Position numbers and translations under genes: made by a program. A stretch of DNA of 64,000 nt from Kineococcus sp. NBC_00420 (GTDB lineage Bacteria > Actinomycetota > Actinomycetes > Actinomycetales > Kineococcaceae): the NCBI RefSeq assembly GCF_036021035.1, contig NZ_CP107930.1:1240001-1304000 (forward strand). The letters are read 5' to 3'. The notes under the pieces were generated by a model, which was given only the letters and a program-made list of their open reading frames with translations, did no database searches and had not been told where the DNA came from. Position 1 is the first letter of the stretch; every line of letters starts with the position of its first letter. Shown piece after piece: positions 1 to 64,000 of this stretch.

Positions 1-510
1 CTCACCGCGCCCGGACCCCGGGAGCCAGTCCAGCCGGGCGTAGAACAGGATGATCCCGGCCAGCGCCAGCAGGAACGGTGGAGCCGTGGCGGCCACCAGC
101 AGCACCCCGCGGTAGACGCCGGCGAACCGCCAGCGCAACGCGGCCGAGGCCGCGAAGAGGGTCGCGAGCAGCAGGGCGACGACGAAGGAGGCCAGCACCA
201 GTTCCAGCGTCGCCGGGAACGCCGACGCGAGGTCGGTCGCCACCGGGCGGTGCGTCCGGTAGGAGGTGCCGAAGTCCCCCCGGACGGCGTGCCCGAGGAA
301 CCGCAGGAACTGCACGGGCCACGGGTCGTCGAGGCCGAGCCGGTGACGTTCGGCGTCGACGGCCGCGCGGGAGGCGTTGGCCCCCAGCGCGGCCCGGGCC
401 GGGTCCCCGGGGGAGATCTGCTGCAGCGCGAACACGACGGCGCTGAGGACGAGGAGCACGGCGACCAGCGCACCGAGCCGACGGACCACGAAGCGCAGCA
501 CGGGGTTCAC
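1..510 (-). CDS. Dipeptide/oligopeptide-type ABC transporter permease (DppB-like), 3' end cut off
   Basis: Inner-membrane permease of a peptide/nickel-type (DppB/OppB) ABC importer. The 170 visible residues begin VNPVLRFVVRRLGALVAV, the usual single N-terminal membrane helix. The periplasmic stretch typical of DppB follows (ISPGDPARAALG, then the LGLDDPWPVQFLRFL region). The rest of the protein, including the EAA loop, lies beyond the window. The GTG start at 510 overlaps the stop of the upstream DppC gene (GTGA) and sits in a strong ribosome binding site (CGGAGGTGA), so the two are translationally coupled. It is the last visible gene of the operon that starts near 9102. A substrate-binding protein is not seen and may lie past the edge. 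Confidence 0.88.
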   Translation of the reverse strand, partial: MNPVLRFVVRRLGALVAVLLVLSAVVFALQQISPGDPARAALGANASRAAVDAERHRLGLDDPWPVQFLRFLGHAVRGDFGTSYRTHRPVATDLASAFPATLELVLASFVVALLLATLFAASAALRWRFAGVYRGVLLVAATAPPFLLALAGIILFYARLDWLPGSGRGE

Positions 511-1367
511 CTCCGGGTTCCGAGCAGGGTGCGGATGCCGTCGCCGGCGAGGTTCGCGACGAGGCTGAGCAGCAGGACCGCCGCGCCGGGGACGACGGGG
601 ACCCACCACGCGCTGAGCAGGAGCTGGGTGTTCGCGGCGGTGTCCGCCCCGAGTTCCGCGGCGGGCGAGGGTTGTCCCAGGCCGAGGAAGGAGAGTCCGG
701 CCAGCAGCAGGACGACGTTGCCGATGTCCAGGCTGGCGGTGACGACGGCGGTGGGGACCGCCCCCGGCAGGACGTGGCGCAGGACGAGGCGTGCCCGGCC
801 CACCCCGGCGACGCGGGCGGCCTCGACGTGCGGACGGGTGACGATCGAGCGGACCTCGGACCGGATCAACCGGGCGTAGTAGGGCCACCAGACGATCGAC
901 ATCCCGAGCAGGGTGTTGCGCAGACCCGGCCCGAGCGCCGCCACGAGGGCGATGGCGACCAGCGTCGAGGGCAGCGCCAGGAACAGGTCGGTGAGGCGCA
1001 TCAGCACCGTGTCGACCCAGCCGCCGGCCACCCCCGACGCGACCCCGACGACCCCACCGACGAGCAACCCGATCGCGACGACGGCGAGGGCGGAGAACCA
1101 CGAGGTCTGCAGGCCGAAGAGGGTGCGGGAGAGGATGTCGCGGCCGATGGAGTCGGTGCCCAGCAGGTTGCCCGCCGACCCGAGGGGCAGTTGCGGGGCG
1201 GCCACCGGCTGGATCGGGTCGGCCGGGGCGAGGAAGCGGGCGAACACCGCGAGGACGGTCAGCGCGCCCAGCAGGGCGACGAGGAACCAGGCGAGCCGGC
1301 GGCCGCTGCGACCGCGGCCGGTGACGACCGGGACCGTGAGCCGGCGGGTGACCAGGACGGAGCTCAC
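507..1367 (-). CDS. Dipeptide/oligopeptide-type ABC transporter permease (DppC-like)
   Basis: Second permease of the importer, 286 residues, full length for the DppC/OppC family. It has an N-terminal helix after a short basic segment and the motif LLGTDSIGRDILSRTLFG that opens the BPD_transp domain. The EAA-type cytoplasmic loop is seen in HVEAARVAGVGRARLVLRHV, which contacts the ATPase. Hydrophobic segments follow to the C-terminus. The start at 1367 was chosen because GTG overlaps the TGA of the upstream ATPase gene. It pairs with the truncated DppB downstream and with the fused ATPase upstream. Confidence 0.92.
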   Translation of the reverse strand: MSSVLVTRRLTVPVVTGRGRSGRRLAWFLVALLGALTVLAVFARFLAPADPIQPVAAPQLPLGSAGNLLGTDSIGRDILSRTLFGLQTSWFSALAVVAIGLLVGGVVGVASGVAGGWVDTVLMRLTDLFLALPSTLVAIALVAALGPGLRNTLLGMSIVWWPYYARLIRSEVRSIVTRPHVEAARVAGVGRARLVLRHVLPGAVPTAVVTASLDIGNVVLLLAGLSFLGLGQPSPAAELGADTAANTQLLLSAWWVPVVPGAAVLLLSLVANLAGDGIRTLLGTRR

Positions 1368-3112
1368 GCGACCACCCCGATCTCGGGGACGGAGGCGACG
1401 AGCGCCCGGGTGTAGGGCTCGCGGGGGTTTCCGATGACCGCGTCGGCGTCGCCGAGCTCGACGATCCGGCCCGCTTCGACGACGGCGATGCGGTCCCCCA
1501 TCAGCCGGGCCACCGCGAGGTCGTGGGTGACGAAGAGGACGGTCATGGCGAGCTCCTCCCGCATGTCCCGGATGAGGTTCAGGGTCGTGGCCGCGAGCGA
1601 GGCGTCCAGGGCGCTGGTCGGTTCGTCGCAGAGCAGCACGGCGGGGCGCAGGATGGTCGCCCGGGCCAGGGCGACCCGCTGACGCTGTCCGCCGGAGAGG
1701 TCCGCGGGTCGTGAGCGGGCGAGCGAGGCCGGCAGCGAGATGGCCTCGAGGGCCGCCGCGACCCGGCGGTCGGCCTCGGCGCGCCCCAGTCGCAGCGGGG
1801 CGAGGCGTTCCCGCAGCGTCTCCCCCACGCTCAGCCACGGGGTGAGCGAGGAACCGGCGTCCTGGAACACCATCTGGGCGCCGCCCGCGGCGACGGTGAT
1901 GCGCCCGGAGCGGACGGGGACGAGGCCCGCGATCGCTCGCAGGATCGTCGACTTGCCGGAGCCGCTCTCGCCGACGATGGCCAGCGCCTCCCCCGCGGGG
2001 ACGCCGAAACCCACCCCGCGCACGGCCTCGACGCTGCGGCGCCGGCGCCCGTGACCGACGGTGTAGGTGCAGACGACGTCCTCGAGGAGCACCGCGAGGT
2101 CGTCCGACACCCGCGCGGCCCGCACCGGGGCGGTCGCCGCGACGGTCACGGACCGCGCCACGTCCTCGGTCGGGAACCAGCACGCGGCGCCGTGGTCCGC
2201 GCTCGGCCGGGAGGCGTCGAGGTCCGGGGTGTCGGTGGTGCAGCGCGCCACCGCCAGCGGGCAGCGGCCCCGGTAGGCGCAGCCGTGCAGACGTTCCGCG
2301 GGGGTCAGGGTGTCGCCGGTCAGCGTGGGCAGCCGGCGGTCCTTGGCGACCTGCAGCGAGAGCCGCGACCGCAGCAGACCCGCCGTGTAGGGGTGCGAGG
2401 GTTCGTTCAGCACCTGCTCGGTGGGGCCCACCTCGGCGAACCGGCCCGCGTACATGACGGCGATGCGGTCGGCGATCTGCGCGGCCACGCCGAGGTCGTG
2501 GGTGATGAGCAGGACGCTGCAGCCGTGGTCGTCGCGCAGTTCGCGCAGCAGGTCGAGCAGCTGGGCCTGCACGGTGACGTCGAGCGCCGTCGTCGGTTCG
2601 TCCGCGACGACGAGGGCGGGACGGCCCGCCATCGCGATCGCGGCCATGACGCGCTGGCGCAGACCTCCGGAGAGTTCGTGCGGGTAGACCCGGAACCGCA
2701 GTTCGGGTTCGGGGACACCCATCGCGCCCAGCAGGGCGATCGCCCCCGGACGGTCCTGACCGGCTTCGACGATCTGGCGGCCGACGCGCATCGTCGGGTT
2801 CAGCGAGGTCATCGGGTCCTGGAAGATCGCCCCGAGCGCGCTGCGCCGGGCCTGGCGTCGTGCGGTCTCCGTGCCGTGGGCCATGTCGGTGTCGAGGACC
2901 CGCACCTCGCCCGTGACGTGCGGGCGGGCGGCGTCGGGCAGCAGCCCGAGGACGCTCAGCGCGAGCATGCTCTTGCCGGAACCGGACTCCCCGACGAGGC
3001 CGACGATCTCACCGCGGGCGATGTCGAGGTCGACGCCGCGCAGCACCTCCGAGCGCACGCCGTCGCGTTCCAGGGACACGTGCAGGTCCCGCACGGTAGC
3101 CGTGGGGTTCAC
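1364..3112 (-). CDS. Fused double ABC transporter ATPase (DppD-DppF type)
   Basis: 582 residues holding two complete ABC ATPase modules that in most peptide importers are separate proteins. Module 1 has Walker A GESGSGKS (residues 41-48), signature LSGGLRQRV and Walker B VVADEPT. It ends in the cysteine-rich oligopeptide-ABC tail (CAYRGRCPLAVARC). Module 2 has Walker A GESGSGKST near residue 380, signature LSGGQRQRV and LLCDEPTSALD. The protein energises the two permeases encoded just downstream. The GTG start at 3112 overlaps the TGA of the preceding deacetylase gene. Both modules keep all catalytic motifs, so both should hydrolyse ATP. The substrate class cannot be told from the ATPase. Confidence 0.93.
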   Translation of the reverse strand: MNPTATVRDLHVSLERDGVRSEVLRGVDLDIARGEIVGLVGESGSGKSMLALSVLGLLPDAARPHVTGEVRVLDTDMAHGTETARRQARRSALGAIFQDPMTSLNPTMRVGRQIVEAGQDRPGAIALLGAMGVPEPELRFRVYPHELSGGLRQRVMAAIAMAGRPALVVADEPTTALDVTVQAQLLDLLRELRDDHGCSVLLITHDLGVAAQIADRIAVMYAGRFAEVGPTEQVLNEPSHPYTAGLLRSRLSLQVAKDRRLPTLTGDTLTPAERLHGCAYRGRCPLAVARCTTDTPDLDASRPSADHGAACWFPTEDVARSVTVAATAPVRAARVSDDLAVLLEDVVCTYTVGHGRRRRSVEAVRGVGFGVPAGEALAIVGESGSGKSTILRAIAGLVPVRSGRITVAAGGAQMVFQDAGSSLTPWLSVGETLRERLAPLRLGRAEADRRVAAALEAISLPASLARSRPADLSGGQRQRVALARATILRPAVLLCDEPTSALDASLAATTLNLIRDMREELAMTVLFVTHDLAVARLMGDRIAVVEAGRIVELGDADAVIGNPREPYTRALVASVPEIGVVA

Positions 3113-4014
3113 GCGACTCCTCCCCCGACCCGTTGCGCCGCAGGCAGGTGCGCGGCGATCGCCCGGGGCTGGGTGAACCAGACGCGGTCGCGGTGGGCGC
3201 TCAGGTGCCGCAGCGCCCGGTCCAGGGCGCGCAACCGGAACGGGGCACCGGAGATGAACGAGTGCAGGACGACGCTCATGACCAGGGGCTGCTCCTCGGA
3301 GCGTTCCAGCAGTTCGTCGAACTCGTCGACGATCATGTCGGCGAACTCCCCGGCCGAGGCGCCGCGGCCGACGACGGTCGTGCTGTCGTTGACCTCCAGG
3401 GCGTAGGGCAGGGCGAGGATCGACCCGGACACCGTCGCGATCGGCACCGGCCGGTCGTCCAGGCGCAGGTCGAGCAGGTACCGGTACCCGGTGGCGACGA
3501 GGTTGTCGAGCGTCGAGGTCGTGTGGGTCAGCCAGGGGCTGGACCAGCCGCCGGGCGCGGTTCCCTCCTCCGCCGCGATGCGGGCGGCGACGGCCGCGAG
3601 GTAGTCCGCCTCGCCGGCGGCGGACATCCCCTCGAGGGAGTCGGAGTTGGAGATCCCGTGGCCGACGAACTCCGCACCGAGGCGCCGCGCGGCCTGGAGG
3701 AGTTCCGGGGCGGTGTCGTAGAGGGCGGTGTTCAGCAGGACGGTCGGCGGGATTCCCGCGCGCTCGAGGCGTTCCAGCAACCGGAACGCACCGACGCGGT
3801 TGCCGTAGTCGCGCCACGAGGTGTTCACGAGGTCGGGGGCGCCGACCTCGGGGACGATGTCCTCGGTGCGGCCCGCGCCGAACCGGTACTCCTCGAGACC
3901 GAGGGCGACGTAGACGGCCAGGCGGCGGCCGTCCGGCCAGTCCGGGCCGGGGGCGGCGGTGATGGGCTGGTACTCCCAGACGGCGTGGCCGGGAGACTTC
4001 TCGTCGTGCGTCAT
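3109..4014 (-). CDS. Polysaccharide-deacetylase-fold protein, PuuE/allantoinase-like
   Basis: 301 residues of the NodB/polysaccharide deacetylase fold, closest in style to the PuuE branch (cofactor-independent allantoinases and imidase-like hydrolases) and not to secreted chitin deacetylases: there is no signal peptide. Landmarks are LAVYVALGLEEYRFG, the NTSWRDYGNRVGAFRLLERLERAGIPPTV region around residue 70, EFVGHGISNSDSLEGMS, and GGWSSPWLTHTTSTLDNL, where PuuE proteins have a GW-SP-T motif. It most likely hydrolyses a cyclic or linear amide. ATG at 4014 overlaps the TGA of the amidohydrolase gene. The context with a hydantoin-type racemase supports a ureide-like substrate, but the exact substrate is unknown. 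Confidence 0.85.
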   Translation of the reverse strand: MTHDEKSPGHAVWEYQPITAAPGPDWPDGRRLAVYVALGLEEYRFGAGRTEDIVPEVGAPDLVNTSWRDYGNRVGAFRLLERLERAGIPPTVLLNTALYDTAPELLQAARRLGAEFVGHGISNSDSLEGMSAAGEADYLAAVAARIAAEEGTAPGGWSSPWLTHTTSTLDNLVATGYRYLLDLRLDDRPVPIATVSGSILALPYALEVNDSTTVVGRGASAGEFADMIVDEFDELLERSEEQPLVMSVVLHSFISGAPFRLRALDRALRHLSAHRDRVWFTQPRAIAAHLPAAQRVGGGVA

Positions 4015-5531
4015 GCGATCCACCTGTTCATTCCGACGTCGGTGCGGGCGGCCCGGCGGACCACGGCGTCGTAGGCCGGGAGCAGGGCGTCGGCCGCGGC
4101 CCACGTGCGTTGGAGAGCGGGAAGACGGGCGGCGTGCAGTTCACGCGCCTCCGCCAGCAGTTCGGTCTCGTCCACGGAGACCACCCGGCCGGCCTCGGCG
4201 ACGACGTGACCGGCGACGAGGGTCATGGCGACGCTGCCCCCGTTCTCGCAGTAGACGAGCTGGCCGCGGAGGTCGTTGAAGGGGGTGAACGCGGGGGCGT
4301 GCAGGTCGAGCAGGAGGAGGTCGGCCTGGGCGCCGACGTCGACGCGACCGATCCGGCCGGTCTGGCGCATGGCCGCCGCGCCGCCCTCCCAGAGGGCCTC
4401 GAGGACCTCGGTGGTGCTGGGCCAGTCCTCGGCGTCGAGCCCCGAGACGTTGTGCACGAGCCCCGCGGCCTTGACGACGCCCCAGGTGTTCACGGTGTCG
4501 TCGCAGATCGCCTCGTCGACGCCGAGCGCGATCGGGATGCCCCGCTCGCGCATGGCCCGGAACGGCATGACCCCGCTACCCAGGCGCAGGTTGCTGACGG
4601 GGTTGTGGGCCACGACGGCGCCCGCGTCGGCGATGAGGTCCAGGTCGTCGTCGTCGACCCAGACGGCGTGGATGACGTTGACCCGCTCGCTGAGCAGCCC
4701 GAGGTCGGCCGTGTAGCGGACCAGGCTGCGGCCGGCGAAGCGTTCCTGCCCGGTGCCTGGCACCGAGAGCGCCCGTTGCACGCGGGTCTCCAGGAAGTGG
4801 GCGAACAACGGGAGGTCGTGACGGCGGCTGAGGTCGTCGAGGGCCGCGAAGTACTCGGGGCTGACCCGCTGGGGGGCGGAGATCGACACCGCGGCCGTGA
4901 GCCGGCCGCCGTGGCTCCCGTGCCAGTTCCCGACGAGGTGGTCGTAGGCCGCGAGGAGTTCCGGGGCCGCGGCCGGGGCGGGGGTGTTCAACGCCGCGGC
5001 GAAACCCTCGTCGGCCCCGGCCAGGAACGGGAGCTTGTCCGCGTCCGGGAGTTCGGGCTGGTCCAGGGCGACCGAGGCGCGGATCCCGCTGTCGGCGTAG
5101 GCCTGCATGACCGCGTCGATGATCTCGGGGTCCGGGGTCGGCATGAGGAACGCGTCGTCCTGCACGCTCGTCGTCCCGGTGCGCAGCATCTCCAGCGCGC
5201 CGAGCATCGTGCGCAGGTACGCCTCCCGCGGGGTCGGCGTCAGGGCCGGGTCGGCGGGGGACTCGTAGAGCATGAACGTCTCGAGCGGACGGCTGCGGAA
5301 CGCGCCCTTGAGGTGGTTCGCGGGCGAGTGGAAGTGCGCGTTGACCAGACCGGGGACGAGGACGTGGTGACCGGCGCCGTCGACGGTGCGGGCGTCGGCG
5401 GGGGCGAGTCCCCGCGCCTGCTCCCCGATCGCGGCGATGACGTCGCCGTCGACGAGGAGGTCGGTGGGGCCGACCATCGCCGAGGGCTGGGCGGGGGCCC
5501 AGACCAGGACATCGGTGAACAGGACGCTCAT
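4011..5531 (-). CDS. TRZ/ATZ-type amidohydrolase (chlorohydrolase/deaminase family)
   Basis: 506 residues of the metal-dependent amidohydrolase superfamily, in the branch of atrazine chlorohydrolase, SAH/MTA deaminase and guanine deaminase. Visible metal ligands are the HxH pair in VNAHFHSP (H66, H68), the histidine of FAHFLETR and the histidine of NVIHAVWVDD. The late aspartate is in ALGVDEAICDD, where the common GTDG motif is changed to GVDEA. The C-terminal beta-sandwich segment is GAQADLLLLDL. It probably deaminates or hydrolyses a purine-, triazine- or ureide-like ring. I chose the ATG at 5531, which overlaps the racemase stop by 4 bases. A GTG two codons earlier (5537) is possible. Confidence 0.9.
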   Translation of the reverse strand: MSVLFTDVLVWAPAQPSAMVGPTDLLVDGDVIAAIGEQARGLAPADARTVDGAGHHVLVPGLVNAHFHSPANHLKGAFRSRPLETFMLYESPADPALTPTPREAYLRTMLGALEMLRTGTTSVQDDAFLMPTPDPEIIDAVMQAYADSGIRASVALDQPELPDADKLPFLAGADEGFAAALNTPAPAAAPELLAAYDHLVGNWHGSHGGRLTAAVSISAPQRVSPEYFAALDDLSRRHDLPLFAHFLETRVQRALSVPGTGQERFAGRSLVRYTADLGLLSERVNVIHAVWVDDDDLDLIADAGAVVAHNPVSNLRLGSGVMPFRAMRERGIPIALGVDEAICDDTVNTWGVVKAAGLVHNVSGLDAEDWPSTTEVLEALWEGGAAAMRQTGRIGRVDVGAQADLLLLDLHAPAFTPFNDLRGQLVYCENGGSVAMTLVAGHVVAEAGRVVSVDETELLAEARELHAARLPALQRTWAAADALLPAYDAVVRRAARTDVGMNRWIA

Positions 5532-6250
5532 CCCCACACCTCGCTCGTGGTCGGGGAACCGACGGGTTCGGCCCAGGTGTTCGCCCGGGAGGTCGTGAGG
5601 CCCTGCGCGAGCAACCCCTCGAGCGCCGTGGTCGCGGCGGCGACGCCGTCGATCACGGGAACCCCCAGGGCCGCGCGCAGACCGTCGACGAGGTCGGTGA
5701 GGCCGGCGCAGCCGAGCACGACGGCCTCGGCGCGCTTCGCCACGAGGGTCTCGCGGGCCTCGCGGGCGAAGGCGTCGAAGGCGGGTCCGGCGCCGGTCTC
5801 GATCTCCGCGACGGAGACGTCGACGGCACGGACGGTGCAGCGGTGCGCCAACCCGAGTTCCTGCACGACGCGGTCCGTCATGGCGATCGTCCGCGGCGGC
5901 ATGGTGATGACGCTGAACCGGTGCGCGAGCAGCGAGGCGGCCTGCAGCGCGGCCTCCGTCATGCCGACGACGGGTCCGTGGGCGAGTTCCCGGGCGGCCG
6001 GCAGACCGGTGTCCCCGAAGCAGGCGATCACGTAGCCGTCGACGCCGTCGCGTTCACCCCGTTCCACCTGTTCGAGGATCCCGGCGGCGCCGAACACCTC
6101 GTCGACGTGGGTCTCGACGGTGGCGGGGGCGCGGCGGGAGCAGGTGGCGCTGACGTGCGTGTCGGGGCGGGCGACGGCACGGGCGGCCGCGAGCACGACC
6201 TCCGTCATGGCGACGCTGGTGTTCGGGTTCAGGACCCGGACGTGGCTCAC
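5528..6250 (-). CDS. Asp/Glu/hydantoin racemase family protein
   Basis: 240 residues, full length for hydantoin/allantoin racemases. The two catalytic-cysteine regions are present: YVIACFGDTGLPAARE in the first half and AVVLGCAGLTDLVDGL in the second. The N-terminus (VRVLNPNTS, NPNTS motif) is the signature start of this family. Such enzymes interconvert enantiomers of 5-membered cyclic ureides through two-cysteine proton transfer. GTG at 6250 overlaps the kinase stop. With the PuuE-like gene two positions downstream, it suggests that an allantoin- or hydantoin-like ring is handled in this operon. Confidence 0.9.
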   Translation of the reverse strand: MSHVRVLNPNTSVAMTEVVLAAARAVARPDTHVSATCSRRAPATVETHVDEVFGAAGILEQVERGERDGVDGYVIACFGDTGLPAARELAHGPVVGMTEAALQAASLLAHRFSVITMPPRTIAMTDRVVQELGLAHRCTVRAVDVSVAEIETGAGPAFDAFAREARETLVAKRAEAVVLGCAGLTDLVDGLRAALGVPVIDGVAAATTALEGLLAQGLTTSRANTWAEPVGSPTTSEVWG

Positions 6251-7122
6251 GCGAGGCTCCCCAGATCGGCGAGGTCGGCGAGGAGACCGGCGACGCCGTG
6301 GCCGCCGATCGCGACCCGGGCCGCGGCGGCACCCGCGCCCGCCGCCTCGACCGGATCGGCACCGGCGACGTGCGCGGCGGCGAAACCCCCGCAGAACGCG
6401 TCGCCGGCCCCGGTGGAGTCGACGGGGACGACGGCCTCGGTCGGCAGGAGGACCGTCCGGTCGGCGGTGGCGATCACGCAGCCGCGTTCGGCGGTCTTGA
6501 CGACGACGACGTCCGGGCCGGCGTCGCGGAAGATCTCCGCCGCCCGCTCCAGATCGGTCGTGCCGGCCAGGGCGACGGCCTCGACCTCGCTGGGCAGGAA
6601 GACGTCGCAGGTCGCCAGCAGGTCCAGGAGTTCCCGCTCGTTCCCCGCGACGTAGTCCTCCTGCAGGTCCAGGTAGATCGTCGCGTCGGTCTGCGCACGC
6701 AGCCACGGCCCCAGGGTGAGCTGGGAACGCAGGCTCATGGCCGAGACGAGGATCCCGTTCGCGGACAGCGCTTCACCCGTGACGTCCGCGGGGTACACGG
6801 AGAGGACGTCGAAGGCCTCCTCACCGCTGAGCAGGTGCCAGGTGCGCGACCCGTCGGCGGCGTACTCGACGCGGTTGCGCACGGTCGGGATGGTCCGCGG
6901 CCGGCTGGTCTCCACCCTGATGCCGAGTTCCGCGACGGTTCCCAGCAACGTCGACGGCAGGTCGGAACCCATCGGCGCCAGCATCCGCACGTCGGTGAGC
7001 GTGCGACGCGCGGCGAGCGCGGCGAAGAGGGCGTCGCCGCCGAGGGCGGTCGTCTCCCGTCCGTCGATGACGAGGTCGTCGATCGTGAGGTTCCCGACGC
7101 AGAGCAGCGACGCGTCAGTCAC
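6247..7122 (-). CDS. PfkB-family carbohydrate/nucleoside kinase
   Basis: 291 residues of the ribokinase/PfkB superfamily. It starts with LLCVGNLTIDDLVIDGRE and a GGDALFAAL motif (sugar-binding glycines, residues ~29-36). The C-terminal catalytic signature STGAGDAFCGGFAAA carries the general-base aspartate and the anion hole. Family members phosphorylate sugars, nucleosides or small alcohols with ATP. The substrate here is not predictable from motifs, but a SIS isomerase and BtpA in the same operon point to a sugar or nucleoside moiety. GTG at 7122 overlaps the SIS gene by 8 bases. No frame damage is seen. Confidence 0.9.
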   Translation of the reverse strand: MTDASLLCVGNLTIDDLVIDGRETTALGGDALFAALAARRTLTDVRMLAPMGSDLPSTLLGTVAELGIRVETSRPRTIPTVRNRVEYAADGSRTWHLLSGEEAFDVLSVYPADVTGEALSANGILVSAMSLRSQLTLGPWLRAQTDATIYLDLQEDYVAGNERELLDLLATCDVFLPSEVEAVALAGTTDLERAAEIFRDAGPDVVVVKTAERGCVIATADRTVLLPTEAVVPVDSTGAGDAFCGGFAAAHVAGADPVEAAGAGAAAARVAIGGHGVAGLLADLADLGSLA

Positions 7123-8326
7123 CGGGGTTCTCCGCTGCGCGGAACTGCGCCATGGCCAGGAGGTAGCCGGTGAGCTGCGCGGGGAGGACGGTCAGCAGCG
7201 GGCTGAGCGCCTCCGGGACCGCCGGAACGGTGATCACCCGGTCCGCGACCTCGTCGAACCCGGTCACCCCCTCGGTCGTGATGACGTAGACGCGACCCCC
7301 GAACCGCTTGGCCTCGGCGGCGGTGTGCACGGCGCGCGGCACCGACGGGCCGGCCGGCGCGATGATCCAGATCGGCTCCCCCGCCTTGAGGGAGTTGTAG
7401 TGGTGGAACTCCTCGACCTGGACCGCCTCGGCGTGGTCGGGGGTGCACTCCTTGACCTTGGCCGCGCCGATGACGGCGGAACCCCAGCTCGGGCCGGCCG
7501 CCGAGAACAGGAACGTGTCGGCGTCCCGTTCCCGTTCGGCGATCACCGCGAGGGGTTCCTCGACGTCGGCGATGACGCGTTCCATGAGGTCCGGGACGCG
7601 TTCGAGGTGTGCCGCGAGTTCCTCCGCTCCGGGCCGGCCGGTGGTCCGACCGACCCGGACGGCGAGGTCGAGGAGCAGGGCCAGGGCCGTCGTGGAGGAC
7701 TGGGTGGGCCAGCCGACCCGCGTGGCCTTGAGCAGCAGGGTCCGGCCGCACTCGGCGTCCAGCGTCGAGCCCGGGGTGTTGGTGATCGCGACCGTGAGGG
7801 CGCCGGCGTGCTGGGCGACCAGGGCCGCCTCGACGGTCCGCGTCGTCTCACCAGAGCTGGAGAGGGCGATGACCAGGCTGCGCGGGGTGAGCAGGGGCGC
7901 GAGGTAGTAGGCCAGGTCGAGGCTCTGCGCGGGTTCGCAGGGGACGCCGAGCATCTGCTCGAGCGTCTGGCGGGCGGCGATGGCGACCGCGAGGGAGTCC
8001 CCGGCACCGGTGACGAACACGCGGTCGAGGTCGTGCCCGGCGATCAGCCCGGCGAGCTCGGCGAGAGCCGTGTCGTTGGCGGCGAGGGTCTCCCGGATCC
8101 GCTCCGGCTGGGCCAGGAGTTCCGGGTAGGTGGCCTCGTCGCGGGCCCGCCGCTTCGGGTCCAGCGGGTGGTCGCTGGGCAGGGCCACGATCGAGGCGTG
8201 CTCGGCGGCGGAGACGCGCTGGACGACCTCCTGCTGACGGGCGTCGAGGGGGCTGTTCGGGCCGATGAAGGGGCTGGGGGGCGTGCTGGTCACAGGGGGC
8301 TCCGTCTGGCTGGATCGGTCGTTCAC
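7115..8326 (-). CDS. SIS-domain sugar isomerase/deaminase-like protein
   Basis: 403 residues with a double SIS (sugar isomerase) fold. SIS-1 has VFVTGAGDSLAVAIAARQ and the phosphosugar-binding IALSSSGETTRTVEAA. SIS-2 has LFSAAGPSWGSAVIGAAKVKE, and the motif EEFHHYNSLKAGEPIWII resembles the H-x-P-region of GlmS/AgaS-like isomerases. There is no glutaminase domain, so it is not GlmS. It likely isomerises or deaminates an (amino)sugar phosphate. GTG at 8326 overlaps the BtpA stop. A second GTG at 8293 is an alternative start, since the first 11 residues are non-conserved in style. Confidence 0.87.
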   Translation of the reverse strand: MNDRSSQTEPPVTSTPPSPFIGPNSPLDARQQEVVQRVSAAEHASIVALPSDHPLDPKRRARDEATYPELLAQPERIRETLAANDTALAELAGLIAGHDLDRVFVTGAGDSLAVAIAARQTLEQMLGVPCEPAQSLDLAYYLAPLLTPRSLVIALSSSGETTRTVEAALVAQHAGALTVAITNTPGSTLDAECGRTLLLKATRVGWPTQSSTTALALLLDLAVRVGRTTGRPGAEELAAHLERVPDLMERVIADVEEPLAVIAERERDADTFLFSAAGPSWGSAVIGAAKVKECTPDHAEAVQVEEFHHYNSLKAGEPIWIIAPAGPSVPRAVHTAAEAKRFGGRVYVITTEGVTGFDEVADRVITVPAVPEALSPLLTVLPAQLTGYLLAMAQFRAAENPGD

Positions 8327-9102
8327 GGGGTTCCCGTCGGGAGGGCGGCGCCGAAGCGGGCGGCGACCTCGGGGTCGACGCGGGCGTCGGGGGCGCTGGA
8401 GCGCTTGATGGCGCTGCCGAGGATCGCGCCGTCCGCACCGGCCACGGTGGCGTCGATGGTGGCGAGGGAGACGCGCCCGCCGACGACGAAGGGGACGTCG
8501 GGGACGAGCGCGCGCAGCTCGGCGATGTCGGTGAGGGCGTCGGGCACGCCGCTGTCGCGGGTGACGACGAGGACGTCGGCGCGGCCGAAGTCCCGGGCCT
8601 CCCGGGCGGCCCACCCGGGGGTGGAGGCGAGGGCGAGGCTCGTGGCCTCGTGGACGTCGGCCCAGACCTCGACGTCGGCACCGATCCGCCGCCTCACCGC
8701 GGCGACGTCGTGCGCGCAGCCCTCGATCCAGCCGGTCGGGCCGATCGAGACCCCGGTGAGGACCTTCACCCGCACGAACCTGGCTCCGACGGCGTGGGCG
8801 ATCGCGACGGCGCTCGGTCCGTCGTTGTGGCCCACGACGACCCCGACAGGGAGGTATACCGAGTTGGTCACGGCGGCACCCACCACCGAGAGCGCGGCGA
8901 CGGTGGGAGCGTCGACCCGGACGGCCTGCGGCATGTCGCTGGCGTCCTGGACCATCACGTGGGTGAAGCCCGCCCGTTGCAGGACAAGGGCATCTTCGAC
9001 GGCGCGAGCGGCGATCTCGCGGACGGGAGTGCCGGCGTAGTTGACGGCACCGGGTAGCGGCGGCAGGTGCAAGACCCCGACGAGGCGGAACGAGGAGGAC
9101 AC
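8323..9102 (-). CDS. BtpA/SgcQ family protein, first gene of the ureide/sugar operon
   Basis: 259 residues of the BtpA family, a TIM-barrel-like family named from a cyanobacterial photosystem I biogenesis factor and represented by SgcQ in the E. coli sgc sugar operon. The biochemical role is not settled. The family start motif is FRLVGVLHLPPLPGA. Other conserved stretches are GFTHVMVQDASDMPQ, VVVGHNDGPSAVAIAHAVGARFVRV and the C-terminal VVGGRVSLATIDAT. I chose GTG 9102 because it matches family N-termini and has an extended -10-like TGGTATACC 9 bases upstream (leaderless). An in-frame ATG at 9144 with a weak AGGTG site would add 14 residues. Conservation in sugar operons suggests a sugar-handling enzyme. 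Confidence 0.85.
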   Translation of the reverse strand: MSSSFRLVGVLHLPPLPGAVNYAGTPVREIAARAVEDALVLQRAGFTHVMVQDASDMPQAVRVDAPTVAALSVVGAAVTNSVYLPVGVVVGHNDGPSAVAIAHAVGARFVRVKVLTGVSIGPTGWIEGCAHDVAAVRRRIGADVEVWADVHEATSLALASTPGWAAREARDFGRADVLVVTRDSGVPDALTDIAELRALVPDVPFVVGGRVSLATIDATVAGADGAILGSAIKRSSAPDARVDPEVAARFGAALPTGTP

Positions 9103-9111
9103 GAGCTGGAC

Positions 9112-9119
9112 GGTATACC
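9112..9119. promoter_or_regulatory. GGTATACC palindrome, putative -10/operator of the ureide/sugar operon
   Basis: An 8-bp perfect AT-rich palindrome within otherwise GC-rich DNA, directly before the GTG start of the BtpA gene. On the minus strand it reads TGGTATACC, which can serve as an extended -10 element. The same 8-mer recurs at 8853-8860 inside the BtpA gene. GGTATA repeats are typical of some GntR-family operators, but no GntR gene is in the window, so the factor is unknown. Confidence 0.4.
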
Positions 9120-9176
9120 AGGACGGGTTTCGTGGAGGTTTCATCTGTGTAACACCTGGAATTCCCGTTCAGCGGG

Positions 9177-9221
9177 TTGCCGTCAGGTGTGACAGTGCTG
9201 TTGTATCAGTGCTGTGACACC
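9177..9221 (+). promoter_or_regulatory. MarR gene promoter with overlapping inverted and direct repeats
   Basis: A -35 TTGCCG (9177-9182) and a -10 TTGTAT (9201-9206) are 18 bases apart. The -10 lies 7 bases before the GTG at 9214, so the mRNA is probably leaderless. Two repeat systems cover the promoter. One is the inverted pair GGTGTGACAG (9186-9195) and CTGTGACACC (9212-9221). The other is the direct repeat CAGTGCTGT at 9193-9201 and 9207-9215. This is the expected layout of an autoregulated MarR operator. Confidence 0.55.
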
Positions 9222-9687
9222 TTCCGACCCGACCCTGGAACCCTCCGGCCCGAAGCCCGTCCTGCGGCTGCTGGCCGCCATGGACGACGAGATCGCCCGG
9301 CTCTACGTCGAGCGCGGGATGGGGCACGTCCGGCCACGGTTCGTCCTCCCGCTGCTGCGGTTGCACCACGCCGGACCGATGACGGTGCGGGCCCTCGCCG
9401 GCGCCGTCGACGTGACCCAGTCGGCGATGAGCCAGACCGTCGCGGCGATGCGGACGGCAGGTCTGGTGCACTCCTCCCCCGGCGCCGACGCCCGGACCCG
9501 GACCGTCGACCTCACCGACGCGGCACGTTCCGTCGTGGACTTCCTGGACGCGGAGTGGCGGGCCACCGAGGCGGCCTGGGACGAACTGCAGGCCGAGATC
9601 GCGCACCCCCTGCAGCAGAGCGTCGACGAGATGCACGCGGCCCTGGCCCGCACCTCGTTCGGCGAGCGGATCGCCCGCCGGTTGTGA
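9214..9687 (+). CDS. MarR-family transcriptional regulator
   Basis: 157 residues with a winged helix-turn-helix of the MarR type. The recognition region is MTVRALAGAVDVTQSAMSQTVAAMRTAGLV (residues ~52-82), followed by a wing with the DARTRTVDLTDAAR motif typical of MarR repressors, and C-terminal dimerisation helices. GTG at 9214 follows a -10 element by 7 bases and has no ribosome binding site. An internal Met (AAMDDEIARLY) is a less likely start. It is followed after 7 bases by an exporter gene, so it probably controls that exporter and itself. The inducer is unknown. Confidence 0.88.
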   Translation: MTPSDPTLEPSGPKPVLRLLAAMDDEIARLYVERGMGHVRPRFVLPLLRLHHAGPMTVRALAGAVDVTQSAMSQTVAAMRTAGLVHSSPGADARTRTVDLTDAARSVVDFLDAEWRATEAAWDELQAEIAHPLQQSVDEMHAALARTSFGERIARRL

Positions 9688-9694
9688 GCCACCG

Positions 9695-10876
9695 GTGATC
9701 GACCTGCGCCCGCTGCGCCACGCGGGGTTCCGGCGGCTGTGGGTGTCGTCGACGGTCACCGGGATCTCCGCCCAGCTGGCCGGCACCGCGCTGTTGTTCC
9801 AGGTGCAGACGAGCACCGGGAACACGCTCCTGACGGGCTCGGTGGGGGCCCTGACGGCCACGGCCACCGTGGTGGGGAACCTCGCGGGCGGGGCGCTGGC
9901 GGACCGCTTCGACCGGCGGACCGTCGTGCTGGCGACCACGTCGATCTCGGCGCTCGCCGCGCTGGGGATCGCCGCCGCGGCGAGCGGGCGACGGATCGAG
10001 GTCCTGTTCTGCCTGGTGTTCCTGCAGACCCTCGCGGGATCGTGCGGAGCTCCGGCCCGACGGACGTTCCTCCGGCGCCTCCTCCCCAACCCCCTCGTTC
10101 CCGCCGGGGTCGCCTTGCTGCACCTCTCGTTCCAGATCGCCCTGCTCGGCGGTCCCGCCGTCGGCGCCCTCCTGCTCGCCACGAACGGACCGACGCCCGC
10201 GTTCGTGGTCGACGCCGCGAGTTCCGTCCTCGCGCTGGGGTTCCTGCGGGGACTGCCGCGCGGCCGGCCGGGTTCCACCGCGGGCTCTCCGTTCGCAGGG
10301 GTCTCCGAGGTGTGGCGACGTCCGGTGCTGCGCGCCGTCCTGCTGTGCGACCTGCTGGCCACCGTCCTGGCGATGCCGGTGGCGGTGTTCCCCCAGGTCG
10401 CCGCGGCACGGTTCGGCGACGGCGCGGCGTTCGGGTTCTTCCTCACCGCGCTGGCCGTGGGGGGTGTCGCCGCCGGACTGCTGAGTTCCCGGATCACCTC
10501 GTCGCCGCGACCGGTGCGCTTCGTCGTCGCAGGCGGCGTCGCGTGGGGTCTCGCCCTGGCCGGTTTCGGGTTCGTCGACTCCCCTGCACCGTCCCTGCTG
10601 CTGCTCGTCGTGGCCGGCGCCGCCGACACGGTCTCGGTCATCGCGCGCGGATCGCTCGTGCAACGGCACGCGCCGGACGAGGTGCTGGGGAGGGTCAGCG
10701 CGCTGGAGGGAGTCGTCGGGGTCGCCGGACCCGGCCTGGGGAACCTCCGGACGGGGGCCGTCTCGCAGTTCACCTCGCCCGGATTCTCGCTGGTGGTCGG
10801 AGGGCTGAGCGCCGCGGCGGCGATCCTGTGGACGACCCGGCGCAGACCTCGGCGTCGTGTCGGTGGTGGCTGGTAG
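9695..10876 (+). CDS. MFS transporter, probable drug/compound exporter
   Basis: 393 residues with about 12 hydrophobic segments and the MFS motif A between helices 2 and 3 (GGALADRFDRRTVVL, residues ~66-80). The N-terminus FRRLWVSSTVTGISAQLAG is typical of the DHA3/enterobactin exporter-like MFS group. The C-terminus ends in a short basic tail. It is transcribed with the MarR gene 7 bases upstream, a common exporter/regulator pairing for toxic compound efflux. The substrate is not predictable. Confidence 0.87.
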   Translation: MIDLRPLRHAGFRRLWVSSTVTGISAQLAGTALLFQVQTSTGNTLLTGSVGALTATATVVGNLAGGALADRFDRRTVVLATTSISALAALGIAAAASGRRIEVLFCLVFLQTLAGSCGAPARRTFLRRLLPNPLVPAGVALLHLSFQIALLGGPAVGALLLATNGPTPAFVVDAASSVLALGFLRGLPRGRPGSTAGSPFAGVSEVWRRPVLRAVLLCDLLATVLAMPVAVFPQVAAARFGDGAAFGFFLTALAVGGVAAGLLSSRITSSPRPVRFVVAGGVAWGLALAGFGFVDSPAPSLLLLVVAGAADTVSVIARGSLVQRHAPDEVLGRVSALEGVVGVAGPGLGNLRTGAVSQFTSPGFSLVVGGLSAAAAILWTTRRRPRRRVGGGW

Positions 10877-10906
10877 AACTGATCCGGGTGCTCTCCGAGG
10901 ATTTTA

Positions 10907-10967
10907 CCGTTGCACTGCAACGGATGTACCCTTGTCCATCGATGCAGGTTCGGGTACCATCGACCCC
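10907..10967 (+). promoter_or_regulatory. Promoter of the DUF222/HNH gene with upstream palindrome
   Basis: -35 TTGTCC (10932-10937) and -10 TACCAT (10955-10960) are 17 bases apart. The -10 lies 7 bases before the GTG at 10968, giving a leaderless mRNA. Just upstream is an inverted repeat CCGTTGC-ACT-GCAACGG (10907-10923) in an AT-richer pocket. It is a candidate operator or upstream element. Confidence 0.5.
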
Positions 10968-12251
10968 GTGGACGGGATCACGGAATCGCTCGCGGACCTC
11001 GAGACCCGCATCGACTCCGGCCTGCCCCCCGCCGAACTCATCGACATCATCACCGCCCTCGAGAACAGCAAACGCGCCCACGCCGCCCTCCAGGCCAAGG
11101 CCACCGCCGCCTACGCCATCCAGGTCCGTGACGCGGAGGAAAACCGCGACAAGACCTCCGCCGCCATCTCGCGCGAGGTCGCTCTCGCCCGCAAGTGCTC
11201 ACCCCACACCGGCGGCACCTGGCTCGGCGTCGCCGACGCCCTCACCACAGAGATGCCCCACACCGTCCAAGCCCTGCGCGACGGCAGGATCTGCGAACTC
11301 ACCGCCCGCGACGTCGTCGCCCAGACCACCCACGTCAGCGCCGGACACCGAGCGATCGTCGACGCTGCCCTCACCAGGGAGTTCCAACGCGCCGGCGCTA
11401 CCCGCCACGCCATCAGGGGCTCCGCCCGCGCCCTCGCCGACCAACTCGACCCAGCCGCCGCCGTCGAACGCCGCCGCAGGGCCGAAGGCAACCGCTGCGT
11501 CACCCTCAGCCCCGGCGAAGACTCCATGACCATCCTGCGCGCCGTCCTCCCCGTCGACCGCGGCATCGCCTGCGAGATCACCCTGCGCCGCGACGCCCGC
11601 GCCCTCCTCGAGAACCCCGACGAGGAACGCACCGAATCCCAGATCAAGGCCGACCTCCTCTACGAACGCGTCACCGGCGCCCAGATCGTCACCGACGCCG
11701 TCCCCGTCGAGGTCCAACTCATCATGACCGAGGAAACCCTCCTCCGCGGCGGCAACGCGTCGGCCTCCTTCGTCGGCATCGGTCCCCTCGCCGCCGCCCA
11801 CGCCCGCGAACTCGTCGCCCACGCCGCCGACAGCGACCAAGCCTGGATCCGGCGCGTCTACACCACCCCCGACCACAACACCCTCCTCGCGATGGACTCC
11901 ACGAGGCGCCTCTTCACCAAGGGCCTCGCCAGGTTCATCCGGCTTCGCGACCAACGCTGCGCCACCCCCTACTGCGACGCCCCCGTCCAGCACATCGACC
12001 ACGTCCAACCCTGGTCCCAGGGCGGAAGCACCACCCTCGACAACGGCCAAGGCCTTTGCGCCCGGTGCAACTACACCAAGGACCTCCCCGGGTTCAGAAC
12101 CCTCTACGACCCGGAGACCCGAGTGACGACGTTCATCACCCGCACCGGCCACCGGTACCGTCGAGAACCACCACCGGCCCTCGGGCACCTCACCCTGCCC
12201 GAACGCCGGACGTCCGGCCGCCGGGCGAGTGACTTCGTGGTCGCCGCCTGA
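10968..12251 (+). CDS. DUF222 / 13E12-repeat protein with HNH endonuclease domain
   Basis: 427 residues. The N-terminal two thirds is the DUF222 helical domain of the actinobacterial 13E12 repeat family. The C-terminus is an HNH nuclease with RCATPYCDAPVQHIDHVQPW (zinc cysteines and the catalytic HIDH), then STTLDNGQGLCARCN. All HNH landmarks are intact. Such genes occur in several copies in many actinobacteria and their function is unknown; links to mobile or homing elements have been suggested. The start was chosen by the -10 TACCAT 7 bases upstream; the open frame extends further but has no initiation signal. Codon use is slightly CC-rich compared with neighbours. Confidence 0.88.
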   Translation: MDGITESLADLETRIDSGLPPAELIDIITALENSKRAHAALQAKATAAYAIQVRDAEENRDKTSAAISREVALARKCSPHTGGTWLGVADALTTEMPHTVQALRDGRICELTARDVVAQTTHVSAGHRAIVDAALTREFQRAGATRHAIRGSARALADQLDPAAAVERRRRAEGNRCVTLSPGEDSMTILRAVLPVDRGIACEITLRRDARALLENPDEERTESQIKADLLYERVTGAQIVTDAVPVEVQLIMTEETLLRGGNASASFVGIGPLAAAHARELVAHAADSDQAWIRRVYTTPDHNTLLAMDSTRRLFTKGLARFIRLRDQRCATPYCDAPVQHIDHVQPWSQGGSTTLDNGQGLCARCNYTKDLPGFRTLYDPETRVTTFITRTGHRYRREPPPALGHLTLPERRTSGRRASDFVVAA

Positions 12252-12270
12252 ACTCCGAGAAAGGATCCCC

Positions 12271-12660
12271 ATGGCTCAGTTCACGGTCTACGGCCGCGAC
12301 GACGTGCTGCGCCCGTTGCGTTCCGCGCTGTCCGACACCCTGCACGCCGCAGCGGTGGACGTGCTCGGTCTCCCGGTGACCAAGCGGTTCCACCGCTTCT
12401 TCCCCCTGTCGGCCGAGGACTTCCCCACGCCGGAGGGCCGCAGCGAGCGGTACACCATCGTCGAGGTGACGATGTTCGCCGGCCGCACGGTCGAGACCAA
12501 GAAGGCGTTCTACCGACGGTTGTTCGCGGACTTCGCCGAACACCTCGCCATCGAACCCGTGGACCTCGAGATCACCATCGTCGAGACCCCACGCCACGAC
12601 TGGGGGATCCGCGGCCGACCGGGGGACGAGCTCTCGCTCACCTACCGGGTGGAGACGTGA
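12271..12660 (+). CDS. Tautomerase-family protein
   Basis: 129 residues resembling the tautomerase_2 (4-oxalocrotonate tautomerase superfamily, ~130-residue) group, with the central segment VLGLPVTKRFHRFFPLSAEDFP and VEVTMFAGRTVETKKAFYRRL. ATG at 12271 has an AAGGA ribosome binding site. The catalytic residue in this superfamily is the N-terminal proline after Met; here residue 2 is alanine (MAQF), so classic Pro1 catalysis would be absent. The gene overlaps the convergent gene at its 3' end by 23 bases. Confidence 0.75.
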   Translation: MAQFTVYGRDDVLRPLRSALSDTLHAAAVDVLGLPVTKRFHRFFPLSAEDFPTPEGRSERYTIVEVTMFAGRTVETKKAFYRRLFADFAEHLAIEPVDLEITIVETPRHDWGIRGRPGDELSLTYRVET

Positions 12661-13234
12661 GTCGACGGCGCAACCGGAGGGCGTTCGCAACGTAGAGAGG
12701 CCCCAGGACGACCCCCAGGCTCCGCCAGGAGAACTCGCTACCGAGGACGAGGATGGCTGAGATGCAGAAGATGGCGAGGCCGCACACCAGCCACCGCCAG
12801 AAGCGGCCCCGGAGGCTGCGTCGTTCCGCGGCGCTGAGCCCGAGCTCCTGGATCGCCCGCAAGCCGGCACCGTCATGGATGATCCCGTTGAAGGGGGCAT
12901 TCGTCTGCGGGTCCCACGCACGCCACCCGGTGATCCGCGACACCACCGCCACGGCTGCTCGCACCTGCGCGTGCAGAGCTGCGGAGTCCTCCTGCTCCCA
13001 GTACGGGAACGAGACGAAGGCCTCCTCAGCGAACAAGCTCACCTGCAACCCGTGGTCCAGACAGGTCAACTGGGCCTCCGTGTCGGACACGCCCGACTCG
13101 ACCGGACCGGGGAGGCTCTCCCGGAGTTCCGCTTGGATCCGCTCCCACTGCGCGAGTCGCTCAGCGTTCAACGCGACACTACCGGCGTCCGGGTCCTCCT
13201 CGGGCTTCGCCGAGAGCACGATGTCGTAACTCAC
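12638..13234 (-). CDS. Hypothetical protein with one C-terminal membrane helix
   Basis: 198 residues, no family recognised with certainty. The N-terminal ~130 residues are soluble (SYDIVLSAKPEEDPDAGS at the start, then a segment with FVSFPYWEQEDSAALHAQV and GIIHDGAG). A basic turn and a hydrophobic helix follow (WLVCGLAIFCISAILVLG), then a second weaker hydrophobic stretch and a basic tail. The GTG start at 13234 is preceded by AAGAGGCGGG. The N-terminal part resembles small actinobacterial proteins that score pairwise with immunity-like or phenotypic hypothetical genes, but I cannot assign a role. It converges on and overlaps the tautomerase gene. Confidence 0.65.
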   Translation of the reverse strand: MSYDIVLSAKPEEDPDAGSVALNAERLAQWERIQAELRESLPGPVESGVSDTEAQLTCLDHGLQVSLFAEEAFVSFPYWEQEDSAALHAQVRAAVAVVSRITGWRAWDPQTNAPFNGIIHDGAGLRAIQELGLSAAERRSLRGRFWRWLVCGLAIFCISAILVLGSEFSWRSLGVVLGPLYVANALRLRRRLTSPPGR

Positions 13235-13357
13235 CCCGCCTCTTCGGCAGCCGCGACCCGACACCTCACCACGATCACCCGTTCGGCACCGGCCGGCGTT
13301 CCCGACGACCCGCCCGTGGATCACGATGGGACGGTGTGGGAACTGTGACGGGAGGAG

Positions 13358-14216
13358 ATGCGGGGCTGGGGCGACGCGCGGTGGACCGAGTGGTTCGCCG
13401 AGCACGCACGACGTGCCCAGACCAGCAGCGACGAGTCACGCGATGTCCATCGCAGCGGTGATCGGGACGCCAAGCGGGCCATGCTGCGTCGATGGGACGA
13501 GAAGCGCGAGACCGGTCGTGCGGCGATCCGAGCTCTCCCACCCGCACCGCACGGGCGCTCCCCGCTGCGTCGGGATCGGCACGACCGGGGAACCCATGGC
13601 CGTCTGACAAGACGACGGGGAGGCCGCCGACGTCGCCAGGTTCGCGCCCGACGGCAGCCTCGAGTCGACCACGCAGGTCGAACTCGGGCCACGGGTCTGG
13701 GGCGTTCACCCCCTCACAGACGAACGTTGGCTCGTCACGTGGAACGACGGCCGGCACCCGATGCACGCCGGCGTCCGCACCGGAACGGGCGAGGTCGTCC
13801 ACCGCGGTTCGATCGGCAACCCGAGCCGCGTCCTGGCCACCGCTGCGGACGAGCTCTGGGCGGGGTACGGGGACGAGGCGATCTTCGGGGCGGGGGCGGC
13901 CGGGCTGGCCCGGTTCGCGCCGGACCTCACGCGGACGTGGCGCTACCCGACGCAGGTGGAGCGGAGAGAACTCCCACCCATCTGGGACCGCTACGCGCTG
14001 AACGTCGACGGTGAGGACGCGTGGGTCTGCGCCTACGGGGCGTTCCACCTCATCAGCGTCGTCGACGACGAACCTCACGACCACGGGCAGGTGCCCGTCA
14101 GCGGTGCACACGCGGTCCTCGTCGACGGGGACCGCGCGGTGCTCATCGGGAGCTGCGAGGGCCAACTCGTCACTCCCCTCTCCTCGACGCGCTCTGGCCG
14201 TGAGGCCTACCCGGCG
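13358..14216 (+). pseudogene. Frameshifted remnant of a repeat (beta-propeller-like) hypothetical protein
   Basis: The region has coding-type composition but no intact frame. Segment 1 (frame of ATG 13358, RBS GGGAGGAG) runs to about 13600: MRGWGDARWTEWFAEHARRA and so on. Segment 2 is open from 13608, just after an in-frame TGA at 13605, to about 14210. It has clear coding content (DVARFAPDGSLESTTQV, VWGVHPLTDERWLVTWNDG, LWAGYGDEAIFG, HAVLVDGDRAVLIGS) but no start codon before 13761. Reading through needs a +1 shift near 13600. The C-terminus also drifts out of frame near 14170. The repeated W-G/DGDRAVL pattern looks propeller-like; the function is unknown. Confidence 0.5.
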
Positions 14217-14572
14217 TCCTCGATGAGCGTCAACTGGGTCCCGTCGAGGTCGATGAGGGCCCCGGAGCGGAACCCCCACGTCTGCTGCTCGACGGGCACC
14301 AGACGCGGGATGCCTCGCCGGGTCTGCGGCACTCCGGAGGCGGCGATGGCCGACCAGAGCGCGTCGACGTCGGCCACCCGCATCGTGCACATGAACGAAC
14401 TCTCGGAAGGCACCAGCGAGGGGAACGGGAAGAACTCCAGCTGCACCTCGCCCCGGCGCAGGATCAACCAGCCCTCGTCGCGGAACGCCACCTCGAAACC
14501 GAACGCGCCGTAGAACGCCACCGTGGCGTCGAGGTCACGGGAGGGGAGGTTCGGCAGCGCCCGGTCGGCCAT
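14207..14572 (-). CDS. VOC-family (glyoxalase/bleomycin-resistance-like) protein
   Basis: 121 residues, the standard size of a single-module vicinal-oxygen-chelate protein of the bleomycin-binding type. It begins ALPNLPSRDLDATVAFYGAFGFEV, has GWLILRRGEVQLEFFPF, and ends GALIDLDGTQLTLIED. Bleomycin-binding members sequester glycopeptide drugs without metal; others are enzymes. A TACAAC -10-like hexamer lies 7 bases before the ATG at 14572, inside the neighbouring DUF3626 gene, which overlaps it by 38 bases. It is intact and likely functional. Confidence 0.85.
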   Translation of the reverse strand: MADRALPNLPSRDLDATVAFYGAFGFEVAFRDEGWLILRRGEVQLEFFPFPSLVPSESSFMCTMRVADVDALWSAIAASGVPQTRRGIPRLVPVEQQTWGFRSGALIDLDGTQLTLIEDAG

Positions 14573-15383
14573 GGTCTCCGTTGTACCCGAACCGCGCGAC
14601 GCAGTGCCAGACCCGTTTCAGGGTCTGCCCGTCGTGCTCACCCGTCCAGCTCGCGGCACCGATGACGGTCGGGTCCACCACCGCCGCCAGTGACGCGCCC
14701 ACCGCCGCGACCTCGGGGCCCCGGAACGCACGCACCTCGGGACGGGAGAAGTCGCGGCGGGACAGCGCGAACCCCGGGTGCCGCTCGACGGGTGCGGGGA
14801 ACCCGCGGGTCTCGCCGGTGAACGACGGGTCGAGCACCAGCGCCTCGACGTCGCGGTCGAGGCGCAGACCCCCGTGCACGTGGGCCTCGACGTAGTCGTC
14901 GAGGACGTCGCGCCCGGACGTGTCCGCGAGCGCCGTGAGGTCGCACCGTTCGCGCACCCCGACGTCGACCGGTTCCGCGGCGGAGTCGGGGAAGCAGAAG
15001 GTGGTGCGCGCCAGCACCTCGGGCCTCAGCCGCAGGTGCGCGGACCCGAACCGGACGGATCCCCCCGCGGGGCGGGAACGGTGGTTCAGCGATCCGTAGA
15101 CCGGTCGGGCGGTGGGCGGCGCGTCGTCGTAGGCGGCGCCGAAGAGGCGGCTCTCCCCGGTCCACCGCTCCCCGCCGGGGTGAGCGGTGAGCCCGCCGTT
15201 GGAGGTGCCCGTGACGAACTGGGACAGGTAGGCCCCCTCGTCGAGCAACGCCTGCAGGGTGCTGCGCCCACCGGCGTCGCGGTCGGGGTGGAAGTGCACC
15301 GTCACGCGGACCGAGGGGTCGAGCGGTCCACCGCGCGCGAGGCTGCGCACGTGCGCGAGCGCTCTCCCGGCGGGTCCGTCCAC
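14535..15383 (-). CDS. DUF3626 family protein
   Basis: 282 residues matching the DUF3626 pattern: VTVHFHPDRDAGG near the start, SQFVTGTSNGGLTAHPGG, SRLFGAAYDDAPPTARPVYGSLN, TFCFPDSAAEP and DDYVEAHVHGGLRLDRDVEALVLDPSF. The many conserved H, D, T and G residues suggest an ADP-ribosyltransferase-like or hydrolase fold, but the activity is not established. I chose GTG 15383, which is 6 bases after a GACCAT -10-like hexamer. The open frame continues to ATG 15449, which would collide with the divergent DinB start. Confidence 0.8.
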   Translation of the reverse strand: MDGPAGRALAHVRSLARGGPLDPSVRVTVHFHPDRDAGGRSTLQALLDEGAYLSQFVTGTSNGGLTAHPGGERWTGESRLFGAAYDDAPPTARPVYGSLNHRSRPAGGSVRFGSAHLRLRPEVLARTTFCFPDSAAEPVDVGVRERCDLTALADTSGRDVLDDYVEAHVHGGLRLDRDVEALVLDPSFTGETRGFPAPVERHPGFALSRRDFSRPEVRAFRGPEVAAVGASLAAVVDPTVIGAASWTGEHDGQTLKRVWHCVARFGYNGDHGRPGAAEPPLP

Positions 15384-15434
15384 CCCGTCATGGTCCCCGA
15401 CGCGGCACCGGTGGCCCAGCTCCGGGCCGTCTCG

Positions 15435-15447
15435 TAGATTCCTGGAC
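15435..15447 (+). promoter_or_regulatory. -10 element of the DinB-family gene (leaderless)
   Basis: TAGATT at 15435-15440 lies 7 bases before the ATG at 15448. No good -35 hexamer is seen at 17-18 bases upstream and no Shine-Dalgarno sequence is present. Confidence 0.45.
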
Positions 15448-15966
15448 ATGACGCTCGTTCCCTACACCGCGGGAGAGAAGCCGAGTCTGGTGGCCAGCCT
15501 GCAGCGTCACCGCGAGGCGGTCCTCTGGAAGCTCGAAGGCCTCGACGACGAACAACTGCGACGGCGGGTCGTGGGCTCGGACATGACGCTGCTCGGCACG
15601 GTGAAGCACCTCGCCTCCACGGAGTACAGCTGGTTCTGCTCGACGTTCGACCGCCCCAGCGACGAGATCCCGTCCGAGGTGCTGGACGAGGACCCGCAGG
15701 CCGACTGGCGGATCCACCCGTGGGAGACCACCGAGGGGGTCCTGTCGTACTACGAGCGGGCCCGTGCCGCGGCCGACGAGGCCATCCGGGAGCTGAAGGT
15801 CACCGAACGCGGGACGTCCTGGAACGGGAACCGCGTGACCATGCGCTGGGTCCTGATCCACATGATCGAGGAGACCGCCCGCCACGCCGGTCACGCCGAC
15901 CTCGTCCGCGAACTCGTCGACGGCCGGACGGGCGATCACCGGGAGTTCACCACCGACGTCTCCTGA
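15448..15966 (+). CDS. DinB-superfamily protein (DUF664)
   Basis: 172 residues of the actinobacterial DUF664 branch of the DinB/YfiT four-helix bundle. Putative metal histidines are in GTVKHLASTEYSWF and RWVLIHMIEETARHAGHADLVREL, the diagnostic C-terminal motif with two histidines. Related proteins are metal-dependent thiol (mycothiol or bacillithiol) transferases or are uncharacterised. The ATG lies on the palindrome CATG that also provides an ATG to the opposite strand. It stands alone, downstream of a TAGATT -10. Confidence 0.88.
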   Translation: MTLVPYTAGEKPSLVASLQRHREAVLWKLEGLDDEQLRRRVVGSDMTLLGTVKHLASTEYSWFCSTFDRPSDEIPSEVLDEDPQADWRIHPWETTEGVLSYYERARAAADEAIRELKVTERGTSWNGNRVTMRWVLIHMIEETARHAGHADLVRELVDGRTGDHREFTTDVS

Positions 15967-16008
15967 ATCGGGACTGAAGTCCTCAACGCCAGCCGCCGAT
16001 CAGACCAC

Positions 16009-18135
16009 GTGGCCTTCTCCTTCCGACCCCGAACCCTGCGCTCCCAGCTCCTGCTCCCCGGCGTGGGCGCCGTCGTCGTCACCGCCGGTCTGATGAGCGC
16101 GCTGTCGGCGGTGCAGGTCGGTGGCCTGTCGCGGGACACCGCCGCCGACGTGCGCACGCTGTCGGAGCAGTCGCTGCACGACGCCGGGACCCAGGTCCAG
16201 ACCACCGTGGCGACCCAGGCCTCGGCCGTGCAGTCGATGCTGGACTCCGACCTGCGCGTCACCACCGACCGGCTCGCGCAGCACGGGGCGCCGTCGTTGG
16301 TGGACACCGCCACCTGGACGGCCACGAACCAGACCACCAAGGACAAGACGTCGGTCACGCTGCCCCGCCTGGAGTTCGGCGGCACGTGGCTCGGTCAGCA
16401 GGCAGACCCGGCGGCCACGGTGCCGGGTCTGGACGAGGCGGCCCGCCTGACGGGTGCGGCGACGACGGTGTTCCAGAAGATGAACGACGCCGGGGACATG
16501 CTGCGGGTCGCCACGACCGTCGTCGGCACCAGCGGGTCCCGCGCCATCGGCACGTACATCCCGGCCACGAACGCCGACGGCGCCCAGAACGCCGTCGTCA
16601 AGGCACTGATGGCCGGCGAGACTTACCACGGCACCGCGACCGTCGTCGACAAGCCGTACGTCACCGTCTACGAGCCGCTGAAGGTCGGCGACGAGGTCGT
16701 CGGCGCGGTCTTCGTCGGTCTCCCCCAGGCCGACGTCACCGCCGAGCTGCGCAAGGCGCTCACGGGCGCGACGGTCGGGTCCAGCGGCTACTACGCGGTG
16801 TTCTCGGACGGGGCCGCCTCGAGCGGCACCGCGGTCGTCGCGCCGAAGGGCGGCCAGGACGGTGACGCCATGGCCGACGCGACCGACGCCGACGGCGAGC
16901 CGTACGTGAAGGACCTGCTCGCGACCGCGAAGGGGTTGCCGGCCGGGGAGTTCACGACGAAGCACGTGACCCTGGACTCCGGCGGCTACACCGTCGGCCT
17001 CTCCCGCTACCCGGCCTACAACTGGGTCATCACCAGCTGGCTGCCCGACGCCGACACCGCCGCCGTCACCGACCGCATCACCGCGGGCGGGCACAGCCTG
17101 GTCCGCAACACCATCGTGCTGGGCGTCGTGGTGGCCCTGCTCATGGCCGGCGTCATCGCGGCGATGGCCCGCACGCTGGTCCGCCGGATCGGCCGGCTCA
17201 CCGAGGTCCTGCGCCGCGTCGCCGGCCGCGACCTCTCCGCCGAGGTCCTCGAACCCGGCACCGAGCACGCCGACGACGAACTCGGCGCGATGGGTCGGGC
17301 GCTGGACGAGGCCACCGGCGCCGTCCGCGACGCGCTGAGCGCGATGAGTTCGGGCGCCGCCCGGGTCACCGGCGCCGCGGGTGCCCTCGACGGGGCCGGC
17401 GACCGGCTGGCGGGTGCGGCCGACTCCACCGCGCAGGAGATCGTCCGGGTCACCGGGGACGCCACGTCCGTCTCCGCCGGGGTCCACGAGGTCTCCGACG
17501 CCGTCGAGCAGCTGCGTGCGGCCGCGGACGAGGTGTCCGCGACGACGAGCACCGTGACCGTCGTCGCGGCCGACGCGGTGCAGCTGGCGCACGCCGCCAC
17601 CGGCACCGTCGAACGGCTCGGGGCGAGTTCGCAGCAGATCGCGGACGTCCTGCGCACCATCACCGCGATCGCCGCGCAGACGAACCTGCTGGCGCTGAAC
17701 GCGACCATCGAGGCCGCCCGCGCCGGGGAGGCCGGTGCCGGTTTCGCGGTCGTGGCCGACGAGGTCAAGGAACTGGCCCGCCAGACCGCGCAGGCCACCG
17801 AGGAGATCGCGCCGACCCTGAACGCCGTGCAGGCGGAGGCGGCGGCCGTCCGCTCCGACATCGCCCGGATCTCCGAGACGATCGCGCACATCGACGAACT
17901 GCAGGCCACCATCGCCGCGGCCGTCGCCGAGCAGCTCGCGACGACCACCTCGGTCAGCGGGACCCTGCACGCCGCGGCGGAACGGTCCAGCGGGATCGCG
18001 GTCGCGCTCGAGGGGACCGCCGGGGCCGTCCAGGGCACGACCGAGGAGGTCCGTTCGGTCCGGAACCAGGTCGACGACCTCGCCGCGGTCGCCGGGACCC
18101 TGGACGAGCAGGTGCGTCAGTTCACGTTGCGCTGA
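16009..18135 (+). CDS. Methyl-accepting chemotaxis protein with extracytoplasmic Cache-type sensor
   Basis: 708 residues. There is a membrane helix at ~15-37, then a ~320-residue extracytoplasmic sensor of the Cache3/Cache2 type ([17 protein letters not shown] and [12 protein letters not shown] are typical). A second helix is near 370, with HAMP after it ([26 protein letters not shown]). The cytoplasmic signalling domain has the conserved hairpin [24 protein letters not shown] and [15 protein letters not shown]. The hairpin tip, which binds CheA/CheW, is intact. No che genes are nearby, so it is an orphan receptor for a remote array. GTG at 16009 has no clear ribosome binding site. The 3' end overlaps the convergent yihY-like gene by 14 bases. 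Confidence 0.93.
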
Positions 18136-18988
18136 CCAGTTCCGGGCTGCGACGGCGCTGGAGTTCCAGCGTGAGCGCGTAGCCGTAGATCGTCAGCGCG
18201 GTGAACACCCACAACCACAGGCACACCGCCACCGCCGCACCGACCTGGGTGTAGCCGCCGAACGGCGACCCCAGGTCGACCGGGATCGCCAGGAACAGCA
18301 CGAAGCCCTGCAGGAACCCCGACACGAACGCCCCGGTCGAGAACCCTCCCCACACCGCCGCCCACCACCCGGGACGCACCGGGCCGAGCACCCGGTAGAC
18401 GTAGACCAGGACGGGCGACACGACGAGCCAGTCGACGTTCAGCGCGATGTACACCGCGAGCGTCGACCCCGGGATCCCGGCACCGAACAACCGGACCAGG
18501 AACGGCGCGACCTCGAGCACCGCGAGGAAACCCACGGGCGCCAGCAGCAGCAGCGGCAGCGCCTTCACCCTGATCCGCCAGGCCCCGGTCCTGCCCCGCA
18601 CCGCCGGCGGGGCGGGTTCGGGGTAGCGGACGCTGACGCGGGCGAAACCCCGGCGCAGCCCCTCTCCGTAGACCGTCGCCGGGATGAGGGCGACGAGCAC
18701 CGGCAGCCACCCGACGTGGACGGCGGTCGCGGCGAGGCCGCGGACCACGTCGCCGGCGCCCTGGGCCGAGGGCAGCGCACGTCCGACGGAGTCGGCGAGG
18801 TCGAGGACCCGGTCCGCGCCGATCAGCGCCGCGAGCAGGCGCACCACGACGACGAGCGAGGGGACGAGCGCCATCGACGCGTAGAACGTCGCGCCCGCCG
18901 AGATGAGGAACAGGTCGTGGCCCTGCAGGCGCGTGTGGACGTCGGCGAACAGCGCTCTCAGCCAGCTGCCCGCCCGGGAGCGCCTCAC
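18122..18988 (-). CDS. YihY/UPF0761 (BrkB-like) inner membrane protein
   Basis: 288 residues with six predicted membrane helices and the family's N-terminal amphipathic start ([33 protein letters not shown]), where [13 protein letters not shown] is the conserved YihY motif. The late segment [32 protein letters not shown] is also diagnostic. The old name ribonuclease BN was an error, and the function is still unknown. GTG at 18988 overlaps the TGA of the upstream AraC-type regulator gene, so the two are coupled. Confidence 0.88.
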
Positions 18989-19989
18989 GCGCCGGCCGGG
19001 AGGAGGCGGACGGCTTCGGGCGAACGGGACCCGCGGTAGGTGCGCCGGTAGGCCGTGGGGGTCGTCCCGACGAGTCTCAGGAAGTGCTGACGCAGCATCG
19101 CCGCGGACCCGAACCCGCAGCGGCGGGCGACCTCGTCGATGGTCTCGTCGCCGTCCTCCAGCAGGTTCCGCGCCGCCGAGACCCGCTGCTCCAGCAACCA
19201 CCGGTGCGGGGTGACTCCCGTCTCGGCCCGGAAGCGGCGGGCGAAGGTGCGGGCCGACATCGTCGCCGTCCGCGACCAGCCCGCGACGTCGATGTCCTGG
19301 TCGAGGTGTGCCACGGCCCAGGTCAGGGCGTTCTGCAGCGACTCGTCGCCGCAGGCCCGGACGGGAGCCTCGAGGTACTGGGCCTGGCCACCGTCGCGGT
19401 GCGGCGGGACGACCATCCGGCGCGCGATCGCCGTCGCGACGGCGCTCCCGTGGTGGCGTCGCACCAGGTGCAGCGACAGGTCGATGCCGGCGGAGGTCCC
19501 GGCGCTCGTCGCGACCGGACCGTCTTCGACGTAGAGGACGTCGGGGACCACTTCGACGAGCGGGAAGCGCTGCGCGAGTTCGGCCGCGTAGCGGTAGTGC
19601 GTCGTCGCCCGGCGCCCGTCGAGCAACCCGGCGTGGGCGAGCACGAAGGCCGCGCTGCAGAAGCTCGCGACGCTCGCCCCGCGGTCGACCGCCGCGTACA
19701 GCTTCTCGTGCAGCGCCTCCCCCGCCGGGCCGCGGTGGGCCTTGGTGGGGGTGACGATGATCAGGTCGGCGGTGTCGAGACGGTCGAAGCGGTGGTCGGC
19801 GGTGAGGCTGAACCCCTGTCGCGAACCGACCGGGCCGGCACCCTCCGTGCACACCGCGAACCGGAAGGCGGGAACGCCCTCCTCGGTCCGGTCGATGCCG
19901 AACACCTCGCAGGCCACCGAGAACTCGAAGGCCGAGAACCCCTCGCCGACGACGACGGCCACGTCGTGGAGGTCACCCGGAGCACCCAT
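18985..19989 (-). CDS. GlxA-type AraC-family regulator with DJ-1/PfpI domain
   Basis: 334 residues. The N-terminal ~190 residues form a class I glutamine amidotransferase-like (DJ-1/PfpI) domain with the nucleophile-elbow-like SVASFCSAAFVLAHAGLLDGRR. The C-terminal ~110 residues form an AraC DNA-binding domain (MSARTFARRFRAETGVTPHRWL, then ETIDEVARRCGFGSAAMLRQHF). Such regulators control amine, aldehyde or stress genes. I chose ATG 19989 because the DJ-1 domain begins right after it. A CAGACT -10-like hexamer lies 7 bases upstream (leaderless). It is co-transcribed with the yihY-like gene. Confidence 0.88.
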   Translation of the reverse strand: MGAPGDLHDVAVVVGEGFSAFEFSVACEVFGIDRTEEGVPAFRFAVCTEGAGPVGSRQGFSLTADHRFDRLDTADLIIVTPTKAHRGPAGEALHEKLYAAVDRGASVASFCSAAFVLAHAGLLDGRRATTHYRYAAELAQRFPLVEVVPDVLYVEDGPVATSAGTSAGIDLSLHLVRRHHGSAVATAIARRMVVPPHRDGGQAQYLEAPVRACGDESLQNALTWAVAHLDQDIDVAGWSRTATMSARTFARRFRAETGVTPHRWLLEQRVSAARNLLEDGDETIDEVARRCGFGSAAMLRQHFLRLVGTTPTAYRRTYRGSRSPEAVRLLPAGA

Positions 19990-20090
19990 GGCGGGCAGTC
20001 TGCCAGCCTTCGGACGGCTTGGCAGGATCTGGACGAACGTCGGCAGGGCTGCCACTCGGCGGCTGCGGTCGCGCCGAGCACGCTGGAGCC

Positions 20091-20249
20091 GTGTCCACCG
20101 ACCTCACCGCCCTGGTGGTGCTCCTCGTCCTCGTCGCCCTCGCCGTCCTGGCGCCCCGCTGGGGTGTCGACAGCCGCCGCTCGCGGGAGTGGTCGCCGGA
20201 GGGTCCCCTCGACCACCCCGGTGCCGACCACCCCGGTGCAGATCGATGA
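20091..20249 (+). CDS. Small single-pass membrane protein (52 residues)
   Basis: A short gene: residues 7-22 form one membrane helix (ALVVLLVLVALAVLAP), followed by RWGVDSRRS and an acidic/proline tail with the tandem DHPGA-DHPGA. Small proteins with a helix followed by a GVDSR motif recur in actinobacteria and are of unknown function. The GTG start has no ribosome binding site; CACGCT six bases upstream is -10-like. Its TGA overlaps the ATG of the next gene (ATGA), which supports translation of both. Confidence 0.65.
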   Translation: MSTDLTALVVLLVLVALAVLAPRWGVDSRRSREWSPEGPLDHPGADHPGADR

Positions 20250-20965
20250 GCGTCGACACGATCGTGCCCCTGGACCACCGGGCCACCCTGGCGCAGACCC
20301 AGGCGACCTTCCTGGCGCTGTTCCGCCACGTCGAGCCCACCGCCCGGGTTCCCGGCTGCCCGGACTGGGACGCCGCGCACCTCACGGCCCACCTGACCGG
20401 CGTCCACCGCTGGGCCGCGGCCATGTCGCGCACGGCCCCCGGCACCGACGACGTGCCCGACGACGTGCCCGACGACGCCGACCCACCGGTGGCGCGCGAT
20501 GCCGCGCAGGAGTACCGCGCAGCCGCCGCGGACCTGCTCGCCGTCCTGGACGAGGATCCCGACCGGCCCTGCCGCACCCTCACCGGAGCCGGGCGGCGGC
20601 GGGACTGGGCCCGTCGTCAGCTGCACGAGACACTGGTCCACACCTGGGACCTGGCCGACGCCGGCGGCCTGCCCCGGTGGGGGCCGCCGGAGGTCGTGGC
20701 CGACGCCGTCGAGGAGGTCCTCGACACGCTGCACCCGCGCCAGGTCCGGCTCGGCCGGACACCCGGCCCCGACGTCAGCGTCGAACTGCTCGGCTCCCGG
20801 CGCTGGGTGCTCGGCGACGGTCCGCTGGTCGCCGCCGTCGCGGGCGCCGACGCCGACCTCCTGCGGCTGCTGTGGCGACGGAGCGACCTCTCAGGGGCCG
20901 GGCTCGTCGTGACCGGCGACGCCGCGCGGGCCACGGAGCTCCTCGCCGGCCGCCTCACGCCCTGA
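20246..20965 (+). CDS. Maleylpyruvate isomerase-family (mycothiol-dependent, DinB-fold) protein
   Basis: 239 residues of the actinobacterial MDMPI family. The N-terminal helical DinB-like metal-binding domain has VPGCPDWDAAHLTAHLTGVHRWAA (metal histidines), and RRQLHETLVHTWDLADA carries the third. The C-terminal MDMPI_C segment ends LVVTGDAARATELLAGRLTP. Most members act with mycothiol, but the substrate is usually unknown. A short acidic repeat (DDVPDDVPDDADP, residues ~71-83) is an insertion between helices. The ATG at 20246 overlaps the stop of the small membrane protein gene. Confidence 0.88.
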   Translation: MSVDTIVPLDHRATLAQTQATFLALFRHVEPTARVPGCPDWDAAHLTAHLTGVHRWAAAMSRTAPGTDDVPDDVPDDADPPVARDAAQEYRAAAADLLAVLDEDPDRPCRTLTGAGRRRDWARRQLHETLVHTWDLADAGGLPRWGPPEVVADAVEEVLDTLHPRQVRLGRTPGPDVSVELLGSRRWVLGDGPLVAAVAGADADLLRLLWRRSDLSGAGLVVTGDAARATELLAGRLTP

Positions 20966-21003
20966 GGTCGCCGCGCGGGCCCCACCTCGACGACACGACG
21001 GGG

Positions 21004-21600
21004 TCAGGGCGCGTCCACGCCGAGACCGAGGACCTGCTCGAACGCCGCGCGGGTGGCCTCCACGAGGTCCTCGGGGCGGTCGGAGGACGCGCGGGCCGTC
21101 GCCCAGCAGGCCGACGCGAGCTGTCCGGCGAGGGCGGCGGTGTCCTCGTTCCACCCGTTCTCCGCCAGGAGCACCCCCAGCCGCCGGGCGATGAGCTGGG
21201 CCTTCACCGCACTGCGTCCCCGCAGTTCCACGTGTCCCTCGACCAGCCGTTCGTGGCGGCGGTACTCCTCCGGGTCCTCGCAGACGTGCGCGCACAGGCG
21301 CAGCACCAGGGGCCGGAGCGCCTGGACGGCACCTCGCGCGGACCGACCGCCGGGAGGGGCGGGGTCGAGGTTCTCCGCGGTGAGGGCGTCGAGCAACGCC
21401 TCCTCCCGCGCGAAGACGACCTCCTGCTTGTCGCCGAAGTGCCGGAAGAACGTCGTCCGCCCGACCTCGGCCCGCTCGGCGATGTCGGACACCGACACGT
21501 CGTCGAAGCCACGCTCGGCGAAGAGTTCCGCCGCGGCACGCACGATGCGTTCGCGGGCCGCGCGCTGCTTGCGCTCGACGAGGGAGGGGGCCGAGGTCAT
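21004..21600 (-). CDS. TetR-family transcriptional regulator
   Basis: 198 residues. The N-terminal HTH is canonical: ERIVRAAAELFAERGFDDVSVSDIAERAEVGRTTFFRHF (residues ~16-54). The C-terminal domain is an actinobacterial TetR ligand-binding bundle. ATG at 21600 was chosen over an upstream ATG six codons earlier because the HTH spacing fits better. It is divergent from the SnoaL-like gene. The intergenic region holds a 15-bp perfect palindrome over that gene's promoter, so this protein is very likely the repressor that binds it. The ligand is unknown. Confidence 0.9.
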   Translation of the reverse strand: MTSAPSLVERKQRAARERIVRAAAELFAERGFDDVSVSDIAERAEVGRTTFFRHFGDKQEVVFAREEALLDALTAENLDPAPPGGRSARGAVQALRPLVLRLCAHVCEDPEEYRRHERLVEGHVELRGRSAVKAQLIARRLGVLLAENGWNEDTAALAGQLASACWATARASSDRPEDLVEATRAAFEQVLGLGVDAP

Positions 21601-21651
21601 CGGCGCAGCGTAGAGCACCGGGACCCTGACGGTCTCGCGTTCCCGAAGGGG

Positions 21652-21679
21652 TTGCGTTCAGTTTGGTACTGAGTACCAT
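21652..21679 (+). promoter_or_regulatory. Promoter of the SnoaL-like gene with TetR-type operator
   Basis: TTGCGT (21652-21657) and TACCAT (21674-21679) form a -35/-10 pair 16 bases apart. Overlapping it is the perfect inverted repeat TGGTACT-G-AGTACCA (21664-21678), the size and shape of a TetR-family operator. Binding there would block RNA polymerase. Confidence 0.65.
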
Positions 21680-21726
21680 CCTGGAGGTCGGGTCATCGGG
21701 AACCGGCACGAACGGGAGGACGGACC

Positions 21727-22167
21727 ATGGACACCGAGGACCGTTGGGCGATCACCGAGACGCTGAGCTCGGTGGGCCACGTCTTCGACGAGGGCAGGCT
21801 GGACGAGATCGACACCGTCTTCACCTCCGACGTCGTCTACGACATGAGTGCGGTGGGGATGCCGGTGATCCACGGCATCGAGGCCGCGCGGGAGGTGGCC
21901 CGGCAACTGGGAGCCCACGGCCCGATCTCCCACCACGTGAGCAACGTGGTCGTGCTCGACCGGGGTGGCGTGGACAGCGGGGCGGACAGCGGGGCCGAGG
22001 ACGGCGACGAGGTGGCCGTGGACTCCAAGGGGCTGATGCTCATGGCCGACCGGACCGTGACCGCCGTCGTGCACCACGACGTGCTGCGCCGGGAAGCGGG
22101 AGGCTGGCGCGTCGCGCGGCGGCTCGTCGTCCCCCCGGGCAGCGGGCAGCAGCGGCAGGAGGACTAG
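21727..22167 (+). CDS. SnoaL-like / NTF2-family protein
   Basis: 146 residues with the NTF2-like cone-fold pattern: AITETLSSVGHVFDEGRLDEIDTVFTSDVVYD, then HHVSNVVVLD and a C-terminal RREAGGWRVARRLV. These proteins are small hydrolases, isomerases or lyases, or ligand binders. A Gly/Ser/Asp stretch (GGVDSGADSGAEDGDE, ~95-110) is a loop insertion. ATG at 21727 follows GGGAGGACGG. It is under the palindromic operator shared with the divergent TetR gene. The stop codon overlaps that of the convergent pilT gene. Confidence 0.82.
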   Translation: MDTEDRWAITETLSSVGHVFDEGRLDEIDTVFTSDVVYDMSAVGMPVIHGIEAAREVARQLGAHGPISHHVSNVVVLDRGGVDSGADSGAEDGDEVAVDSKGLMLMADRTVTAVVHHDVLRREAGGWRVARRLVVPPGSGQQRQED

Positions 22168-23354
22168 GCGACCAGGCCCAGGCGGCGCAGCTCCACCGCG
22201 AGGTCGTGCGGGCTGGAGGCGGCCATCTGGGCGTCCTCCAGCGTCACGACACCGTCGCGGACCAGCGTCACGAGGTGCTGGTCGAACGTCTGCATCTGGT
22301 AGTACTGCCCCTCGCGGATGAGGTCGGTGATGAGGTTCGTCTTGTCCGGGTCCGCGATGGCGTCGGCGATGCGCCCGGTGTTGACGCAGATCTCCATCAC
22401 GACGCACCGACCCGCACCGTCGGCGCGCGGGACCAGCCGCTGGCAGACGATGCCGCGCAACGAACCCGCGAGGGCCAGGCGGACCTGCTTCTGCTCGTGC
22501 GGGGGGAAGAAGTCGATGATGCGCGAGATCGTCTCCGCCGCGTCGATGGTGTGCAGGGTCGACATCACGAAGTGACCGGTCTCGGCCGCGGACAACGCCG
22601 CCTTCACGGTCTCCTGGTCGCGCATCTCCCCGACGAGGATGACGTCGGGGTCCTGACGCATCGCGGCCCGCAGCGCGGTCCCGAAGTCGGCGGTGTCGAG
22701 ACGGACCTCGCGCTGGCTGATCATCGAGCGGTTGTCGGTGTGCAGGACCTCGATCGGGTCCTCGATGGTCACGATGTGGGACTCGCGCACGTTGTTGATG
22801 TGGTCGATCATCCCGGCCAGCGTGGTCGTCTTGCCCGAGCCGGTGGGACCGGTGACGAGCAGCAGCCCGCGGTGCTCGAGGGCCAGCTGCTCGATGACGG
22901 GCGGCACGCCGAGCCCGGCCAGGGGGACGGCCTGCGCCGCGACGCGACGCAGCACCAGCCCGACGGAGCCGCGCTGGCGGAAGGCGTTGACGCGGAACCG
23001 GCCGGCACCACCGGGCAGGCTGTAGGCGAAGTCGGCCTCGTTGGTGCGGGCGAACTCCTCGATGAGGTCGGCGCGCAGGATCTGCTCGAGCATCCGCTCG
23101 GTGACGTCCGGGGTCAGGACGGGGGCCTGCAGCGCCCGCAACCGGCCGTCGATGCGGATCCGGGGCGGGGACCCGGCCTTGCAGTGCAGGTCGGAGCCGC
23201 GCAGGTCGACGAGGGCGCGCAGGTACGGCGTGATGAGGGGCTCCACGGGGGCCGCGACGTGGCCCGCCCCCGGCCCGCTCGTCGTGCCGGCGTCGGTCCC
23301 CTGCGTGATCGTCACCGTTGCGGCATCGGGTCTCGCGGGCGCGACCTTGAGCAC
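22164..23354 (-). CDS. pilT: PilT-type type IV pilus retraction ATPase
   Basis: 396 residues of the secretion-ATPase superfamily, PilT branch. The N2 domain is LVDLRGSDLHCKAGSPPRIRIDG. Walker A is TGPTGSGKTTTLAGMIDHIN, with the Asp box IVTIEDPIEVLHTD, Walker B DPDVILVGEMRDQET, and the His box TGHFVMSTLHTIDAAETI. AIRNLI-like PilT residues occur near the C-terminus as TNLITDLIREGQYYQMQTFDQHL. PilT retracts type IV pili in twitching motility or DNA uptake. No other pil genes are in the window, so the pilus genes must be elsewhere. GTG 23354 has GGTGAGGG upstream. Confidence 0.9.
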   Translation of the reverse strand: MLKVAPARPDAATVTITQGTDAGTTSGPGAGHVAAPVEPLITPYLRALVDLRGSDLHCKAGSPPRIRIDGRLRALQAPVLTPDVTERMLEQILRADLIEEFARTNEADFAYSLPGGAGRFRVNAFRQRGSVGLVLRRVAAQAVPLAGLGVPPVIEQLALEHRGLLLVTGPTGSGKTTTLAGMIDHINNVRESHIVTIEDPIEVLHTDNRSMISQREVRLDTADFGTALRAAMRQDPDVILVGEMRDQETVKAALSAAETGHFVMSTLHTIDAAETISRIIDFFPPHEQKQVRLALAGSLRGIVCQRLVPRADGAGRCVVMEICVNTGRIADAIADPDKTNLITDLIREGQYYQMQTFDQHLVTLVRDGVVTLEDAQMAASSPHDLAVELRRLGLVA

Positions 23355-23432
23355 CCCTCACCCCGTGGGACGATGGACGACGAACAGACGCCCGGTTCGC
23401 CGGGTACCCACCGAGCGATGGAGGAGGAGCTC

Positions 23433-23507
23433 ATGAGCAAGCGAGGCCGCAAGCGCCGCTCGCGCAAGGGCAACGGCGCGAACCACGGCAAGCGCCCCAA
23501 CGCCTGA
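23433..23507 (+). CDS. 50S ribosomal protein bL37 (24 residues)
   Basis: A very short gene, easily missed: ATG at 23433, RBS GAGGAGGA, 24 residues of which half are Lys/Arg (MSKRGRKRR...NHGKRPNA). The sequence matches the actinobacterial large-subunit protein bL37 described from mycobacterial ribosome structures, including the conserved ANHGKRPNA end. It lies opposite the sigR-rsrA pair, the neighbourhood where I recall this gene in other actinobacteria. The frame is open far upstream, but only this start has a ribosome binding site and family length. A strong terminator follows. Confidence 0.8.
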   Translation: MSKRGRKRRSRKGNGANHGKRPNA

Positions 23508-23519
23508 GCGAGCAGCTCA

Positions 23520-23567
23520 CGTACGACGAAGGCCCCGGACCGAACGGTCCGGGGCCTTCGTCGTACG
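23520..23567. terminator. Bidirectional terminator between bL37 and rsrA
   Basis: A perfect 22-bp stem with loop GAAC. The left arm at 23520-23541 reads CGTACGACGAAGGCC then CCGGACC; the right arm is 23546-23567. It ends both convergent transcripts. The stem core is almost identical to those behind the three tRNA genes at 51.5-51.9 kb. Confidence 0.9.
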
Positions 23568-23576
23568 GGCGGGGCG

Positions 23577-23843
23577 TCAGTGGACGCTGACCTCGGTGAT
23601 CTGCACCAGGATCTTCGCGCGCAGGGCCTGCGGGGCCTCCTCGCACGGGCACCCGGCGCGGATGGCCTGCTTCAGCTTCTCGTCCTCGGCCAGTTGCGCC
23701 AGGCAGCTGGCGCACTCCTCGAGGTGGGCCTGCAGGTGCGCGCAGTCGAGCTCGGCCATCTCACCGTCGAGGTACTCGAAGGCCCGCTCGAGGACTTCCC
23801 GGCAGTGGCCGAGTTCCGACGTGCTCGGTTCCGAGGCGCTCAC
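23577..23843 (-). CDS. rsrA: Zinc-containing redox anti-sigma factor RsrA
   Basis: 88 residues of the ZAS family. The zinc ligands C14, H40, C44 and C47 reproduce the C-x25-H-x3-C-x2-C spacing of Streptomyces RsrA, shifted by three residues. A further cysteine pair (GCPCEEA, near 71-73) matches the C-terminal redox cysteines. In the reduced state it holds SigR; disulphide formation expels zinc and frees the sigma factor. GTG at 23843 overlaps the sigR stop by 4 bases, so the two are made together. It ends at the strong terminator. Confidence 0.93.
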
Positions 23844-24463
23844 GACGCTCCCTCCGTCTCCGGTACGGCACCCGACACACCACGACCGACGGCGTAGTCG
23901 CGCAGCAGCTCCCGCAGCAGTCGACGGCCCCGGTGCAACCGGGACATGACCGTCCCGATCGGGGTACCCATGATCTCGGCGATCTCCTTGTAGGCGAAGC
24001 CCTCGACGTCGGCGAGGTACACCGCCAGCCGGAAGTCCTCCGGCACCTGCTGCAGGGCCCGCTTCACGTCGGAGTCCGGCAGGTGCTCCAGCGCCTCGGT
24101 CTCGGCCGAGCGCAGCCCCGTCGACTGGTGGGACTCGGCCCGCGCGAGCTGCCAGTCCTCGATCTCGTCGGCGTGCGACTGCTGCGGTTCGCGCTGCTTC
24201 TTGCGGTACGTGTTGATGTAGGTGTTCGTCAGGATCCGGTACAGCCACGCCTTGAGGTTCGTCCCCGGCGTGAACTGGTGGAAGGCACCGTAGGCCTTCG
24301 CGAAGGCGTCCTGGACGAGGTCCTCGGCGTCGGCGGGGTTGCGCGTCATGCGCAGGGCTGCGGAGTAGAGCTGGTCGAGGAAGGGCAGCGCGTCGCGTTC
24401 GAAGCGCGCTGCGCGTTCGTCGGTGCTCTCCTCGGACGGAGCCCGATCGGTCTGTTCGGTCAT
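23840..24463 (-). CDS. sigR: ECF RNA polymerase sigma factor SigR (thiol-oxidative stress)
   Basis: 207 residues from ATG 24463. Region 2 is [31 protein letters not shown], with the SigR-typical [26 protein letters not shown]. Region 4 is [49 protein letters not shown]. It directs the disulphide-stress regulon (thioredoxin, mycothiol recycling, proteolysis) in actinomycetes. The frame is open upstream to ATG 24610, giving a 49-residue N-terminal extension, and a perfect SigR promoter would place the transcript start at that ATG. A longer SigR' isoform, as known in Streptomyces, is therefore likely besides the short form. Confidence 0.94.
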
Positions 24464-24607
24464 CGCGTTCGAGGGTAGGCCCTGCGCGGGGGCACCGCTC
24501 GCGGCCCGGCGGCCACGGACGTCACGACGCGTCGGCGGACCGGCACTGGGGCGCTGCCTGACGCGCGGTTCGACCCGGCGCGCAGGCTCGAGAGGTGGTG
24601 CGAACGA

Positions 24608-24645
24608 CATGTCCGGATCAACGCGGGCACCCGGGTGAGCATTCC
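24608..24645 (-). promoter_or_regulatory. SigR-dependent autoregulatory promoter
   Basis: On the minus strand GGAAT (24645-24641) and GTT (24622-24620) are exactly 18 bases apart, matching the SigR consensus GGAAT-N18-GTT. The -10 is 9 bases before ATG 24610, in frame with sigR, so the induced mRNA would be leaderless for the long isoform. The -35 falls right beside the stop of the SRAP gene (24647). Confidence 0.8.
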
Positions 24646-24646
24646 G

Positions 24647-25474
24647 TCACACCCCGAGCAGTTCACCCGTGCGCAGGTCCACCGCCCCCTCGAGCTCGTC
24701 CGGCGGGACGGGGGCGAGCAGGTCGTCGTCGGTGTTGCGGACGTTGCCGACCCGGCGCGAGACGGGGTGGGCGTCGAGGGTGCCGCCGAGGAAGAGATCG
24801 CGCGGGACGGCGTCGAGGAGGGCCTGCACCTCCTCCGGGTCGTCGAGGGAGGGGTCCAGCCACGCGTCGCGCAGGTCGCGCGGGACGACGAGGGGCATCC
24901 GTTCGTGCAGGCGGTCCAGACCGGCCTCGGCCGCCGTCGTGACGATGGCGAAGGACACCAGCCAGCGCGTCGGGTCGTCCGCGGCCTTGGTGTCGTCCTT
25001 CCAGAACTCGTAGATCCCGGCCAGCGACAGCACCGACCCGTCGGCGTTGGCCACGGCGAACGGCTGCTTCAGCGGTTTGCCGTCCCCGCCCGTCGCGCTC
25101 TCGCTGGTCTGCCACTCGTACCAGGCGTCGACCGGGACGAGGCAGCGCCGGGCGGCCGCCGCCTTGACGAACGCGGGCTTGGCGAGGAGGGACTCGACGC
25201 GGGCGTTGACCATCCGGGCCCCACCCGTGGCGTCCTTGGACCAGCTCGGCACCAGCCCCCACCTCAGCGCCCGCAACGACCGCGTCGGCGGCGCGTCCTC
25301 CTCGTCCTTGCGGAAGCGCTCGAGGACCACCGGGGGCGTGGTGGTGGGGGCGATGTTGGTGGACAGGGTGACCACCTGCTCGGAGCCGGACACCGTGTCG
25401 TCGTCGACCTCGAACTCCGTCACGAGGTCGTCGAGCTGTCCGGGGTCTCTCCGCAGGGCGTATCGACCGCACAT
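24647..25474 (-). CDS. SRAP-family abasic-site DNA-protein crosslink protein (YedK/HMCES)
   Basis: 275 residues. The catalytic Cys2 is exposed after Met removal (MCGRYALR). Other SRAP landmarks are the asparagine/arginine motif RMVNARVESLLAKPAF, the glutamate in CLVPVDAWYEW and the histidine in LHERMPLVV. The protein crosslinks to abasic sites in single-stranded DNA through a thiazolidine, protecting them from breakage. The start at 25474 is required by Cys2. A CAGGGT -10-like hexamer lies 7 bases upstream (leaderless). Inserted acidic/Lys loops around residues 45-60 and 120-130 are longer than in YedK. Confidence 0.93.
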   Translation of the reverse strand: MCGRYALRRDPGQLDDLVTEFEVDDDTVSGSEQVVTLSTNIAPTTTPPVVLERFRKDEEDAPPTRSLRALRWGLVPSWSKDATGGARMVNARVESLLAKPAFVKAAAARRCLVPVDAWYEWQTSESATGGDGKPLKQPFAVANADGSVLSLAGIYEFWKDDTKAADDPTRWLVSFAIVTTAAEAGLDRLHERMPLVVPRDLRDAWLDPSLDDPEEVQALLDAVPRDLFLGGTLDAHPVSRRVGNVRNTDDDLLAPVPPDELEGAVDLRTGELLGV

Positions 25475-25517
25475 GGGAGACACCCTGGCACGCGGCTCCG
25501 ACACCGGCCCCGCGGTC

Positions 25518-25544
25518 GCGGTGATCACCGCAGTGCGGTAGGCA
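25518..25544. promoter_or_regulatory. 14-bp palindrome and -10 between SRAP and DoxX genes
   Basis: GCGGTGATCACCGC (25518-25531) is a perfect palindrome between two divergent genes. TAGGCA (25539-25544) lies 6 bases before the DoxX ATG. The palindrome could be an operator acting on both promoters; no cognate regulator is obvious. Confidence 0.4.
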
Positions 25545-25550
25545 ACTCCC

Positions 25551-26081
25551 ATGACTGTGGTGCGACGAGTAGCCCGTCCGATGCTGGCGGCGATCTTCAT
25601 CAAGAACGGGATCGACCAGGTCCGGCACGCCCAGGACCTCGCCCCCTCGGCCGAGCCGTTGGTGCACCGCGTGGCGGGTCCGCTGCGCCTGCCCGACGAC
25701 CCGGTCCTGCTGGTCCGCCTCAACGGCGCGGCCATGGCCGGTGCCGGTGTGCTGTTCGCGCTCGGGCGGGCCCCGCGCCTCGCCTCGACGGTGCTGGCCC
25801 TCACGGCGGCCCCGAGCGCGTACGTGAACCACCCGTTCTGGTCCGAGAAGGACAAGGCGGTCCGGGCGGAGGTCCTCGACGACTTCCTCACCGACGTCGG
25901 GCTGCTCGGTGCGGCCCTGCTCGCGGCCGTCGACACCGCCGGCAAGCCCGGGGCGCTGTGGCGGGGCAAGCGCGCCGGTCGCGACGCCCAGCGCCTGGCC
26001 AAGCTCGCCGCCCGCGAGGCCGTGCACGCGGTCGAGGTCGGCAAGCTCGACGTCCAGCTCGCGGCCGCGAAGCTCGGCTGA
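25551..26081 (+). CDS. DoxX-family membrane protein
   Basis: 176 residues with four hydrophobic helices in the first ~130 residues. The DoxX-like start is RRVARPMLAAIFIKNGIDQVRHA, with the central segment RLNGAAMAGAGVLFALGRAPRLAS and the conserved PSAYVNHPFWSEKD before the last helix. A Lys/Arg-rich soluble tail follows. In mycobacteria a DoxX protein joins the superoxide detoxification complex with SseA and SodA, and the nearby sigR-rsrA pair fits an oxidative-stress theme, though this is an inference. ATG 25551 appears leaderless. Confidence 0.87.
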   Translation: MTVVRRVARPMLAAIFIKNGIDQVRHAQDLAPSAEPLVHRVAGPLRLPDDPVLLVRLNGAAMAGAGVLFALGRAPRLASTVLALTAAPSAYVNHPFWSEKDKAVRAEVLDDFLTDVGLLGAALLAAVDTAGKPGALWRGKRAGRDAQRLAKLAAREAVHAVEVGKLDVQLAAAKLG

Positions 26082-26097
26082 CGACGAACCCGCCCGC

Positions 26098-26137
26098 CCC
26101 TCGGCCACGACCCCGCCCGCGAGGTCGTGGCCGAGGG
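26098..26137. terminator. Hairpin terminator after the DoxX gene
   Basis: 15-bp perfect stem CCCTCGGCCACGACC (26098-26112) / GGTCGTGGCCGAGGG (26123-26137) with a 10-base loop. There is no T-run, as is common in actinobacterial terminators. It separates the DoxX gene from aroA. Confidence 0.7.
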
Positions 26138-26164
26138 TCGTCGGGGGCTGCGAGGATGCTCCCC

Positions 26165-27499
26165 GTGACCCAGGACGACCCGAGCAACCCACCCGAGGAC
26201 GAGCTGTGGGCAGCGCCCACCGCCGCCGGCCCGTTGGACGCCGTGGTGAGCGTGCCCGGATCGAAGTCCCTCACCAACCGCTACCTCGTGGTGGCGGCCC
26301 TGGCCGAACGCCCGTCCCTGCTGCGCGACCCCCTGGCCTCCCGCGACACCCTGCTGATGGCCGACGCGCTGCGCCTGCTCGGGACCGACGTGGTCGAGGG
26401 CGGTCACGACGTCGAGGGGGTGGACCCCCGCGACTGGGTGGTCCGGCCCGGCCCCGTCACGGGCGGGGCGCGCATCGATTGCGGCCTCGCCGGGACCGTC
26501 ATGCGCTTCCTGCCCCCCGTCGCCGCGCTGGCCTCCACCCCTGTGCACTTCGACGGGGACGAGCGCGCGCGGGAGCGTCCCATGGGCGCCGTCCTCGACG
26601 CGCTGCGTCAGCTCGGGGCGGTCGTGCAGGACGGCGGGAACGGACTGATGCCCTTCAGCGTCCAGGGCCCCGCGGGCGGTCTGCGCGGTGGCACGGTCCG
26701 CATCGACGCCTCCGCCTCCAGCCAGTTCGTCTCGGCGCTGCTGCTCATGGGCGCCCGGACCCGGGAGGGTCTCGAGGTCGTCCACGAGGGCCCGCCGATC
26801 CCCAGCCAGCCGCACGTCCGGATGACCGTCGAGGTGCTGCGCGACGTCGGGGTGGTCATCGACGACGCCACGCCGGGCCGCTGGTTCGTCGAGGCGGGGG
26901 AGATCAACGCCCTCGACGTGCAGGTCGAGCCGGACCTCTCCAACGCGGGGCCCTTCCTCGCCGCCGCGGCCGCCGTGGGCGGCCGGGTGCGGGTCCCGGG
27001 GTGGCCGCAGTCCACGACGCAGGCGGGTGACGTGCTGCGCGACGTGCTCGACCAGATGGGCGCCGAGGTCAACCTCGACCGCGAGGGCCTGGTCGTGGAG
27101 GGCACGGGCGAGCTGTACGGGATCGACCTGGACCTGCACGAGGCCGGTGAGCTCGCCCCCGTGATCACGGCGCTGGCCGCGCTGGCCTCCTCCCCCACCC
27201 GGCTGCGCGGGATCGCGCACCTGCGCGGGCACGAGACGGACCGGTTGAAGGCCCTGGTCACCGAGGTGAACGCCCTGGGCGGGCAGGCCGAGGAGACCCT
27301 CGACGGGCTACTGGTGCGCCCGCGTGCGCTGCACGGCGGGGTGTTCCGCTCCTACGCCGACCACCGGATGGCCACCGCCGGCGCCGTCCTGGGCCTGGCC
27401 GTCCCCGGTGTCCTCGTCGAGGACATCGCCACCACGCGCAAGACGCTGCCGGACTTCCCGGGCATGTGGGCGTCGATGCTCGCGGGAGCCCCAGCCTGA
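26165..27499 (+). CDS. aroA: 3-phosphoshikimate 1-carboxyvinyltransferase (EPSP synthase)
   Basis: 444 residues. It catalyses the sixth step of the shikimate pathway, joining PEP to shikimate-3-phosphate. Motifs are PGSKSLTNR (S3P/PEP binding, residues ~29-37), CGLAGTVMRFLPP, RPMGAVLDALRQLG, ASASSQFVSALLL, the catalytic-Asp region VEPDLSNAGPFLAAAA and the C-terminal TTRKTLPDFPGMW. GTG 26165 was chosen because GAGGAT lies 7 bases upstream (leaderless); ATG 26156 would add three residues. Its 3' end overlaps rsgA. The aroA-rsgA-hisN order is conserved in actinobacteria, here split by the kinase-GGDEF and VKOR genes. Confidence 0.95.
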   Translation: MTQDDPSNPPEDELWAAPTAAGPLDAVVSVPGSKSLTNRYLVVAALAERPSLLRDPLASRDTLLMADALRLLGTDVVEGGHDVEGVDPRDWVVRPGPVTGGARIDCGLAGTVMRFLPPVAALASTPVHFDGDERARERPMGAVLDALRQLGAVVQDGGNGLMPFSVQGPAGGLRGGTVRIDASASSQFVSALLLMGARTREGLEVVHEGPPIPSQPHVRMTVEVLRDVGVVIDDATPGRWFVEAGEINALDVQVEPDLSNAGPFLAAAAAVGGRVRVPGWPQSTTQAGDVLRDVLDQMGAEVNLDREGLVVEGTGELYGIDLDLHEAGELAPVITALAALASSPTRLRGIAHLRGHETDRLKALVTEVNALGGQAEETLDGLLVRPRALHGGVFRSYADHRMATAGAVLGLAVPGVLVEDIATTRKTLPDFPGMWASMLAGAPA

Positions 27500-28572
27500 G
27501 CCCCCGCCAGCGGGGTCCGCTGTCGCGCTACGACGAGGACGACGTCCGGGTCAGGCCCAACCGGAAGGGCACCCGGCCCCGCACCAAGGACCGTCCGGCG
27601 CACGCCGACGCCGTCGACGGGTTCGTCGTCGTGGTCGACCGCGGCCGCTCGCACGTCCTCGTCGGTGAGGGGACCGGGCAGGAACGTCTCGTCACGGCGA
27701 TGCGGGCCCGCGAGCTCGGTCGTCAGGGCGTCGTCGTCGGCGACCGCGTCGGCCTCGTCGGTGACGTCTCCGGGACCTCCGACACCCTCGCCCGGATCGT
27801 GCGCATCGACGAGCGGCGCACCGCCCTGCGCCGTTCCGCCGACGACACCGACCCCATCGAGCGGGTCGTCGTCGCCAACGCCGACCAGCTGGTCGTCGTG
27901 ACGGCCGTGGCGAACCCGGAGCCGCGCTCGCGCCTGGTCGACCGCTGCCTCGTGGCGGCCTACGTCTCGGGGATGCAGCCGCTGCTGTGCCTGACCAAGG
28001 GGGACCTCCGCCCGGCCCAGGAGGTCCTGGAGACGTGGGCCCCGCTGGGTCTCGACGCCGTGGTCACCTCCCGCGGGCCGGACGGCCTGCTCGGTCTCGA
28101 CGCGGTCCGTGAGCGCCTCGACGGGCGGATCAGCGTCCTCGTCGGCCACTCCGGGGTCGGCAAGTCGACGCTGGTCAACGCGCTGGTCCCCGACGCCGAC
28201 CGCGCGACGGGGCACGTCAACGTGGTCACCGGTCGCGGCCGGCACACCTCGACGTCGATGGCGGCGCTCACGCTGCCCGCCGGGGGCTGGGTCATCGACA
28301 CCCCGGGCATCCGAGGGTTCGGCCTGGCCCACGTGGACCCGGAGGCGGTGCTGCGCGCGTTCCCGGACCTGCTGCCCGGCGAGGAAGACTGTCCCCGTGG
28401 CTGCTCCCACGACGAGCCGGGGTGCGCCCTCGACGCGTGGGTGGCGTCGGGCCGGGCCGGGGCGGCCGGGCCGGCCCGGCTGGCCTCGTTCCGGAGGTTG
28501 CTCGTGGCCCGTCGACCGGCCCGTGAGGACGCGATCGGAGCCGACCAGCCCCGCGAGGCCGACGACGGGTGA
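27466..28572 (+). CDS. rsgA: Ribosome small-subunit-dependent GTPase A
   Basis: Up to 368 residues. The order of GTPase motifs is circularly permuted, the hallmark of RsgA/YjeQ: G4 LCLTKGDL precedes G1 GHSGVGKSTLVNAL (~residues 223-236) and G3 DTPGIRGFGL. The OB-fold is N-terminal and the zinc knuckle is C-terminal (CPRGCSHDEPGCALDA). It assists late 30S maturation. GTG 27466 lies 34 bases inside aroA. The conserved part begins LSRYDEDDVRVRPNRKGTRP, so a start at the CTG overlapping the aroA stop (27496) is also possible. Translation is probably coupled to aroA. Confidence 0.92.
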   Translation: MGVDARGSPSLSPRQRGPLSRYDEDDVRVRPNRKGTRPRTKDRPAHADAVDGFVVVVDRGRSHVLVGEGTGQERLVTAMRARELGRQGVVVGDRVGLVGDVSGTSDTLARIVRIDERRTALRRSADDTDPIERVVVANADQLVVVTAVANPEPRSRLVDRCLVAAYVSGMQPLLCLTKGDLRPAQEVLETWAPLGLDAVVTSRGPDGLLGLDAVRERLDGRISVLVGHSGVGKSTLVNALVPDADRATGHVNVVTGRGRHTSTSMAALTLPAGGWVIDTPGIRGFGLAHVDPEAVLRAFPDLLPGEEDCPRGCSHDEPGCALDAWVASGRAGAAGPARLASFRRLLVARRPAREDAIGADQPREADDG

Positions 28573-28668
28573 CGGGTGCGGTCGACCGGGATGGTGACCA
28601 CTGCCAGTTCACACGTGATGCCCTAGTGTGACGGTCGTTCCCGGTCGGAGATGAGGTGACGGCTGCTC

Positions 28669-31600
28669 ATGGGAGACACCAGCTCGATCCGGCCCGCGGG
28701 TCTCGAGGCCACCGGACCCGCCCCCCACGTCCCCGGCCCGGCACCGGCTCCCGGCCCCACCATCCCCCCGGATCCCCTCCGGACCTGGACCGTCCTGCGG
28801 GAACTGGGACGCGGCGCGGGCTCGGTGGTGCACCTGGCGGCGCGGGCCGACGTCCGCGAACCCGGCGGGCGCGAGTACGCGATCAAACGCCAGCGGCACG
28901 TCACCCTGCCCCCGCTCGACCAGGTCGAGGCCGACCGGACGCTGCGCCGCGAGGCCGCCCTGCTGGCCAGCGTGCACCACCCCGGGCTCACCCGCGTGCA
29001 CGCCGTCGAGCAGGTCGAGGGTCGCCTCGCCCTCGTCATGGACGCCCACGACGGGACGTCGCTGGCCGACCTGCTGCACACCCCGCCCACCCCCGGCCGC
29101 CCCGGACGCGGCGGTGACGCCGTCCCCGCGAGCACCGCGCCGCTGTCGCTGACCACGTCGCTGCGTCTGGCCGTCGACGTCTGCGACGCGCTGCACGCCC
29201 TGCACCGCAACGGACTCGTGCACCGGGACGTGAAACCCGCGAACGTCCTCGTCACCCGGGCCGGGCGCGCGGTCCTCGTCGACCTGGGCGTGGCGCACCT
29301 CGAGAACTCCGCGCCCGTCCGTCCCGGGGTGCACCCCCCCGGCGAACGGGCCGACGGTCCCGAACGCCGTCGCGAGGAGGACCGCGGGGGCGCCGACGCG
29401 GCCTCCGAGACCGAGGTCGGTGCGCTGCACTACCGCTCCCCCGAGCAGGCCGGGGTCGTCCGCAGCCCCGTGGACCACCGCTCCGACCTCTACTCCGTGG
29501 GCGCGCTGCTGCTGGAGTGCCTCACCGGCCGCACCCCGGTGGAGGGCAGCGATCCGACGCAGGTCCGTCGCCGGCTGGGCCGGCTGCGCCCGCTCGACCC
29601 CGCGGTCCTCGGCCCCGACGTCCCGCGCGCCCTCGGGGTGCTGCTGCGCCGGCTGCTCGCCCTGGACCCGGAGGACCGGCCCGCGAGCGCCGCCGCCGTC
29701 GCCGACGAGCTCAGCCGGATCGCGGCCGGCACCGCTCCCGACGTCGCCCTCGGGCGACGCAGCTGGGTGAGCCCCGCCGACGGGCCGTTGCTGGAGCGCG
29801 GTCAGCAGACCGCGGTGCTGGACGCGGCCTGGGACACCGCGCGCGCCGGCTCCGGCGGGGTCGTGGTCGTCCGCGGCGCGGCGGGGTCGGGTCGCAGTTC
29901 CCTCGTCGAGCACCTGCACCGGCGGGCGGGCGGACAGGGCGCGGCGGCGGTGGTGCTGGACTCCACGACCTCGCCCGCCTCCCCGTTGAGCGCGTTGCGC
30001 CGGGCCATGACCGCGGGTGGCCTCTCGACGCCACCTCGGGACGGGGCGGTCTCCGGCGACGGCGACGAGCAACGGCCGCAGGCGCTGGCCGAGGAGCTCC
30101 TCCAGCACGCCGCCCGGACGGGGCCGCTGCTGGTCGTCCTGGACGACACCGAGCACGCCGACGCCTCGACGCTGGCCGTGCTGCGCTGGGTGGCCGGCGA
30201 GTGCGCCGACCTCCCGCTGCTGCTGGTCCTCGTCGACCGGCCCCGGGAGTCCGGTGGGCTGGACCCGGCGCTGGACTCCTCCCGGACCCTCGTGATCGAC
30301 GTCCCGGCCCTCTCCGACGCCGCCGCCCGCGCCGTCGTGCGCCGTCGGCTGCCCGGGGCGGTGCTCACCGACTCCGTCGCCTCGGCGCTCGTCTCCCGGG
30401 CCGCAGGGAACCCCGGGGCCCTGCTCGCGCTCCTCACCGCCCTCCTCGACGACGGCGGTCTGTTGCCCGACTGGGGCCACTGGCGGCTGGAACAAGCTGC
30501 GCTGGAGGCGGTCCCGGTGGCCCCCGGGCTGCTGGCGGCCCTGCTGCGCCGCGTCGAGGAACTCCCCGCCGGGCACCGCAACGTGCTGCGGCTGGCCGCC
30601 GCGTGCGGGCGTTCCGTCGACGACCACCTCGTGCTGCGAGCCGCCTCGCCCCAGCTCCCGGCCGAGGCGGTCCGCGCCGGCCTCGCCGCCGGCGTCGCGG
30701 TCCGGCTGCTGCGCCCGCGGCCGCACGGTCGCCACGAGTTCCTGCACCAGCAGGTGGTCGACGCCGTCCTGGACGGGCTCGACGAGGTCGAGCGTCGTGG
30801 GCTGCACGCGCGCCTGGCCCGCGTCCTGCGCGTCGACACCCGGGCCGGGACGGAGTGCACCGACCGCGAGGCCGTCTTCGCGTGCGCCCACCAGCACCTG
30901 CGCGCCGGGGACGCCGTCGCCCCGGCCGACGTCGTCGCGGCGTGCGCGGTGGCCGGGGTCAGCGCCGCCCGCCACTTCGCACCCGAGGCCGCCGTCGGGT
31001 TGCTGCAGCAGGCCGTCGAGACCGCGGACGGGGCGGGTCTGCCGCTCGACCCCCGGCTGCGCCGACTGCTCGCGAGCTGCCTGGCCCGCACCGGTCGCCA
31101 CGCGTGGGCCCACGACCACCTCGACCACCTCCTGCGCACCACGACCGACCCCCTCGGGAAGGCCGTCGGCCTCGGGGAGATCGCCACCCTGCACCGGCAC
31201 GAACGGGCGCCCGGAGGACCCGCGCGGGCCCTGGACGCGGCCCGGGAGGGTCTGGCCCAGCTCGGTTCCTCCCGGCCCGGCACCCGGGCCGCCTGGTGGG
31301 TCTTCACCGTCGTCACCGTGGCCGGGTTCGTGGCGACCCTGCTCGACCCGCGCCGTCGACGGGCCAGCCGGCACCGCCTGGACTCCCCCCGCGAGGTCGA
31401 GGAGAACACCGCCGAGGCCGCCCACGCCGTGCTGCTGCGCGAGGCCGCGGCCACCGACCTGGACCGCGGGTACCCGCTGACCGCCCTGCCCACCGCGCTG
31501 GCCTCGATCGCGCACGCCCTGCGGGGCCGGCGCGCCGACCTCGCCCGGGACGGGCGACGCACCCTGGCCGCGGCGCTGCGCCGGCTCCTGACGGGGCGGG

Positions 31601-34176
31601 CGACGTTGCTGCCGGTCCGCCTCCCCGGGACCTCCTCCCTCGTCGGACGTCCCCTGACTCCCCCCTCCCCCCGCCGCGGCGAGACAGAACCCTCGGTGCA
31701 GGCCGGGATCCGCCTGGCCGAGGGGCTGGACCGGTTGCGTTCCGGTGGGACGTGGCGCGAGGTCGCCCAGGTCCTCGAGGACGACGGGCAGTGGCTCGAC
31801 CTGCCCGAGTACGTGGCCGGGACCCGGGCCGTCGTCCTCGAGCGCCTCGCCGCGGGGCACCTCGCCGCCGCCCGCAGCTGGCACGACCGGGCCCTGCGCC
31901 GGGTGCCGGAGGGGGCCCCGGTCCCCGTCGACCTCGACCTGCTCCGGGTCGCGCTGCTGGGGGCCTGCGGTCGGCCCGGGGAGGCCGGGGAGCTGTTGAC
32001 GAGGGTGCGGGGCGGGCTGTCGGCGACGTCGTCCCCCGAGCACCAGCTCGCGGTGCACCTCGCGACGGTGACGTGGCTGGTGCAGCAGCTCGACCTGTCC
32101 GAACGCTTCGACGAGGTCGCCCGGCGTTCCACCGCGCTCCTGCACCGCTCCCCGCTGCGGCGTTCAGTGGAGGCCCGCTGGACCGCCGACCTCGTGGTCC
32201 GCGGGCGGCTGGCCCAGCTCGCCGCGGCGACCGACGCCGGGGACACCGTCCGGGTGCGCGAGCGGGAACAGGAACTGCGGGAAGCGCTGGGTCACCCCGC
32301 CCACCGCGCCGGCGGGGCGGTGCAGGAGGCCCAGTTCGACGTCGTCCGCGCCGCCGCGTGGCACCGCCTGGGCCGTAGCCACCGCGCGAAGGTGTTGCGG
32401 CGCAGGGCGGAACGTTGCGCGGCCCGGTTGGACGCCCCGCTCGTGCAGCACCACCTGATGCTGCTGCGGGCCGAGGACCTCGAGGCGAGCGGCGCCTTCG
32501 AGGACGCCGAGCGGCTGCACTGGCTGGCCACGGCCCTGGCCGACCGGCACGGCTGGGCGACCCTGGTGCAGCGCGGGCGCGCCGACCTGAACGCGACCCA
32601 GCCCGCGGGGAGCGGGACCTGGGGGCCGGCGGCCGGTCGTCGCCGGCGGCTGCTCAGCGCGATGCGCGACGTCGGCGACGCGGCCCAGGTCCTGGACCCG
32701 CAGGACGTCGTGCGCCTCGCCCTGGACCAGGCCTGCGGGGTGCTCGGCGCCGACCGCGCGGTCCTCGCCGTCCTCGACGGCGAGGACGAGCTCGTCGTCT
32801 TCGCCGGGCGCACCCGTTCCGGCACCGACCTGGCGCTGGGCACCCCCCTGGACCCGGCCGCGGTCCGGGCCGCGCGGACCGGGCGGCCCGTGGTCCGCGG
32901 GGTGCTGGACGCGCAGGAACAGCGCAGCGCGCACACCCCCGAGGACGTCGCCCGCAGCGTCGTGGCCGTCCCGCTGCTCGTCCGCGGTCGCCGGACGGGG
33001 GTGCTGGCGGCGGTCAGCACCGTCGCCCAGGGCGCCTTCGGCCGGGGGGACGTCGAACTGCTGCAGCTCATCGCGGGACAGGTCGCGGCTTCGCTGGAGA
33101 CGGCCCGGGCGGCCCGCCTGGAGATCGAGGTGCACGGCGCGCAACGCGAGCGCGACCTCGCCGAGGCCGTGCGCCGGCTCACCGAGGAGGTCTCGGGCAG
33201 CCTCGACCTGCCCACCGTGCGCCGTCGGCTGCTGCGCTCCGCGCTGACGGAGCTGCGGGCGGGCCGGGCGGCCCTGGTGCCCGTCGCGGTCCGCTCCACC
33301 GTCGACGTGGACCCGCCCGCGCTGGTGACGGCCGCGGGCGGTACGGCCGTGCGGGAGGTCCCGTGGAGCCGGGACCGGCAGGGCGACCGCGAGTCCGCGC
33401 CACTGCTGGAACGCCCGCTCGCCGCCCACGGCGGCGACCCGCTGCCCGCCCGGCTGCGGGGTCTGCTGGACCTCGGGGGTGACGGCGGGACCGGGGAGGA
33501 GCGGTGGCTGGTCGTCCCCCTGAAGGACCGGACCGGCCTGGTGGCCGAGGCGCTGGTGCTCGTCGGGGGTCCCGAGGGGCCCGCCGCCCGGCTGCACGTC
33601 GCGGAGGCGCTCGCCGCCCCCGCGGCCATCGGCCTGGAGAACGCGCGGCTCTTCGCCCAGGTCGAGCACCTGGCCCGCACCGACTCCCTCACGGGTCTGG
33701 CCACGCGTGGTCACCTGCTGCGCCTGGGTGAGCAGCGCGTGCGGCGGGCCACCCCGGGCCGGGCCGTGGCGGTCCTGATGGTCGACGTCGACCACTTCAA
33801 GTCCGTCAACGACACCTTCGGCCACGCCGCGGGCGACGAGGTCCTCACGGCCGTCGCGCGGCGGCTGCAGCACGAGGCCCGGGAGAGCGACGTCCTCGGT
33901 CGCTACGGCGGGGAGGAGTTCGCCCTCGTCGTCACCAGTCCCGCCCCCGAGGAGGGGTCCGGTCCGCTGGAGGCCCGCGAGGTCGCCGAGCGGCTGCGCC
34001 TGGCGGTGCGCCGCAGCCCCGTGCTGGTGCGGGGCGAGCAGCTGCAGGTCACGGTCAGCGTGGGGGTGGCGCTGCTGCGCGAGGGCGAGCAGCTCTCCGA
34101 CGTCCTGGCCCGCGCCGACAGCGCCCTCTACCGCGCCAAGGCAGCCGGCCGCGACGCTGTCGTCGAAGCCCTCTGA
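28669..34176 (+). CDS. Ser/Thr kinase - AAA ATPase - helical repeat - GAF - diguanylate cyclase megaprotein
   Basis: 1835 residues in one intact frame. Residues ~40-360 are a Hanks-type kinase: Lys73 in the VAIK position (YAIKRQ), HRDVKPAN at 185-192, DLG at 205-207 instead of DFG, and LYSVGALLLECLTGRTP. Residues ~390-650 are a P-loop ATPase (GAAGSGRSS 403-411, Walker B LLVVLDD ~488-493). Residues ~650-1330 are a helical, TPR-like scaffold. Residues ~1345-1490 and ~1510-1680 are GAF domains. Residues ~1680-1835 are GGDEF with DSLTGLATRG, FKSVNDTFGH, active site GGEEF (1747-1751) and the inhibitory RxxD site RESD (1738-1741). It should make c-di-GMP and be product-inhibited. No transmembrane helix is certain apart from a hydrophobic stretch near 880. 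An ATG at 28669 is the first good start. A similar kinase-AAA-GAF layout with a histidine kinase output is known from cyanobacteria; here the output is a cyclase. Confidence 0.92.
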   Translation: MGDTSSIRPAGLEATGPAPHVPGPAPAPGPTIPPDPLRTWTVLRELGRGAGSVVHLAARADVREPGGREYAIKRQRHVTLPPLDQVEADRTLRREAALLASVHHPGLTRVHAVEQVEGRLALVMDAHDGTSLADLLHTPPTPGRPGRGGDAVPASTAPLSLTTSLRLAVDVCDALHALHRNGLVHRDVKPANVLVTRAGRAVLVDLGVAHLENSAPVRPGVHPPGERADGPERRREEDRGGADAASETEVGALHYRSPEQAGVVRSPVDHRSDLYSVGALLLECLTGRTPVEGSDPTQVRRRLGRLRPLDPAVLGPDVPRALGVLLRRLLALDPEDRPASAAAVADELSRIAAGTAPDVALGRRSWVSPADGPLLERGQQTAVLDAAWDTARAGSGGVVVVRGAAGSGRSSLVEHLHRRAGGQGAAAVVLDSTTSPASPLSALRRAMTAGGLSTPPRDGAVSGDGDEQRPQALAEELLQHAARTGPLLVVLDDTEHADASTLAVLRWVAGECADLPLLLVLVDRPRESGGLDPALDSSRTLVIDVPALSDAAARAVVRRRLPGAVLTDSVASALVSRAAGNPGALLALLTALLDDGGLLPDWGHWRLEQAALEAVPVAPGLLAALLRRVEELPAGHRNVLRLAAACGRSVDDHLVLRAASPQLPAEAVRAGLAAGVAVRLLRPRPHGRHEFLHQQVVDAVLDGLDEVERRGLHARLARVLRVDTRAGTECTDREAVFACAHQHLRAGDAVAPADVVAACAVAGVSAARHFAPEAAVGLLQQAVETADGAGLPLDPRLRRLLASCLARTGRHAWAHDHLDHLLRTTTDPLGKAVGLGEIATLHRHERAPGGPARALDAAREGLAQLGSSRPGTRAAWWVFTVVTVAGFVATLLDPRRRRASRHRLDSPREVEENTAEAAHAVLLREAAATDLDRGYPLTALPTALASIAHALRGRRADLARDGRRTLAAALRRLLTGRATLLPVRLPGTSSLVGRPLTPPSPRRGETEPSVQAGIRLAEGLDRLRSGGTWREVAQVLEDDGQWLDLPEYVAGTRAVVLERLAAGHLAAARSWHDRALRRVPEGAPVPVDLDLLRVALLGACGRPGEAGELLTRVRGGLSATSSPEHQLAVHLATVTWLVQQLDLSERFDEVARRSTALLHRSPLRRSVEARWTADLVVRGRLAQLAAATDAGDTVRVREREQELREALGHPAHRAGGAVQEAQFDVVRAAAWHRLGRSHRAKVLRRRAERCAARLDAPLVQHHLMLLRAEDLEASGAFEDAERLHWLATALADRHGWATLVQRGRADLNATQPAGSGTWGPAAGRRRRLLSAMRDVGDAAQVLDPQDVVRLALDQACGVLGADRAVLAVLDGEDELVVFAGRTRSGTDLALGTPLDPAAVRAARTGRPVVRGVLDAQEQRSAHTPEDVARSVVAVPLLVRGRRTGVLAAVSTVAQGAFGRGDVELLQLIAGQVAASLETARAARLEIEVHGAQRERDLAEAVRRLTEEVSGSLDLPTVRRRLLRSALTELRAGRAALVPVAVRSTVDVDPPALVTAAGGTAVREVPWSRDRQGDRESAPLLERPLAAHGGDPLPARLRGLLDLGGDGGTGEERWLVVPLKDRTGLVAEALVLVGGPEGPAARLHVAEALAAPAAIGLENARLFAQVEHLARTDSLTGLATRGHLLRLGEQRVRRATPGRAVAVLMVDVDHFKSVNDTFGHAAGDEVLTAVARRLQHEARESDVLGRYGGEEFALVVTSPAPEEGSGPLEAREVAERLRLAVRRSPVLVRGEQLQVTVSVGVALLREGEQLSDVLARADSALYRAKAAGRDAVVEAL

Positions 34177-34197
34177 CCCCTGACCGCTGGTGGGGGG

Positions 34198-34896
34198 TCA
34201 GACCAGGCTGGACCAGTAGGACCAGAACTTGACCGCGATCATCACGATCACGGCGGCGTAGCTCAGCACGATGAGCAGTCCGCGGAAGTCGACGACCGTG
34301 CGGGCCAGGCCGTGCAGGGCCCGCGGGACGGGGACGAGACCGCGGTCGAGGCCGTCGGCGACGTGGACCCAGAAGGTCGGCACGACCACGCTCCACACGA
34401 CCATGCAGTAGGGGCAGAGGGCGTGGATGGAGTAGAGGCTCTGGGCGATCAGCCAGCCGACGAAGACCGTGCCGAGGGTGATCCCGACGAGGTAGCCGCG
34501 TTCCACCCACCGCGGCAGCGCCGTCCGCGACAGGACGAGCAGGCCGATCAGGAGCGAGAGGGAGAAGGCGGCGATCCCGATGAGCGGGTTGGGGAAGCCG
34601 AAGGCCGCCGCCTGGTCGGTGGCCATGACGCTGCCGCAGGACAGGATCGGGCTGATGTTGCAGCTGGGGGCGTAGTTCGGGTCCTCGGCGAGCTTGAACC
34701 GCTCGATCGTCAGCGTGAAGGCCGCGACGAAGCCGAGGATCCCGCCGACGGTCAGCAGCAGACCGCGGGCGCGCGGGGAGACCGGCAACGCCGACAGGTG
34801 CCCCTCGGGGGCGGCGTCGTGGTGCGTGTGGTCAACGTCGTCGTCGTCGAACCCGTCGAAGGTCTCGTCGTCGACCTGGTGCGTCGTGTCGGCCAT
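34198..34896 (-). CDS. Vitamin K epoxide reductase (VKOR)-family membrane protein
   Basis: 232 residues, with a His/Asp-rich soluble N-terminus and then five hydrophobic segments. The VKOR catalytic pairs are visible: the loop cysteines in CNISPILSCGSVM and the CxxC CPYC in SIHALCPYCMVVW. Bacterial VKORs reoxidise DsbA-type thiol oxidases with quinone, forming disulphides in exported proteins. No dsbA homologue is adjacent. ATG 34896 has a strong GAGGTGAGGA ribosome binding site. The His/Asp segment DDDDVDHTHHD might bind metal but is not a known family feature. Confidence 0.93.
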   Translation of the reverse strand: MADTTHQVDDETFDGFDDDDVDHTHHDAAPEGHLSALPVSPRARGLLLTVGGILGFVAAFTLTIERFKLAEDPNYAPSCNISPILSCGSVMATDQAAAFGFPNPLIGIAAFSLSLLIGLLVLSRTALPRWVERGYLVGITLGTVFVGWLIAQSLYSIHALCPYCMVVWSVVVPTFWVHVADGLDRGLVPVPRALHGLARTVVDFRGLLIVLSYAAVIVMIAVKFWSYWSSLV

Positions 34897-35053
34897 CTGC
34901 GTCCTCACCTCGCGCCTTCCGGGGCAGTGCCCACCCTGTTGCCCACCCTGTCCCAGCATCCTCGACAGCGCTGGACGTCACCTGAACGTCGCGGCCCCGC
35001 CGTGGTCACCGGGTCGAACCTCCCACGTCCACGGTCCCACGGGCCCCGGGCGG

Positions 35054-35066
35054 TAGGTTCGCGGGC
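35054..35066 (+). promoter_or_regulatory. -10 element of hisN (leaderless)
   Basis: TAGGTT (35054-35059) is 7 bases before the GTG at 35067; no Shine-Dalgarno sequence is present. The upstream 34897-35053 region holds a direct repeat of CCCACCCTGT (34930-34955 area) and nothing else I can support. Confidence 0.45.
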
Positions 35067-35897
35067 GTGTCCGCCCCCACGCAGTCCCCCGCCGCGCACC
35101 AGCGTCCGCGCTACGACGACGACCTGCGGCTCGCGCACGTCATCGCCGACCAGGTCGACGGGGTGACCACCGACCGCTTCAAGGCGCTGGACCTGAAGGT
35201 CGAGACGAAGCCGGACCTGACGCCGGTGAGCGACGCGGACCGCGGCGCGGAGGAGCTCATCCGTTCCCAGCTGCGCCGGACCCGGCCGCGGGACGCGGTG
35301 CTCGGCGAGGAGTTCGGGCTGGTCGGGCACGGGGCCCGGCAGTGGGTCGTGGACCCCATCGACGGGACGAAGAACTTCGTCCGCGGCGTGCCGGTGTGGG
35401 CGACGCTCATCGCCCTCGTCGACGACGGCGTCCCCGTCGTCGGGCTGGTCTCCGCACCCGCGCTGGGGCGGCGCTGGTGGGCGGCGACCGGCTCGGGGGC
35501 CTGGACCGGGCGCAGCCTCTCCGCGGCGACGCGGATGCACGTGAGCTCGGTGTCGAACCTCTCGGACGCCTCCTTCGCTTACTCCTCGCTCGAGGGGTGG
35601 GAGAGCCGCGGTGCCCTCGACGGGTTCCTGGGCCTGACCCGCTCGGTGTGGCGGACCCGCGGGTTCGGCGACTTCTGGTCCTACATGCTGCTGGCCGAGG
35701 GCGCGGTCGACATCGCCGCCGAACCGGAACTCGCGCTGCACGACATGGCCGCCCTCGTCCCGATCGTCACCGAGGCCGGGGGCCGGTTCACCTCCCGCGC
35801 CGGCGTCGACGGCCCCTTCGGCGGTGACGCCGTCGTCACCAACGGGCTGCTGCACGCGGACGCGCTGCGCTTCCTCGGGACCCCCGCCCAGCCGTGA
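35067..35897 (+). CDS. hisN: Histidinol-phosphatase / inositol monophosphatase-family protein
   Basis: 276 residues of the IMPase fold. Metal-binding motifs are VLGEEFG (Glu), [14 protein letters not shown] (DPIDGT signature, residues ~95-108) and the C-terminal [19 protein letters not shown]. In actinobacteria the gene next to aroA-rsgA of this type is the histidinol-phosphate phosphatase HisN; a general inositol phosphatase cannot be excluded. The metal-ligand Asp in the last motif is the D of LHDMA. GTG 35067 is leaderless by its -10. The stop overlaps the next start (GTGA). Confidence 0.85.
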
Positions 35898-36679
35898 ACC
35901 CTGCTGTGAACCCCGTCGTGGACGATCCGCGGGCCCGGCGCCTGCTGGTCTGGGAGGTCGTCGCCGTCTTCGGGGTCTCGCTCGGCATGAGCGGGGTCCG
36001 CGCCCTGGTCCGGTTCGTCGGCATCCTCACCGCCCCCGAGGCCATCAACGCCCAGACCTCCACGGTGCTCGGCAGCTACGCCCCCGACCGGCCGTGGCTG
36101 GACCTGGCCCTGCAGCTCGTCGCGATCGCGGCGGGACTCGCCCCGGTGTTCCTCGTGGGCTACCTGATGGCCCGGGGCGGGGAGTCCCTGCGGACCCTGG
36201 GTTTCGACGGTGCCCGCTTCGGGCGCAACGTCCTCGCGGGTCTGGGTCTGGCCGCCGTCATCGGCGGCTGCGGGCTGGTGCTGTACCTGGGGGCTCGGGG
36301 TGCGGGCCTCAACACCAACGTCGCGGCGTCGACGCTGCCCGACACCTGGTGGGCCATCCCGATCTCGGTGCTGGCCGCCGCGGAGAACGGCGTCCTCGAG
36401 GAGGTCCTCGTCGCCGGGTACCTGCTGCACCGGCTCTCGCAGCTGGGTTTCCGCTGGCTGCCCGCGCTGCTCGTGAGCGCGCTGCTGCGCGGTTCCTACC
36501 ACCTCTACCAGGGGGTGGGCGGGTTCGTCGGCAACGTCGCGATGGGGCTGGTGTTCGGCTGGGTCTACCAGAAGTGGGGGCGGACGACGCCGCTCGTCGT
36601 CGCGCACACCGCCATCGACGTCGTCGCGTTCGTCGGGTACGCGGCGCTGGTCGGGAAGGTCAGCTGGCTGCCCGGCTGA
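35894..36679 (+). CDS. CPBP (CAAX/Abi) family intramembrane glutamic metalloprotease
   Basis: 261 residues with about eight hydrophobic segments. The family motifs are complete: the glutamate pair in [18 protein letters not shown] (motif 1, residues ~160-177), the histidine in [11 protein letters not shown] (motif 2) and the histidine in [14 protein letters not shown] (motif 3). Such proteins are homologues of CAAX prenyl proteases; in bacteria they are linked to bacteriocin self-immunity or protein processing, but substrates are mostly unknown. GTG at 35894 overlaps the hisN stop by 4 bases. Confidence 0.9.
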
Positions 36680-36682
36680 GCC

Positions 36683-37555
36683 TCACCCGGGCAGGACGAG
36701 GACCGGCACCGGCGAGTGCCGCAGGATCTTCGTGGCCCGCGAGCCCAGGAACACCCGGGCCACCGGACCCTTGGGCCGCGAGCCCACCACGAGGAGTTCC
36801 CCGGGTTCCCAGTCGACGGCGTCGACGGCCTCCCGCCACCCTCGCCCGGCCCCCACGACGGCGGTGACGTCGGGCGGCAGGGCTCCCTTGCGGCGCAGCG
36901 CCTCGACGCTGCGGTGGGCCTGTTCGAGCCAGGCGTCGAAGACCTCGTCGTCGCCGTCGACGCCGAACCCCGAGCTCCACCCCGTCCGGCTGCGCACCGC
37001 GAGGGTCAGCACCCGCAGCCCCGTCCCGACCCGTTCGGCGAACTGCTGGGCGCGGGCCACGACGAGTTCGTCCTCCCCCGCCGCGGCGCAGGTGACCCGC
37101 TGCAGCGCGAGCGACCCGCCGCGGTAGCCGCGCGGGGCGAGGGCCACCGAGAGCGGTGAGGAGTGCAGCAGCCGGCCCGCGGTGGACCCCACCGTCACCT
37201 GCCCGAGGTGACCGTCGGGCGAGGAGCCGAGCACCAGGACGGCCGCGCCGATGTCGGCCGCGAGGTCGATGAGGCTCGCGGAGACGGACCGTCCCGCGCG
37301 GACGTGGAACTGCACGGTGGCCCCGGGGGCGATCTGGTCGAGGTAGGTCCGGGCCGACCTCTCCGCCTGCGCCGCGAGGGATCCGGACCACTCGACGAAC
37401 TGCGCGTCGGCCTTCGCCGTCGAGGGGGTGTCCCAGGGCTTGGGCAGGACCGTCGCGACGGCCAGCGGGACGCCGAGCGCACGTGCCAGTTGCCCACCGA
37501 GGTTCAGGGTGGCGCGGCCGCCCTTCTCGGGCAGGTAGGCGACGAGGACGGTCAC
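36683..37555 (-). CDS. Tandem universal stress protein (UspA-like)
   Basis: 290 residues with two USP domains. Each ends in the ATP-binding G-2x-G-9x-G(S/T) motif: GSSPDGHLGQVTVGSTAG in domain 1 and GSRPKGPVARVFLGSRATK in domain 2. The first strand is VTVLVAYLP. Tandem, ATP-binding USPs are common in actinobacteria, often in the dormancy or oxidative stress response. GTG 37555 is the only in-frame start near the first strand. It lacks a clear ribosome binding site, and a TACCCT hexamer 48 bases upstream could be its -10. The convergent CPBP gene ends 3 bases from its stop. Confidence 0.9.
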   Translation of the reverse strand: MTVLVAYLPEKGGRATLNLGGQLARALGVPLAVATVLPKPWDTPSTAKADAQFVEWSGSLAAQAERSARTYLDQIAPGATVQFHVRAGRSVSASLIDLAADIGAAVLVLGSSPDGHLGQVTVGSTAGRLLHSSPLSVALAPRGYRGGSLALQRVTCAAAGEDELVVARAQQFAERVGTGLRVLTLAVRSRTGWSSGFGVDGDDEVFDAWLEQAHRSVEALRRKGALPPDVTAVVGAGRGWREAVDAVDWEPGELLVVGSRPKGPVARVFLGSRATKILRHSPVPVLVLPG

Positions 37556-37729
37556 CCGTGGCTGCGCGGGTCGGCCGGCGCGGGACGGTGCTGCACGCGA
37601 CCAGGGTAGCGATCGGCGAACTTCACAGCACGGACACGCTTTCGGCCGCTCCGACGTGCCCGGCTCACCTACCGTGGTGGGTCCGCAGGACATCGACGTC
37701 CGTACTCGATCCCTGAGGAGCCGCACCAC

Positions 37730-38809
37730 GTGAACATCAGCACCTCCGTCTGGCTGACCCTGGCCGTCGCCGTCGTGGCCGCCGTCGTGGCCGCCGTCGT
37801 CGGCGAGCTCGTCGCCCTCGGTGTCCGCCGCCTCGGCCGCAACCACGAGATCCTCGCCACCCTCGCCCAGCGGGGACGGCGACCCCTCGCGGGGTTCATG
37901 GCCACCCTGGCCGCGCAGTGGGCGCTGAAGATCTCCTCCCAGACCGCCGACTGGCAGGGTCCGACGTTCTTCGTCCTGACCCTGCTGACCGTCGCCTTCG
38001 GGGCCTGGCTGGCGGTGGTCGCCGCGAACGTCGTCCAGGACGTCCTGCTGCTGCGCTACCGGATCGACGTCAAGGACAACCGCCGCCAGCGCCAGCGCCG
38101 CACCCAGGTGCAGCTGGTCAAGCGCGTCGCGGTCGCCCTCATCATCGTCGTCGCCGTCGCCTCGATGCTGCTGACCATCCCCGGTGCGCGCGGCGCGGGC
38201 GCCAGCGTGCTCGCCTCCGCCGGCTTGCTCTCGGTGGTCGCCGGCCTGGCCGCGCAGACCTCGCTGGCGAACATCTTCGCCGGGTTGCAGATCGCCTTCA
38301 CCGACGGGATCCGCGTCGACGACGTCGTCGTCGTCGAGGAGGAGTGGGGCAACATCGAGGACATCACCCTCACCTACGTCGTGGTGAAGCTGTGGGACCA
38401 GCGGCGCCTCATCCTGCCCTCCACGTACTTCACGACGACGCCGTTCGCGAACTGGACGCGGAACTCCTCCGACATCATCGGCAGCGTCGACTTCGACGTC
38501 GACTGGACCGTCCCCTTCGACGAGGTCCGTGCCCACGCCGAGGCCTTCGTGACGGCCCACCCGCTCTGGAACGGCCAGACCTACGCGCTGCAGGTGACCG
38601 ACGCGCGGAACTCGTTCGTCTCCTTCCGGGTGCTGGTCAGCGCGAACTCGGGCGGGGAACTCTTCGACCTGCGCTGCGCGGTGCGCGAGGAACTCGTCGC
38701 CCTCCTGCGCCGCGAGCACCCGGGCGCCCTGCCCAAGGTCCGGATGGACACCCCGCGGGCCGTCCACATCCCGCAGCAGGAGGGTCACCGCACCTCACGG
38801 ACGGTGTGA
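37730..38809 (+). CDS. Small-conductance mechanosensitive channel (MscS family)
   Basis: 359 residues. Four N-terminal helices precede the pore helix segment ASAGLLSVVAGLAAQTSLANIFAGLQIAFTDGIRVDDVV, the MscS TM3 plus beta-domain start, with the usual small-residue Gly/Ala packing. The following WGNIEDITLTYVVVKLWDQRRLILPSTYF is also family-typical. The channel releases solutes on hypo-osmotic shock. GTG 37730 has GAGGAG upstream. A TACCGT hexamer at 37670-37675 is a possible -10 with a ~50-base leader. Confidence 0.92.
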   Translation: MNISTSVWLTLAVAVVAAVVAAVVGELVALGVRRLGRNHEILATLAQRGRRPLAGFMATLAAQWALKISSQTADWQGPTFFVLTLLTVAFGAWLAVVAANVVQDVLLLRYRIDVKDNRRQRQRRTQVQLVKRVAVALIIVVAVASMLLTIPGARGAGASVLASAGLLSVVAGLAAQTSLANIFAGLQIAFTDGIRVDDVVVVEEEWGNIEDITLTYVVVKLWDQRRLILPSTYFTTTPFANWTRNSSDIIGSVDFDVDWTVPFDEVRAHAEAFVTAHPLWNGQTYALQVTDARNSFVSFRVLVSANSGGELFDLRCAVREELVALLRREHPGALPKVRMDTPRAVHIPQQEGHRTSRTV

Positions 38810-38880
38810 CGCAGCTCTCAACGCGGCCGGAGCGGTGACCCGCTCAAGGGGTGCCGGGGGGCGCGTCGACACACAGGCAC

Positions 38881-39567
38881 GTGCCCTTCGCCCTGTTGAT
38901 CCCTTCCCTCGGTCTCGTCGCCGCCGCCATCGGCATCCTCACGGGGGTGCCGCAGGTGCTCCGCCTGCTGCGCAGCCCCGACGCCAGTGGCCTGTCCTTC
39001 TCCTCCGCGGTCCTGGGCGTGCTGAGTTCCGGCAGTTGGCTGACCTACGGGTTCCTGCTGCTCGACCCGGCCCAGCTCGTCGCGAACGTCCCCGGGCTCG
39101 CCTGCGCGGTCGTGACCGTCGTCCTCGCCGCCCGTCGTCTCGGCGTCGCCCTGACCCCGGCCCTGGTGTGCGTGGCGGCCTGGGTCCCGCTCGTCGCGGT
39201 GGCGTTCCTCCTCGGGGGTCCGGCCCTCGTCGGCGTGGTCGCCACCGCGGTCTCGCTGGTGAAGATGCTGCCCCAGGTCCGCACCGTCCTGCGCCGCGAA
39301 CCGCTGCACGGCCTCGCGCCCGCGTCGTTCGTCCTGACCCAGCTGTCGGCGACGCTGTGGGCGGTCTACGGCCTCGGGACGCAGCAGCCCTCCGTCGTGG
39401 TCTGCTCCGTCGTCTCCGCCGTGCTGGCCGGGGTGGTCCTCTCGCGGCGCTGCCCGCCCCTGGCGGTCGCGCGCGCCCTGCACGAGGGCCGCTTCGGCGT
39501 CCCGGGCCGCCTCCTCGTCCGCCCGCTGGTCCTGGCCCGTCGGGCCACCCTCACGCTGGCGGCGTGA
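38881..39567 (+). CDS. SWEET/PQ-loop family membrane transporter
   Basis: 228 residues with seven or so hydrophobic segments made of two PQ-loop triple-helix bundles. The first has GILTGVPQVLRLLRSPDASGLSF, the second SLVKMLPQVRTVLRREPLHGLAPASF. This 3+1+3 layout is that of eukaryote-type SWEET sugar uniporters, whereas bacterial SemiSWEETs are single bundles of ~90 residues. The substrate, possibly a sugar or amino acid, is unknown. I chose GTG 38881 because the first helix starts right there; GTG 38851 would add ten hydrophilic residues. Confidence 0.82.
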   Translation: MPFALLIPSLGLVAAAIGILTGVPQVLRLLRSPDASGLSFSSAVLGVLSSGSWLTYGFLLLDPAQLVANVPGLACAVVTVVLAARRLGVALTPALVCVAAWVPLVAVAFLLGGPALVGVVATAVSLVKMLPQVRTVLRREPLHGLAPASFVLTQLSATLWAVYGLGTQQPSVVVCSVVSAVLAGVVLSRRCPPLAVARALHEGRFGVPGRLLVRPLVLARRATLTLAA

Positions 39568-40000
39568 CCGCCTTCACCAGGTGGACCAGGGTGGTGCCGT
39601 GGTCGTCGACGGACTCGCCGGCCCGGACGTAGCCGGCTCGTTCGTAGCGGGCGATGGTCGCCGCGGAATCCCCGCCGGTGAACAACCGCAGCTCGGTGAT
39701 CCCCTGCGGCAGCGCCTCTTCGAGGGCACCGAGCAGGGCGGATCCCAGCCCCTGCCGTTGCTGGTCGGGGGCGACGGCGAGACGCCCCACGTGGGCGGTG
39801 CTCCCCTCGACCCGTCCGCGGACGGCCCCGACGAGGCGGGTGCCGCGCAGGGCGACGAGCACGACCTGTTCCCCGATCGCCGCGCGGACCGCGTCGAGGT
39901 CCTCGCGCAACGGGGGCATGGAGGGGTCTCCGTAGCGCTGGGCCTCGCTGACGAAGGCCGCGCGCTGGACGGTGAGCAGTTCCCCTGCGTCACCGTCCAC
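39551..40000 (-). CDS. GNAT-family N-acetyltransferase
   Basis: 149 residues. The acetyl-CoA binding motif A is GRLAVAPDQQRQGLGSALLGALEEA (Q/R-x-x-G-x-G/A), with motif B-like ARYERAGYVRAGES after it. The N-terminal substrate segment is ELLTVQRAAFVSEAQRYGDP. Acceptor unknown. Typical family starts (L/V-RRA) lie slightly upstream of GTG 40000, so translation may begin at a CTG at 40012 that overlaps the zwf stop region. It is downstream of zwf on the same strand and converges with the SWEET-like gene, overlapping it by 17 bases. Confidence 0.82.
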   Translation of the reverse strand: MDGDAGELLTVQRAAFVSEAQRYGDPSMPPLREDLDAVRAAIGEQVVLVALRGTRLVGAVRGRVEGSTAHVGRLAVAPDQQRQGLGSALLGALEEALPQGITELRLFTGGDSAATIARYERAGYVRAGESVDDHGTTLVHLVKAVTPPA

Positions 40001-40014
40001 CGCGCGCCGCAGGA

Positions 40015-41439
40015 CTACCGCAGGATCCACTGCCCCGGCTCCGCCAGTGCCTCGACCGACGCCGGGCCCCAGGTGCCCGGCGCGTAGGACTCGACCGCCG
40101 GACGGTTCGCGGAGAACCGGTCGATGGCGGTCCACGCGGCCCGCAGCCCCTCGACCCCGGTGAACAGCGATCGGTCGCCGGTGAGGACGTGCTCGATGAG
40201 GTGGACGTAGGGCAGCGCGGGCTGCTGACCGTCGAGACCCGGCAGCGGCAGCGTCGCGGTGCCGTCGACGGTGCCGCCGGCCACACCGGGGGTGCGCACG
40301 GTCATCGAGACGTCGATCGCGCCGCCGTCGAGCAGCGAGAAGCTGACCGTGGCGGGCTGGACGTCGGCCCCCGCGTAGGGGCCGTCGGCCGGGGCCTTCA
40401 GCACGAGGGTGACGCGCTGCTCGTCGGCGGTCATCTTCTTGCCCGAGCGCAGCAGGAACGGCACCCCGCGCCAGCGGTCGTTGTCGATCCACACCCGGCA
40501 CGCGGCCAGGGTGTCGGTCTGCGAGTCCTCCGGGACGCCATCGATCGCGGTGTAGCCCTCGAACTGCCCGAGGACGACCTCGGCCGGGTCGAGTTCGCGG
40601 AAGTCCTGCAGCGCAGCGTCACGCGCGGCCTGCAACGCCCCCGGGCCGAGGTCGGCCGGGGGTTCCATCGCGACGGTCGCGGCCATCTGGAACAGGTGGG
40701 TGACGATCATGTCGAGGAACGCGCCGGTCGCGTCGTAGAAGCTCGCGCGCTGCGCGACGTCGAGGGTCTCGGCGATGTCGACCTGCACCTGGGCGACGTG
40801 GGTGTTGTTCCAGATCGAGGACAGCCACGGGTTCGCGAACCGCGCGTGGATGACGTCCTGCTGGGCCTCGAAGGCGAGGAAGTGGTCGATCCGGAACACC
40901 TGCGACTCATCGAAGACGCGCTGCACCTCGGTGTCGAGCTCCTCGAAGGTCTCCAGCGAGGTGCCGTAGGGCTTCTCGTAGACGACGCGGGCACCTTCGA
41001 CGAGGCCGTGCGCCGCGAAGGCCTTGGTGGTGGGCAGGAACGCGTCCGGCGGGACGGCGAGGTAGTGCACGACCTGCGCGTCGCCGTCCAGGTCCTCGCG
41101 GGCCTGGGCGAGCACGTCGAGCAGCGCGCCCGGGTCCTCCTCGCTGAACCCGCCACCGGCGAAGAGCAGGTGCTGCGCGAAGTCGTCCCAGGGGCCGTCG
41201 GCGGGCTGCGGCCCGAACTCCTCGAGCGCTTCGCGGATGAACTCGCGGAACTCGTCGTGGGACAGGTCGCGGCGTCCGCTGCCGACGAGTCGCCACTGCT
41301 GCGGGAGCCGGCCGAGGCGGGCCAGCTCGAAGAACGCCGGGGACACGAGCCGGCGGGAGAGGTCGCCCGACGCCCCGTACATGACGAAGATCGTGGGCCG
41401 GTCGGTGCTGGACTGCGCTGTCTGCGGTGCGGTGGTCAC
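40015..41439 (-). CDS. zwf: Glucose-6-phosphate dehydrogenase-family protein
   Basis: 474 residues. The NAD(P)-binding start is FVMYGASGDLSRRLVSPAFFEL (GASGDL), followed by VVYEKPYGTSLETFEEL (family EKPFG) and the active-site region FRIDHFLAFEAQQDVIHARFAN. The C-terminal region has GVPFLLRSGKKM. The catalytic His is kept, but the lysine of the canonical RIDHYLGKE motif is replaced (AFE instead of GKE), so it belongs to a divergent branch and its substrate may differ. GTG 41439 has TACCGT 6 bases upstream (leaderless). No opcA, pgl or gnd is nearby. Confidence 0.85.
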   Translation of the reverse strand: MTTAPQTAQSSTDRPTIFVMYGASGDLSRRLVSPAFFELARLGRLPQQWRLVGSGRRDLSHDEFREFIREALEEFGPQPADGPWDDFAQHLLFAGGGFSEEDPGALLDVLAQAREDLDGDAQVVHYLAVPPDAFLPTTKAFAAHGLVEGARVVYEKPYGTSLETFEELDTEVQRVFDESQVFRIDHFLAFEAQQDVIHARFANPWLSSIWNNTHVAQVQVDIAETLDVAQRASFYDATGAFLDMIVTHLFQMAATVAMEPPADLGPGALQAARDAALQDFRELDPAEVVLGQFEGYTAIDGVPEDSQTDTLAACRVWIDNDRWRGVPFLLRSGKKMTADEQRVTLVLKAPADGPYAGADVQPATVSFSLLDGGAIDVSMTVRTPGVAGGTVDGTATLPLPGLDGQQPALPYVHLIEHVLTGDRSLFTGVEGLRAAWTAIDRFSANRPAVESYAPGTWGPASVEALAEPGQWILR

Positions 41440-41489
41440 GTGCGAACGGTACTTGTCCCGGGTCGCGCACCGGGGGCTAAGGTGGTCCC
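41440..41489. promoter_or_regulatory. Divergent zwf / trpL promoter region
   Basis: In 50 bases, zwf has a -10 TACCGT on the minus strand (41451-41446), 6 bases before its GTG. trpL has a -10 TAAGGT (41478-41483), 6 bases before its ATG, and a possible -35 TTGTCC (41453-41458, spacer 19). Both mRNAs would be leaderless and the two promoters overlap back to back. Confidence 0.55.
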
Positions 41490-41582
41490 ATGACCACCAC
41501 TGCGTCCCTCCGGGGAGCCTCCGCCGACAGCGCCCACGCGCTGTGCAGCGGTGCGTGGTGGTGGGTGTCGGCGGTCGCCTGA
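41490..41582 (+). CDS. trpL: Tryptophan leader peptide TrpL
   Basis: 30 residues ending CSGAWWWVSAVA, with three consecutive TGG codons at 41556-41564. The three Trp codons in so short an ORF, followed by alternative hairpins and then a fused anthranilate synthase gene, identify an attenuation leader. The ATG lies 6 bases after a -10-like TAAGGT, so ribosomes would load at the very 5' end. The product itself is probably just a sensor of charged tRNA-Trp. Confidence 0.9.
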   Translation: MTTTASLRGASADSAHALCSGAWWWVSAVA

Positions 41583-41620
41583 CGCTAGCCCGTCCCGGTG
41601 GCCGCCTCGTCGAGGAGGCC
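41570..41620 (+). promoter_or_regulatory. trp attenuator: mutually exclusive antiterminator and terminator
   Basis: Terminator stem: GGCCGCCTC (41600-41608) with GAGGAGGCC (41612-41620), one G-A mismatch, loop GTC, then TTCCC. Antiterminator: GGCGGTCGCC (41570-41579, end of the leader ORF) pairs over ten positions (two G-U) with GGTGGCCGCC (41597-41606), which contains the left arm of the terminator. A ribosome stalled at the Trp codons leaves 41570-41579 free and favours readthrough; a ribosome at the stop codon covers it and lets the terminator form. Confidence 0.75.
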
Positions 41621-41679
41621 TTCCCGTGACGGTCCCCTCGACGGTCGGCTCCCCCAGCCCCTCGAGGAGAGAACCCCTG

Positions 41680-43638
41680 ATGACACCCGCTGACGAACTG
41701 ATCGCGGAACTGCTGGCGCCCGGCGCCGGTCCCTTCGCACTGCTGCGCCGCCTGGACCCGCGCAGCGGCCGGCCCGGACCCGTCGAGGTCCTGCGCGGAC
41801 CTGTCGAGGTCGTCGAACACCTGGCCGACATCCCGTTGCGTGAGCGCACCTCCCGCGACGCCCTGGCCCTCGTGCCGTTCCGCCAGATCCGCGAACGCGG
41901 GTTCGACGTCCACGACGACGGCACCCCCCTGCAGGTCCTGCGCATCGACTCCACCGAGGACCTCGCGCTCGAGGACGCGCTGCGGGCGCTGCCCGACGCC
42001 GAGGTCGCGGTGCGCGACGTCGCGCCCGACCTCTCCGACGAGGACTACGCCGCCGTCGTGCGCCGCATCATCGACGAGGAGATCGCGCAGGGCTCGGGCG
42101 CGAACTTCGTCATCCGCCGCGACGTGGACGGCGTCATCGACGGGTTCAGCGCGACGACCGCGCTGAGCCTCTTCCGCCGCCTGCTCGTCGCCGAGCAGGG
42201 TGCCTACTGGACGTTCGTGGTCCACGTCCCCGGGGACACCGGAGCAGATCGCAGCACGTCGCGGACGTTGGTCGGGGCGAGTCCCGAGGTCCACGTCCGG
42301 ATGGCCCGCGGCGAGGTCGTGATGAACCCGATCTCCGGCACCTACCGCTACCCCGCGACCGGCCCCGACGCCGACGGTCTCGTGGAGTTCCTCACCGACC
42401 CCAAGGAGGTCGAGGAACTCTTCATGGTGGTCGACGAGGAACTCAAGATGATGTGCTCGGTCGGTGACCTCGGCGGCGTCGTGCACGGTCCGTACCTGCG
42501 CGAGATGGCGAACCTCGCCCACACCGAGTTCGAACTGCGCGGTCAGACCACCCTCGACGCCCGGGAGGTGCTGCGCCAGACCATGTTCGCCGCCACCGTG
42601 ACGGGCAGCCCGTTGCAGAGCGCGTGCCGGGTCATCCGTCGGTTCGAACCCTCGGGACGCGGGTACTACGCCGGCGCGCTGGCGCTGCTGGGCACCGACG
42701 CCGAGGGCACCCAGACCCTCGACTCCCCCATCCTCATCCGCACGGCCGACGTCCGCGCGCAGGGTTCCACCGCCACCGTCCGGGTCTCGGTCGGCGCCAC
42801 CCTGGTGCGGGGTTCCACCCCCGAGGGCGAGGTCGCGGAGACGCACGCGAAGTCCGCCGGGGTGCTGCGCGCGCTCGGGGCGCTGCCCCCGCTGCCGCCC
42901 CGCACCGGAGCCGACGGGGCGCCCGTCCGCCGGGTCCCGCTCATCGCCGACCCGCGGGTCGCGACGTTGCTGGCCTCCCGCCGCGACCGGCTCGCGTCGT
43001 TCTGGCTCGAACCGCAGAAGCAGCCGAGCGGTTCGCCCCTGGGTCGGGCCCTGGTCATCGACGCCGAAGACACGTTCACCTCGATGCTCGTGCACCTGCT
43101 GGCCTCGGCCGGGTTGCAGGCCCGGGTGCTGCGCTACGACGACCCGACGCTGGACGCGGAGCTCGCCGCGCACGACGGTCTGGTGCTGCTCGGTCCCGGC
43201 CCGGGTGACCCGGAGGACTCCGGCGACCCGCGGATCGCGCGGTTGCAGGAACTCGCCGCGCGGTTGTCGGCCGCCGCGCGCTCCGGCGGGAACCCGTTGC
43301 TCGGGGTGTGCCTGGGGCACCAGCTGCTGTCCGGAACTCTGGGTCTCCCGTTGCGCCGCAAGAACGCTCCCCACCAGGGCACCCAGCTCGACGTCGACCT
43401 GTTCGGCACGGCGGCGACCGTCGGGTTCTACAACAGCTTCACCGCACGGGTCGACGAGGCGTCCATCGCACGCCTCGCGGGTGAGGGCATCCACGTCGCG
43501 ACCGGTCCCGCCGACGAGGTCGTCGCCGTGCGCGGGGAGGGTTTCGCCGGGATCCAGTTCCACCCCGAGTCCGTCCTGACCCTCGGCGGCCCGGACGTCC
43601 TGCGTTCCCTGGTCGAACCCCTGCTCACCTCCCCCTGA
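41680..43638 (+). CDS. trpEG: Fused anthranilate synthase (TrpE-TrpG / PhzE-type)
   Basis: 652 residues. Residues 1-~440 are the chorismate-using component (IDGFSATTALSLF, VVMNPISGTYRYPATGP, the metal-ligand region KEVEELFMVVDEELKMM, GRGYYAGALALLG). Residues ~465-652 are a class I glutamine amidotransferase with nucleophile Cys in GVCLGHQLLSG and the His-Glu of FHPESVLTLGG. It forms anthranilate, or in the PhzE branch 2-amino-2-deoxyisochorismate, from chorismate and glutamine. The PISGTYRYP variant is PhzE-like, but the trp leader argues for tryptophan-linked anthranilate synthesis. ATG 41680 has GAGGAGAG upstream. A fused TrpE(G) with a Trp-rich leader is known from Streptomyces venezuelae. 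Confidence 0.9.
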   Translation: MTPADELIAELLAPGAGPFALLRRLDPRSGRPGPVEVLRGPVEVVEHLADIPLRERTSRDALALVPFRQIRERGFDVHDDGTPLQVLRIDSTEDLALEDALRALPDAEVAVRDVAPDLSDEDYAAVVRRIIDEEIAQGSGANFVIRRDVDGVIDGFSATTALSLFRRLLVAEQGAYWTFVVHVPGDTGADRSTSRTLVGASPEVHVRMARGEVVMNPISGTYRYPATGPDADGLVEFLTDPKEVEELFMVVDEELKMMCSVGDLGGVVHGPYLREMANLAHTEFELRGQTTLDAREVLRQTMFAATVTGSPLQSACRVIRRFEPSGRGYYAGALALLGTDAEGTQTLDSPILIRTADVRAQGSTATVRVSVGATLVRGSTPEGEVAETHAKSAGVLRALGALPPLPPRTGADGAPVRRVPLIADPRVATLLASRRDRLASFWLEPQKQPSGSPLGRALVIDAEDTFTSMLVHLLASAGLQARVLRYDDPTLDAELAAHDGLVLLGPGPGDPEDSGDPRIARLQELAARLSAAARSGGNPLLGVCLGHQLLSGTLGLPLRRKNAPHQGTQLDVDLFGTAATVGFYNSFTARVDEASIARLAGEGIHVATGPADEVVAVRGEGFAGIQFHPESVLTLGGPDVLRSLVEPLLTSP

Positions 43639-43641
43639 CCA

Positions 43642-43702
43642 ACTCCTGGGAAGTTTTCCACCCTTCCCACAGGGTGGAAGGGTGGGAAACTCCCCAGGAG
43701 TG
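43642..43702. repeat. Palindromic element, copy A (follows the trpEG stop)
   Basis: Imperfect inverted repeat with ~25-bp arms: left ACTCCTGGGAAGTTTTCC then ACCCTTCC (43642-43667); right arm 43676-43702, which as reverse complement reads ACTCCTGGGGAGTTTCCC then ACCCTTCC. It starts four bases after the trpEG TGA and probably terminates that transcript. It shares its sequence with copy B at 44766-44827. Confidence 0.8.
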
Positions 43703-43703
43703 C

Positions 43704-44666
43704 TCACCACGGGAGCCGGTGCCGGGGACGGGCGAAGTCGGCCGGTCGCAGGTCGTTCATCGGCGGCCACTCGATGGCGCGAGCGATCTCGAGCATGACC
43801 CGCTGCGCCGGCCACAGGTTCGCCCAGCGGTACCGCAGCACGGGAAGGTCGGCCTGCACCACGAGCAGCCTCTCGCGGGTGGCGTCGGCGTCGCGCTGCC
43901 GGAGGTCGTCGTGGTACCCGCCGTCGAACTCGAGGGCGAACACGCGACGTCGCCCCCGGACCAGGAGGTCGGGGAACCGCAGGAGCGACCCGTCCGGGGT
44001 GGTGAGGAGGAGGGACGGGTTCACCCAGGGCTCGGGCAACCCGGCCAGGACGACACACATCCGCAACCGGCTCTCCCCCACGGAGCGGGACGCACCGTGG
44101 CAGAGGGACAACGCGGTCCGGGCGTAGTCCACGCCGGGCCATCGACGGTGCCTCTCCAGGTACTCGGCGAACAGGGCCAGGTCCAGCCCGGCGGCGGCGA
44201 ACGTGTCGAGGACGGACACCCGCTCGACCAGCGGGACGTCGCGGAGGAGGTCGAACACCGTCCGGATCCGGCTGGTGACGAGAACTCCACCGACGACCAC
44301 CGTGTCGTCGTCCTCCGCGCGCAGCACCTGCCGACGGGACCGGTGCACCGCCCGCTCGATCCCGGCCCCGGCCGGCCCCCGGATGGTGACGAGCGGAACG
44401 TCGACTCCCGGCGGCGGGGTCCACACCCCGTGGATCCACGCCGCGGTCAGACCGGCGAAGACCACCCCGCCCGGGGCCGCCAACCGCAGGGCGTGCACCC
44501 GCACCGCGTCGTCGACGGCGACGTCGCGGTGCACGTACACCCCGGTGTGCAACCGACGCCACACCGCGGACTCGAGCTGGCGTCGGGACAGACCCGCGTC
44601 GAGGGCCTGAGCCACCGTGAACGGGTGGCGGGCGAGGGCACTGGGTACCCGGGGACGACGCGGCAT
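43704..44666 (-). CDS. DUF559-domain / AbiEi-antitoxin-like protein
   Basis: 320 residues of a common actinobacterial type. The N-terminal winged-helix-like region is HPFTVAQALDAGLSRRQLESAVWRRLHTGVYVH, as in type IV antitoxin AbiEi proteins. The C-terminal DUF559 endonuclease-like (Vsr-related) fold contains FPDLLVRGRRRVFALEFDGGYHDDLRQRDADATRE. The D-x(n)-E-x-D pattern fits a restriction-like active site (FPDLL, LEFDG). No toxin gene is adjacent, so a toxin-antitoxin role is doubtful; DNA binding or cleavage is likely. A CACCAT hexamer lies 6 bases before ATG 44666. Both flanks carry the same palindrome. Confidence 0.85.
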   Translation of the reverse strand: MPRRPRVPSALARHPFTVAQALDAGLSRRQLESAVWRRLHTGVYVHRDVAVDDAVRVHALRLAAPGGVVFAGLTAAWIHGVWTPPPGVDVPLVTIRGPAGAGIERAVHRSRRQVLRAEDDDTVVVGGVLVTSRIRTVFDLLRDVPLVERVSVLDTFAAAGLDLALFAEYLERHRRWPGVDYARTALSLCHGASRSVGESRLRMCVVLAGLPEPWVNPSLLLTTPDGSLLRFPDLLVRGRRRVFALEFDGGYHDDLRQRDADATRERLLVVQADLPVLRYRWANLWPAQRVMLEIARAIEWPPMNDLRPADFARPRHRLPW

Positions 44667-44765
44667 CCGTCGATGGTGCGAGAGGTCGACGCGACGCTCA
44701 CCGGTTCGTCCACAGAGCGCCGTCCGCACTCAGCCTGTGCACACCGGGATGACCCCTGCCTCGGC

Positions 44766-44827
44766 AACTTCTGGGGAACGTTCCACCCTTCACCGACCCC
44801 GGAAGGGTGGAAAGTCTCCCAGGAGTT
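44766..44827. repeat. Palindromic element, copy B (follows the response-regulator stop)
   Basis: Inverted repeat with left arm AACTTCTGGGGAACGTTCC then ACCCTTC (44766-44791) and right arm 44801-44827, whose reverse complement reads AACTCCTGGGAGACTTTCC then ACCCTTCC. The identity with copy A reaches through the stop codon: both neighbouring genes end TGACCAACTCCTGGGA. Confidence 0.8.
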
Positions 44828-44829
44828 GG

Positions 44830-45510
44830 TCAGGGGTGGCCGGGGCTGACCAACCCGATCTCGTAGCCGAGCACGACGGCCTGGACGCGGTCACGCAGCC
44901 CGAGCTTGGTGAGGATGCGGCTGACGTGGGTCTTGGTCGTCTGCTCGGCGATGAACAGTTCCGCGGCGATCTCCTGGTTGGACAACCCGCGGGCGATGCA
45001 GACGAGCACCTCGCGTTCGCGCGGGGTGAGGTCGGCGACGGCCGCGGGGACGTTCACGCCGCGGGTGCGGGTGGCGACGAAGTGCTCGATGAGGCGTTTC
45101 GTGATCCCCGGTGAGAGCAGCGAGTCGCCCACCGCGACGGCCCGCACGGCGTCGACGAGGACCTCGGGCGTGGCGTCCTTGAGCAGGAACCCGCTGGCGC
45201 CGGCCTGCAGGGCCGAGAACACGTAGTCGTCGATGTCGAAGGTCGTCAGCACCAGCACCTTCGGCGCCGGGTCGAGCCCCGCGGCGAGGATCGCGCGGGT
45301 CGCGCCGAGCCCGTCGAGGACGGGCATCCGGACGTCCATCAGCACCACGTCGGGGTGCACCGCGGTCACGACCTCCACGGCCTGTTCACCGTCGGCGGCC
45401 TGCCCGACGACCTCGATCCCGGGCTGGGCGTCCAGCAGGGCGGAGAACCCCGCCCGGATCATCGCCTGGTCGTCGACGACCACGGCCCGTACCGTTCCCG
45501 AGGAGCTCAC
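44830..45510 (-). CDS. NarL/LuxR-family response regulator
   Basis: 226 residues. The receiver domain has the phospho-acceptor Asp in DVVLMDVRMPVLDG (~residue 55), an acidic pair in VVVDDQAM, Thr in VLVLTTFD and Lys in GFLLKDATPE. The C-terminal LuxR HTH is LTPREREVLVCIARGLSNQEIAAELFIAEQTTKTHVSRILTKL. GTG 45510 overlaps the stop of the sensor kinase gene (GTGA), so the two proteins are a pair. The target genes are unknown. Its stop abuts palindrome copy B. Confidence 0.94.
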   Translation of the reverse strand: MSSSGTVRAVVVDDQAMIRAGFSALLDAQPGIEVVGQAADGEQAVEVVTAVHPDVVLMDVRMPVLDGLGATRAILAAGLDPAPKVLVLTTFDIDDYVFSALQAGASGFLLKDATPEVLVDAVRAVAVGDSLLSPGITKRLIEHFVATRTRGVNVPAAVADLTPREREVLVCIARGLSNQEIAAELFIAEQTTKTHVSRILTKLGLRDRVQAVVLGYEIGLVSPGHP

Positions 45511-46769
45511 ACCCCAGGTTCCCACGGCAGGGACACCCGCAGGAGGAACCCACCGTCGGGGGTGGGCTCCGCGCTCACCGAGCCGCCCAGCAGCGACGCC
45601 CGTTCCCGCACGCCGACCAGCCCATGCCCGCCGGAATCGGGGGCGGGCGGGAAACCTTCGGGAGCGACGCCGTTGCGGACCTCGACGACGACCCCGGGGT
45701 CGGTGCGCAGCACGCTGACCTCGACGCCCGCCCCGGTCGCGTGCCGCACGACGTTGGAGAGCCCCTCCTGCACGATCCGGTGCACGGCGATCCCCAGGGC
45801 CGACGGCAGCGACGGGTCCCGCAGCGACGGGTCGACGCGCACCCGGACGTCCGATCCCGCCCGGCGGGCGCCTTCGACGAGTTCCACGAGCCCGTCCATT
45901 CCGGACCGCGGGGCGAGTTCGACCCCGTCGGAGCGGCTGCGCAGCACCCCGAGCAGCGTCCGCATCTCGGCCAGCGCGGTGCGCGACTGGGCGGCGATGT
46001 CGTCGAACTCGGCCCGGGCCGCCGGGGAGAGGTCCGGGATGCGGTACTGCGCCGTCGTGGCCTGGACGCCGATGACGGACATGCTGTGCGCGACGACGTC
46101 GTGCAGTTCGCGGGCGATGCGGTTGCGCTCCTCGACGACGACCCGCCGGGACTGCTCGAGCTCGGTGTCGCGGCGCGAGCGGGCCAGTTCCTCGCGCACC
46201 CGTCGACGTGCGCCGACGGCGCTGCCGATCCCCAGCGCCAGCAGGGAGTTCGAGCCGTAGACGACGAGGTTCGCGCCGGAGTCGTCGGAGAACCCGCCGA
46301 ACAGCCCGGCCACGGCGACGGTGAGCGCGAGGCTGCCCACCCACGCGGTCACCCCGACCCGCCACAACCGCCGCACCCCCAGGACCAGCAGCAGCGCGGC
46401 GAACGTCAGCAGCGAGGGGACCGTCCAGGGCCACGGCCCGGCCTGGGGGTCGGCCCCCACCGCGACGAGCAGCACCCCGGTGAGCGCCGCGATGACCCCG
46501 AGGTCGGCCCGGAAGAGCACGAGCACGAGACCGCCGCACTGCATCAGGACGGCGGCCAGCGCCCACCCGGCCGGAACCCCGTGCACCGCGGCGTCCACCG
46601 GAGCCCCGACGGCGTACAGCGCCACCGCCAGGAGCACCACGGCCACCCGGCCGGAGAGGAGCGGCCGCAGCGCCTCGGGGACCCGGGGTGGACGAGGCAG
46701 ACGCGGCCGGGTCCGGGGCGCCCGGACCGGCGGCTCAGGCCGGCTGGAACGACGCAGCAAGGAGCCCAC
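45507..46769 (-). CDS. Sensor histidine kinase (HisKA_3, NarL partner type)
   Basis: 420 residues. There is a proline/arginine-rich N-terminus, then about five membrane helices with no large extracytoplasmic domain, so it probably senses within the membrane. The HisKA_3 dimerisation helix holds the phospho-His in RNRIARELHDVVAHSMSVIGVQ. The HATPase domain has the N-box IVQEGLSNVVRHA and the G-box SGGHGLVGVRERASLLGG. The stimulus is unknown. GTG 46769 lies 35 bases inside the upstream DedA-like gene. Confidence 0.93.
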   Translation of the reverse strand: MGSLLRRSSRPEPPVRAPRTRPRLPRPPRVPEALRPLLSGRVAVVLLAVALYAVGAPVDAAVHGVPAGWALAAVLMQCGGLVLVLFRADLGVIAALTGVLLVAVGADPQAGPWPWTVPSLLTFAALLLVLGVRRLWRVGVTAWVGSLALTVAVAGLFGGFSDDSGANLVVYGSNSLLALGIGSAVGARRRVREELARSRRDTELEQSRRVVVEERNRIARELHDVVAHSMSVIGVQATTAQYRIPDLSPAARAEFDDIAAQSRTALAEMRTLLGVLRSRSDGVELAPRSGMDGLVELVEGARRAGSDVRVRVDPSLRDPSLPSALGIAVHRIVQEGLSNVVRHATGAGVEVSVLRTDPGVVVEVRNGVAPEGFPPAPDSGGHGLVGVRERASLLGGSVSAEPTPDGGFLLRVSLPWEPGV

Positions 46770-47367
46770 CTCCCGATCGGATCCTCGCCAGCGCGGCCCC
46801 GACGACGGTCTTGACCCCCAGCAGGAGACCGGCGACGGCCAGCCCGGCGAGCACCGCGAGCCAGGGCCGGTCGAGGATCCCCTCCACGCGGGCCGCGAGG
46901 TGCTCCCCCGTCAGCATGCCGAGCCCGACGAGGACGCTGACCCGCACGGCGGTCAGCAGTGCCGTCCAGCCGAGGAACCGGCGGTAGCCGACGGCGGCGT
47001 AGCCGGCGGCGAGGAAGGCCGGCACGGCACCCACGTCGACGAGCTTCGCCCCGGCGACGACCGTCCCGAGGTGGTCGGAAGCCTTGCGGCACAGCAGGTC
47101 CTGACGGTCCGGGGTGAAGCCGAGCTTCGCGCTGAGGCGCGCGACCCACGGGTGGCCCCCGGCCCGGCGACCGGCCCGCCCGAGCAGGTAGAGCCCGCTG
47201 TCGAGGAGCAGGTCGATCCCGAAGGCCAGCAACCACACCAGGAGCAGCGCCGCGTGACCGGCCCCGACCAGGGTGCCGCCGGCGAACGTCGCCACCGGCC
47301 CCTCCAGCACCATCGCGGGCGCCAGCACCGCGTACGGCGTCCCCACCAGCACGTCCACCCGAACCAC
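46735..47367 (-). CDS. DedA-like (SNARE-associated/VTT) membrane protein
   Basis: 210 residues with four to five hydrophobic segments. It resembles the DedA family: the re-entrant motif around MVLEGPVATFAGGTLVGAG (E and G positions of DedA), then a D-x-x-x-Y-x-x-G-R pattern in LLLDSGLYLLGRAGRR and the amphipathic region GFTPDRQDLLCRKAS. DedA proteins are needed for membrane potential and lipid-carrier recycling in some bacteria. The match is by pattern only. It overlaps the start of the sensor kinase gene by 35 bases, suggesting one operon. Confidence 0.7.
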   Translation of the reverse strand: MVRVDVLVGTPYAVLAPAMVLEGPVATFAGGTLVGAGHAALLLVWLLAFGIDLLLDSGLYLLGRAGRRAGGHPWVARLSAKLGFTPDRQDLLCRKASDHLGTVVAGAKLVDVGAVPAFLAAGYAAVGYRRFLGWTALLTAVRVSVLVGLGMLTGEHLAARVEGILDRPWLAVLAGLAVAGLLLGVKTVVGAALARIRSGGGLLAASFQPA

Positions 47368-47475
47368 CCGACCTCTCGACTCCCGCAGCGACGACGCCAG
47401 TCAACCGGTTCGGGCCCACGGGCGTCGTCCCCCACCGGAGCCGCCTGCACGTGCGACCCAGGTAGGGGGTGGTCC

Positions 47476-50040
47476 TCAGAGGCGGGGGTCCACGGGTTCG
47501 GACTCCAGCGCCAGGACGGCGAAGGTGCACTCGTGCACGCGCCACAGCGGCTCGGCCCGGGCGGCCCGTTCCAGCCCCTCCAGGCCGAGGGCGTACTCGC
47601 GCAGGGCCAGCGACCGCTTCCGGCCGAGACTGCGCTGCCGGATCCGCTCGAGGTTCGCGGGTTCGGTGTAGTCGGGGCCGTAGACGATGCGCAGGTATTC
47701 CCGGCCCCGGACCTTGAGGCCGGGCTGGACGAGTCCCCGCCGGGTGCGGACCCGGTTGGCGAGGGGTTTCACGACCATCCCCTCGCCCCCGGCGTCGGTG
47801 AGCTCGCTCCACCAGGCGACCCCGGAGGCGCTCGACTCCGCGTCGGCGGTGTCGACCACGATCCGCCGGGTCGGCGCGATCCGGTCCGGGGCCACGGCGA
47901 CGAGGCGGTCGGCGATCCCCAGGTGCCAGTCGTGCGGGCGGTCGGCGAAGGTGTGCCCGGCCGCGCCGAGCAGCGCGAAGGGGGCCAGCCGCACCCCGTC
48001 CAGCCCGTCCGTCGGCCAGCAGTAGCGCCGGTAGGCGTCGGTGAAGGCGGCGACGTTGGTGGCGCGGGACGCGGTGCGCGACAGCAGGTCCCCGAGGTCG
48101 AGCCCGCGCCCGGCGGCCTGCTCCAGGACGCCCACGGCGAAGGGCAGCGCCGAGCGACCGGCCGCCCCGACGGAGGCGTACTGCTCGCGCAGCAGCGGAC
48201 CCGCCTTCGCGCTCCAGGGCAGCAGTTCGGCGTCGAGCAGCAGCCAGCCGGTGTCGAACTCCTCGAACAACCCGGCCGCCTCGGCGGCGGTCCGCAGCTC
48301 CTCGACGAGCGCCGCGGTCAGCGCGGGGTCGAAGAAGCTGCGCCCGGTGCGGGTCCAGATCGCCCCCAGCGCTCCACCGGGTGCGCCGAAGCGTTGCACG
48401 GCAGCTTCTTCGTCCCGGCAGAGCAGGACCAGCGCCCGCGATCCCATGTGCTTCTCCTCGCACACCACGGTGTCGACGCCGTCGGCGGCGAACGCGCTGA
48501 ACGCCTCGTCGGGGTGCTCGAGGAACCCTTCCCGCTTCGACGTCGCGACGGGCGACATGGTGGGCGGCAGGTGGATCAGCCAGCGCGGGTCGAGAGCGAA
48601 GCGGGACACGACCTCGAGCGCGGCGGCGGCGTTCTCCTCCCGGACGCTGATGCGACCGTGGTCGGCGGTCTCCACGACGCGGCGGCCCTGGACGTCGCCG
48701 ATGTCGAGGACGTCGGGGTCGCGCAGCACCGCGCTCTGCGGTGACAGCGTCCCGGCCACGGGGAACGGGCGGGCCGGTGCGTGGTGGACCGCCCGGGCGG
48801 CGACGGAGACGAGTTCCTTCTCCGGCCAGCGCAGCGCCGTGAGGTGGCCGCCGAAGACGCAGCCGGTGTCGACGCAGATCGTCCCGTTGACCCACTCCGG
48901 TTCCGGGACCGGGGTGTGGCCGTAGACGACGGTCGCGCGACCGCGGTAGTCGTTCGCCCACGGGTAGCGGACGGGCAGCCCGAACTCGTCGGTCTCCCCC
49001 GTGGTCTGGCCGTAGAGGCAGAAGTCGCGGACGCGACCCGAGGCGCGCCCCTGGTACCTCTCCAGGACCCCGGCGTGCGCGACGGCCAGCCGGCCCTCGT
49101 CGAGGACGTAGTGCGAGACCAGGGAGTCCAGGAACTCCACCACGCCCGCGCGGAACTCCTCGGTCTCCGCGGCGAGCTGCTCCAGGGACTCCGCCAGCCC
49201 GTGGGTGACCTGCACGTCACGACCTCGCAGGGCGCGCAGCAGCTTGTGCTCGTGGTTGCCGGGGACGCAGAGCGCGTGGCCGTGGGCGACCATCCCCATC
49301 ACCAGGCGCAGGACACCGGGGGTGTCGGGCCCGCGGTCGACGAGGTCGCCGACGAACACCGCCCGCCGCCCCGCCGGGGGCAGTGCGTCGACGGCCCGCC
49401 CCTCCTCGTCGTGGACGAGACCGTAGCCCAGCCGCCCGAGCAGGTCGAGGAGTTCCTCGCGGCAGCCGTGGACGTCGCCGACGACGTCGAAGGGACCGGT
49501 CTCGTCGCGGCGGTCGGTGTAGAGGCGGGTGCGGGTGACGGTGACGTCGTCGACCTCGGCGGGGTCGCGCAGCACGTGCACGGTGCGGAACCCCTCGCGC
49601 GGCAACCCCTTGAGGCTGCGCTTGAGGTCGGCCTGCTGGCGGCGCAGGACGTGCGGACCGAAGTCGCGGTCGGCGCGGTGGCGGTTGCGTTCCGCGCTGA
49701 CCGCCTCGGGCAGGTCGAGGACGATCGCGACGGGCAGCACGTCGTGCGCGCGGGCCAGCGCGACGAGCGACTTCCGCGCGGACTGCTGGACGTTCGTCGC
49801 GTCGACCACGGTGAGGCGGCCCGCGGCGAGGCGCTTGCCGACGATGAAGTCGAGGACCTCGAACGCGTCCTTGGTGGCGGACTGGTCGTTCTCGTCGTCG
49901 GCGACGACACCGCGGGCCCAGTCGCTGGAGACGACCTCGGTGGCCTTGAAGTGGCGGCGGGCGAAGGTGGACTTCCCCGACCCGGTGGTCCCGATGAGGA
50001 CGACGAGACTCATCGCGGGGACGGTCAGTTCGCGGCTCAC
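47476..50040 (-). CDS. pnkp: Bacterial polynucleotide kinase-phosphatase-ligase Pnkp (RNA repair)
   Basis: 854 residues in three modules. 5'-kinase: P-loop GTTGSGKST (17-25) and lid residues. 2',3'-phosphatase: a metallophosphoesterase with FDVVGDVHGCREEL (~184), VFVGDLVDRGPDT, CVPGNHEHKLLRAL and VVYGHTP. C-terminal ligase-like adenylyltransferase: nucleophile Lys ~530 in EEKHMGSRALVL, with EGMVVKPLANR further on. It heals and seals broken RNA ends together with Hen1. GTG 50040 overlaps the hen1 stop (GTGA). All catalytic motifs are intact. The gene lies next to the initiator tRNA array. Confidence 0.95.
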   Translation of the reverse strand: MSRELTVPAMSLVVLIGTTGSGKSTFARRHFKATEVVSSDWARGVVADDENDQSATKDAFEVLDFIVGKRLAAGRLTVVDATNVQQSARKSLVALARAHDVLPVAIVLDLPEAVSAERNRHRADRDFGPHVLRRQQADLKRSLKGLPREGFRTVHVLRDPAEVDDVTVTRTRLYTDRRDETGPFDVVGDVHGCREELLDLLGRLGYGLVHDEEGRAVDALPPAGRRAVFVGDLVDRGPDTPGVLRLVMGMVAHGHALCVPGNHEHKLLRALRGRDVQVTHGLAESLEQLAAETEEFRAGVVEFLDSLVSHYVLDEGRLAVAHAGVLERYQGRASGRVRDFCLYGQTTGETDEFGLPVRYPWANDYRGRATVVYGHTPVPEPEWVNGTICVDTGCVFGGHLTALRWPEKELVSVAARAVHHAPARPFPVAGTLSPQSAVLRDPDVLDIGDVQGRRVVETADHGRISVREENAAAALEVVSRFALDPRWLIHLPPTMSPVATSKREGFLEHPDEAFSAFAADGVDTVVCEEKHMGSRALVLLCRDEEAAVQRFGAPGGALGAIWTRTGRSFFDPALTAALVEELRTAAEAAGLFEEFDTGWLLLDAELLPWSAKAGPLLREQYASVGAAGRSALPFAVGVLEQAAGRGLDLGDLLSRTASRATNVAAFTDAYRRYCWPTDGLDGVRLAPFALLGAAGHTFADRPHDWHLGIADRLVAVAPDRIAPTRRIVVDTADAESSASGVAWWSELTDAGGEGMVVKPLANRVRTRRGLVQPGLKVRGREYLRIVYGPDYTEPANLERIRQRSLGRKRSLALREYALGLEGLERAARAEPLWRVHECTFAVLALESEPVDPRL

Positions 50041-51434
50041 GCGGCGACCCCCTTGCTGAACACGGCCAGCTGCGTCGGGGTCCCCACGGCGGGGTCCTCG
50101 TCACCGACCCCGAGCGTGGCGACGGAGTAGCCGAACCGGGCGCAGACGCCGCCGGCCCACTGCGCGAACTCGGCGCGGGTCCACTCGAAGCGGTGGTCGG
50201 CGTGGCGGAACCCGTTCTCGAACAGGTCGGGGTAGTTCACGTTGTACTCCGCGTTGGGGGTCGTGACGATCACCGTCGTGGGGGCGGCCTCACCGAAGAC
50301 GACCCGTTCCAGGGCGGGCAGCCGGGGCGGGTCGACGTGCTCGACGACCTCGGAGAGGACGGCCGCGTCGAGGCCGTTCAGCCGTTCGTCGCGGTAGGTG
50401 AGGGCGGACTGGAACAGCCGCACGCGGTCGGGGTCCGGCATCCGGTCCAGGTGGAGGCGGCGCGCGGCCTGCTGCAGCGCCCGCACGGACACGTCCGTGC
50501 CGAGGATCGAGGTGTACTGCGCGTCGGCGGCCAGGGCGGCCACGAGCTGCCCCTGTCCGCAGCCGAGGTCGGCGACCCGGGCGGCGCCGGACTCGCGCAG
50601 GACGGCGAGGATCGCGGCGCGACGGTGCTCCTTGAGCGGAACCCGCACCTCGGCGTCCTCGGGTTCCTCGACGGGGCCCGCGGTGCCGTCGACGTCGACG
50701 AGCCGGTCGAGGGCGTCCACCACGAGGTGGCGGCGGTGGGCGAGGTAGCGGGCGGTGATGAGGTCCCGCTCGGGGTGGGCCGCGAGCCAGTCGCCGCCGC
50801 GACGCACGAGCTTGTCGATCTCCTCCTCTCCCACCCAGTAGTGCTTGGCGTCGTCCAGGACGGGCAGCAGGACGTAGAGCTGCGCCAGGACGTCGGCGAT
50901 CCGCGCGCGGCCGACGAGTTCGAGGTCGACGTAGCGCGAGGTCCCCCACGTCGGCACCGTCTCGTCCAGCGGCAGGTCGCGGGTGGTGACGCTCCAGCCC
51001 AGCGGCTCGAAGAGCCGGCGCACCAGGTCGGCGCCGCCGTGTCGGGCGGGGACGGCGGGGAAGCGGACCTGCAACGGCCAGCGCAGGTCCACGAGCTCCG
51101 GACGCGAGGTGCAGCGCGCGGCGAGGGCGGTGGAGAAGGTCCGGCCGAGGGCGACGGCGAGCATGCTGGACGCCGCGTAGGGGCGGTCGTTGACGTACTG
51201 CCCCAGCACGCTCTGCGTGTCCCCGCGGGCCGAGCGGACCAGCCCGACCGGGTCGACCTCCAGCAGCACCGCGAGCGTGGTCTGCTCCGGGGTGTTCTCC
51301 GGGTAGAACACGTGCGTGGTCACCGCGCCCTGCTCGGTGGTGAGGACACGGTCGGGGTGCTTGTGCAGCAGGAACCCGAGGTCGCCCGCGGGCACGTCGG
51401 GCGCCGGTCGCTGTGCGGTGAGGGTCAGGATCAC
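50037..51434 (-). CDS. hen1: 3'-terminal RNA ribose 2'-O-methyltransferase Hen1
   Basis: 465 residues. The N-terminal half is the bacterial-specific domain that activates the Pnkp ligase (starts LTLTAQRPAPDVPAGDLGFLLHKHPDR, a typical Hen1 beginning). The C-terminal methyltransferase has SAM motif RVADLGCGQGQLVAAL and the manganese-binding EVVEH plus the histidine of GFRHADHRFEW. It methylates the 3' ribose at a break before ligation, so that the repaired RNA cannot be cut again at that site. It is the first gene of the two-gene operon and is followed directly by pnkp with a 4-base overlap. Confidence 0.95.
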   Translation of the reverse strand: MILTLTAQRPAPDVPAGDLGFLLHKHPDRVLTTEQGAVTTHVFYPENTPEQTTLAVLLEVDPVGLVRSARGDTQSVLGQYVNDRPYAASSMLAVALGRTFSTALAARCTSRPELVDLRWPLQVRFPAVPARHGGADLVRRLFEPLGWSVTTRDLPLDETVPTWGTSRYVDLELVGRARIADVLAQLYVLLPVLDDAKHYWVGEEEIDKLVRRGGDWLAAHPERDLITARYLAHRRHLVVDALDRLVDVDGTAGPVEEPEDAEVRVPLKEHRRAAILAVLRESGAARVADLGCGQGQLVAALAADAQYTSILGTDVSVRALQQAARRLHLDRMPDPDRVRLFQSALTYRDERLNGLDAAVLSEVVEHVDPPRLPALERVVFGEAAPTTVIVTTPNAEYNVNYPDLFENGFRHADHRFEWTRAEFAQWAGGVCARFGYSVATLGVGDEDPAVGTPTQLAVFSKGVAA

Positions 51435-51477
51435 CGGTCCAGCTGATCACGGATGGCGGCTCCGGCGCACGGGAAAA

Positions 51478-51513
51478 GACGAAGGCCCGGACCGTGTGGT
51501 CCGGGCCTTCGTC
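51478..51513 (-). terminator. Terminator of tRNA-fMet copy 1
   Basis: Perfect 16-bp stem GACGAAGGCCCGGACC / GGTCCGGGCCTTCGTC with a 4-base loop. In the tRNA direction it is followed by TTTT. It lies 4 bases after the encoded CCA. Confidence 0.9.
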
Positions 51514-51517
51514 CTAC

Positions 51518-51594
51518 TGGTAGCGGGGACAGGATTTGAACCTGCGACCTCTGGGTTATGAGCCCAGCGAGCTACCGAGCTGCTCCACCCCGCG
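51518..51594 (-). tRNA. Initiator tRNA-fMet (CAT), copy 1
   Basis: 77 nt with encoded CCA. The anticodon loop is CTCATAA between stems CTGGG and CCCAG, so positions 29-31/39-41 are the three consecutive G-C pairs of initiators. The acceptor begins CGCGGGG and ends CCCCGCT-A-CCA, so position 1 (C) and 72 (T) do not pair, the other initiator hallmark (E. coli has C-A). T arm GGTTCAAAT. Identical in sequence to copies 2 and 3. Confidence 0.97.
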
Positions 51595-51605
51595 TCGTGA
51601 TGACA

Positions 51606-51633
51606 ACGGTACGCCACCTCGGCCGCACGGCAA
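51606..51633 (-). promoter_or_regulatory. Promoter of tRNA-fMet copy 1
   Basis: Minus strand -35 TTGCCG (51633-51628), 16-base spacer, -10 TACCGT (51611-51606), 11 bases before the mature 5' end. Confidence 0.7.
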
Positions 51634-51663
51634 AATCCGTTGCGGGAGAGCAGTACCGCGAAC

Positions 51664-51699
51664 GACGAAGGCCCGGACCGTCTGGTCCGGGCCTTCGTC
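51664..51699 (-). terminator. Terminator of tRNA-fMet copy 2
   Basis: Same 16-bp stem as behind copy 1, loop GTCT on the plus strand. It separates copies 2 and 1 so each is an independent unit. Confidence 0.88.
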
Positions 51700-51703
51700 C
51701 TAC

Positions 51704-51780
51704 TGGTAGCGGGGACAGGATTTGAACCTGCGACCTCTGGGTTATGAGCCCAGCGAGCTACCGAGCTGCTCCACCCCGCG
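51704..51780 (-). tRNA. Initiator tRNA-fMet (CAT), copy 2
   Basis: 77 nt, sequence identical to copies 1 and 3, including encoded CCA, GGG/CCC anticodon stem and unpaired C1-T72. Confidence 0.97.
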
Positions 51781-51791
51781 TCGTGGTCCTC

Positions 51792-51820
51792 ACGGTACGC
51801 CACGAACGGGGTGAGCCCAA
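51792..51820 (-). promoter_or_regulatory. Promoter of tRNA-fMet copy 2
   Basis: -35 TTGGGC (51820-51815), 17-base spacer, -10 TACCGT (51797-51792), 11 bases before the tRNA. Confidence 0.7.
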
Positions 51821-51834
51821 ATCGCCGGGGGAAC

Positions 51835-51870
51835 GACGAAGGCCCGGACCGTCTGGTCCGGGCCTTCGTC
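51835..51870 (-). terminator. Terminator of tRNA-fMet copy 3
   Basis: 16-bp stem identical in sequence to the other two tRNA terminators; loop GTCT (plus strand). Confidence 0.88.
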
Positions 51871-51874
51871 CTAC

Positions 51875-51951
51875 TGGTAGCGGGGACAGGATTTGAACCT
51901 GCGACCTCTGGGTTATGAGCCCAGCGAGCTACCGAGCTGCTCCACCCCGCG
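51875..51951 (-). tRNA. Initiator tRNA-fMet (CAT), copy 3
   Basis: 77 nt, identical to copies 1 and 2. It is the first of the array in the direction of transcription and has its own promoter and terminator. Confidence 0.97.
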
Positions 51952-51962
51952 TCGTGAACACC

Positions 51963-51991
51963 ACGTTACGCCACGACGGCCGCGGGGCCAA
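51963..51991 (-). promoter_or_regulatory. Promoter of tRNA-fMet copy 3
   Basis: -35 TTGGCC (51991-51986), 17-base spacer, -10 TAACGT (51968-51963), 11 bases before the tRNA. Confidence 0.7.
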
Positions 51992-52006
51992 ATCCTCCCC
52001 CTGGGG

Positions 52007-55000
52007 TCAGGGGGTGGGGGTGCCTGTGGGGTCCGGCGGCGCGGCCGAGGAGGACGGACTGGCCGACGGGCTGCTGCCGTCACCGCCCTCGAGGCGGTTC
52101 TGGGCCGCGCTCGCGTCGTTGACGGCGGCGGTGAGGCGTTGCTGCGCCTCGCCGTACTTGGTGAAGTCGCCCGCGGCGAGGGCGGCCGAGGAGTCCTGGA
52201 TGGCCTGCTTGGCCGTGTTCAGCGCCTGCTGCAGCTCGGTCGCGGGGTCACCGGTCGTGGGGCTCCCCGTGGGACTCCCGGTGGGTGTCCCGGTCGCGCC
52301 GGCCGTCGGGGTGCCCGTCGGGGTGGCCCCGGTGGAGGGGGCCGTCCCCGCGTCACCCGCGGTCGCCCCGGCGTTGCCACCGAACACCTTCTTCAGCGCC
52401 CCGTCCAGGGTGGTGTCGATGGCGATGGTGTCGCCGAACACCGCCACGACGCGGCTGAGGCGCGGGAAGGAGTTGTCGCCGGTGCTCTGCGCGTAGATCG
52501 GTTCGACGTAGAGCAGACCGCCACCCACGGGCAGCGTCAGCAGGTTCCCGTACTTGACCGTCGACCCGCCGCCGAGGGTCAGCAGCCGGACCTGGTCGGC
52601 CACCGCGGTGTCGGAGTTGATGTTGTTCTGGATCTGCACGGGGCCGTTGATCGTCGTCGACTGCGGGAGTTCCAGCAGCCGGATCTTGCCGTACCCGGCG
52701 TTCTTGACCCCCGTCTCGGCTCCGGCGTTGGAGTCGACCGCGACGAAACCACGCAGCACCTGGGTGCCCGAGGTGTTCGCGTTCGAGGCCGGCACGTACG
52801 TCGTGGTCAGGCTGAACGTCGGCTCCTGCTGGTCCGGCATCGCCAGCGTCAGGTAGTACGGCGGCTGCTTGGGCCGGGTGGCACCGGTCGGCACCTCCAC
52901 GGTCGGGTCTGCGGGGACGTTCCAGAAGTCCTGACCGGTGAGGAAGGAGGACGGGTCGGTCACGTGGTACTTCTCCAGGACCTCGCGCTGGACCTTGAAC
53001 ATGTCCTGCGGGTAGCGCAGGTGCTGCATGAGCGACTCGTCGACGTCGGCGAGGGGTTTCACCGCGTCGGGGAACGCCTTCATCCAGGCCTTGAGCACCG
53101 GGTCGGTGTCGTCCCACTCGTAGAGGGACACCTTGCCCGTGTAGGCGTCGACGGTGGCCTTCACCGAGTTCCGCACGTAGTTGACCGTGCGGTCCTGCAA
53201 CGCCTGCACGCTGCTGCCCTGGGACTGGGTCAGCGCGTCCGTGGTGGCGTCGCCGAGTTCGGTCGCCGCTGCGTAGGGGAAGGAACTCGAGGTCGTGTAC
53301 CCGTCGAGGATCCAGACGACCCGGCCGTCGACGATCGAGGGGTAGGCGTCACCGTCCATGGTCAGCCAGGGCGCAACCTTCTCGACCCGCTCGCGCGGGG
53401 TGCGGTCGTAGAGGATCTTCGAGTCCGCGGTCACCGAGCTGGACAGCAGGAGGTTCTGGTCCCCGAACTTCAGCCCGTACACCAGCTTCTGGAGCAGGTT
53501 CCCGACGGCGACGCCGCCGGACCCGTCGTACTGGGTCGTGGCGAACCCCGTCGCCGAACCGTCGGGGTAGTCGATCTCGTTGTCCTTGCCGCCGACGACG
53601 GAGTAGTCCGTCGTGCCCTCCCCGAAGTAGATCCGGGGCTGGTCCAGGCCGAGGTCACCCGTGGTCGGGACGTTGGCCTCGAGGTAGCTGGGGCTGCCGT
53701 CGGGGGCGCGGGAGTTCCCCTGGGCGACGACGACGCCGTAGCCGTGGGTGTAGATGGTGTGCTCGTTGACCCAGGTCCGCTGGTTGGGGGCCAGCCCCGC
53801 GAGGTTCAGCTCGCGGGCGGCGACGACCGCGTCCTGGGTCCCGCTCTCGGTGGCGTAGCGGTCGACGTCGAGGGTGTCGCCGAACTTGTAGTACCCGCGC
53901 TGTCCCTGGGTCTGCTGGAACGCCTCGCCGACGACCGCGGGGTCGAGCAGGCGGACGCTGGGGATCGTCTGCGCGTCGGCCGACAACTGCCCCTGGGTGG
54001 CCGTGGTGTTCGCGGCGTAGTCGGAGACCTCGACGTCGGAGAGGTCGTAGGCGTCCCGGGTCGCGTCGATGTTCTTCTTCACGAAGTCCGACTCGAGGCT
54101 CTGCCGGTTCGGGGTCACCTGGAACTTCTGCACGGCCCACGGGTAGATGCCGCCGATCGCGATGGCGCTCACCACGAGCAGGCCCGTCCCGATCGCGGGC
54201 AGCCGCCACGACGAGCCGACGGCGGCAGCGACGAAGAGCAGGGCGACGACGATGGCGATGAGCGCCAGGATCGCCTTCGCCGGGAGCACCGCGTTGGCGT
54301 CGGTGTAGGTCGGACCGACGACCCCGGTGACGTAGCCGGAGCTGCTCGTCATCACCTCGTAGCGGTCCAGCCAGTACCCGACGGCGCGCAGCAGCAGGAA
54401 GGCGGCCGCGAGGGAGGCCAGGTGGATCCGGGCCGCGCGGGTGGTGCGGTCACCGCCGCCGGAGAGGCGCAGCCCGCCGTAGAGGTAGTGGGCGGCCAGC
54501 CCGCCGATGCCGGCGAGCACGACGGCCGCGGTGAGGAAGCTCACGAGGAACGTGAACCACGGCAACGAGAAGACGTAGAAGCCCTGGTCCATCTGGAACT
54601 GCTCGTCCTTCGTGCCGAAGTCGACGCGGTTCCACCACAGCAGCAGGGTCTGCCAGCGGCTCATCGCCACCGACCCGCCGAAGAGCCCCGCGGCCACCGA
54701 CAGCACGATCACCACGACGCGGCGCAGCGGTTCCAGCGACTCGCGGTAGCGGTCGAGACCGGCCTGCTCGGTGGAGACGGGCGCGTAGACGGGACGGGAG
54801 CGGTACCCGATCGTCAGCGACACCGCGACGGCCGCCGCGAGCAGCCCGCCCCCGACGACGAAGAGGACGATCTGCAGCCACAGCTTCGTCGTGAAGGTGG
54901 ACAGGAAGCCCAGCTCGTCGAACCACCACACGTCGGCCGTGATGCGGGCGCCGACCATCACGGCGATGACCACCCCCACCAGGATCAGGATGGTCGGCAG

Positions 55001-55063
55001 GGCTGCGCCACGGCGACGACGCCGGAGCACAGGCCGAGAGGGGCGGCGCGGGGGGAAGCTCAC
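52007..55063 (-). CDS. UPF0182 family large membrane protein
   Basis: 1018 residues of the COG1615/UPF0182 family found across actinobacteria. An arginine/proline-rich start is followed by seven membrane helices in the first ~320 residues (including ADVWWFDELGFLSTFTTKLWLQ, a family motif). A ~600-residue extracytoplasmic domain follows, with YTHGYGVVVA, QPRIYFGEG and QHLRYPQDMFKVQ. The last ~120 residues are a low-complexity Thr/Pro/Gly/Ser tail with helices between. The function is unknown. GTG 55063 is 8 bases after a TAAGTT hexamer (leaderless). It belongs to a conserved cluster with the next three genes. Confidence 0.92.
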   Translation of the reverse strand: MSFPPRRPSRPVLRRRRRGAALPTILILVGVVIAVMVGARITADVWWFDELGFLSTFTTKLWLQIVLFVVGGGLLAAAVAVSLTIGYRSRPVYAPVSTEQAGLDRYRESLEPLRRVVVIVLSVAAGLFGGSVAMSRWQTLLLWWNRVDFGTKDEQFQMDQGFYVFSLPWFTFLVSFLTAAVVLAGIGGLAAHYLYGGLRLSGGGDRTTRAARIHLASLAAAFLLLRAVGYWLDRYEVMTSSSGYVTGVVGPTYTDANAVLPAKAILALIAIVVALLFVAAAVGSSWRLPAIGTGLLVVSAIAIGGIYPWAVQKFQVTPNRQSLESDFVKKNIDATRDAYDLSDVEVSDYAANTTATQGQLSADAQTIPSVRLLDPAVVGEAFQQTQGQRGYYKFGDTLDVDRYATESGTQDAVVAARELNLAGLAPNQRTWVNEHTIYTHGYGVVVAQGNSRAPDGSPSYLEANVPTTGDLGLDQPRIYFGEGTTDYSVVGGKDNEIDYPDGSATGFATTQYDGSGGVAVGNLLQKLVYGLKFGDQNLLLSSSVTADSKILYDRTPRERVEKVAPWLTMDGDAYPSIVDGRVVWILDGYTTSSSFPYAAATELGDATTDALTQSQGSSVQALQDRTVNYVRNSVKATVDAYTGKVSLYEWDDTDPVLKAWMKAFPDAVKPLADVDESLMQHLRYPQDMFKVQREVLEKYHVTDPSSFLTGQDFWNVPADPTVEVPTGATRPKQPPYYLTLAMPDQQEPTFSLTTTYVPASNANTSGTQVLRGFVAVDSNAGAETGVKNAGYGKIRLLELPQSTTINGPVQIQNNINSDTAVADQVRLLTLGGGSTVKYGNLLTLPVGGGLLYVEPIYAQSTGDNSFPRLSRVVAVFGDTIAIDTTLDGALKKVFGGNAGATAGDAGTAPSTGATPTGTPTAGATGTPTGSPTGSPTTGDPATELQQALNTAKQAIQDSSAALAAGDFTKYGEAQQRLTAAVNDASAAQNRLEGGDGSSPSASPSSSAAPPDPTGTPTP

Positions 55064-55276
55064 AGTTCTGCAACTTACAAGCCCCCGTCCGGGTGCCCCG
55101 AGTCGTCCCGGTTCCACGCATCGTGACCACTTCGTTGTCACCCTCCTGTCACGACCGGGTCGCTGGGCGGTGAACGTGCACGCCCGGTGCAGATCCGGTG
55201 ACCTGACGGGGCCTTCCCGGGCCGCGAGCGGCGACGTGGAGGCGGCCGGCCGGTCGTTCGTGCCACCATGCGGGCC

Positions 55277-55861
55277 GTGAGTTCCGACGCGTTGACCTCC
55301 CCGCCCCCCTCCTCCGGCCCCTCGGGCCTGTGGCGGACCGTCGCCGAGATCGAGCGCTACGTCGCCTCCGACGGCTGGGGAGCGCCGCTGCGGTTGTTCG
55401 CCCTCGTGCGCACCGCGGACGCGCTCCAGCGCGATCCCGGCCTGGAGTGGCGCCTGCCGTCCAACGTCGTCGACGAGGCCCGTGCGGACGCCGACCACCT
55501 CACCTCCGTCGAGCAGGAGGGCGTTCCCGACGTCGCCGACCTCGACGACCTGCTCGCGCAGCTCGCCTGGCCCGACGGCGTCGACGGGGCCGCGCTGGTC
55601 GTGGAGAAGATCCTCGTCCCGCCGGACGCCGAGGCCGAGGTCCGGGCCGCGACCTCCGCCGACGACGAGGAGGGTCGCGCGAAGGCCCTCGCCGCGCACC
55701 CGCTGGCCGAGGACGTCCGGATCGCCGTCGGCGTGCTGCGCGACAGTCGCCACGAGTGCGCCGTGCGCTCGCGCTCCAAGGACTCCGACGGCGAGGTCCG
55801 GACGGGTGCCGACCTCGTCCCCGGCCTCGTCAGCGCCCTGCAGGCCACCCTCTCCGACTGA
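55277..55861 (+). CDS. PPA1309-family protein
   Basis: 194 residues of a conserved actinobacterial family. Landmarks are GLWRTVAEIERYVASDGWGAPLRLFALVRTADAL, VEQEGVPDVADLDDLLAQLAWPDGVDGAALVVEK and the C-terminal LRDSRHECAVRSRSKDSD. There are no membrane helices. The function is unknown; it is nearly always next to the PDZ-Lon protease gene, as here, where the two stops abut. GTG 55277 was chosen because CACCAT lies 7 bases upstream; an ATG three codons earlier (55268) overlaps that hexamer. Confidence 0.88.
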   Translation: MSSDALTSPPPSSGPSGLWRTVAEIERYVASDGWGAPLRLFALVRTADALQRDPGLEWRLPSNVVDEARADADHLTSVEQEGVPDVADLDDLLAQLAWPDGVDGAALVVEKILVPPDAEAEVRAATSADDEEGRAKALAAHPLAEDVRIAVGVLRDSRHECAVRSRSKDSDGEVRTGADLVPGLVSALQATLSD

Positions 55862-57013
55862 TCACGACGAGGCGTCGTCGCAGGTGGTGAGGGTGGAGCC
55901 TTTGCCCGCGCCGATCGCCTCGACGGCGGTGCGGGCCTCGTGCAGGGTCGAGATCGGGACGACCGTGATGCCGTCGGGGGTGGCGCCCGCGACCTGGGCG
56001 CACTCCGCGCGCGGGGCCAGGAACCACGTGGCTCCGTCGGCCTGCGCCCCCAGCACCTTCTGGCGCAGGCCGCCGATCTGCTCGACCGTGCCGTCGGCGT
56101 CGATGGCTCCGGTGCCGGCGATGTGCTGCCCCCCGGTCATCGCGCCCGGGGTCAGCTCGTCGACGATGCCGAGCGCGAACATCGTGCCCGCGCTCGGGCC
56201 GCCCACGTCGTCGATGGCGATGTCGATGGTGAACGGGAAGCGGTAGTCGACGTAGGGGGTGATCCCCAGCAGCGTCGTCCCGTTCGCGCTGACCGTCCTC
56301 GTCGCGACGGTCAGCGGCTTCCCGCCGCGGGTCAGCCCGATGCTCACCTCGGCGTCACCGGGGAGGGCGCGGATCGCGCTCTGCAGCGCCGGGAAGTCCG
56401 CGATGGCGGTCCCGTCGAGGGTCGTGATGACGTCGCCGGCGCGGAGGACCGCGCCGGCCGGGGCGTCGGAGGCCACCGAGTCCACCTGGGTGGTCGTCGT
56501 CGCGGGGACCTCGATCCCGAGCTCGGTGAGGGCCGCGACCTTCGCGTTGGTCTGCGAACCGGTCATCTCGGCCGCGCTGGCCGCGTCGGCCTCCTGCTGG
56601 GTCTGGGTCGGCGGGAAGTACAGCGCGCGCGGGACGACGTTCACGGCCGGGTCGACCCAGTCGGCGAGCAGCTCCCCCAGCGTCATCTCCAGACCGGGAC
56701 CCCCGCGCAGCGAGACCGTCGTCAGGTCCAGCTGCCCCGTCGTGGGGTAGGTCTCGCGCCCCGAGATGCTGATCAGACCCTTCGTGTCCTTCGTCGCGCC
56801 GGCGATGACGTCCGTGACGGGTCCGGGGCTCAAGGCCACGTACGGGACGTGCACGACGCTCAGCAGCGCGGCGATCAGCACCGCGGTGAAGGCGGAGACG
56901 GCCAGCAGCGTGCCCCGCGGGCTCAGCGCGGTGGAGCGCCCCCGGGGCAGCGCCGCGGAGGACCCCCCGGGCTCGGGCGAAGCGATCGACTCACCGGGGG
57001 ACGCGCTCGACAC
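55862..57013 (-). CDS. Membrane-anchored PDZ-domain Lon-like serine protease (YlbL type)
   Basis: 383 residues. An N-terminal membrane anchor (residues ~37-58) and a YlbL-type N-domain (VPYVALSPGPVTDVIAG) precede a PDZ domain near 180-250 (DAPAGAVLRAGDVITTLDG). The C-terminal Lon-type S16 protease domain has the Ser-Lys dyad: Ser in VGGPSAGTMFALGIVDEL and Lys in GGLRQKVLGAQADGA. It probably cleaves secreted or membrane proteins. GTG 57013 lies 6 bases after TAGGCT (leaderless); the tandem GTG at 57016 is the alternative. Confidence 0.92.
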   Translation of the reverse strand: MSSASPGESIASPEPGGSSAALPRGRSTALSPRGTLLAVSAFTAVLIAALLSVVHVPYVALSPGPVTDVIAGATKDTKGLISISGRETYPTTGQLDLTTVSLRGGPGLEMTLGELLADWVDPAVNVVPRALYFPPTQTQQEADAASAAEMTGSQTNAKVAALTELGIEVPATTTTQVDSVASDAPAGAVLRAGDVITTLDGTAIADFPALQSAIRALPGDAEVSIGLTRGGKPLTVATRTVSANGTTLLGITPYVDYRFPFTIDIAIDDVGGPSAGTMFALGIVDELTPGAMTGGQHIAGTGAIDADGTVEQIGGLRQKVLGAQADGATWFLAPRAECAQVAGATPDGITVVPISTLHEARTAVEAIGAGKGSTLTTCDDASS

Positions 57014-57182
57014 CACCTCAGCCTACGTTCGCCGAGGGTGAAGAAGACGCGGGAGGCGGAACGCACACCGCCCGCCGGTCGTCGCTCCGGGTGCGGGGCG
57101 TCATCATGGGAGACGACCTGCAGGAGGACCGAGCCGGACCGCGCCGACACGACGCGGGCCGGTCGACGATGCGGAGGACACG

Positions 57183-58733
57183 GTGGACCAGCGAGACGAC
57201 GAGGGACGGGAACGTCCCGAGGGCGAGGGCGACGCCGAGGAGACCCGCGGCGAGCAGCTCCCCGAGGAGCGCGGCGGCCAGCCCGGGTTCCGGCCTTCCG
57301 GCGCACCGGGCAAGAAGGATCCCGGACCCGGGCCGTCCAGCGGCAACCCGCTCGAGGACCTGCTCGGTCCCCTCTTCGGCGGCCAGTTCCCCGGTGGGCA
57401 GTTCCCCGGTGGGCAGATCCCGGGCTTCCCCGCGGGCATGCAGGGCATCCCCGGCTTCGGCGAGGCCGGCTTCGACCCGGCCGTGATGGGCCAGGTCCTC
57501 GGCCAGCTGCAGAAGTTCCTCTCCAGCGGCTCCGACGCCCCCGTCAACTGGGACGTCGCCCACGACCTCGCCCGCCAGGCCGCCGCGCAGGACGGCGACC
57601 CCACGCCCAACGCCGTCGACCGCCGCGAGGTCGAGGACGCGCTGCGCGTGGCCGACCTCTGGCTCGACGGCCAGACCGACCTCGAGGCCGCCGCGGGCAC
57701 CCTGGAGGCCTGGAGCCGCGCCGAGTGGGTCGAGAAGACCATGCCGGTGTGGCGTCAGCTGGTCGAACCCGTCGCGACGAACGTGGCCGCGGCCATGGGT
57801 GACGCGATGGCCGCGCAGGCCCCGCCGGAGATGGCCGCCATGCTCGGCTCGGCCGGTGCCATGCTACGCCAGGTCGGCGGTGGGGTGTTCGGGATGCAGG
57901 TCGGGCAGGCCATCGGCCAGCTCGCCGGTGAGGTCCTCTCCACCACCGACGTCGGGCTGCCGCTGGCGCCCTCCGGGAAGTCCGCGCTGCTGCCGGAGAA
58001 CGTCCGCAGCTTCGCGCAGGGCCTCGAGGTCCCCCTCGACGAGGTCCGCCGCTACCTCGCACTGCGCGAGGCCGCCCACCAGCGACTCTTCGCGCACGTG
58101 CCGTGGCTGCGCAGCCACCTGCTCGGCTCTGTCGAGTCCTTCGCCCGCGGCATCTCCGTCGACGACGACCGCATCGCCGAGGCGGCCCAGCAGATCGACC
58201 CGACCAACCCGGAGTCGCTGCAGGAGGCACTGTCCTCGGGGATCTTCGAACCCGAGTCCACCCCCGCCCAGCAGGCCGCGCTCGCGCGGTTGGAGACGGC
58301 GCTCGCGCTCGTCGAGGGCTGGGTCGACCACGTCACCGACGAGGCCGCGGGCCACGTCCTCCCGCACGCCGCGGCGTTGCGCGAGACGATGCGCCGCCGC
58401 CGGGCGACGGGTGGCCCCGCGGAGCACGCCTTCGCGGTGCTCGTCGGGCTGGAACTGCGACCGCGCCGGGCCCGGGAGGCCGCGGCGCTGTGGGAGCTCC
58501 TCCTGGCCCGCGGCGGGCGCAGCGCCCGCGACGCGGTCTGGGACCACCCGGACCTGCTGCCCACGGCGGAGGACCTCGACGACGCGGCGGCCTTCGTCGA
58601 GCGCCGTCTGGGGGCCGACGACACCACCGCACCCGAGGGGGACGCGATGGACGCCGCCCTGCGCGACCTGCTCGACGGCGGGTCCGGGGACGGGACCGAG
58701 GGTCCCGACCAGGAGGGTCCCCGCCCGCAGTGA
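57183..58733 (+). CDS. Zinc-dependent metalloprotease-family protein (DUF2342)
   Basis: 516 residues of the DUF2342 family, a conserved actinobacterial group classed as putative zincin-like hydrolases. A Gly/Pro-rich N-terminus with a GGQFPGGQFPGGQIPG repeat (~65-80) is followed by a helical body. The proposed metal motif lies in LREAAHQRLFAHVPWL (residues ~297-312), where the usual HExxH is altered, and LVEGWVDHVTDEAAGHVLP carries later His/Glu ligands. Catalysis is unproven. GTG 57183 has GGAGGA upstream. It is divergent from the PDZ-Lon gene, an order conserved in actinobacteria. Confidence 0.87.
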   Translation: MDQRDDEGRERPEGEGDAEETRGEQLPEERGGQPGFRPSGAPGKKDPGPGPSSGNPLEDLLGPLFGGQFPGGQFPGGQIPGFPAGMQGIPGFGEAGFDPAVMGQVLGQLQKFLSSGSDAPVNWDVAHDLARQAAAQDGDPTPNAVDRREVEDALRVADLWLDGQTDLEAAAGTLEAWSRAEWVEKTMPVWRQLVEPVATNVAAAMGDAMAAQAPPEMAAMLGSAGAMLRQVGGGVFGMQVGQAIGQLAGEVLSTTDVGLPLAPSGKSALLPENVRSFAQGLEVPLDEVRRYLALREAAHQRLFAHVPWLRSHLLGSVESFARGISVDDDRIAEAAQQIDPTNPESLQEALSSGIFEPESTPAQQAALARLETALALVEGWVDHVTDEAAGHVLPHAAALRETMRRRRATGGPAEHAFAVLVGLELRPRRAREAAALWELLLARGGRSARDAVWDHPDLLPTAEDLDDAAAFVERRLGADDTTAPEGDAMDAALRDLLDGGSGDGTEGPDQEGPRPQ

Positions 58734-58752
58734 GGCCGGTGGTGCGGGTCGC

Positions 58753-60006
58753 TCAGACCCGCACCGGCGCCTCCCGCCCGTCCTGCGCGGCCAGCAACCC
58801 CACGGGGTCGGCGAGCAGCGGGCTCCAGGCCAGTTCCGCGGCGCCCAGCACGGTGGAGCGCGACCCGAGGGCGGAGAGGCTCACGGTGACGTCGGCCCGC
58901 ATGGTCGGCATGACCAGGCGGTCGACCCAGGGCAGGACGTCGTCGCTGACCTCCGGCCACAACCGGCGCCACAGACCGTCGCCCAGGATCACCGTCTGCG
59001 GGTCGAAGAGGTGCCACACGTTGGCCAGCCCGCGGGCGAAGGCCCGGGACAGCCGGTCCCGGGTGCGTCGGCTGACGACCCCGCCGGAGGCGAGCCGGGC
59101 CAGCACCAGGTCGGCGATGTCGGGTGCGGCCGGGTCCAGGTCGAAGGGTTCCGCCCACGCCTCGGCGAGGGTCTCCGACTCCCAGCACCCCCGGCTGCCG
59201 CAGCGGCACGCACGGCCGTCGGGGTCGACGCTCATGTGCCCGACCTCGCCGCCGTAGCCCCGGTGCCCGGTCAGCGGGTGTCCCCCGGTGAGCACACCCC
59301 CGCCGAGTCCGTAGGTCCCGCAGAGGTAGACGACGTCGGAGAGCCCGACCGCGGCGCCACGACGGACCTCCGCGATGAGTCCGAGGTCGGCGTCGTTGGC
59401 GACGTCGACCCGCAGCGCGCGTCCTGTCCGCTCGGCCAGCGCCGCCGCGGCCAACGCGCCGAAGGGCACGTCGCGCCAGGCCAGGTTCGGGGCCAGGCCG
59501 ATCGTGCCGTCGCCGGTGCGCACCGTTCCCGGGACGGCCAGCCCCACCCCCACGACGGGGACGTGCGGGGAGTCCTCGAGCAGTTCCACCGCAGCCCCGG
59601 CCACGAGGTCCGCAGCCGCCTCCGGGGTGGGTGGGGTGGAGGTCGGGATGGTGCGCCGGCCGTGGACGGTGCCGCCCAGGCCGACCCGCACGACCTGCAC
59701 GGCGTGCACGTCGACGTAGCCCGCGAGCACCTCGGCACCCCCGGCGCGCGGTCGCACCTGCAAGGAGGGGCGGCCCACGCGGCCGGGGCTCTGGTCGGCG
59801 GGGGGTTCCTCCACGAGCAACCCCGCCTCGACCAGCGCCCCGACGAGGGCGCCGACCGTCGAGCGGTTCAGGCCCAGGTCGCGGGTGACCTCGGCCCGCG
59901 TCACCCCGCCCCGGCTGTGCACGAGGCCCAGCAGCGTCGAGAGGTTGTGCCGGCGGACGTCCTCGGTGCCCTGTCCCCGCGGTCCTCCGGCCCCCGACGC
60001 GTCCAC
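58753..60006 (-). CDS. ROK-family transcriptional repressor
   Basis: 417 residues. The N-terminal winged HTH is HNLSTLLGLVHSRGGVTRAEVTRDLGLNRSTVGALVGALVEAGLL. The ROK sugar-kinase-like body follows, with the ROK zinc/sugar motif GEVGHMSVDPDGRACRCGSRGCWE (CxCGxxGCxE, intact). The kinase phosphate motifs are degenerate, as in repressors. GTG 60006 is 7 bases after the permease stop, so it is the last gene of the sugar ABC operon and most likely senses that sugar. XylR/NagC-type ROK repressors behave this way. Confidence 0.92.
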   Translation of the reverse strand: MDASGAGGPRGQGTEDVRRHNLSTLLGLVHSRGGVTRAEVTRDLGLNRSTVGALVGALVEAGLLVEEPPADQSPGRVGRPSLQVRPRAGGAEVLAGYVDVHAVQVVRVGLGGTVHGRRTIPTSTPPTPEAAADLVAGAAVELLEDSPHVPVVGVGLAVPGTVRTGDGTIGLAPNLAWRDVPFGALAAAALAERTGRALRVDVANDADLGLIAEVRRGAAVGLSDVVYLCGTYGLGGGVLTGGHPLTGHRGYGGEVGHMSVDPDGRACRCGSRGCWESETLAEAWAEPFDLDPAAPDIADLVLARLASGGVVSRRTRDRLSRAFARGLANVWHLFDPQTVILGDGLWRRLWPEVSDDVLPWVDRLVMPTMRADVTVSLSALGSRSTVLGAAELAWSPLLADPVGLLAAQDGREAPVRV

Positions 60007-60013
60007 GACGTGC

Positions 60014-61360
60014 TCAGACCGCGGAGGACGCTCGGCGTCGACGCGACACGGCGTCGACCGTCGCGGCGAGCAGCAGGACCACGCCGGTCACGAGGTAGTT
60101 GACGTACTGGGCCTGGCCCAGCAGCCCGAGGCCGTTGGCGATCGCCGCGATGACCAGACCACCGATGACCGCGTTGGAGACGCGGCCCTTGCCGCCGAAG
60201 AGGCTGGTCCCGCCGATGACCGCCGCGCCCACCCCGAGGAGCAGCGTGTTCGCACCGCCCGATCCGGGGGCCACGGAGTTCAGGCGGGAGGCGTCGATGA
60301 CCCCGGCCAGCGCGGCCAGCGTCGAGCCGATCATGAAGACGGACATGCGGATCCCGCGCACCGAGATGCCCGCCCGGCGGGCCGCCTCGGGGTTGCCGCC
60401 GACGGCGTAGACGTGACGGCCGTAGCGGGTGCGCCCCAGCACCAGGGTGAGGACGACGAGCAGCACGGCGATGAGCGGGACGGAGTACGGGATGCCGGCG
60501 AGGTGGATGCTGGCGACCCGGGCCCGGTTCTGGCTGAGCACCGCGGTCACGAGGAGCAGGACGGCCGCGACGACGACGACGCGGAGGACCACGACGCCGA
60601 GGTTGTCGCGGGAGAGCCCACGACGGCGCTGCCCGCTCCACCGGAGCAGGCTGACGGCCGCGTAGCCGGCGGCGGCCGCGACGGCCAGGACCCACCCGAG
60701 CCACACCGGGACGTTGGAGTTGGCGATGGCGACGATGACGTCGTCGCGCACCGCGATCGTGCCGCCCTCACCGATGAGGCGCAGGGTGATGCCCTGCACG
60801 CCCAGGAAGAACGCGAGGGTCACGACGAAGGAGGGTATCCCGACCCGGGAGACGAGCAGACCGATGAGGGTGCCCAGCACCAGGCCGGTGACCAGGGCCG
60901 CCAGCAGGCCGACGACCCAGTTCACGCCGGTCTCGCGCAGCACGAGGGCCATCACGGCGGCGGAGGCGCCCCCGGCGACACCGGCGGAGAGGTCGATGTC
61001 GCCCAGCAGCAGGACGAACGTCAGCCCCATCGCGAGCACGATGATCGAGGAGGCCTGCACCAGCAGGTTGGCGATGTTGCCGGGCGTGGGGAAGGTGTCG
61101 GGACGCAGCGCGGAGAACAGCACGAAGAGGACGACGAGTCCCGCGATGGCCGGCAGCGACCCGATGTCACCGCCGCGCAGCCGCGCGACGTAGGCGCTGA
61201 CCCCCTCGCGGAAGGTCGGTTCGGGAGCGGGCTGGGCCAGGGTGCTCCCGCCGCCGGCCGTGGCGCGGGCCAGCTGGACGATGCGCTCCTGCTCGGTGAG
61301 CGGGGCGGTGTCCGCGGCCTTGGCGGCCGCGGGTTCGGACTCCTGTCCGGTGGTCGACAT
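60014..61360 (-). CDS. Xylose/ribose-type sugar ABC transporter permease
   Basis: 448 residues, XylH-like, longer than RbsC because of an N-terminal ~75-residue hydrophilic extension and inserted helices. Around ten membrane segments are visible. Family landmarks are GLTFVLLLGDIDLSAGVAGGASAAVMAL, GIPSFVVTLAFFLGVQG and the late AVGGNPEAARRAGISVRGIRMSVFMIGSTLAALAG, the cytoplasmic coupling loop. The final conserved part is GVGAAVIGGTSLFGGKGRVSNAVIGGLVI. ATG 61360 has a GAGGAGAT ribosome binding site. It pairs with the ATPase gene 10 bases upstream. Confidence 0.93.
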   Translation of the reverse strand: MSTTGQESEPAAAKAADTAPLTEQERIVQLARATAGGGSTLAQPAPEPTFREGVSAYVARLRGGDIGSLPAIAGLVVLFVLFSALRPDTFPTPGNIANLLVQASSIIVLAMGLTFVLLLGDIDLSAGVAGGASAAVMALVLRETGVNWVVGLLAALVTGLVLGTLIGLLVSRVGIPSFVVTLAFFLGVQGITLRLIGEGGTIAVRDDVIVAIANSNVPVWLGWVLAVAAAAGYAAVSLLRWSGQRRRGLSRDNLGVVVLRVVVVAAVLLLVTAVLSQNRARVASIHLAGIPYSVPLIAVLLVVLTLVLGRTRYGRHVYAVGGNPEAARRAGISVRGIRMSVFMIGSTLAALAGVIDASRLNSVAPGSGGANTLLLGVGAAVIGGTSLFGGKGRVSNAVIGGLVIAAIANGLGLLGQAQYVNYLVTGVVLLLAATVDAVSRRRRASSAV

Positions 61361-61370
61361 GGCGATCTCC

Positions 61371-62177
61371 TCAGACCGGGGCGGAAGCGGTGGCGGGAGC
61401 GAGACCGAGGTCACCGGATCGCCCCGTCGTGATGAGTTCGACGACCTGGCTGCTCGTGACGTCGCGGGTCCGCACCGTCGCGGCCACCCGGCCGAGGTAG
61501 AGGGCGGTGATGTGGTCCGCGACCTCGAACACGTCGCTGAGGTTGTGGGAGATGAGCACGACGCCGAGGCCGTTGTCGGCGAGGCGACGCACCAGGTCCA
61601 GGACCTGCCGCGTCTGGGCGACACCGAGGGCCGCGGTCGGTTCGTCGAGCAGCACGACGCGGGAGTTCCAGAGCACCGCCTTGGCGATGGCCACGGTCTG
61701 GCGCTGACCGCCGGAGAGGCTGGAGACGAGCTGGCGCACCGAGCGGACGGTGCGCACCGAGAGGCTGGCCAGCGTCTGGCGGGCCAGCTCCTCCATCGTC
61801 GGCTCGTCCAGCAGGATCCCGCGGCGCTTCTCCCGGCCGAGGAACATGTTCTGGACGATGTCGAGGTTGTCGCAGAGCGCGAGGTCCTGGTAGACGACCT
61901 CGATGCCGAGGTCGGCGGTGTCGCGGGGCGTGCTGATCGAGACGGGGCGGCCCTCGAAGAGGTAGTCCCCGGCGTCGATCGTGTAGATCCCCGCGATGCA
62001 CTTCACGAGGGTCGACTTGCCGGCGCCGTTGTCCCCGACGAGTGCGGTGACCTCTCCGGGGCGGACGTCGAGGTCGACGCCGTGCAGGACCTGGACGGCA
62101 CCGAAGCTCTTGTCGATGCCGCGCAGCGAGAGCAGCGTCGTCGCGTCGGTCGTCGCGTCAGTGGTGGTGGAACTCAT
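61371..62177 (-). CDS. Sugar ABC transporter ATPase (single-domain)
   Basis: 268 residues: one ABC module with Walker A GDNGAGKST (~residues 49-57), Q-loop VVYQDLALCDNLDIVQNMFLG, signature SSLSGGQRQTVAIAKAV and Walker B VVLLDEPTAALG, H-loop VVLISHNL. XylG/RbsA have two fused modules of ~500 residues; this is the short form found with XylH-like permeases and probably dimerises. ATG 62177 was chosen as the first Met; the first 14 residues are a Thr/Asp repeat. It is separated from the binding protein gene by a strong hairpin. Confidence 0.92.
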   Translation of the reverse strand: MSSTTTDATTDATTLLSLRGIDKSFGAVQVLHGVDLDVRPGEVTALVGDNGAGKSTLVKCIAGIYTIDAGDYLFEGRPVSISTPRDTADLGIEVVYQDLALCDNLDIVQNMFLGREKRRGILLDEPTMEELARQTLASLSVRTVRSVRQLVSSLSGGQRQTVAIAKAVLWNSRVVLLDEPTAALGVAQTRQVLDLVRRLADNGLGVVLISHNLSDVFEVADHITALYLGRVAATVRTRDVTSSQVVELITTGRSGDLGLAPATASAPV

Positions 62178-62207
62178 GCACCCCTCCTCGGGGGGACGTG
62201 GTGACGG

Positions 62208-62243
62208 CCGGCCGGAACCCCGCCGCAGCGGGGTTCCGGCCGG
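62208..62243 (-). terminator. Intercistronic hairpin between binding-protein and ATPase genes
   Basis: Perfect 15-bp stem CCGGCCGGAACCCCG (62208-62222) / CGGGGTTCCGGCCGG (62229-62243), loop of 6. It lies inside the operon after the binding protein gene, so it probably works as a partial terminator or 3' stabiliser that keeps the binding protein in excess over the ATPase and permease. Confidence 0.75.
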
Positions 62244-62258
62244 TCGGGTGTCGGTCGG

Positions 62259-63341
62259 TCAGGAGATGCCGAGTTCGGTGCAGTCCGCGGCGAAGTCACC
62301 GGTGCACAGCTCGGAGGCCTTGACGAAACCCGCGTCCACGACGGACTTCACCTTGTCGCGGGTGATCAGCTGCGGGTCGAGCAGGATGGACTTCACGTCG
62401 CGCTTGCCGGTGGTGTCCTTGGTCGTCCCCGTGGTCTTGGGGGTTTCACCCTTGATGAGGGCGATGGCGATGTCGGACAACGACTTCGCCTCCTGGTCGA
62501 CGGGCTTGTAGACCGTCATGCACTGGGTCTTGGCGAGGATGTTCTGCAGACCCTGGGTGGTGGCGTCCTGCCCCGTCACCGGAACCTTCCCGGCGAGCCC
62601 GTTCTTGGCCAGGATCGAGATCGCGGCGTTGCCGAGGCCGTCGTTGGCGGCCAGGACACCGTCGATCTTGCCGCCCTGCTGGGTCAGCATCTGCTCGAAG
62701 ATCGTCGCGGCCTGCTGGTTGTCCCAGTCGGGGACGGACTGCTCGGCGACGGCCTTGTAGTTCGTCATCGGGTCCAGCACGCTGTGCGCGCCGGCCGAGA
62801 ACATCCCGGCGTTGTTGTCGGTCGGGGAACCGTTGAGGTAGACGATGTTCTTGTCCCCGCCGCCCAGGCACTGGGCCAGGCCCTGCCCCTGCTCCTGCCC
62901 GACCTTGGTGTTGTCGAAGGAGACGTAGTAGTCGGCCGAACCGCCGAGGGTCAGCCGGTCGTAGTCGATGGTCTGGACGCCCTGCTTCTTGGCCTTGGCC
63001 TCGATCGCGGCCCCGGAGTCGGAGTCGAGGTTGACGATGGCCAGGACCTTGACCCCCTCGGTGAGCATCTGGTCCGCGATGGTCTGCATGTTGGACGCGT
63101 CGCCCTGGGCGTTCTGGATGTCGGCCTTGACGCCGGCGGCGTCGAAGGCCTTCTGGAGCAGCGGACGGTCGAACGACTCCCAGCGGGCGGAGGACTTCGT
63201 GTCCGGGAGGATCACGCCGACCTCGGCGGCGGAGGAACCGCCGCTGGGGGACGAGGATCCCGTGTCGCTGCTGCCGCAGGCCGACACGAGGAGGACGCCG
63301 GCGACGGTGGTCGCGAGCAGGACTGAGGATCGAACGCGCAT
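62259..63341 (-). CDS. Sugar ABC transporter substrate-binding lipoprotein (XylF/ChvE-like)
   Basis: 360 residues. The signal peptide has lipobox VSAC with the lipidated Cys22, followed by a Ser/Gly linker. The periplasmic-binding fold of the XylF type has VGVILPDTKSSARWESFDRPLLQKAFDAAG, VLAIVNLDSDSGAAIEAKAKKQGV, TIDYDRLTLGGSADYYVSFDN, KNIVYLNGSPTDNNA and VLAANDGLGNAAI, with typical sugar-contacting residues. The DYDRL motif is the same as in xylose-binding proteins. ATG 63341 has an AAGGAG site. Expression is probably controlled by the ROK repressor through sites at 63392-63461. Confidence 0.94.
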   Translation of the reverse strand: MRVRSSVLLATTVAGVLLVSACGSSDTGSSSPSGGSSAAEVGVILPDTKSSARWESFDRPLLQKAFDAAGVKADIQNAQGDASNMQTIADQMLTEGVKVLAIVNLDSDSGAAIEAKAKKQGVQTIDYDRLTLGGSADYYVSFDNTKVGQEQGQGLAQCLGGGDKNIVYLNGSPTDNNAGMFSAGAHSVLDPMTNYKAVAEQSVPDWDNQQAATIFEQMLTQQGGKIDGVLAANDGLGNAAISILAKNGLAGKVPVTGQDATTQGLQNILAKTQCMTVYKPVDQEAKSLSDIAIALIKGETPKTTGTTKDTTGKRDVKSILLDPQLITRDKVKSVVDAGFVKASELCTGDFAADCTELGIS

Positions 63342-63363
63342 GGATGCTCCTTCGCATCTGGCT

Positions 63364-63388
63364 CTCCCGGCGGTCAGCTCGCCGGGAG
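63364..63388 (-). promoter_or_regulatory. 5'-UTR hairpin of the binding-protein mRNA
   Basis: Nine-bp perfect stem CTCCCGGCG / CGCCGGGAG (63364-63372 with 63380-63388), loop of 7. It ends 22 bases before the start codon, so it may protect the mRNA 5' end. No ligand-binding structure is evident. Confidence 0.5.
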
Positions 63389-63391
63389 TAA

Positions 63392-63461
63392 GTTGTGAGC
63401 CGCAACATATACCCGGGACCGCGCGGACGTGGGTGTTCGTGACCGAGTTGTGACCCGCAGC
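63392..63461. promoter_or_regulatory. Putative double operator for the ROK repressor
   Basis: Two 15-bp related sites, GTTGTGAGCCGCAAC (63392-63406) and GTTGTGACCCGCAGC (63447-63461), lie 55 bp centre to centre, about five helical turns and on the same face. They sit before the binding-protein gene and near the TATATG -10-like sequence (minus strand, 63411-63406 area). The outer GTTG/CAAC arms give each site dyad symmetry. Confidence 0.55.
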
Positions 63462-63462
63462 A

Positions 63463-63480
63463 CCCCTTCGGCGGAAGGGG
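63463..63480 (-). terminator. Short hairpin after the metallopeptidase gene
   Basis: CCCCTTC-GGCG-GAAGGGG, a 7-bp stem immediately behind the stop of the gene at 63481. A weak terminator without a T-run. Confidence 0.5.
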
Positions 63481-64000
63481 TCAGCTCGTGCTGACGATGA
63501 CCTCGACGGCGGGCGGCTGCTCGTCCGCGGCGACGGCGGGACGGTCGTCGGAAGGGGTCGCGACGTCGACGTCGTCGTCGTCCTCCACGTCCTCGTCCTC
63601 GTCGTCCTTGTCGTGGTGGTTCGGACCCTCGTGGCCCGTCGCGTGGTCGATGCCCGCGAGGAAACCGCGCGCCCGTTCGGTCCTGGGGTAGGAGTTCAGC
63701 AGTCCCCAGAAGGCCCGCGAGTGGGTCGGGACGAGCAGGTGGGCGAGCTCGTGCAGCAGCACGTAGTCCAGGACCCAGCTCGGCATGCCCTGCAGACGGC
63801 TGGACAGGCGGATGCTCCCGTCGGCGGGGGTGCAGGACCCCCAGCGGTGGTGCTGGTTCTCGACCCAGGCCACCGACGTCGGCCGGGCGAGGCCGTCGAG
63901 GTGACGACGGGAGAGTTCGCGGGCGCGTTCCAGCAGGTCGCCCTCGAGCGGGTTGCGGCGCCGGTCGGCGGCCTCGAGCCGGGTGACCATCCGCTCGACC
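63481..64000 (-). CDS. YgjP-like (M48/DUF45) metallopeptidase, 5' part outside the window
   Basis: At least 172 residues are visible; the frame continues past the window edge, and the visible segment begins within the conserved VERMVTRLEAADRRRNP region. The catalytic motif HELAHLLVPTHSRAFWGLL (HExxH plus third His) and the upstream substrate-region motif WGSCTPADGSIRLSSRL are both intact, as in YgjP/SprT-like peptidases. The tail after residue ~125 of the visible part is very acidic (EDEDVEDDDD), then ends in VEVIVSTS. Such an acidic C-terminus is unusual for the family. Confidence 0.88.
   Translation of the reverse strand, partial: VERMVTRLEAADRRRNPLEGDLLERARELSRRHLDGLARPTSVAWVENQHHRWGSCTPADGSIRLSSRLQGMPSWVLDYVLLHELAHLLVPTHSRAFWGLLNSYPRTERARGFLAGIDHATGHEGPNHHDKDDEDEDVEDDDDVDVATPSDDRPAVAADEQPPAVEVIVSTS

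Follow-up and report, generated by a model that had tools for sequence, protein, structure and literature searches.

A Kineococcus protein with a Ser/Thr kinase, an ATPase-like STAND domain, two GAF domains and a predicted diguanylate cyclase, and its relatives in the Actinomycetota

Gene content of the locus

A 64,000-nucleotide stretch of the genome of Kineococcus sp. NBC_00420 (contig NZ_CP107930.1), called the window below, contains one long gene for a protein of 1835 residues (Table 1). Its open reading frame has no internal stop, and the ATG start is supported by an initial MGD in the same position in four of the other five full-length proteins from the genus. These five orthologues share 58–74% identity with the protein over the compared pieces, and an additional one is split across two contig ends (G009). 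The orthologues, together with dN/dS ratios (NG86, six genus pairs) between 0.06 and 0.52 for each domain, indicate that this is not a chance frame. The protein is real and conserved, and is a good test object.

The gene is located between rsgA and an inositol monophosphatase family gene, presumably hisN, as the first-pass annotation named it. This position had been correctly given by the first-pass annotation, made from the window sequence; a divergent VKOR-family gene also lies in between, as identified with Pfam. Further neighbours in the Pfam scan are a sigma factor gene and aroA. A scan for promoter and terminator consensus sequences found none. A long antisense frame (28609–32145) covers part of the gene and is presumably what high GC content commonly gives. 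Elsewhere in the window, a 701-residue frame on the reverse strand (36683–38788) contains two universal stress protein stretches and has matches near hisN at six other loci of the genus. Three tRNA-Met (CAT) genes, identical across all 77 bases, stand in a row on the reverse strand (51518–51594, 51704–51780 and 51875–51951); presumably they encode initiator tRNA, as suggested by their C1 start.

The source genome, a single contig of 5.43 Mb, has a large c-di-GMP network. A genome scan gave 86 matches, made up of the gene described here, three kinase matches and 82 further GGDEF regions. The EAL search gave 61 matches, 60 of them over the cut-off, some being pieces of one gene.

Table 1. Features of the kinase-GGDEF gene and its immediate neighbours, in window coordinates
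Feature	Position	Strand	Evidence
rsgA, upstream neighbour	27466..28572	+	Pfam RsgA_GTPase 2e-46
Whole gene, kinase-STAND-scaffold-GAF-GAF-GGDEF protein, 1835 aa	28669..34176	+	ORF and Pfam
Hanks-type Ser/Thr kinase domain, residues 41-345	28789..29703	+	Pfam Pkinase 1.5e-27
AAA_16/STAND NTPase domain, residues 374-520	29788..30228	+	Pfam AAA_16 1.7e-15
Walker A GAAGSGRSS, Lys replaced by Arg409	29875..29901	+	alignment
Scaffold, ~726 residues, about 600-1325	30466..32643	+	alignable across family; weak TPR matches
GAF domain 1, residues 1342-1477	32692..33099	+	Pfam GAF_2 1.5e-13
GAF domain 2, divergent, about residues 1491-1665	33139..33663	+	hhalign, PDB GAF matches
GGDEF diguanylate cyclase domain, residues 1670-1829	33676..34155	+	Pfam 8.9e-41
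RxxD (RESD), residues 1738-1741, 5 residues before GGEEF	33880..33891	+	alignment
GGEEF active-site motif, residues 1747-1751	33907..33921	+	identical in 34/34 GGDEF-bearing members
VKOR-family gene, downstream neighbour	34198..34959	-	Pfam VKOR 4.4e-40
Inositol monophosphatase family gene	35067..35897	+	Pfam Inositol_P 2.1e-44

Domain organization and conserved motifs

The domains have been characterized by Pfam, in which Pkinase, AAA_16, GAF_2 and GGDEF were all called above the curated cut-off, and by a family alignment of 35 proteins. The latter comprises 34 full-length members with GGDEF, drawn from five actinobacterial groups and including the window protein, and one member without GGDEF (L112). 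The 34 proteins carry all domains in one frame, share the order of domains and motifs, and can be aligned end to end; their domain trees are largely, though not wholly, congruent.

The kinase domain has the residues characteristic of the Hanks type: (i) Lys73; (ii) Glu95; (iii) the catalytic loop HRDVKPAN at residues 185–192, with its Asn; (iv) Asp205, situated in a DLG and not a DFG motif. All of them align across the relatives, and the best solved chains are those of PknB (3f69, 2.4e-26). The Lys, Glu, HxD Asp, Asn and DxG are jointly kept in 33 of the 34 GGDEF-bearing members. The sole exception (L108, from the genome G008) reads HGDVEPSN at the position of HRDVKPAN and DPD at that of DLG, and its activation region (kinase at about 8853–9650) is shortened with part missing, in a frame that is otherwise open over 1855 residues; judged by these motifs, it is a predicted natural kinase-defective variant. 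Smaller departures are a Thr in place of the catalytic-loop Lys in L113 and L146, and HQD in the ten f36 members; the latter keep the Walker A Lys, in contrast to the Kineococcus members with their Walker A Arg and mostly DLG. L112 reads HRDIRPGT and GFG, having lost the DFG Asp and the catalytic-loop Asn, and on these motifs is probably a pseudokinase. Directly upstream of L112, on the same strand, a separate frame of 576 residues (L153:14575–16302, reverse) ends in a GGEEF domain.

The AAA_16 domain has a Walker B motif (VVLDD, residues 489–493) and, instead of the canonical Walker A GxxxxGK[ST], the sequence GAAGSGRS. Arginine occupies the Walker A position in nine of the 35 aligned proteins (six of the genus, two of f35, one of f67) and lysine in 26, so that canonical hydrolysis is no constant of the family. 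For the domain in the window protein, “ATPase-like STAND domain” is therefore the more accurate name. Three distinct groups of the family show the replacement of Lys by Arg (L134, L135 and L184, besides the six members from the genus).

The scaffold gives weak TPR signals, with a best E-value of 0.039 in the window member and 4.6e-4 among 16 members, and is probably a TPR-like superhelix. It includes a hydrophobic stretch of 19 residues (874–892, window 31288–31344), which ranks as the most hydrophobic part of the protein in four of the six genus members and in five of the 16 from family f15, and is among the three most hydrophobic parts in one of ten f36 members. A membrane contact at this stretch is possible.

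Two GAF domains precede the output domain, the first called by Pfam and the second, which had no Pfam call, recognized by profile comparison. A profile of GAF 2 from 15 family members matched GAF 1 in hhalign (probability 95.7, E 9.1e-9) as well as solved GAF domains (2lb5, 8e-7; 2w3d, 2.6e-4). The second GAF ends in a conserved linker, ENARLFAQVEHLA. The GGDEF domain matches solved cyclases including PleD and WspR, and GG[D/E]EF together with the metal-binding Asp residues is present in the predicted cyclase. The RxxD motif, which constitutes the inhibitory I-site, is kept in 32 of the 34 GGDEF-bearing members, the departures being L146 (RGEE) and L184 (GPGD).

The domain reading of the first-pass annotation thus stands for the kinase, the scaffold, the two GAF domains, GGEEF and RxxD, and the residues that it had named (K73, HRDVKPAN, D205, GGEEF, RxxD) are present and line up with those of the relatives; its “P-loop ATPase” becomes uncertain with Arg409 in place of the Walker A Lys.

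Distribution of the architecture

The architecture was sought with profiles in genomes of the class, order and phylum. No more than two candidate places were scored in each genome, hence all these counts are lower bounds. The scaffold profile (A1, 1e-20) matched at least 15 of 394 class genomes, the window's own included. The full architecture is present in 11 of the 14 others, at 12 loci (G368 has two). A contig end cuts the locus of G257, where scaffold, GAF and GGDEF are present, and the loci of the two last genomes (L147, L148) have neither kinase nor GGDEF by BLAST at 1e-3. A broader profile (A5, 1e-30) matched at least 15 of 396 order genomes, namely seven of the genus and eight of family f15. 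Each f15 genome gave two matches, which may be an undercount, and a GGDEF domain is present at 15 of these 16 loci.

In the phylum at least 129 of 396 genomes were matched at 1e-15. Among the matches listed, besides that of the window itself, only the one in G643 spans nearly the whole profile, and this genome encodes the full architecture in a frame of 1899 residues. The others are partial and cover mostly the start of the profile, probably common to other STAND proteins. Ten phylum loci were read, G643 included, and six more contain a kinase along with a portion of the scaffold. Four of these six were scanned: the C-terminus is a histidine kinase in two (L185, L186) and a class III cyclase in the other two (L187, L189). 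The tail of L186 consists of a PAS-histidine kinase followed by a receiver and an Hpt domain. Histidine-kinase versions, which the first-pass annotation had assigned to other phyla, are thus encoded in the same phylum as well.

Several candidates did not share the architecture. Among 80 listed loci, mostly ordinary GGDEF genes, none gave a match to the central part of the protein. Three of them (L022 and L044 from Myxococcales, and L053) have a kinase-like frame of at least 300 residues at 1e-5, without GGDEF. The Thiocapsa loci L009, L011 and L012, whose GGDEF domains cluster near the family, gave no kinase match, and their cyclase follows a metallo-beta-lactamase-like domain.

Presence and history in the genus

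When the central part of the protein was used as query, the gene was found in six of ten other Kineococcus genomes, thus in seven of 11 with the window genome, and was not found in the single genome of the sister genus. In all seven carriers rsgA is directly upstream. VKOR and hisN follow downstream in six; in G009 they are on the second contig, which also carries the rest of the split gene. In G005, alone among the carriers read, an insert of about 7.7 kb lies between the gene and VKOR-hisN on one contig (L105:1–3889 and G005:C3 496231–503888); the frames read in it include an ArsR-type regulator, an E1-E2 ATPase and a periplasmic binding protein. The empty site, with rsgA next to VKOR and hisN, is found in G002, G007, G010 and the sister-genus genome G011, K. 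radiotolerans being among the three of 11 genus genomes that have no gene at this site; a contig of G007 matches the K. radiotolerans plasmid record NC_009806.1 without a difference over 5001 bases. G003 was assigned to neither type: no rsgA match was found there at 1e-40, and its contig stops 166 bases beyond VKOR. Given the empty sites and the insert in G005, the spot between rsgA and VKOR is variable.

A tree of the flanking genes (aroA, rsgA, hisN and VKOR, with hisN and VKOR missing for G005) places the non-carrier G007 beside the window genome and all three empty sites among carriers; G004 and G008 are sister species. For the seven carriers the gene tree has the same topology, the trees being compared by eye. 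Since the empty sites are placed among carriers and the two trees agree, loss fits better than recent gain, and the simplest account is a gene present in the ancestor of the genus and lost about three times. The “lineage-specific gain” of the first-pass annotation, understood as a recent event, is not supported for a gene that follows rsgA in seven of 11 genomes and agrees with its flanks. No plasmid match was obtained at 1e-30 by tblastn with the entire protein.

Joint evolution of the domains

Separate trees were built for the kinase, for AAA together with the scaffold, for the GAF domains and for GGDEF, with 34 members each. Pairwise they share 20 to 27 of 31 splits. The kinase and GGDEF trees have 22 of 31 in common, whereas 500 relabellings gave 0.22 on average and never more than 3. 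Strongly supported conflicts concern five of 29 splits between scaffold and GGDEF, and at most one in each other pair. These largely congruent trees, together with the complete kinase residues in 33 and GGEEF in all 34 members, indicate that the domains travel together.

The members from f15 are monophyletic in none of the four trees. In a tree with a background of 106 GGDEF domains, seven of them from the source genome, the 34 family domains fall within a clade of 37 that contains three Thiocapsa outsiders, at a support of only 0.24; a single origin of the fusion, or of its cyclase part, is not well supported by these sequences. The GGDEF dN/dS is 0.37 for the pair G004–G008 against 0.15 for G004–G005, and this elevation suggests that the whole gene of G008 may be relaxing.

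Functional interpretation

The most probable reading of the protein, at about 0.6, is a GAF/STAND-gated, product-inhibited diguanylate cyclase, whose N-terminal Ser/Thr kinase would tune the cyclase or act in parallel with it. The STAND and TPR-like part would serve as an assembly and binding platform, with nucleotide hydrolysis perhaps weak or lost in Kineococcus given Arg409. The GAF pair may bind a ligand or mediate dimerisation, and the conserved linker would relay its state to the GGDEF pair, which is predicted to make c-di-GMP until the product limits synthesis at the RxxD site. The kinase may autophosphorylate the chain and thereby tune the cyclase, or may phosphorylate partners in parallel from the same sensor. 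Modulation is favoured over obligatory control by the kinase since one species, G008, keeps a GGEEF cyclase with degraded kinase motifs; the predicted kinase defect of this copy speaks against an obligatory kinase. The cellular effect of the protein could be masked by the approximately 82 other GGDEF regions of the genome.

A less probable, still serious alternative is a STAND/GAF core that passes one signal to two independent outputs, the cyclase and a kinase whose targets are other proteins. This is suggested by the same kinase-AAA_16 front occurring with histidine kinase or class III cyclase tails (L185, L186, L187 and L189), but such a kinase could equally control the phosphorelay or cyclase tail to which it is joined.

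It is rather unlikely that autophosphorylation of the kinase is the main switch of the cyclase, coupling Ser/Thr phosphorylation to c-di-GMP in one molecule. Extended to the whole family, with the STAND domain in Kineococcus binding nucleotide and not hydrolysing it, this proposal seems similarly doubtful. The joint conservation of kinase and cyclase residues and the congruence of the domain trees agree with it, as does L112, where the only aligned protein without GGDEF has also lost the DFG Asp and the Asn of the catalytic loop. The co-loss in L112 is, however, a single case, the retention of GGEEF in G008 points the other way, and kinase and cyclase are separated by about 1000 residues of AAA_16 and scaffold plus two GAF domains. 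If true, an autophosphorylation-gated family would link eukaryotic-like phosphorylation to c-di-GMP within a single molecule.

An inactive relic accumulating degenerate domains might be seen in the Walker A Arg, the DLG motif, the three empty sites and the degraded kinase of G008; the intact frame in six full-length members of the genus, the invariant GGEEF and the dN/dS values make it very improbable. Least probable of all is an immune-type, antiphage STAND sensor with cyclase output: a STAND-type NTPase with a TPR-like scaffold, PADLOC matches to kinase models (PD-T4-6 and mad6 among them), and a variable site would suit it, but the best 25 of 33 PADLOC matches lie within residues 14–402, thus in the kinase and the part immediately downstream, and none of the Pfam-scanned neighbours is a defence gene by name.

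Comparison with known systems

A protein of similar design was described in 2005, in a survey that reported an 1826-residue protein of Clostridium thermocellum ATCC 27405 with a kinase, six TPRs and GGDEF, for which the authors suggested a role in c-di-GMP production (PMC1262709). Like the window protein it combines an N-terminal kinase, helical repeats and a C-terminal GGDEF at near-equal length; unlike it, no AAA or GAF domain is mentioned in the portion of the description available (PMC1262709). The same design in related bacteria and this similar one in print mean that the protein is not a new kind of system, and the rarity implied by the first-pass annotation is not supported, given the recurrence of the architecture in Actinomycetota. 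The annotation had named an architecture already common and characterised as grounds for refuting it. Recurrence has been found, and no biochemistry on a kinase-GGDEF fusion was recognised among the open-licence papers listed.

There are partial similarities to other fusions. HstK (Alr2258) of Anabaena also has a front-end kinase and GAF, as far as the consulted portions of its accounts describe it, whereas its output is a histidine kinase and that of the window protein a predicted cyclase (PMC2176072, PMC1262709). The TOMM system kinase/cyclase fusion (TIGR03903) is a kinase-cyclase by name and shows local similarity across the kinase; the window protein scores 126.5 bits, below the cut-off of 705.75 bits. 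Pkn1 of Myxococcus xanthus joins a Ser/Thr kinase and a c-di-GMP-related PilZ domain in one chain, but according to the part of the source consulted this PilZ is a receiver-type domain, not a cyclase, and is predicted not to bind c-di-GMP (PMC8316039).

The family offers a set of natural variants: kinases with complete motifs, a degraded kinase in G008, a copy that lacks the cyclase (L112) and relatives ending in other output domains. To our knowledge, there are few single molecules in which cross-talk between Ser/Thr kinases and c-di-GMP can be tested. The contrast between the proteins of the sister species G004 and G008 bears on how important kinase activity is for the cyclase.
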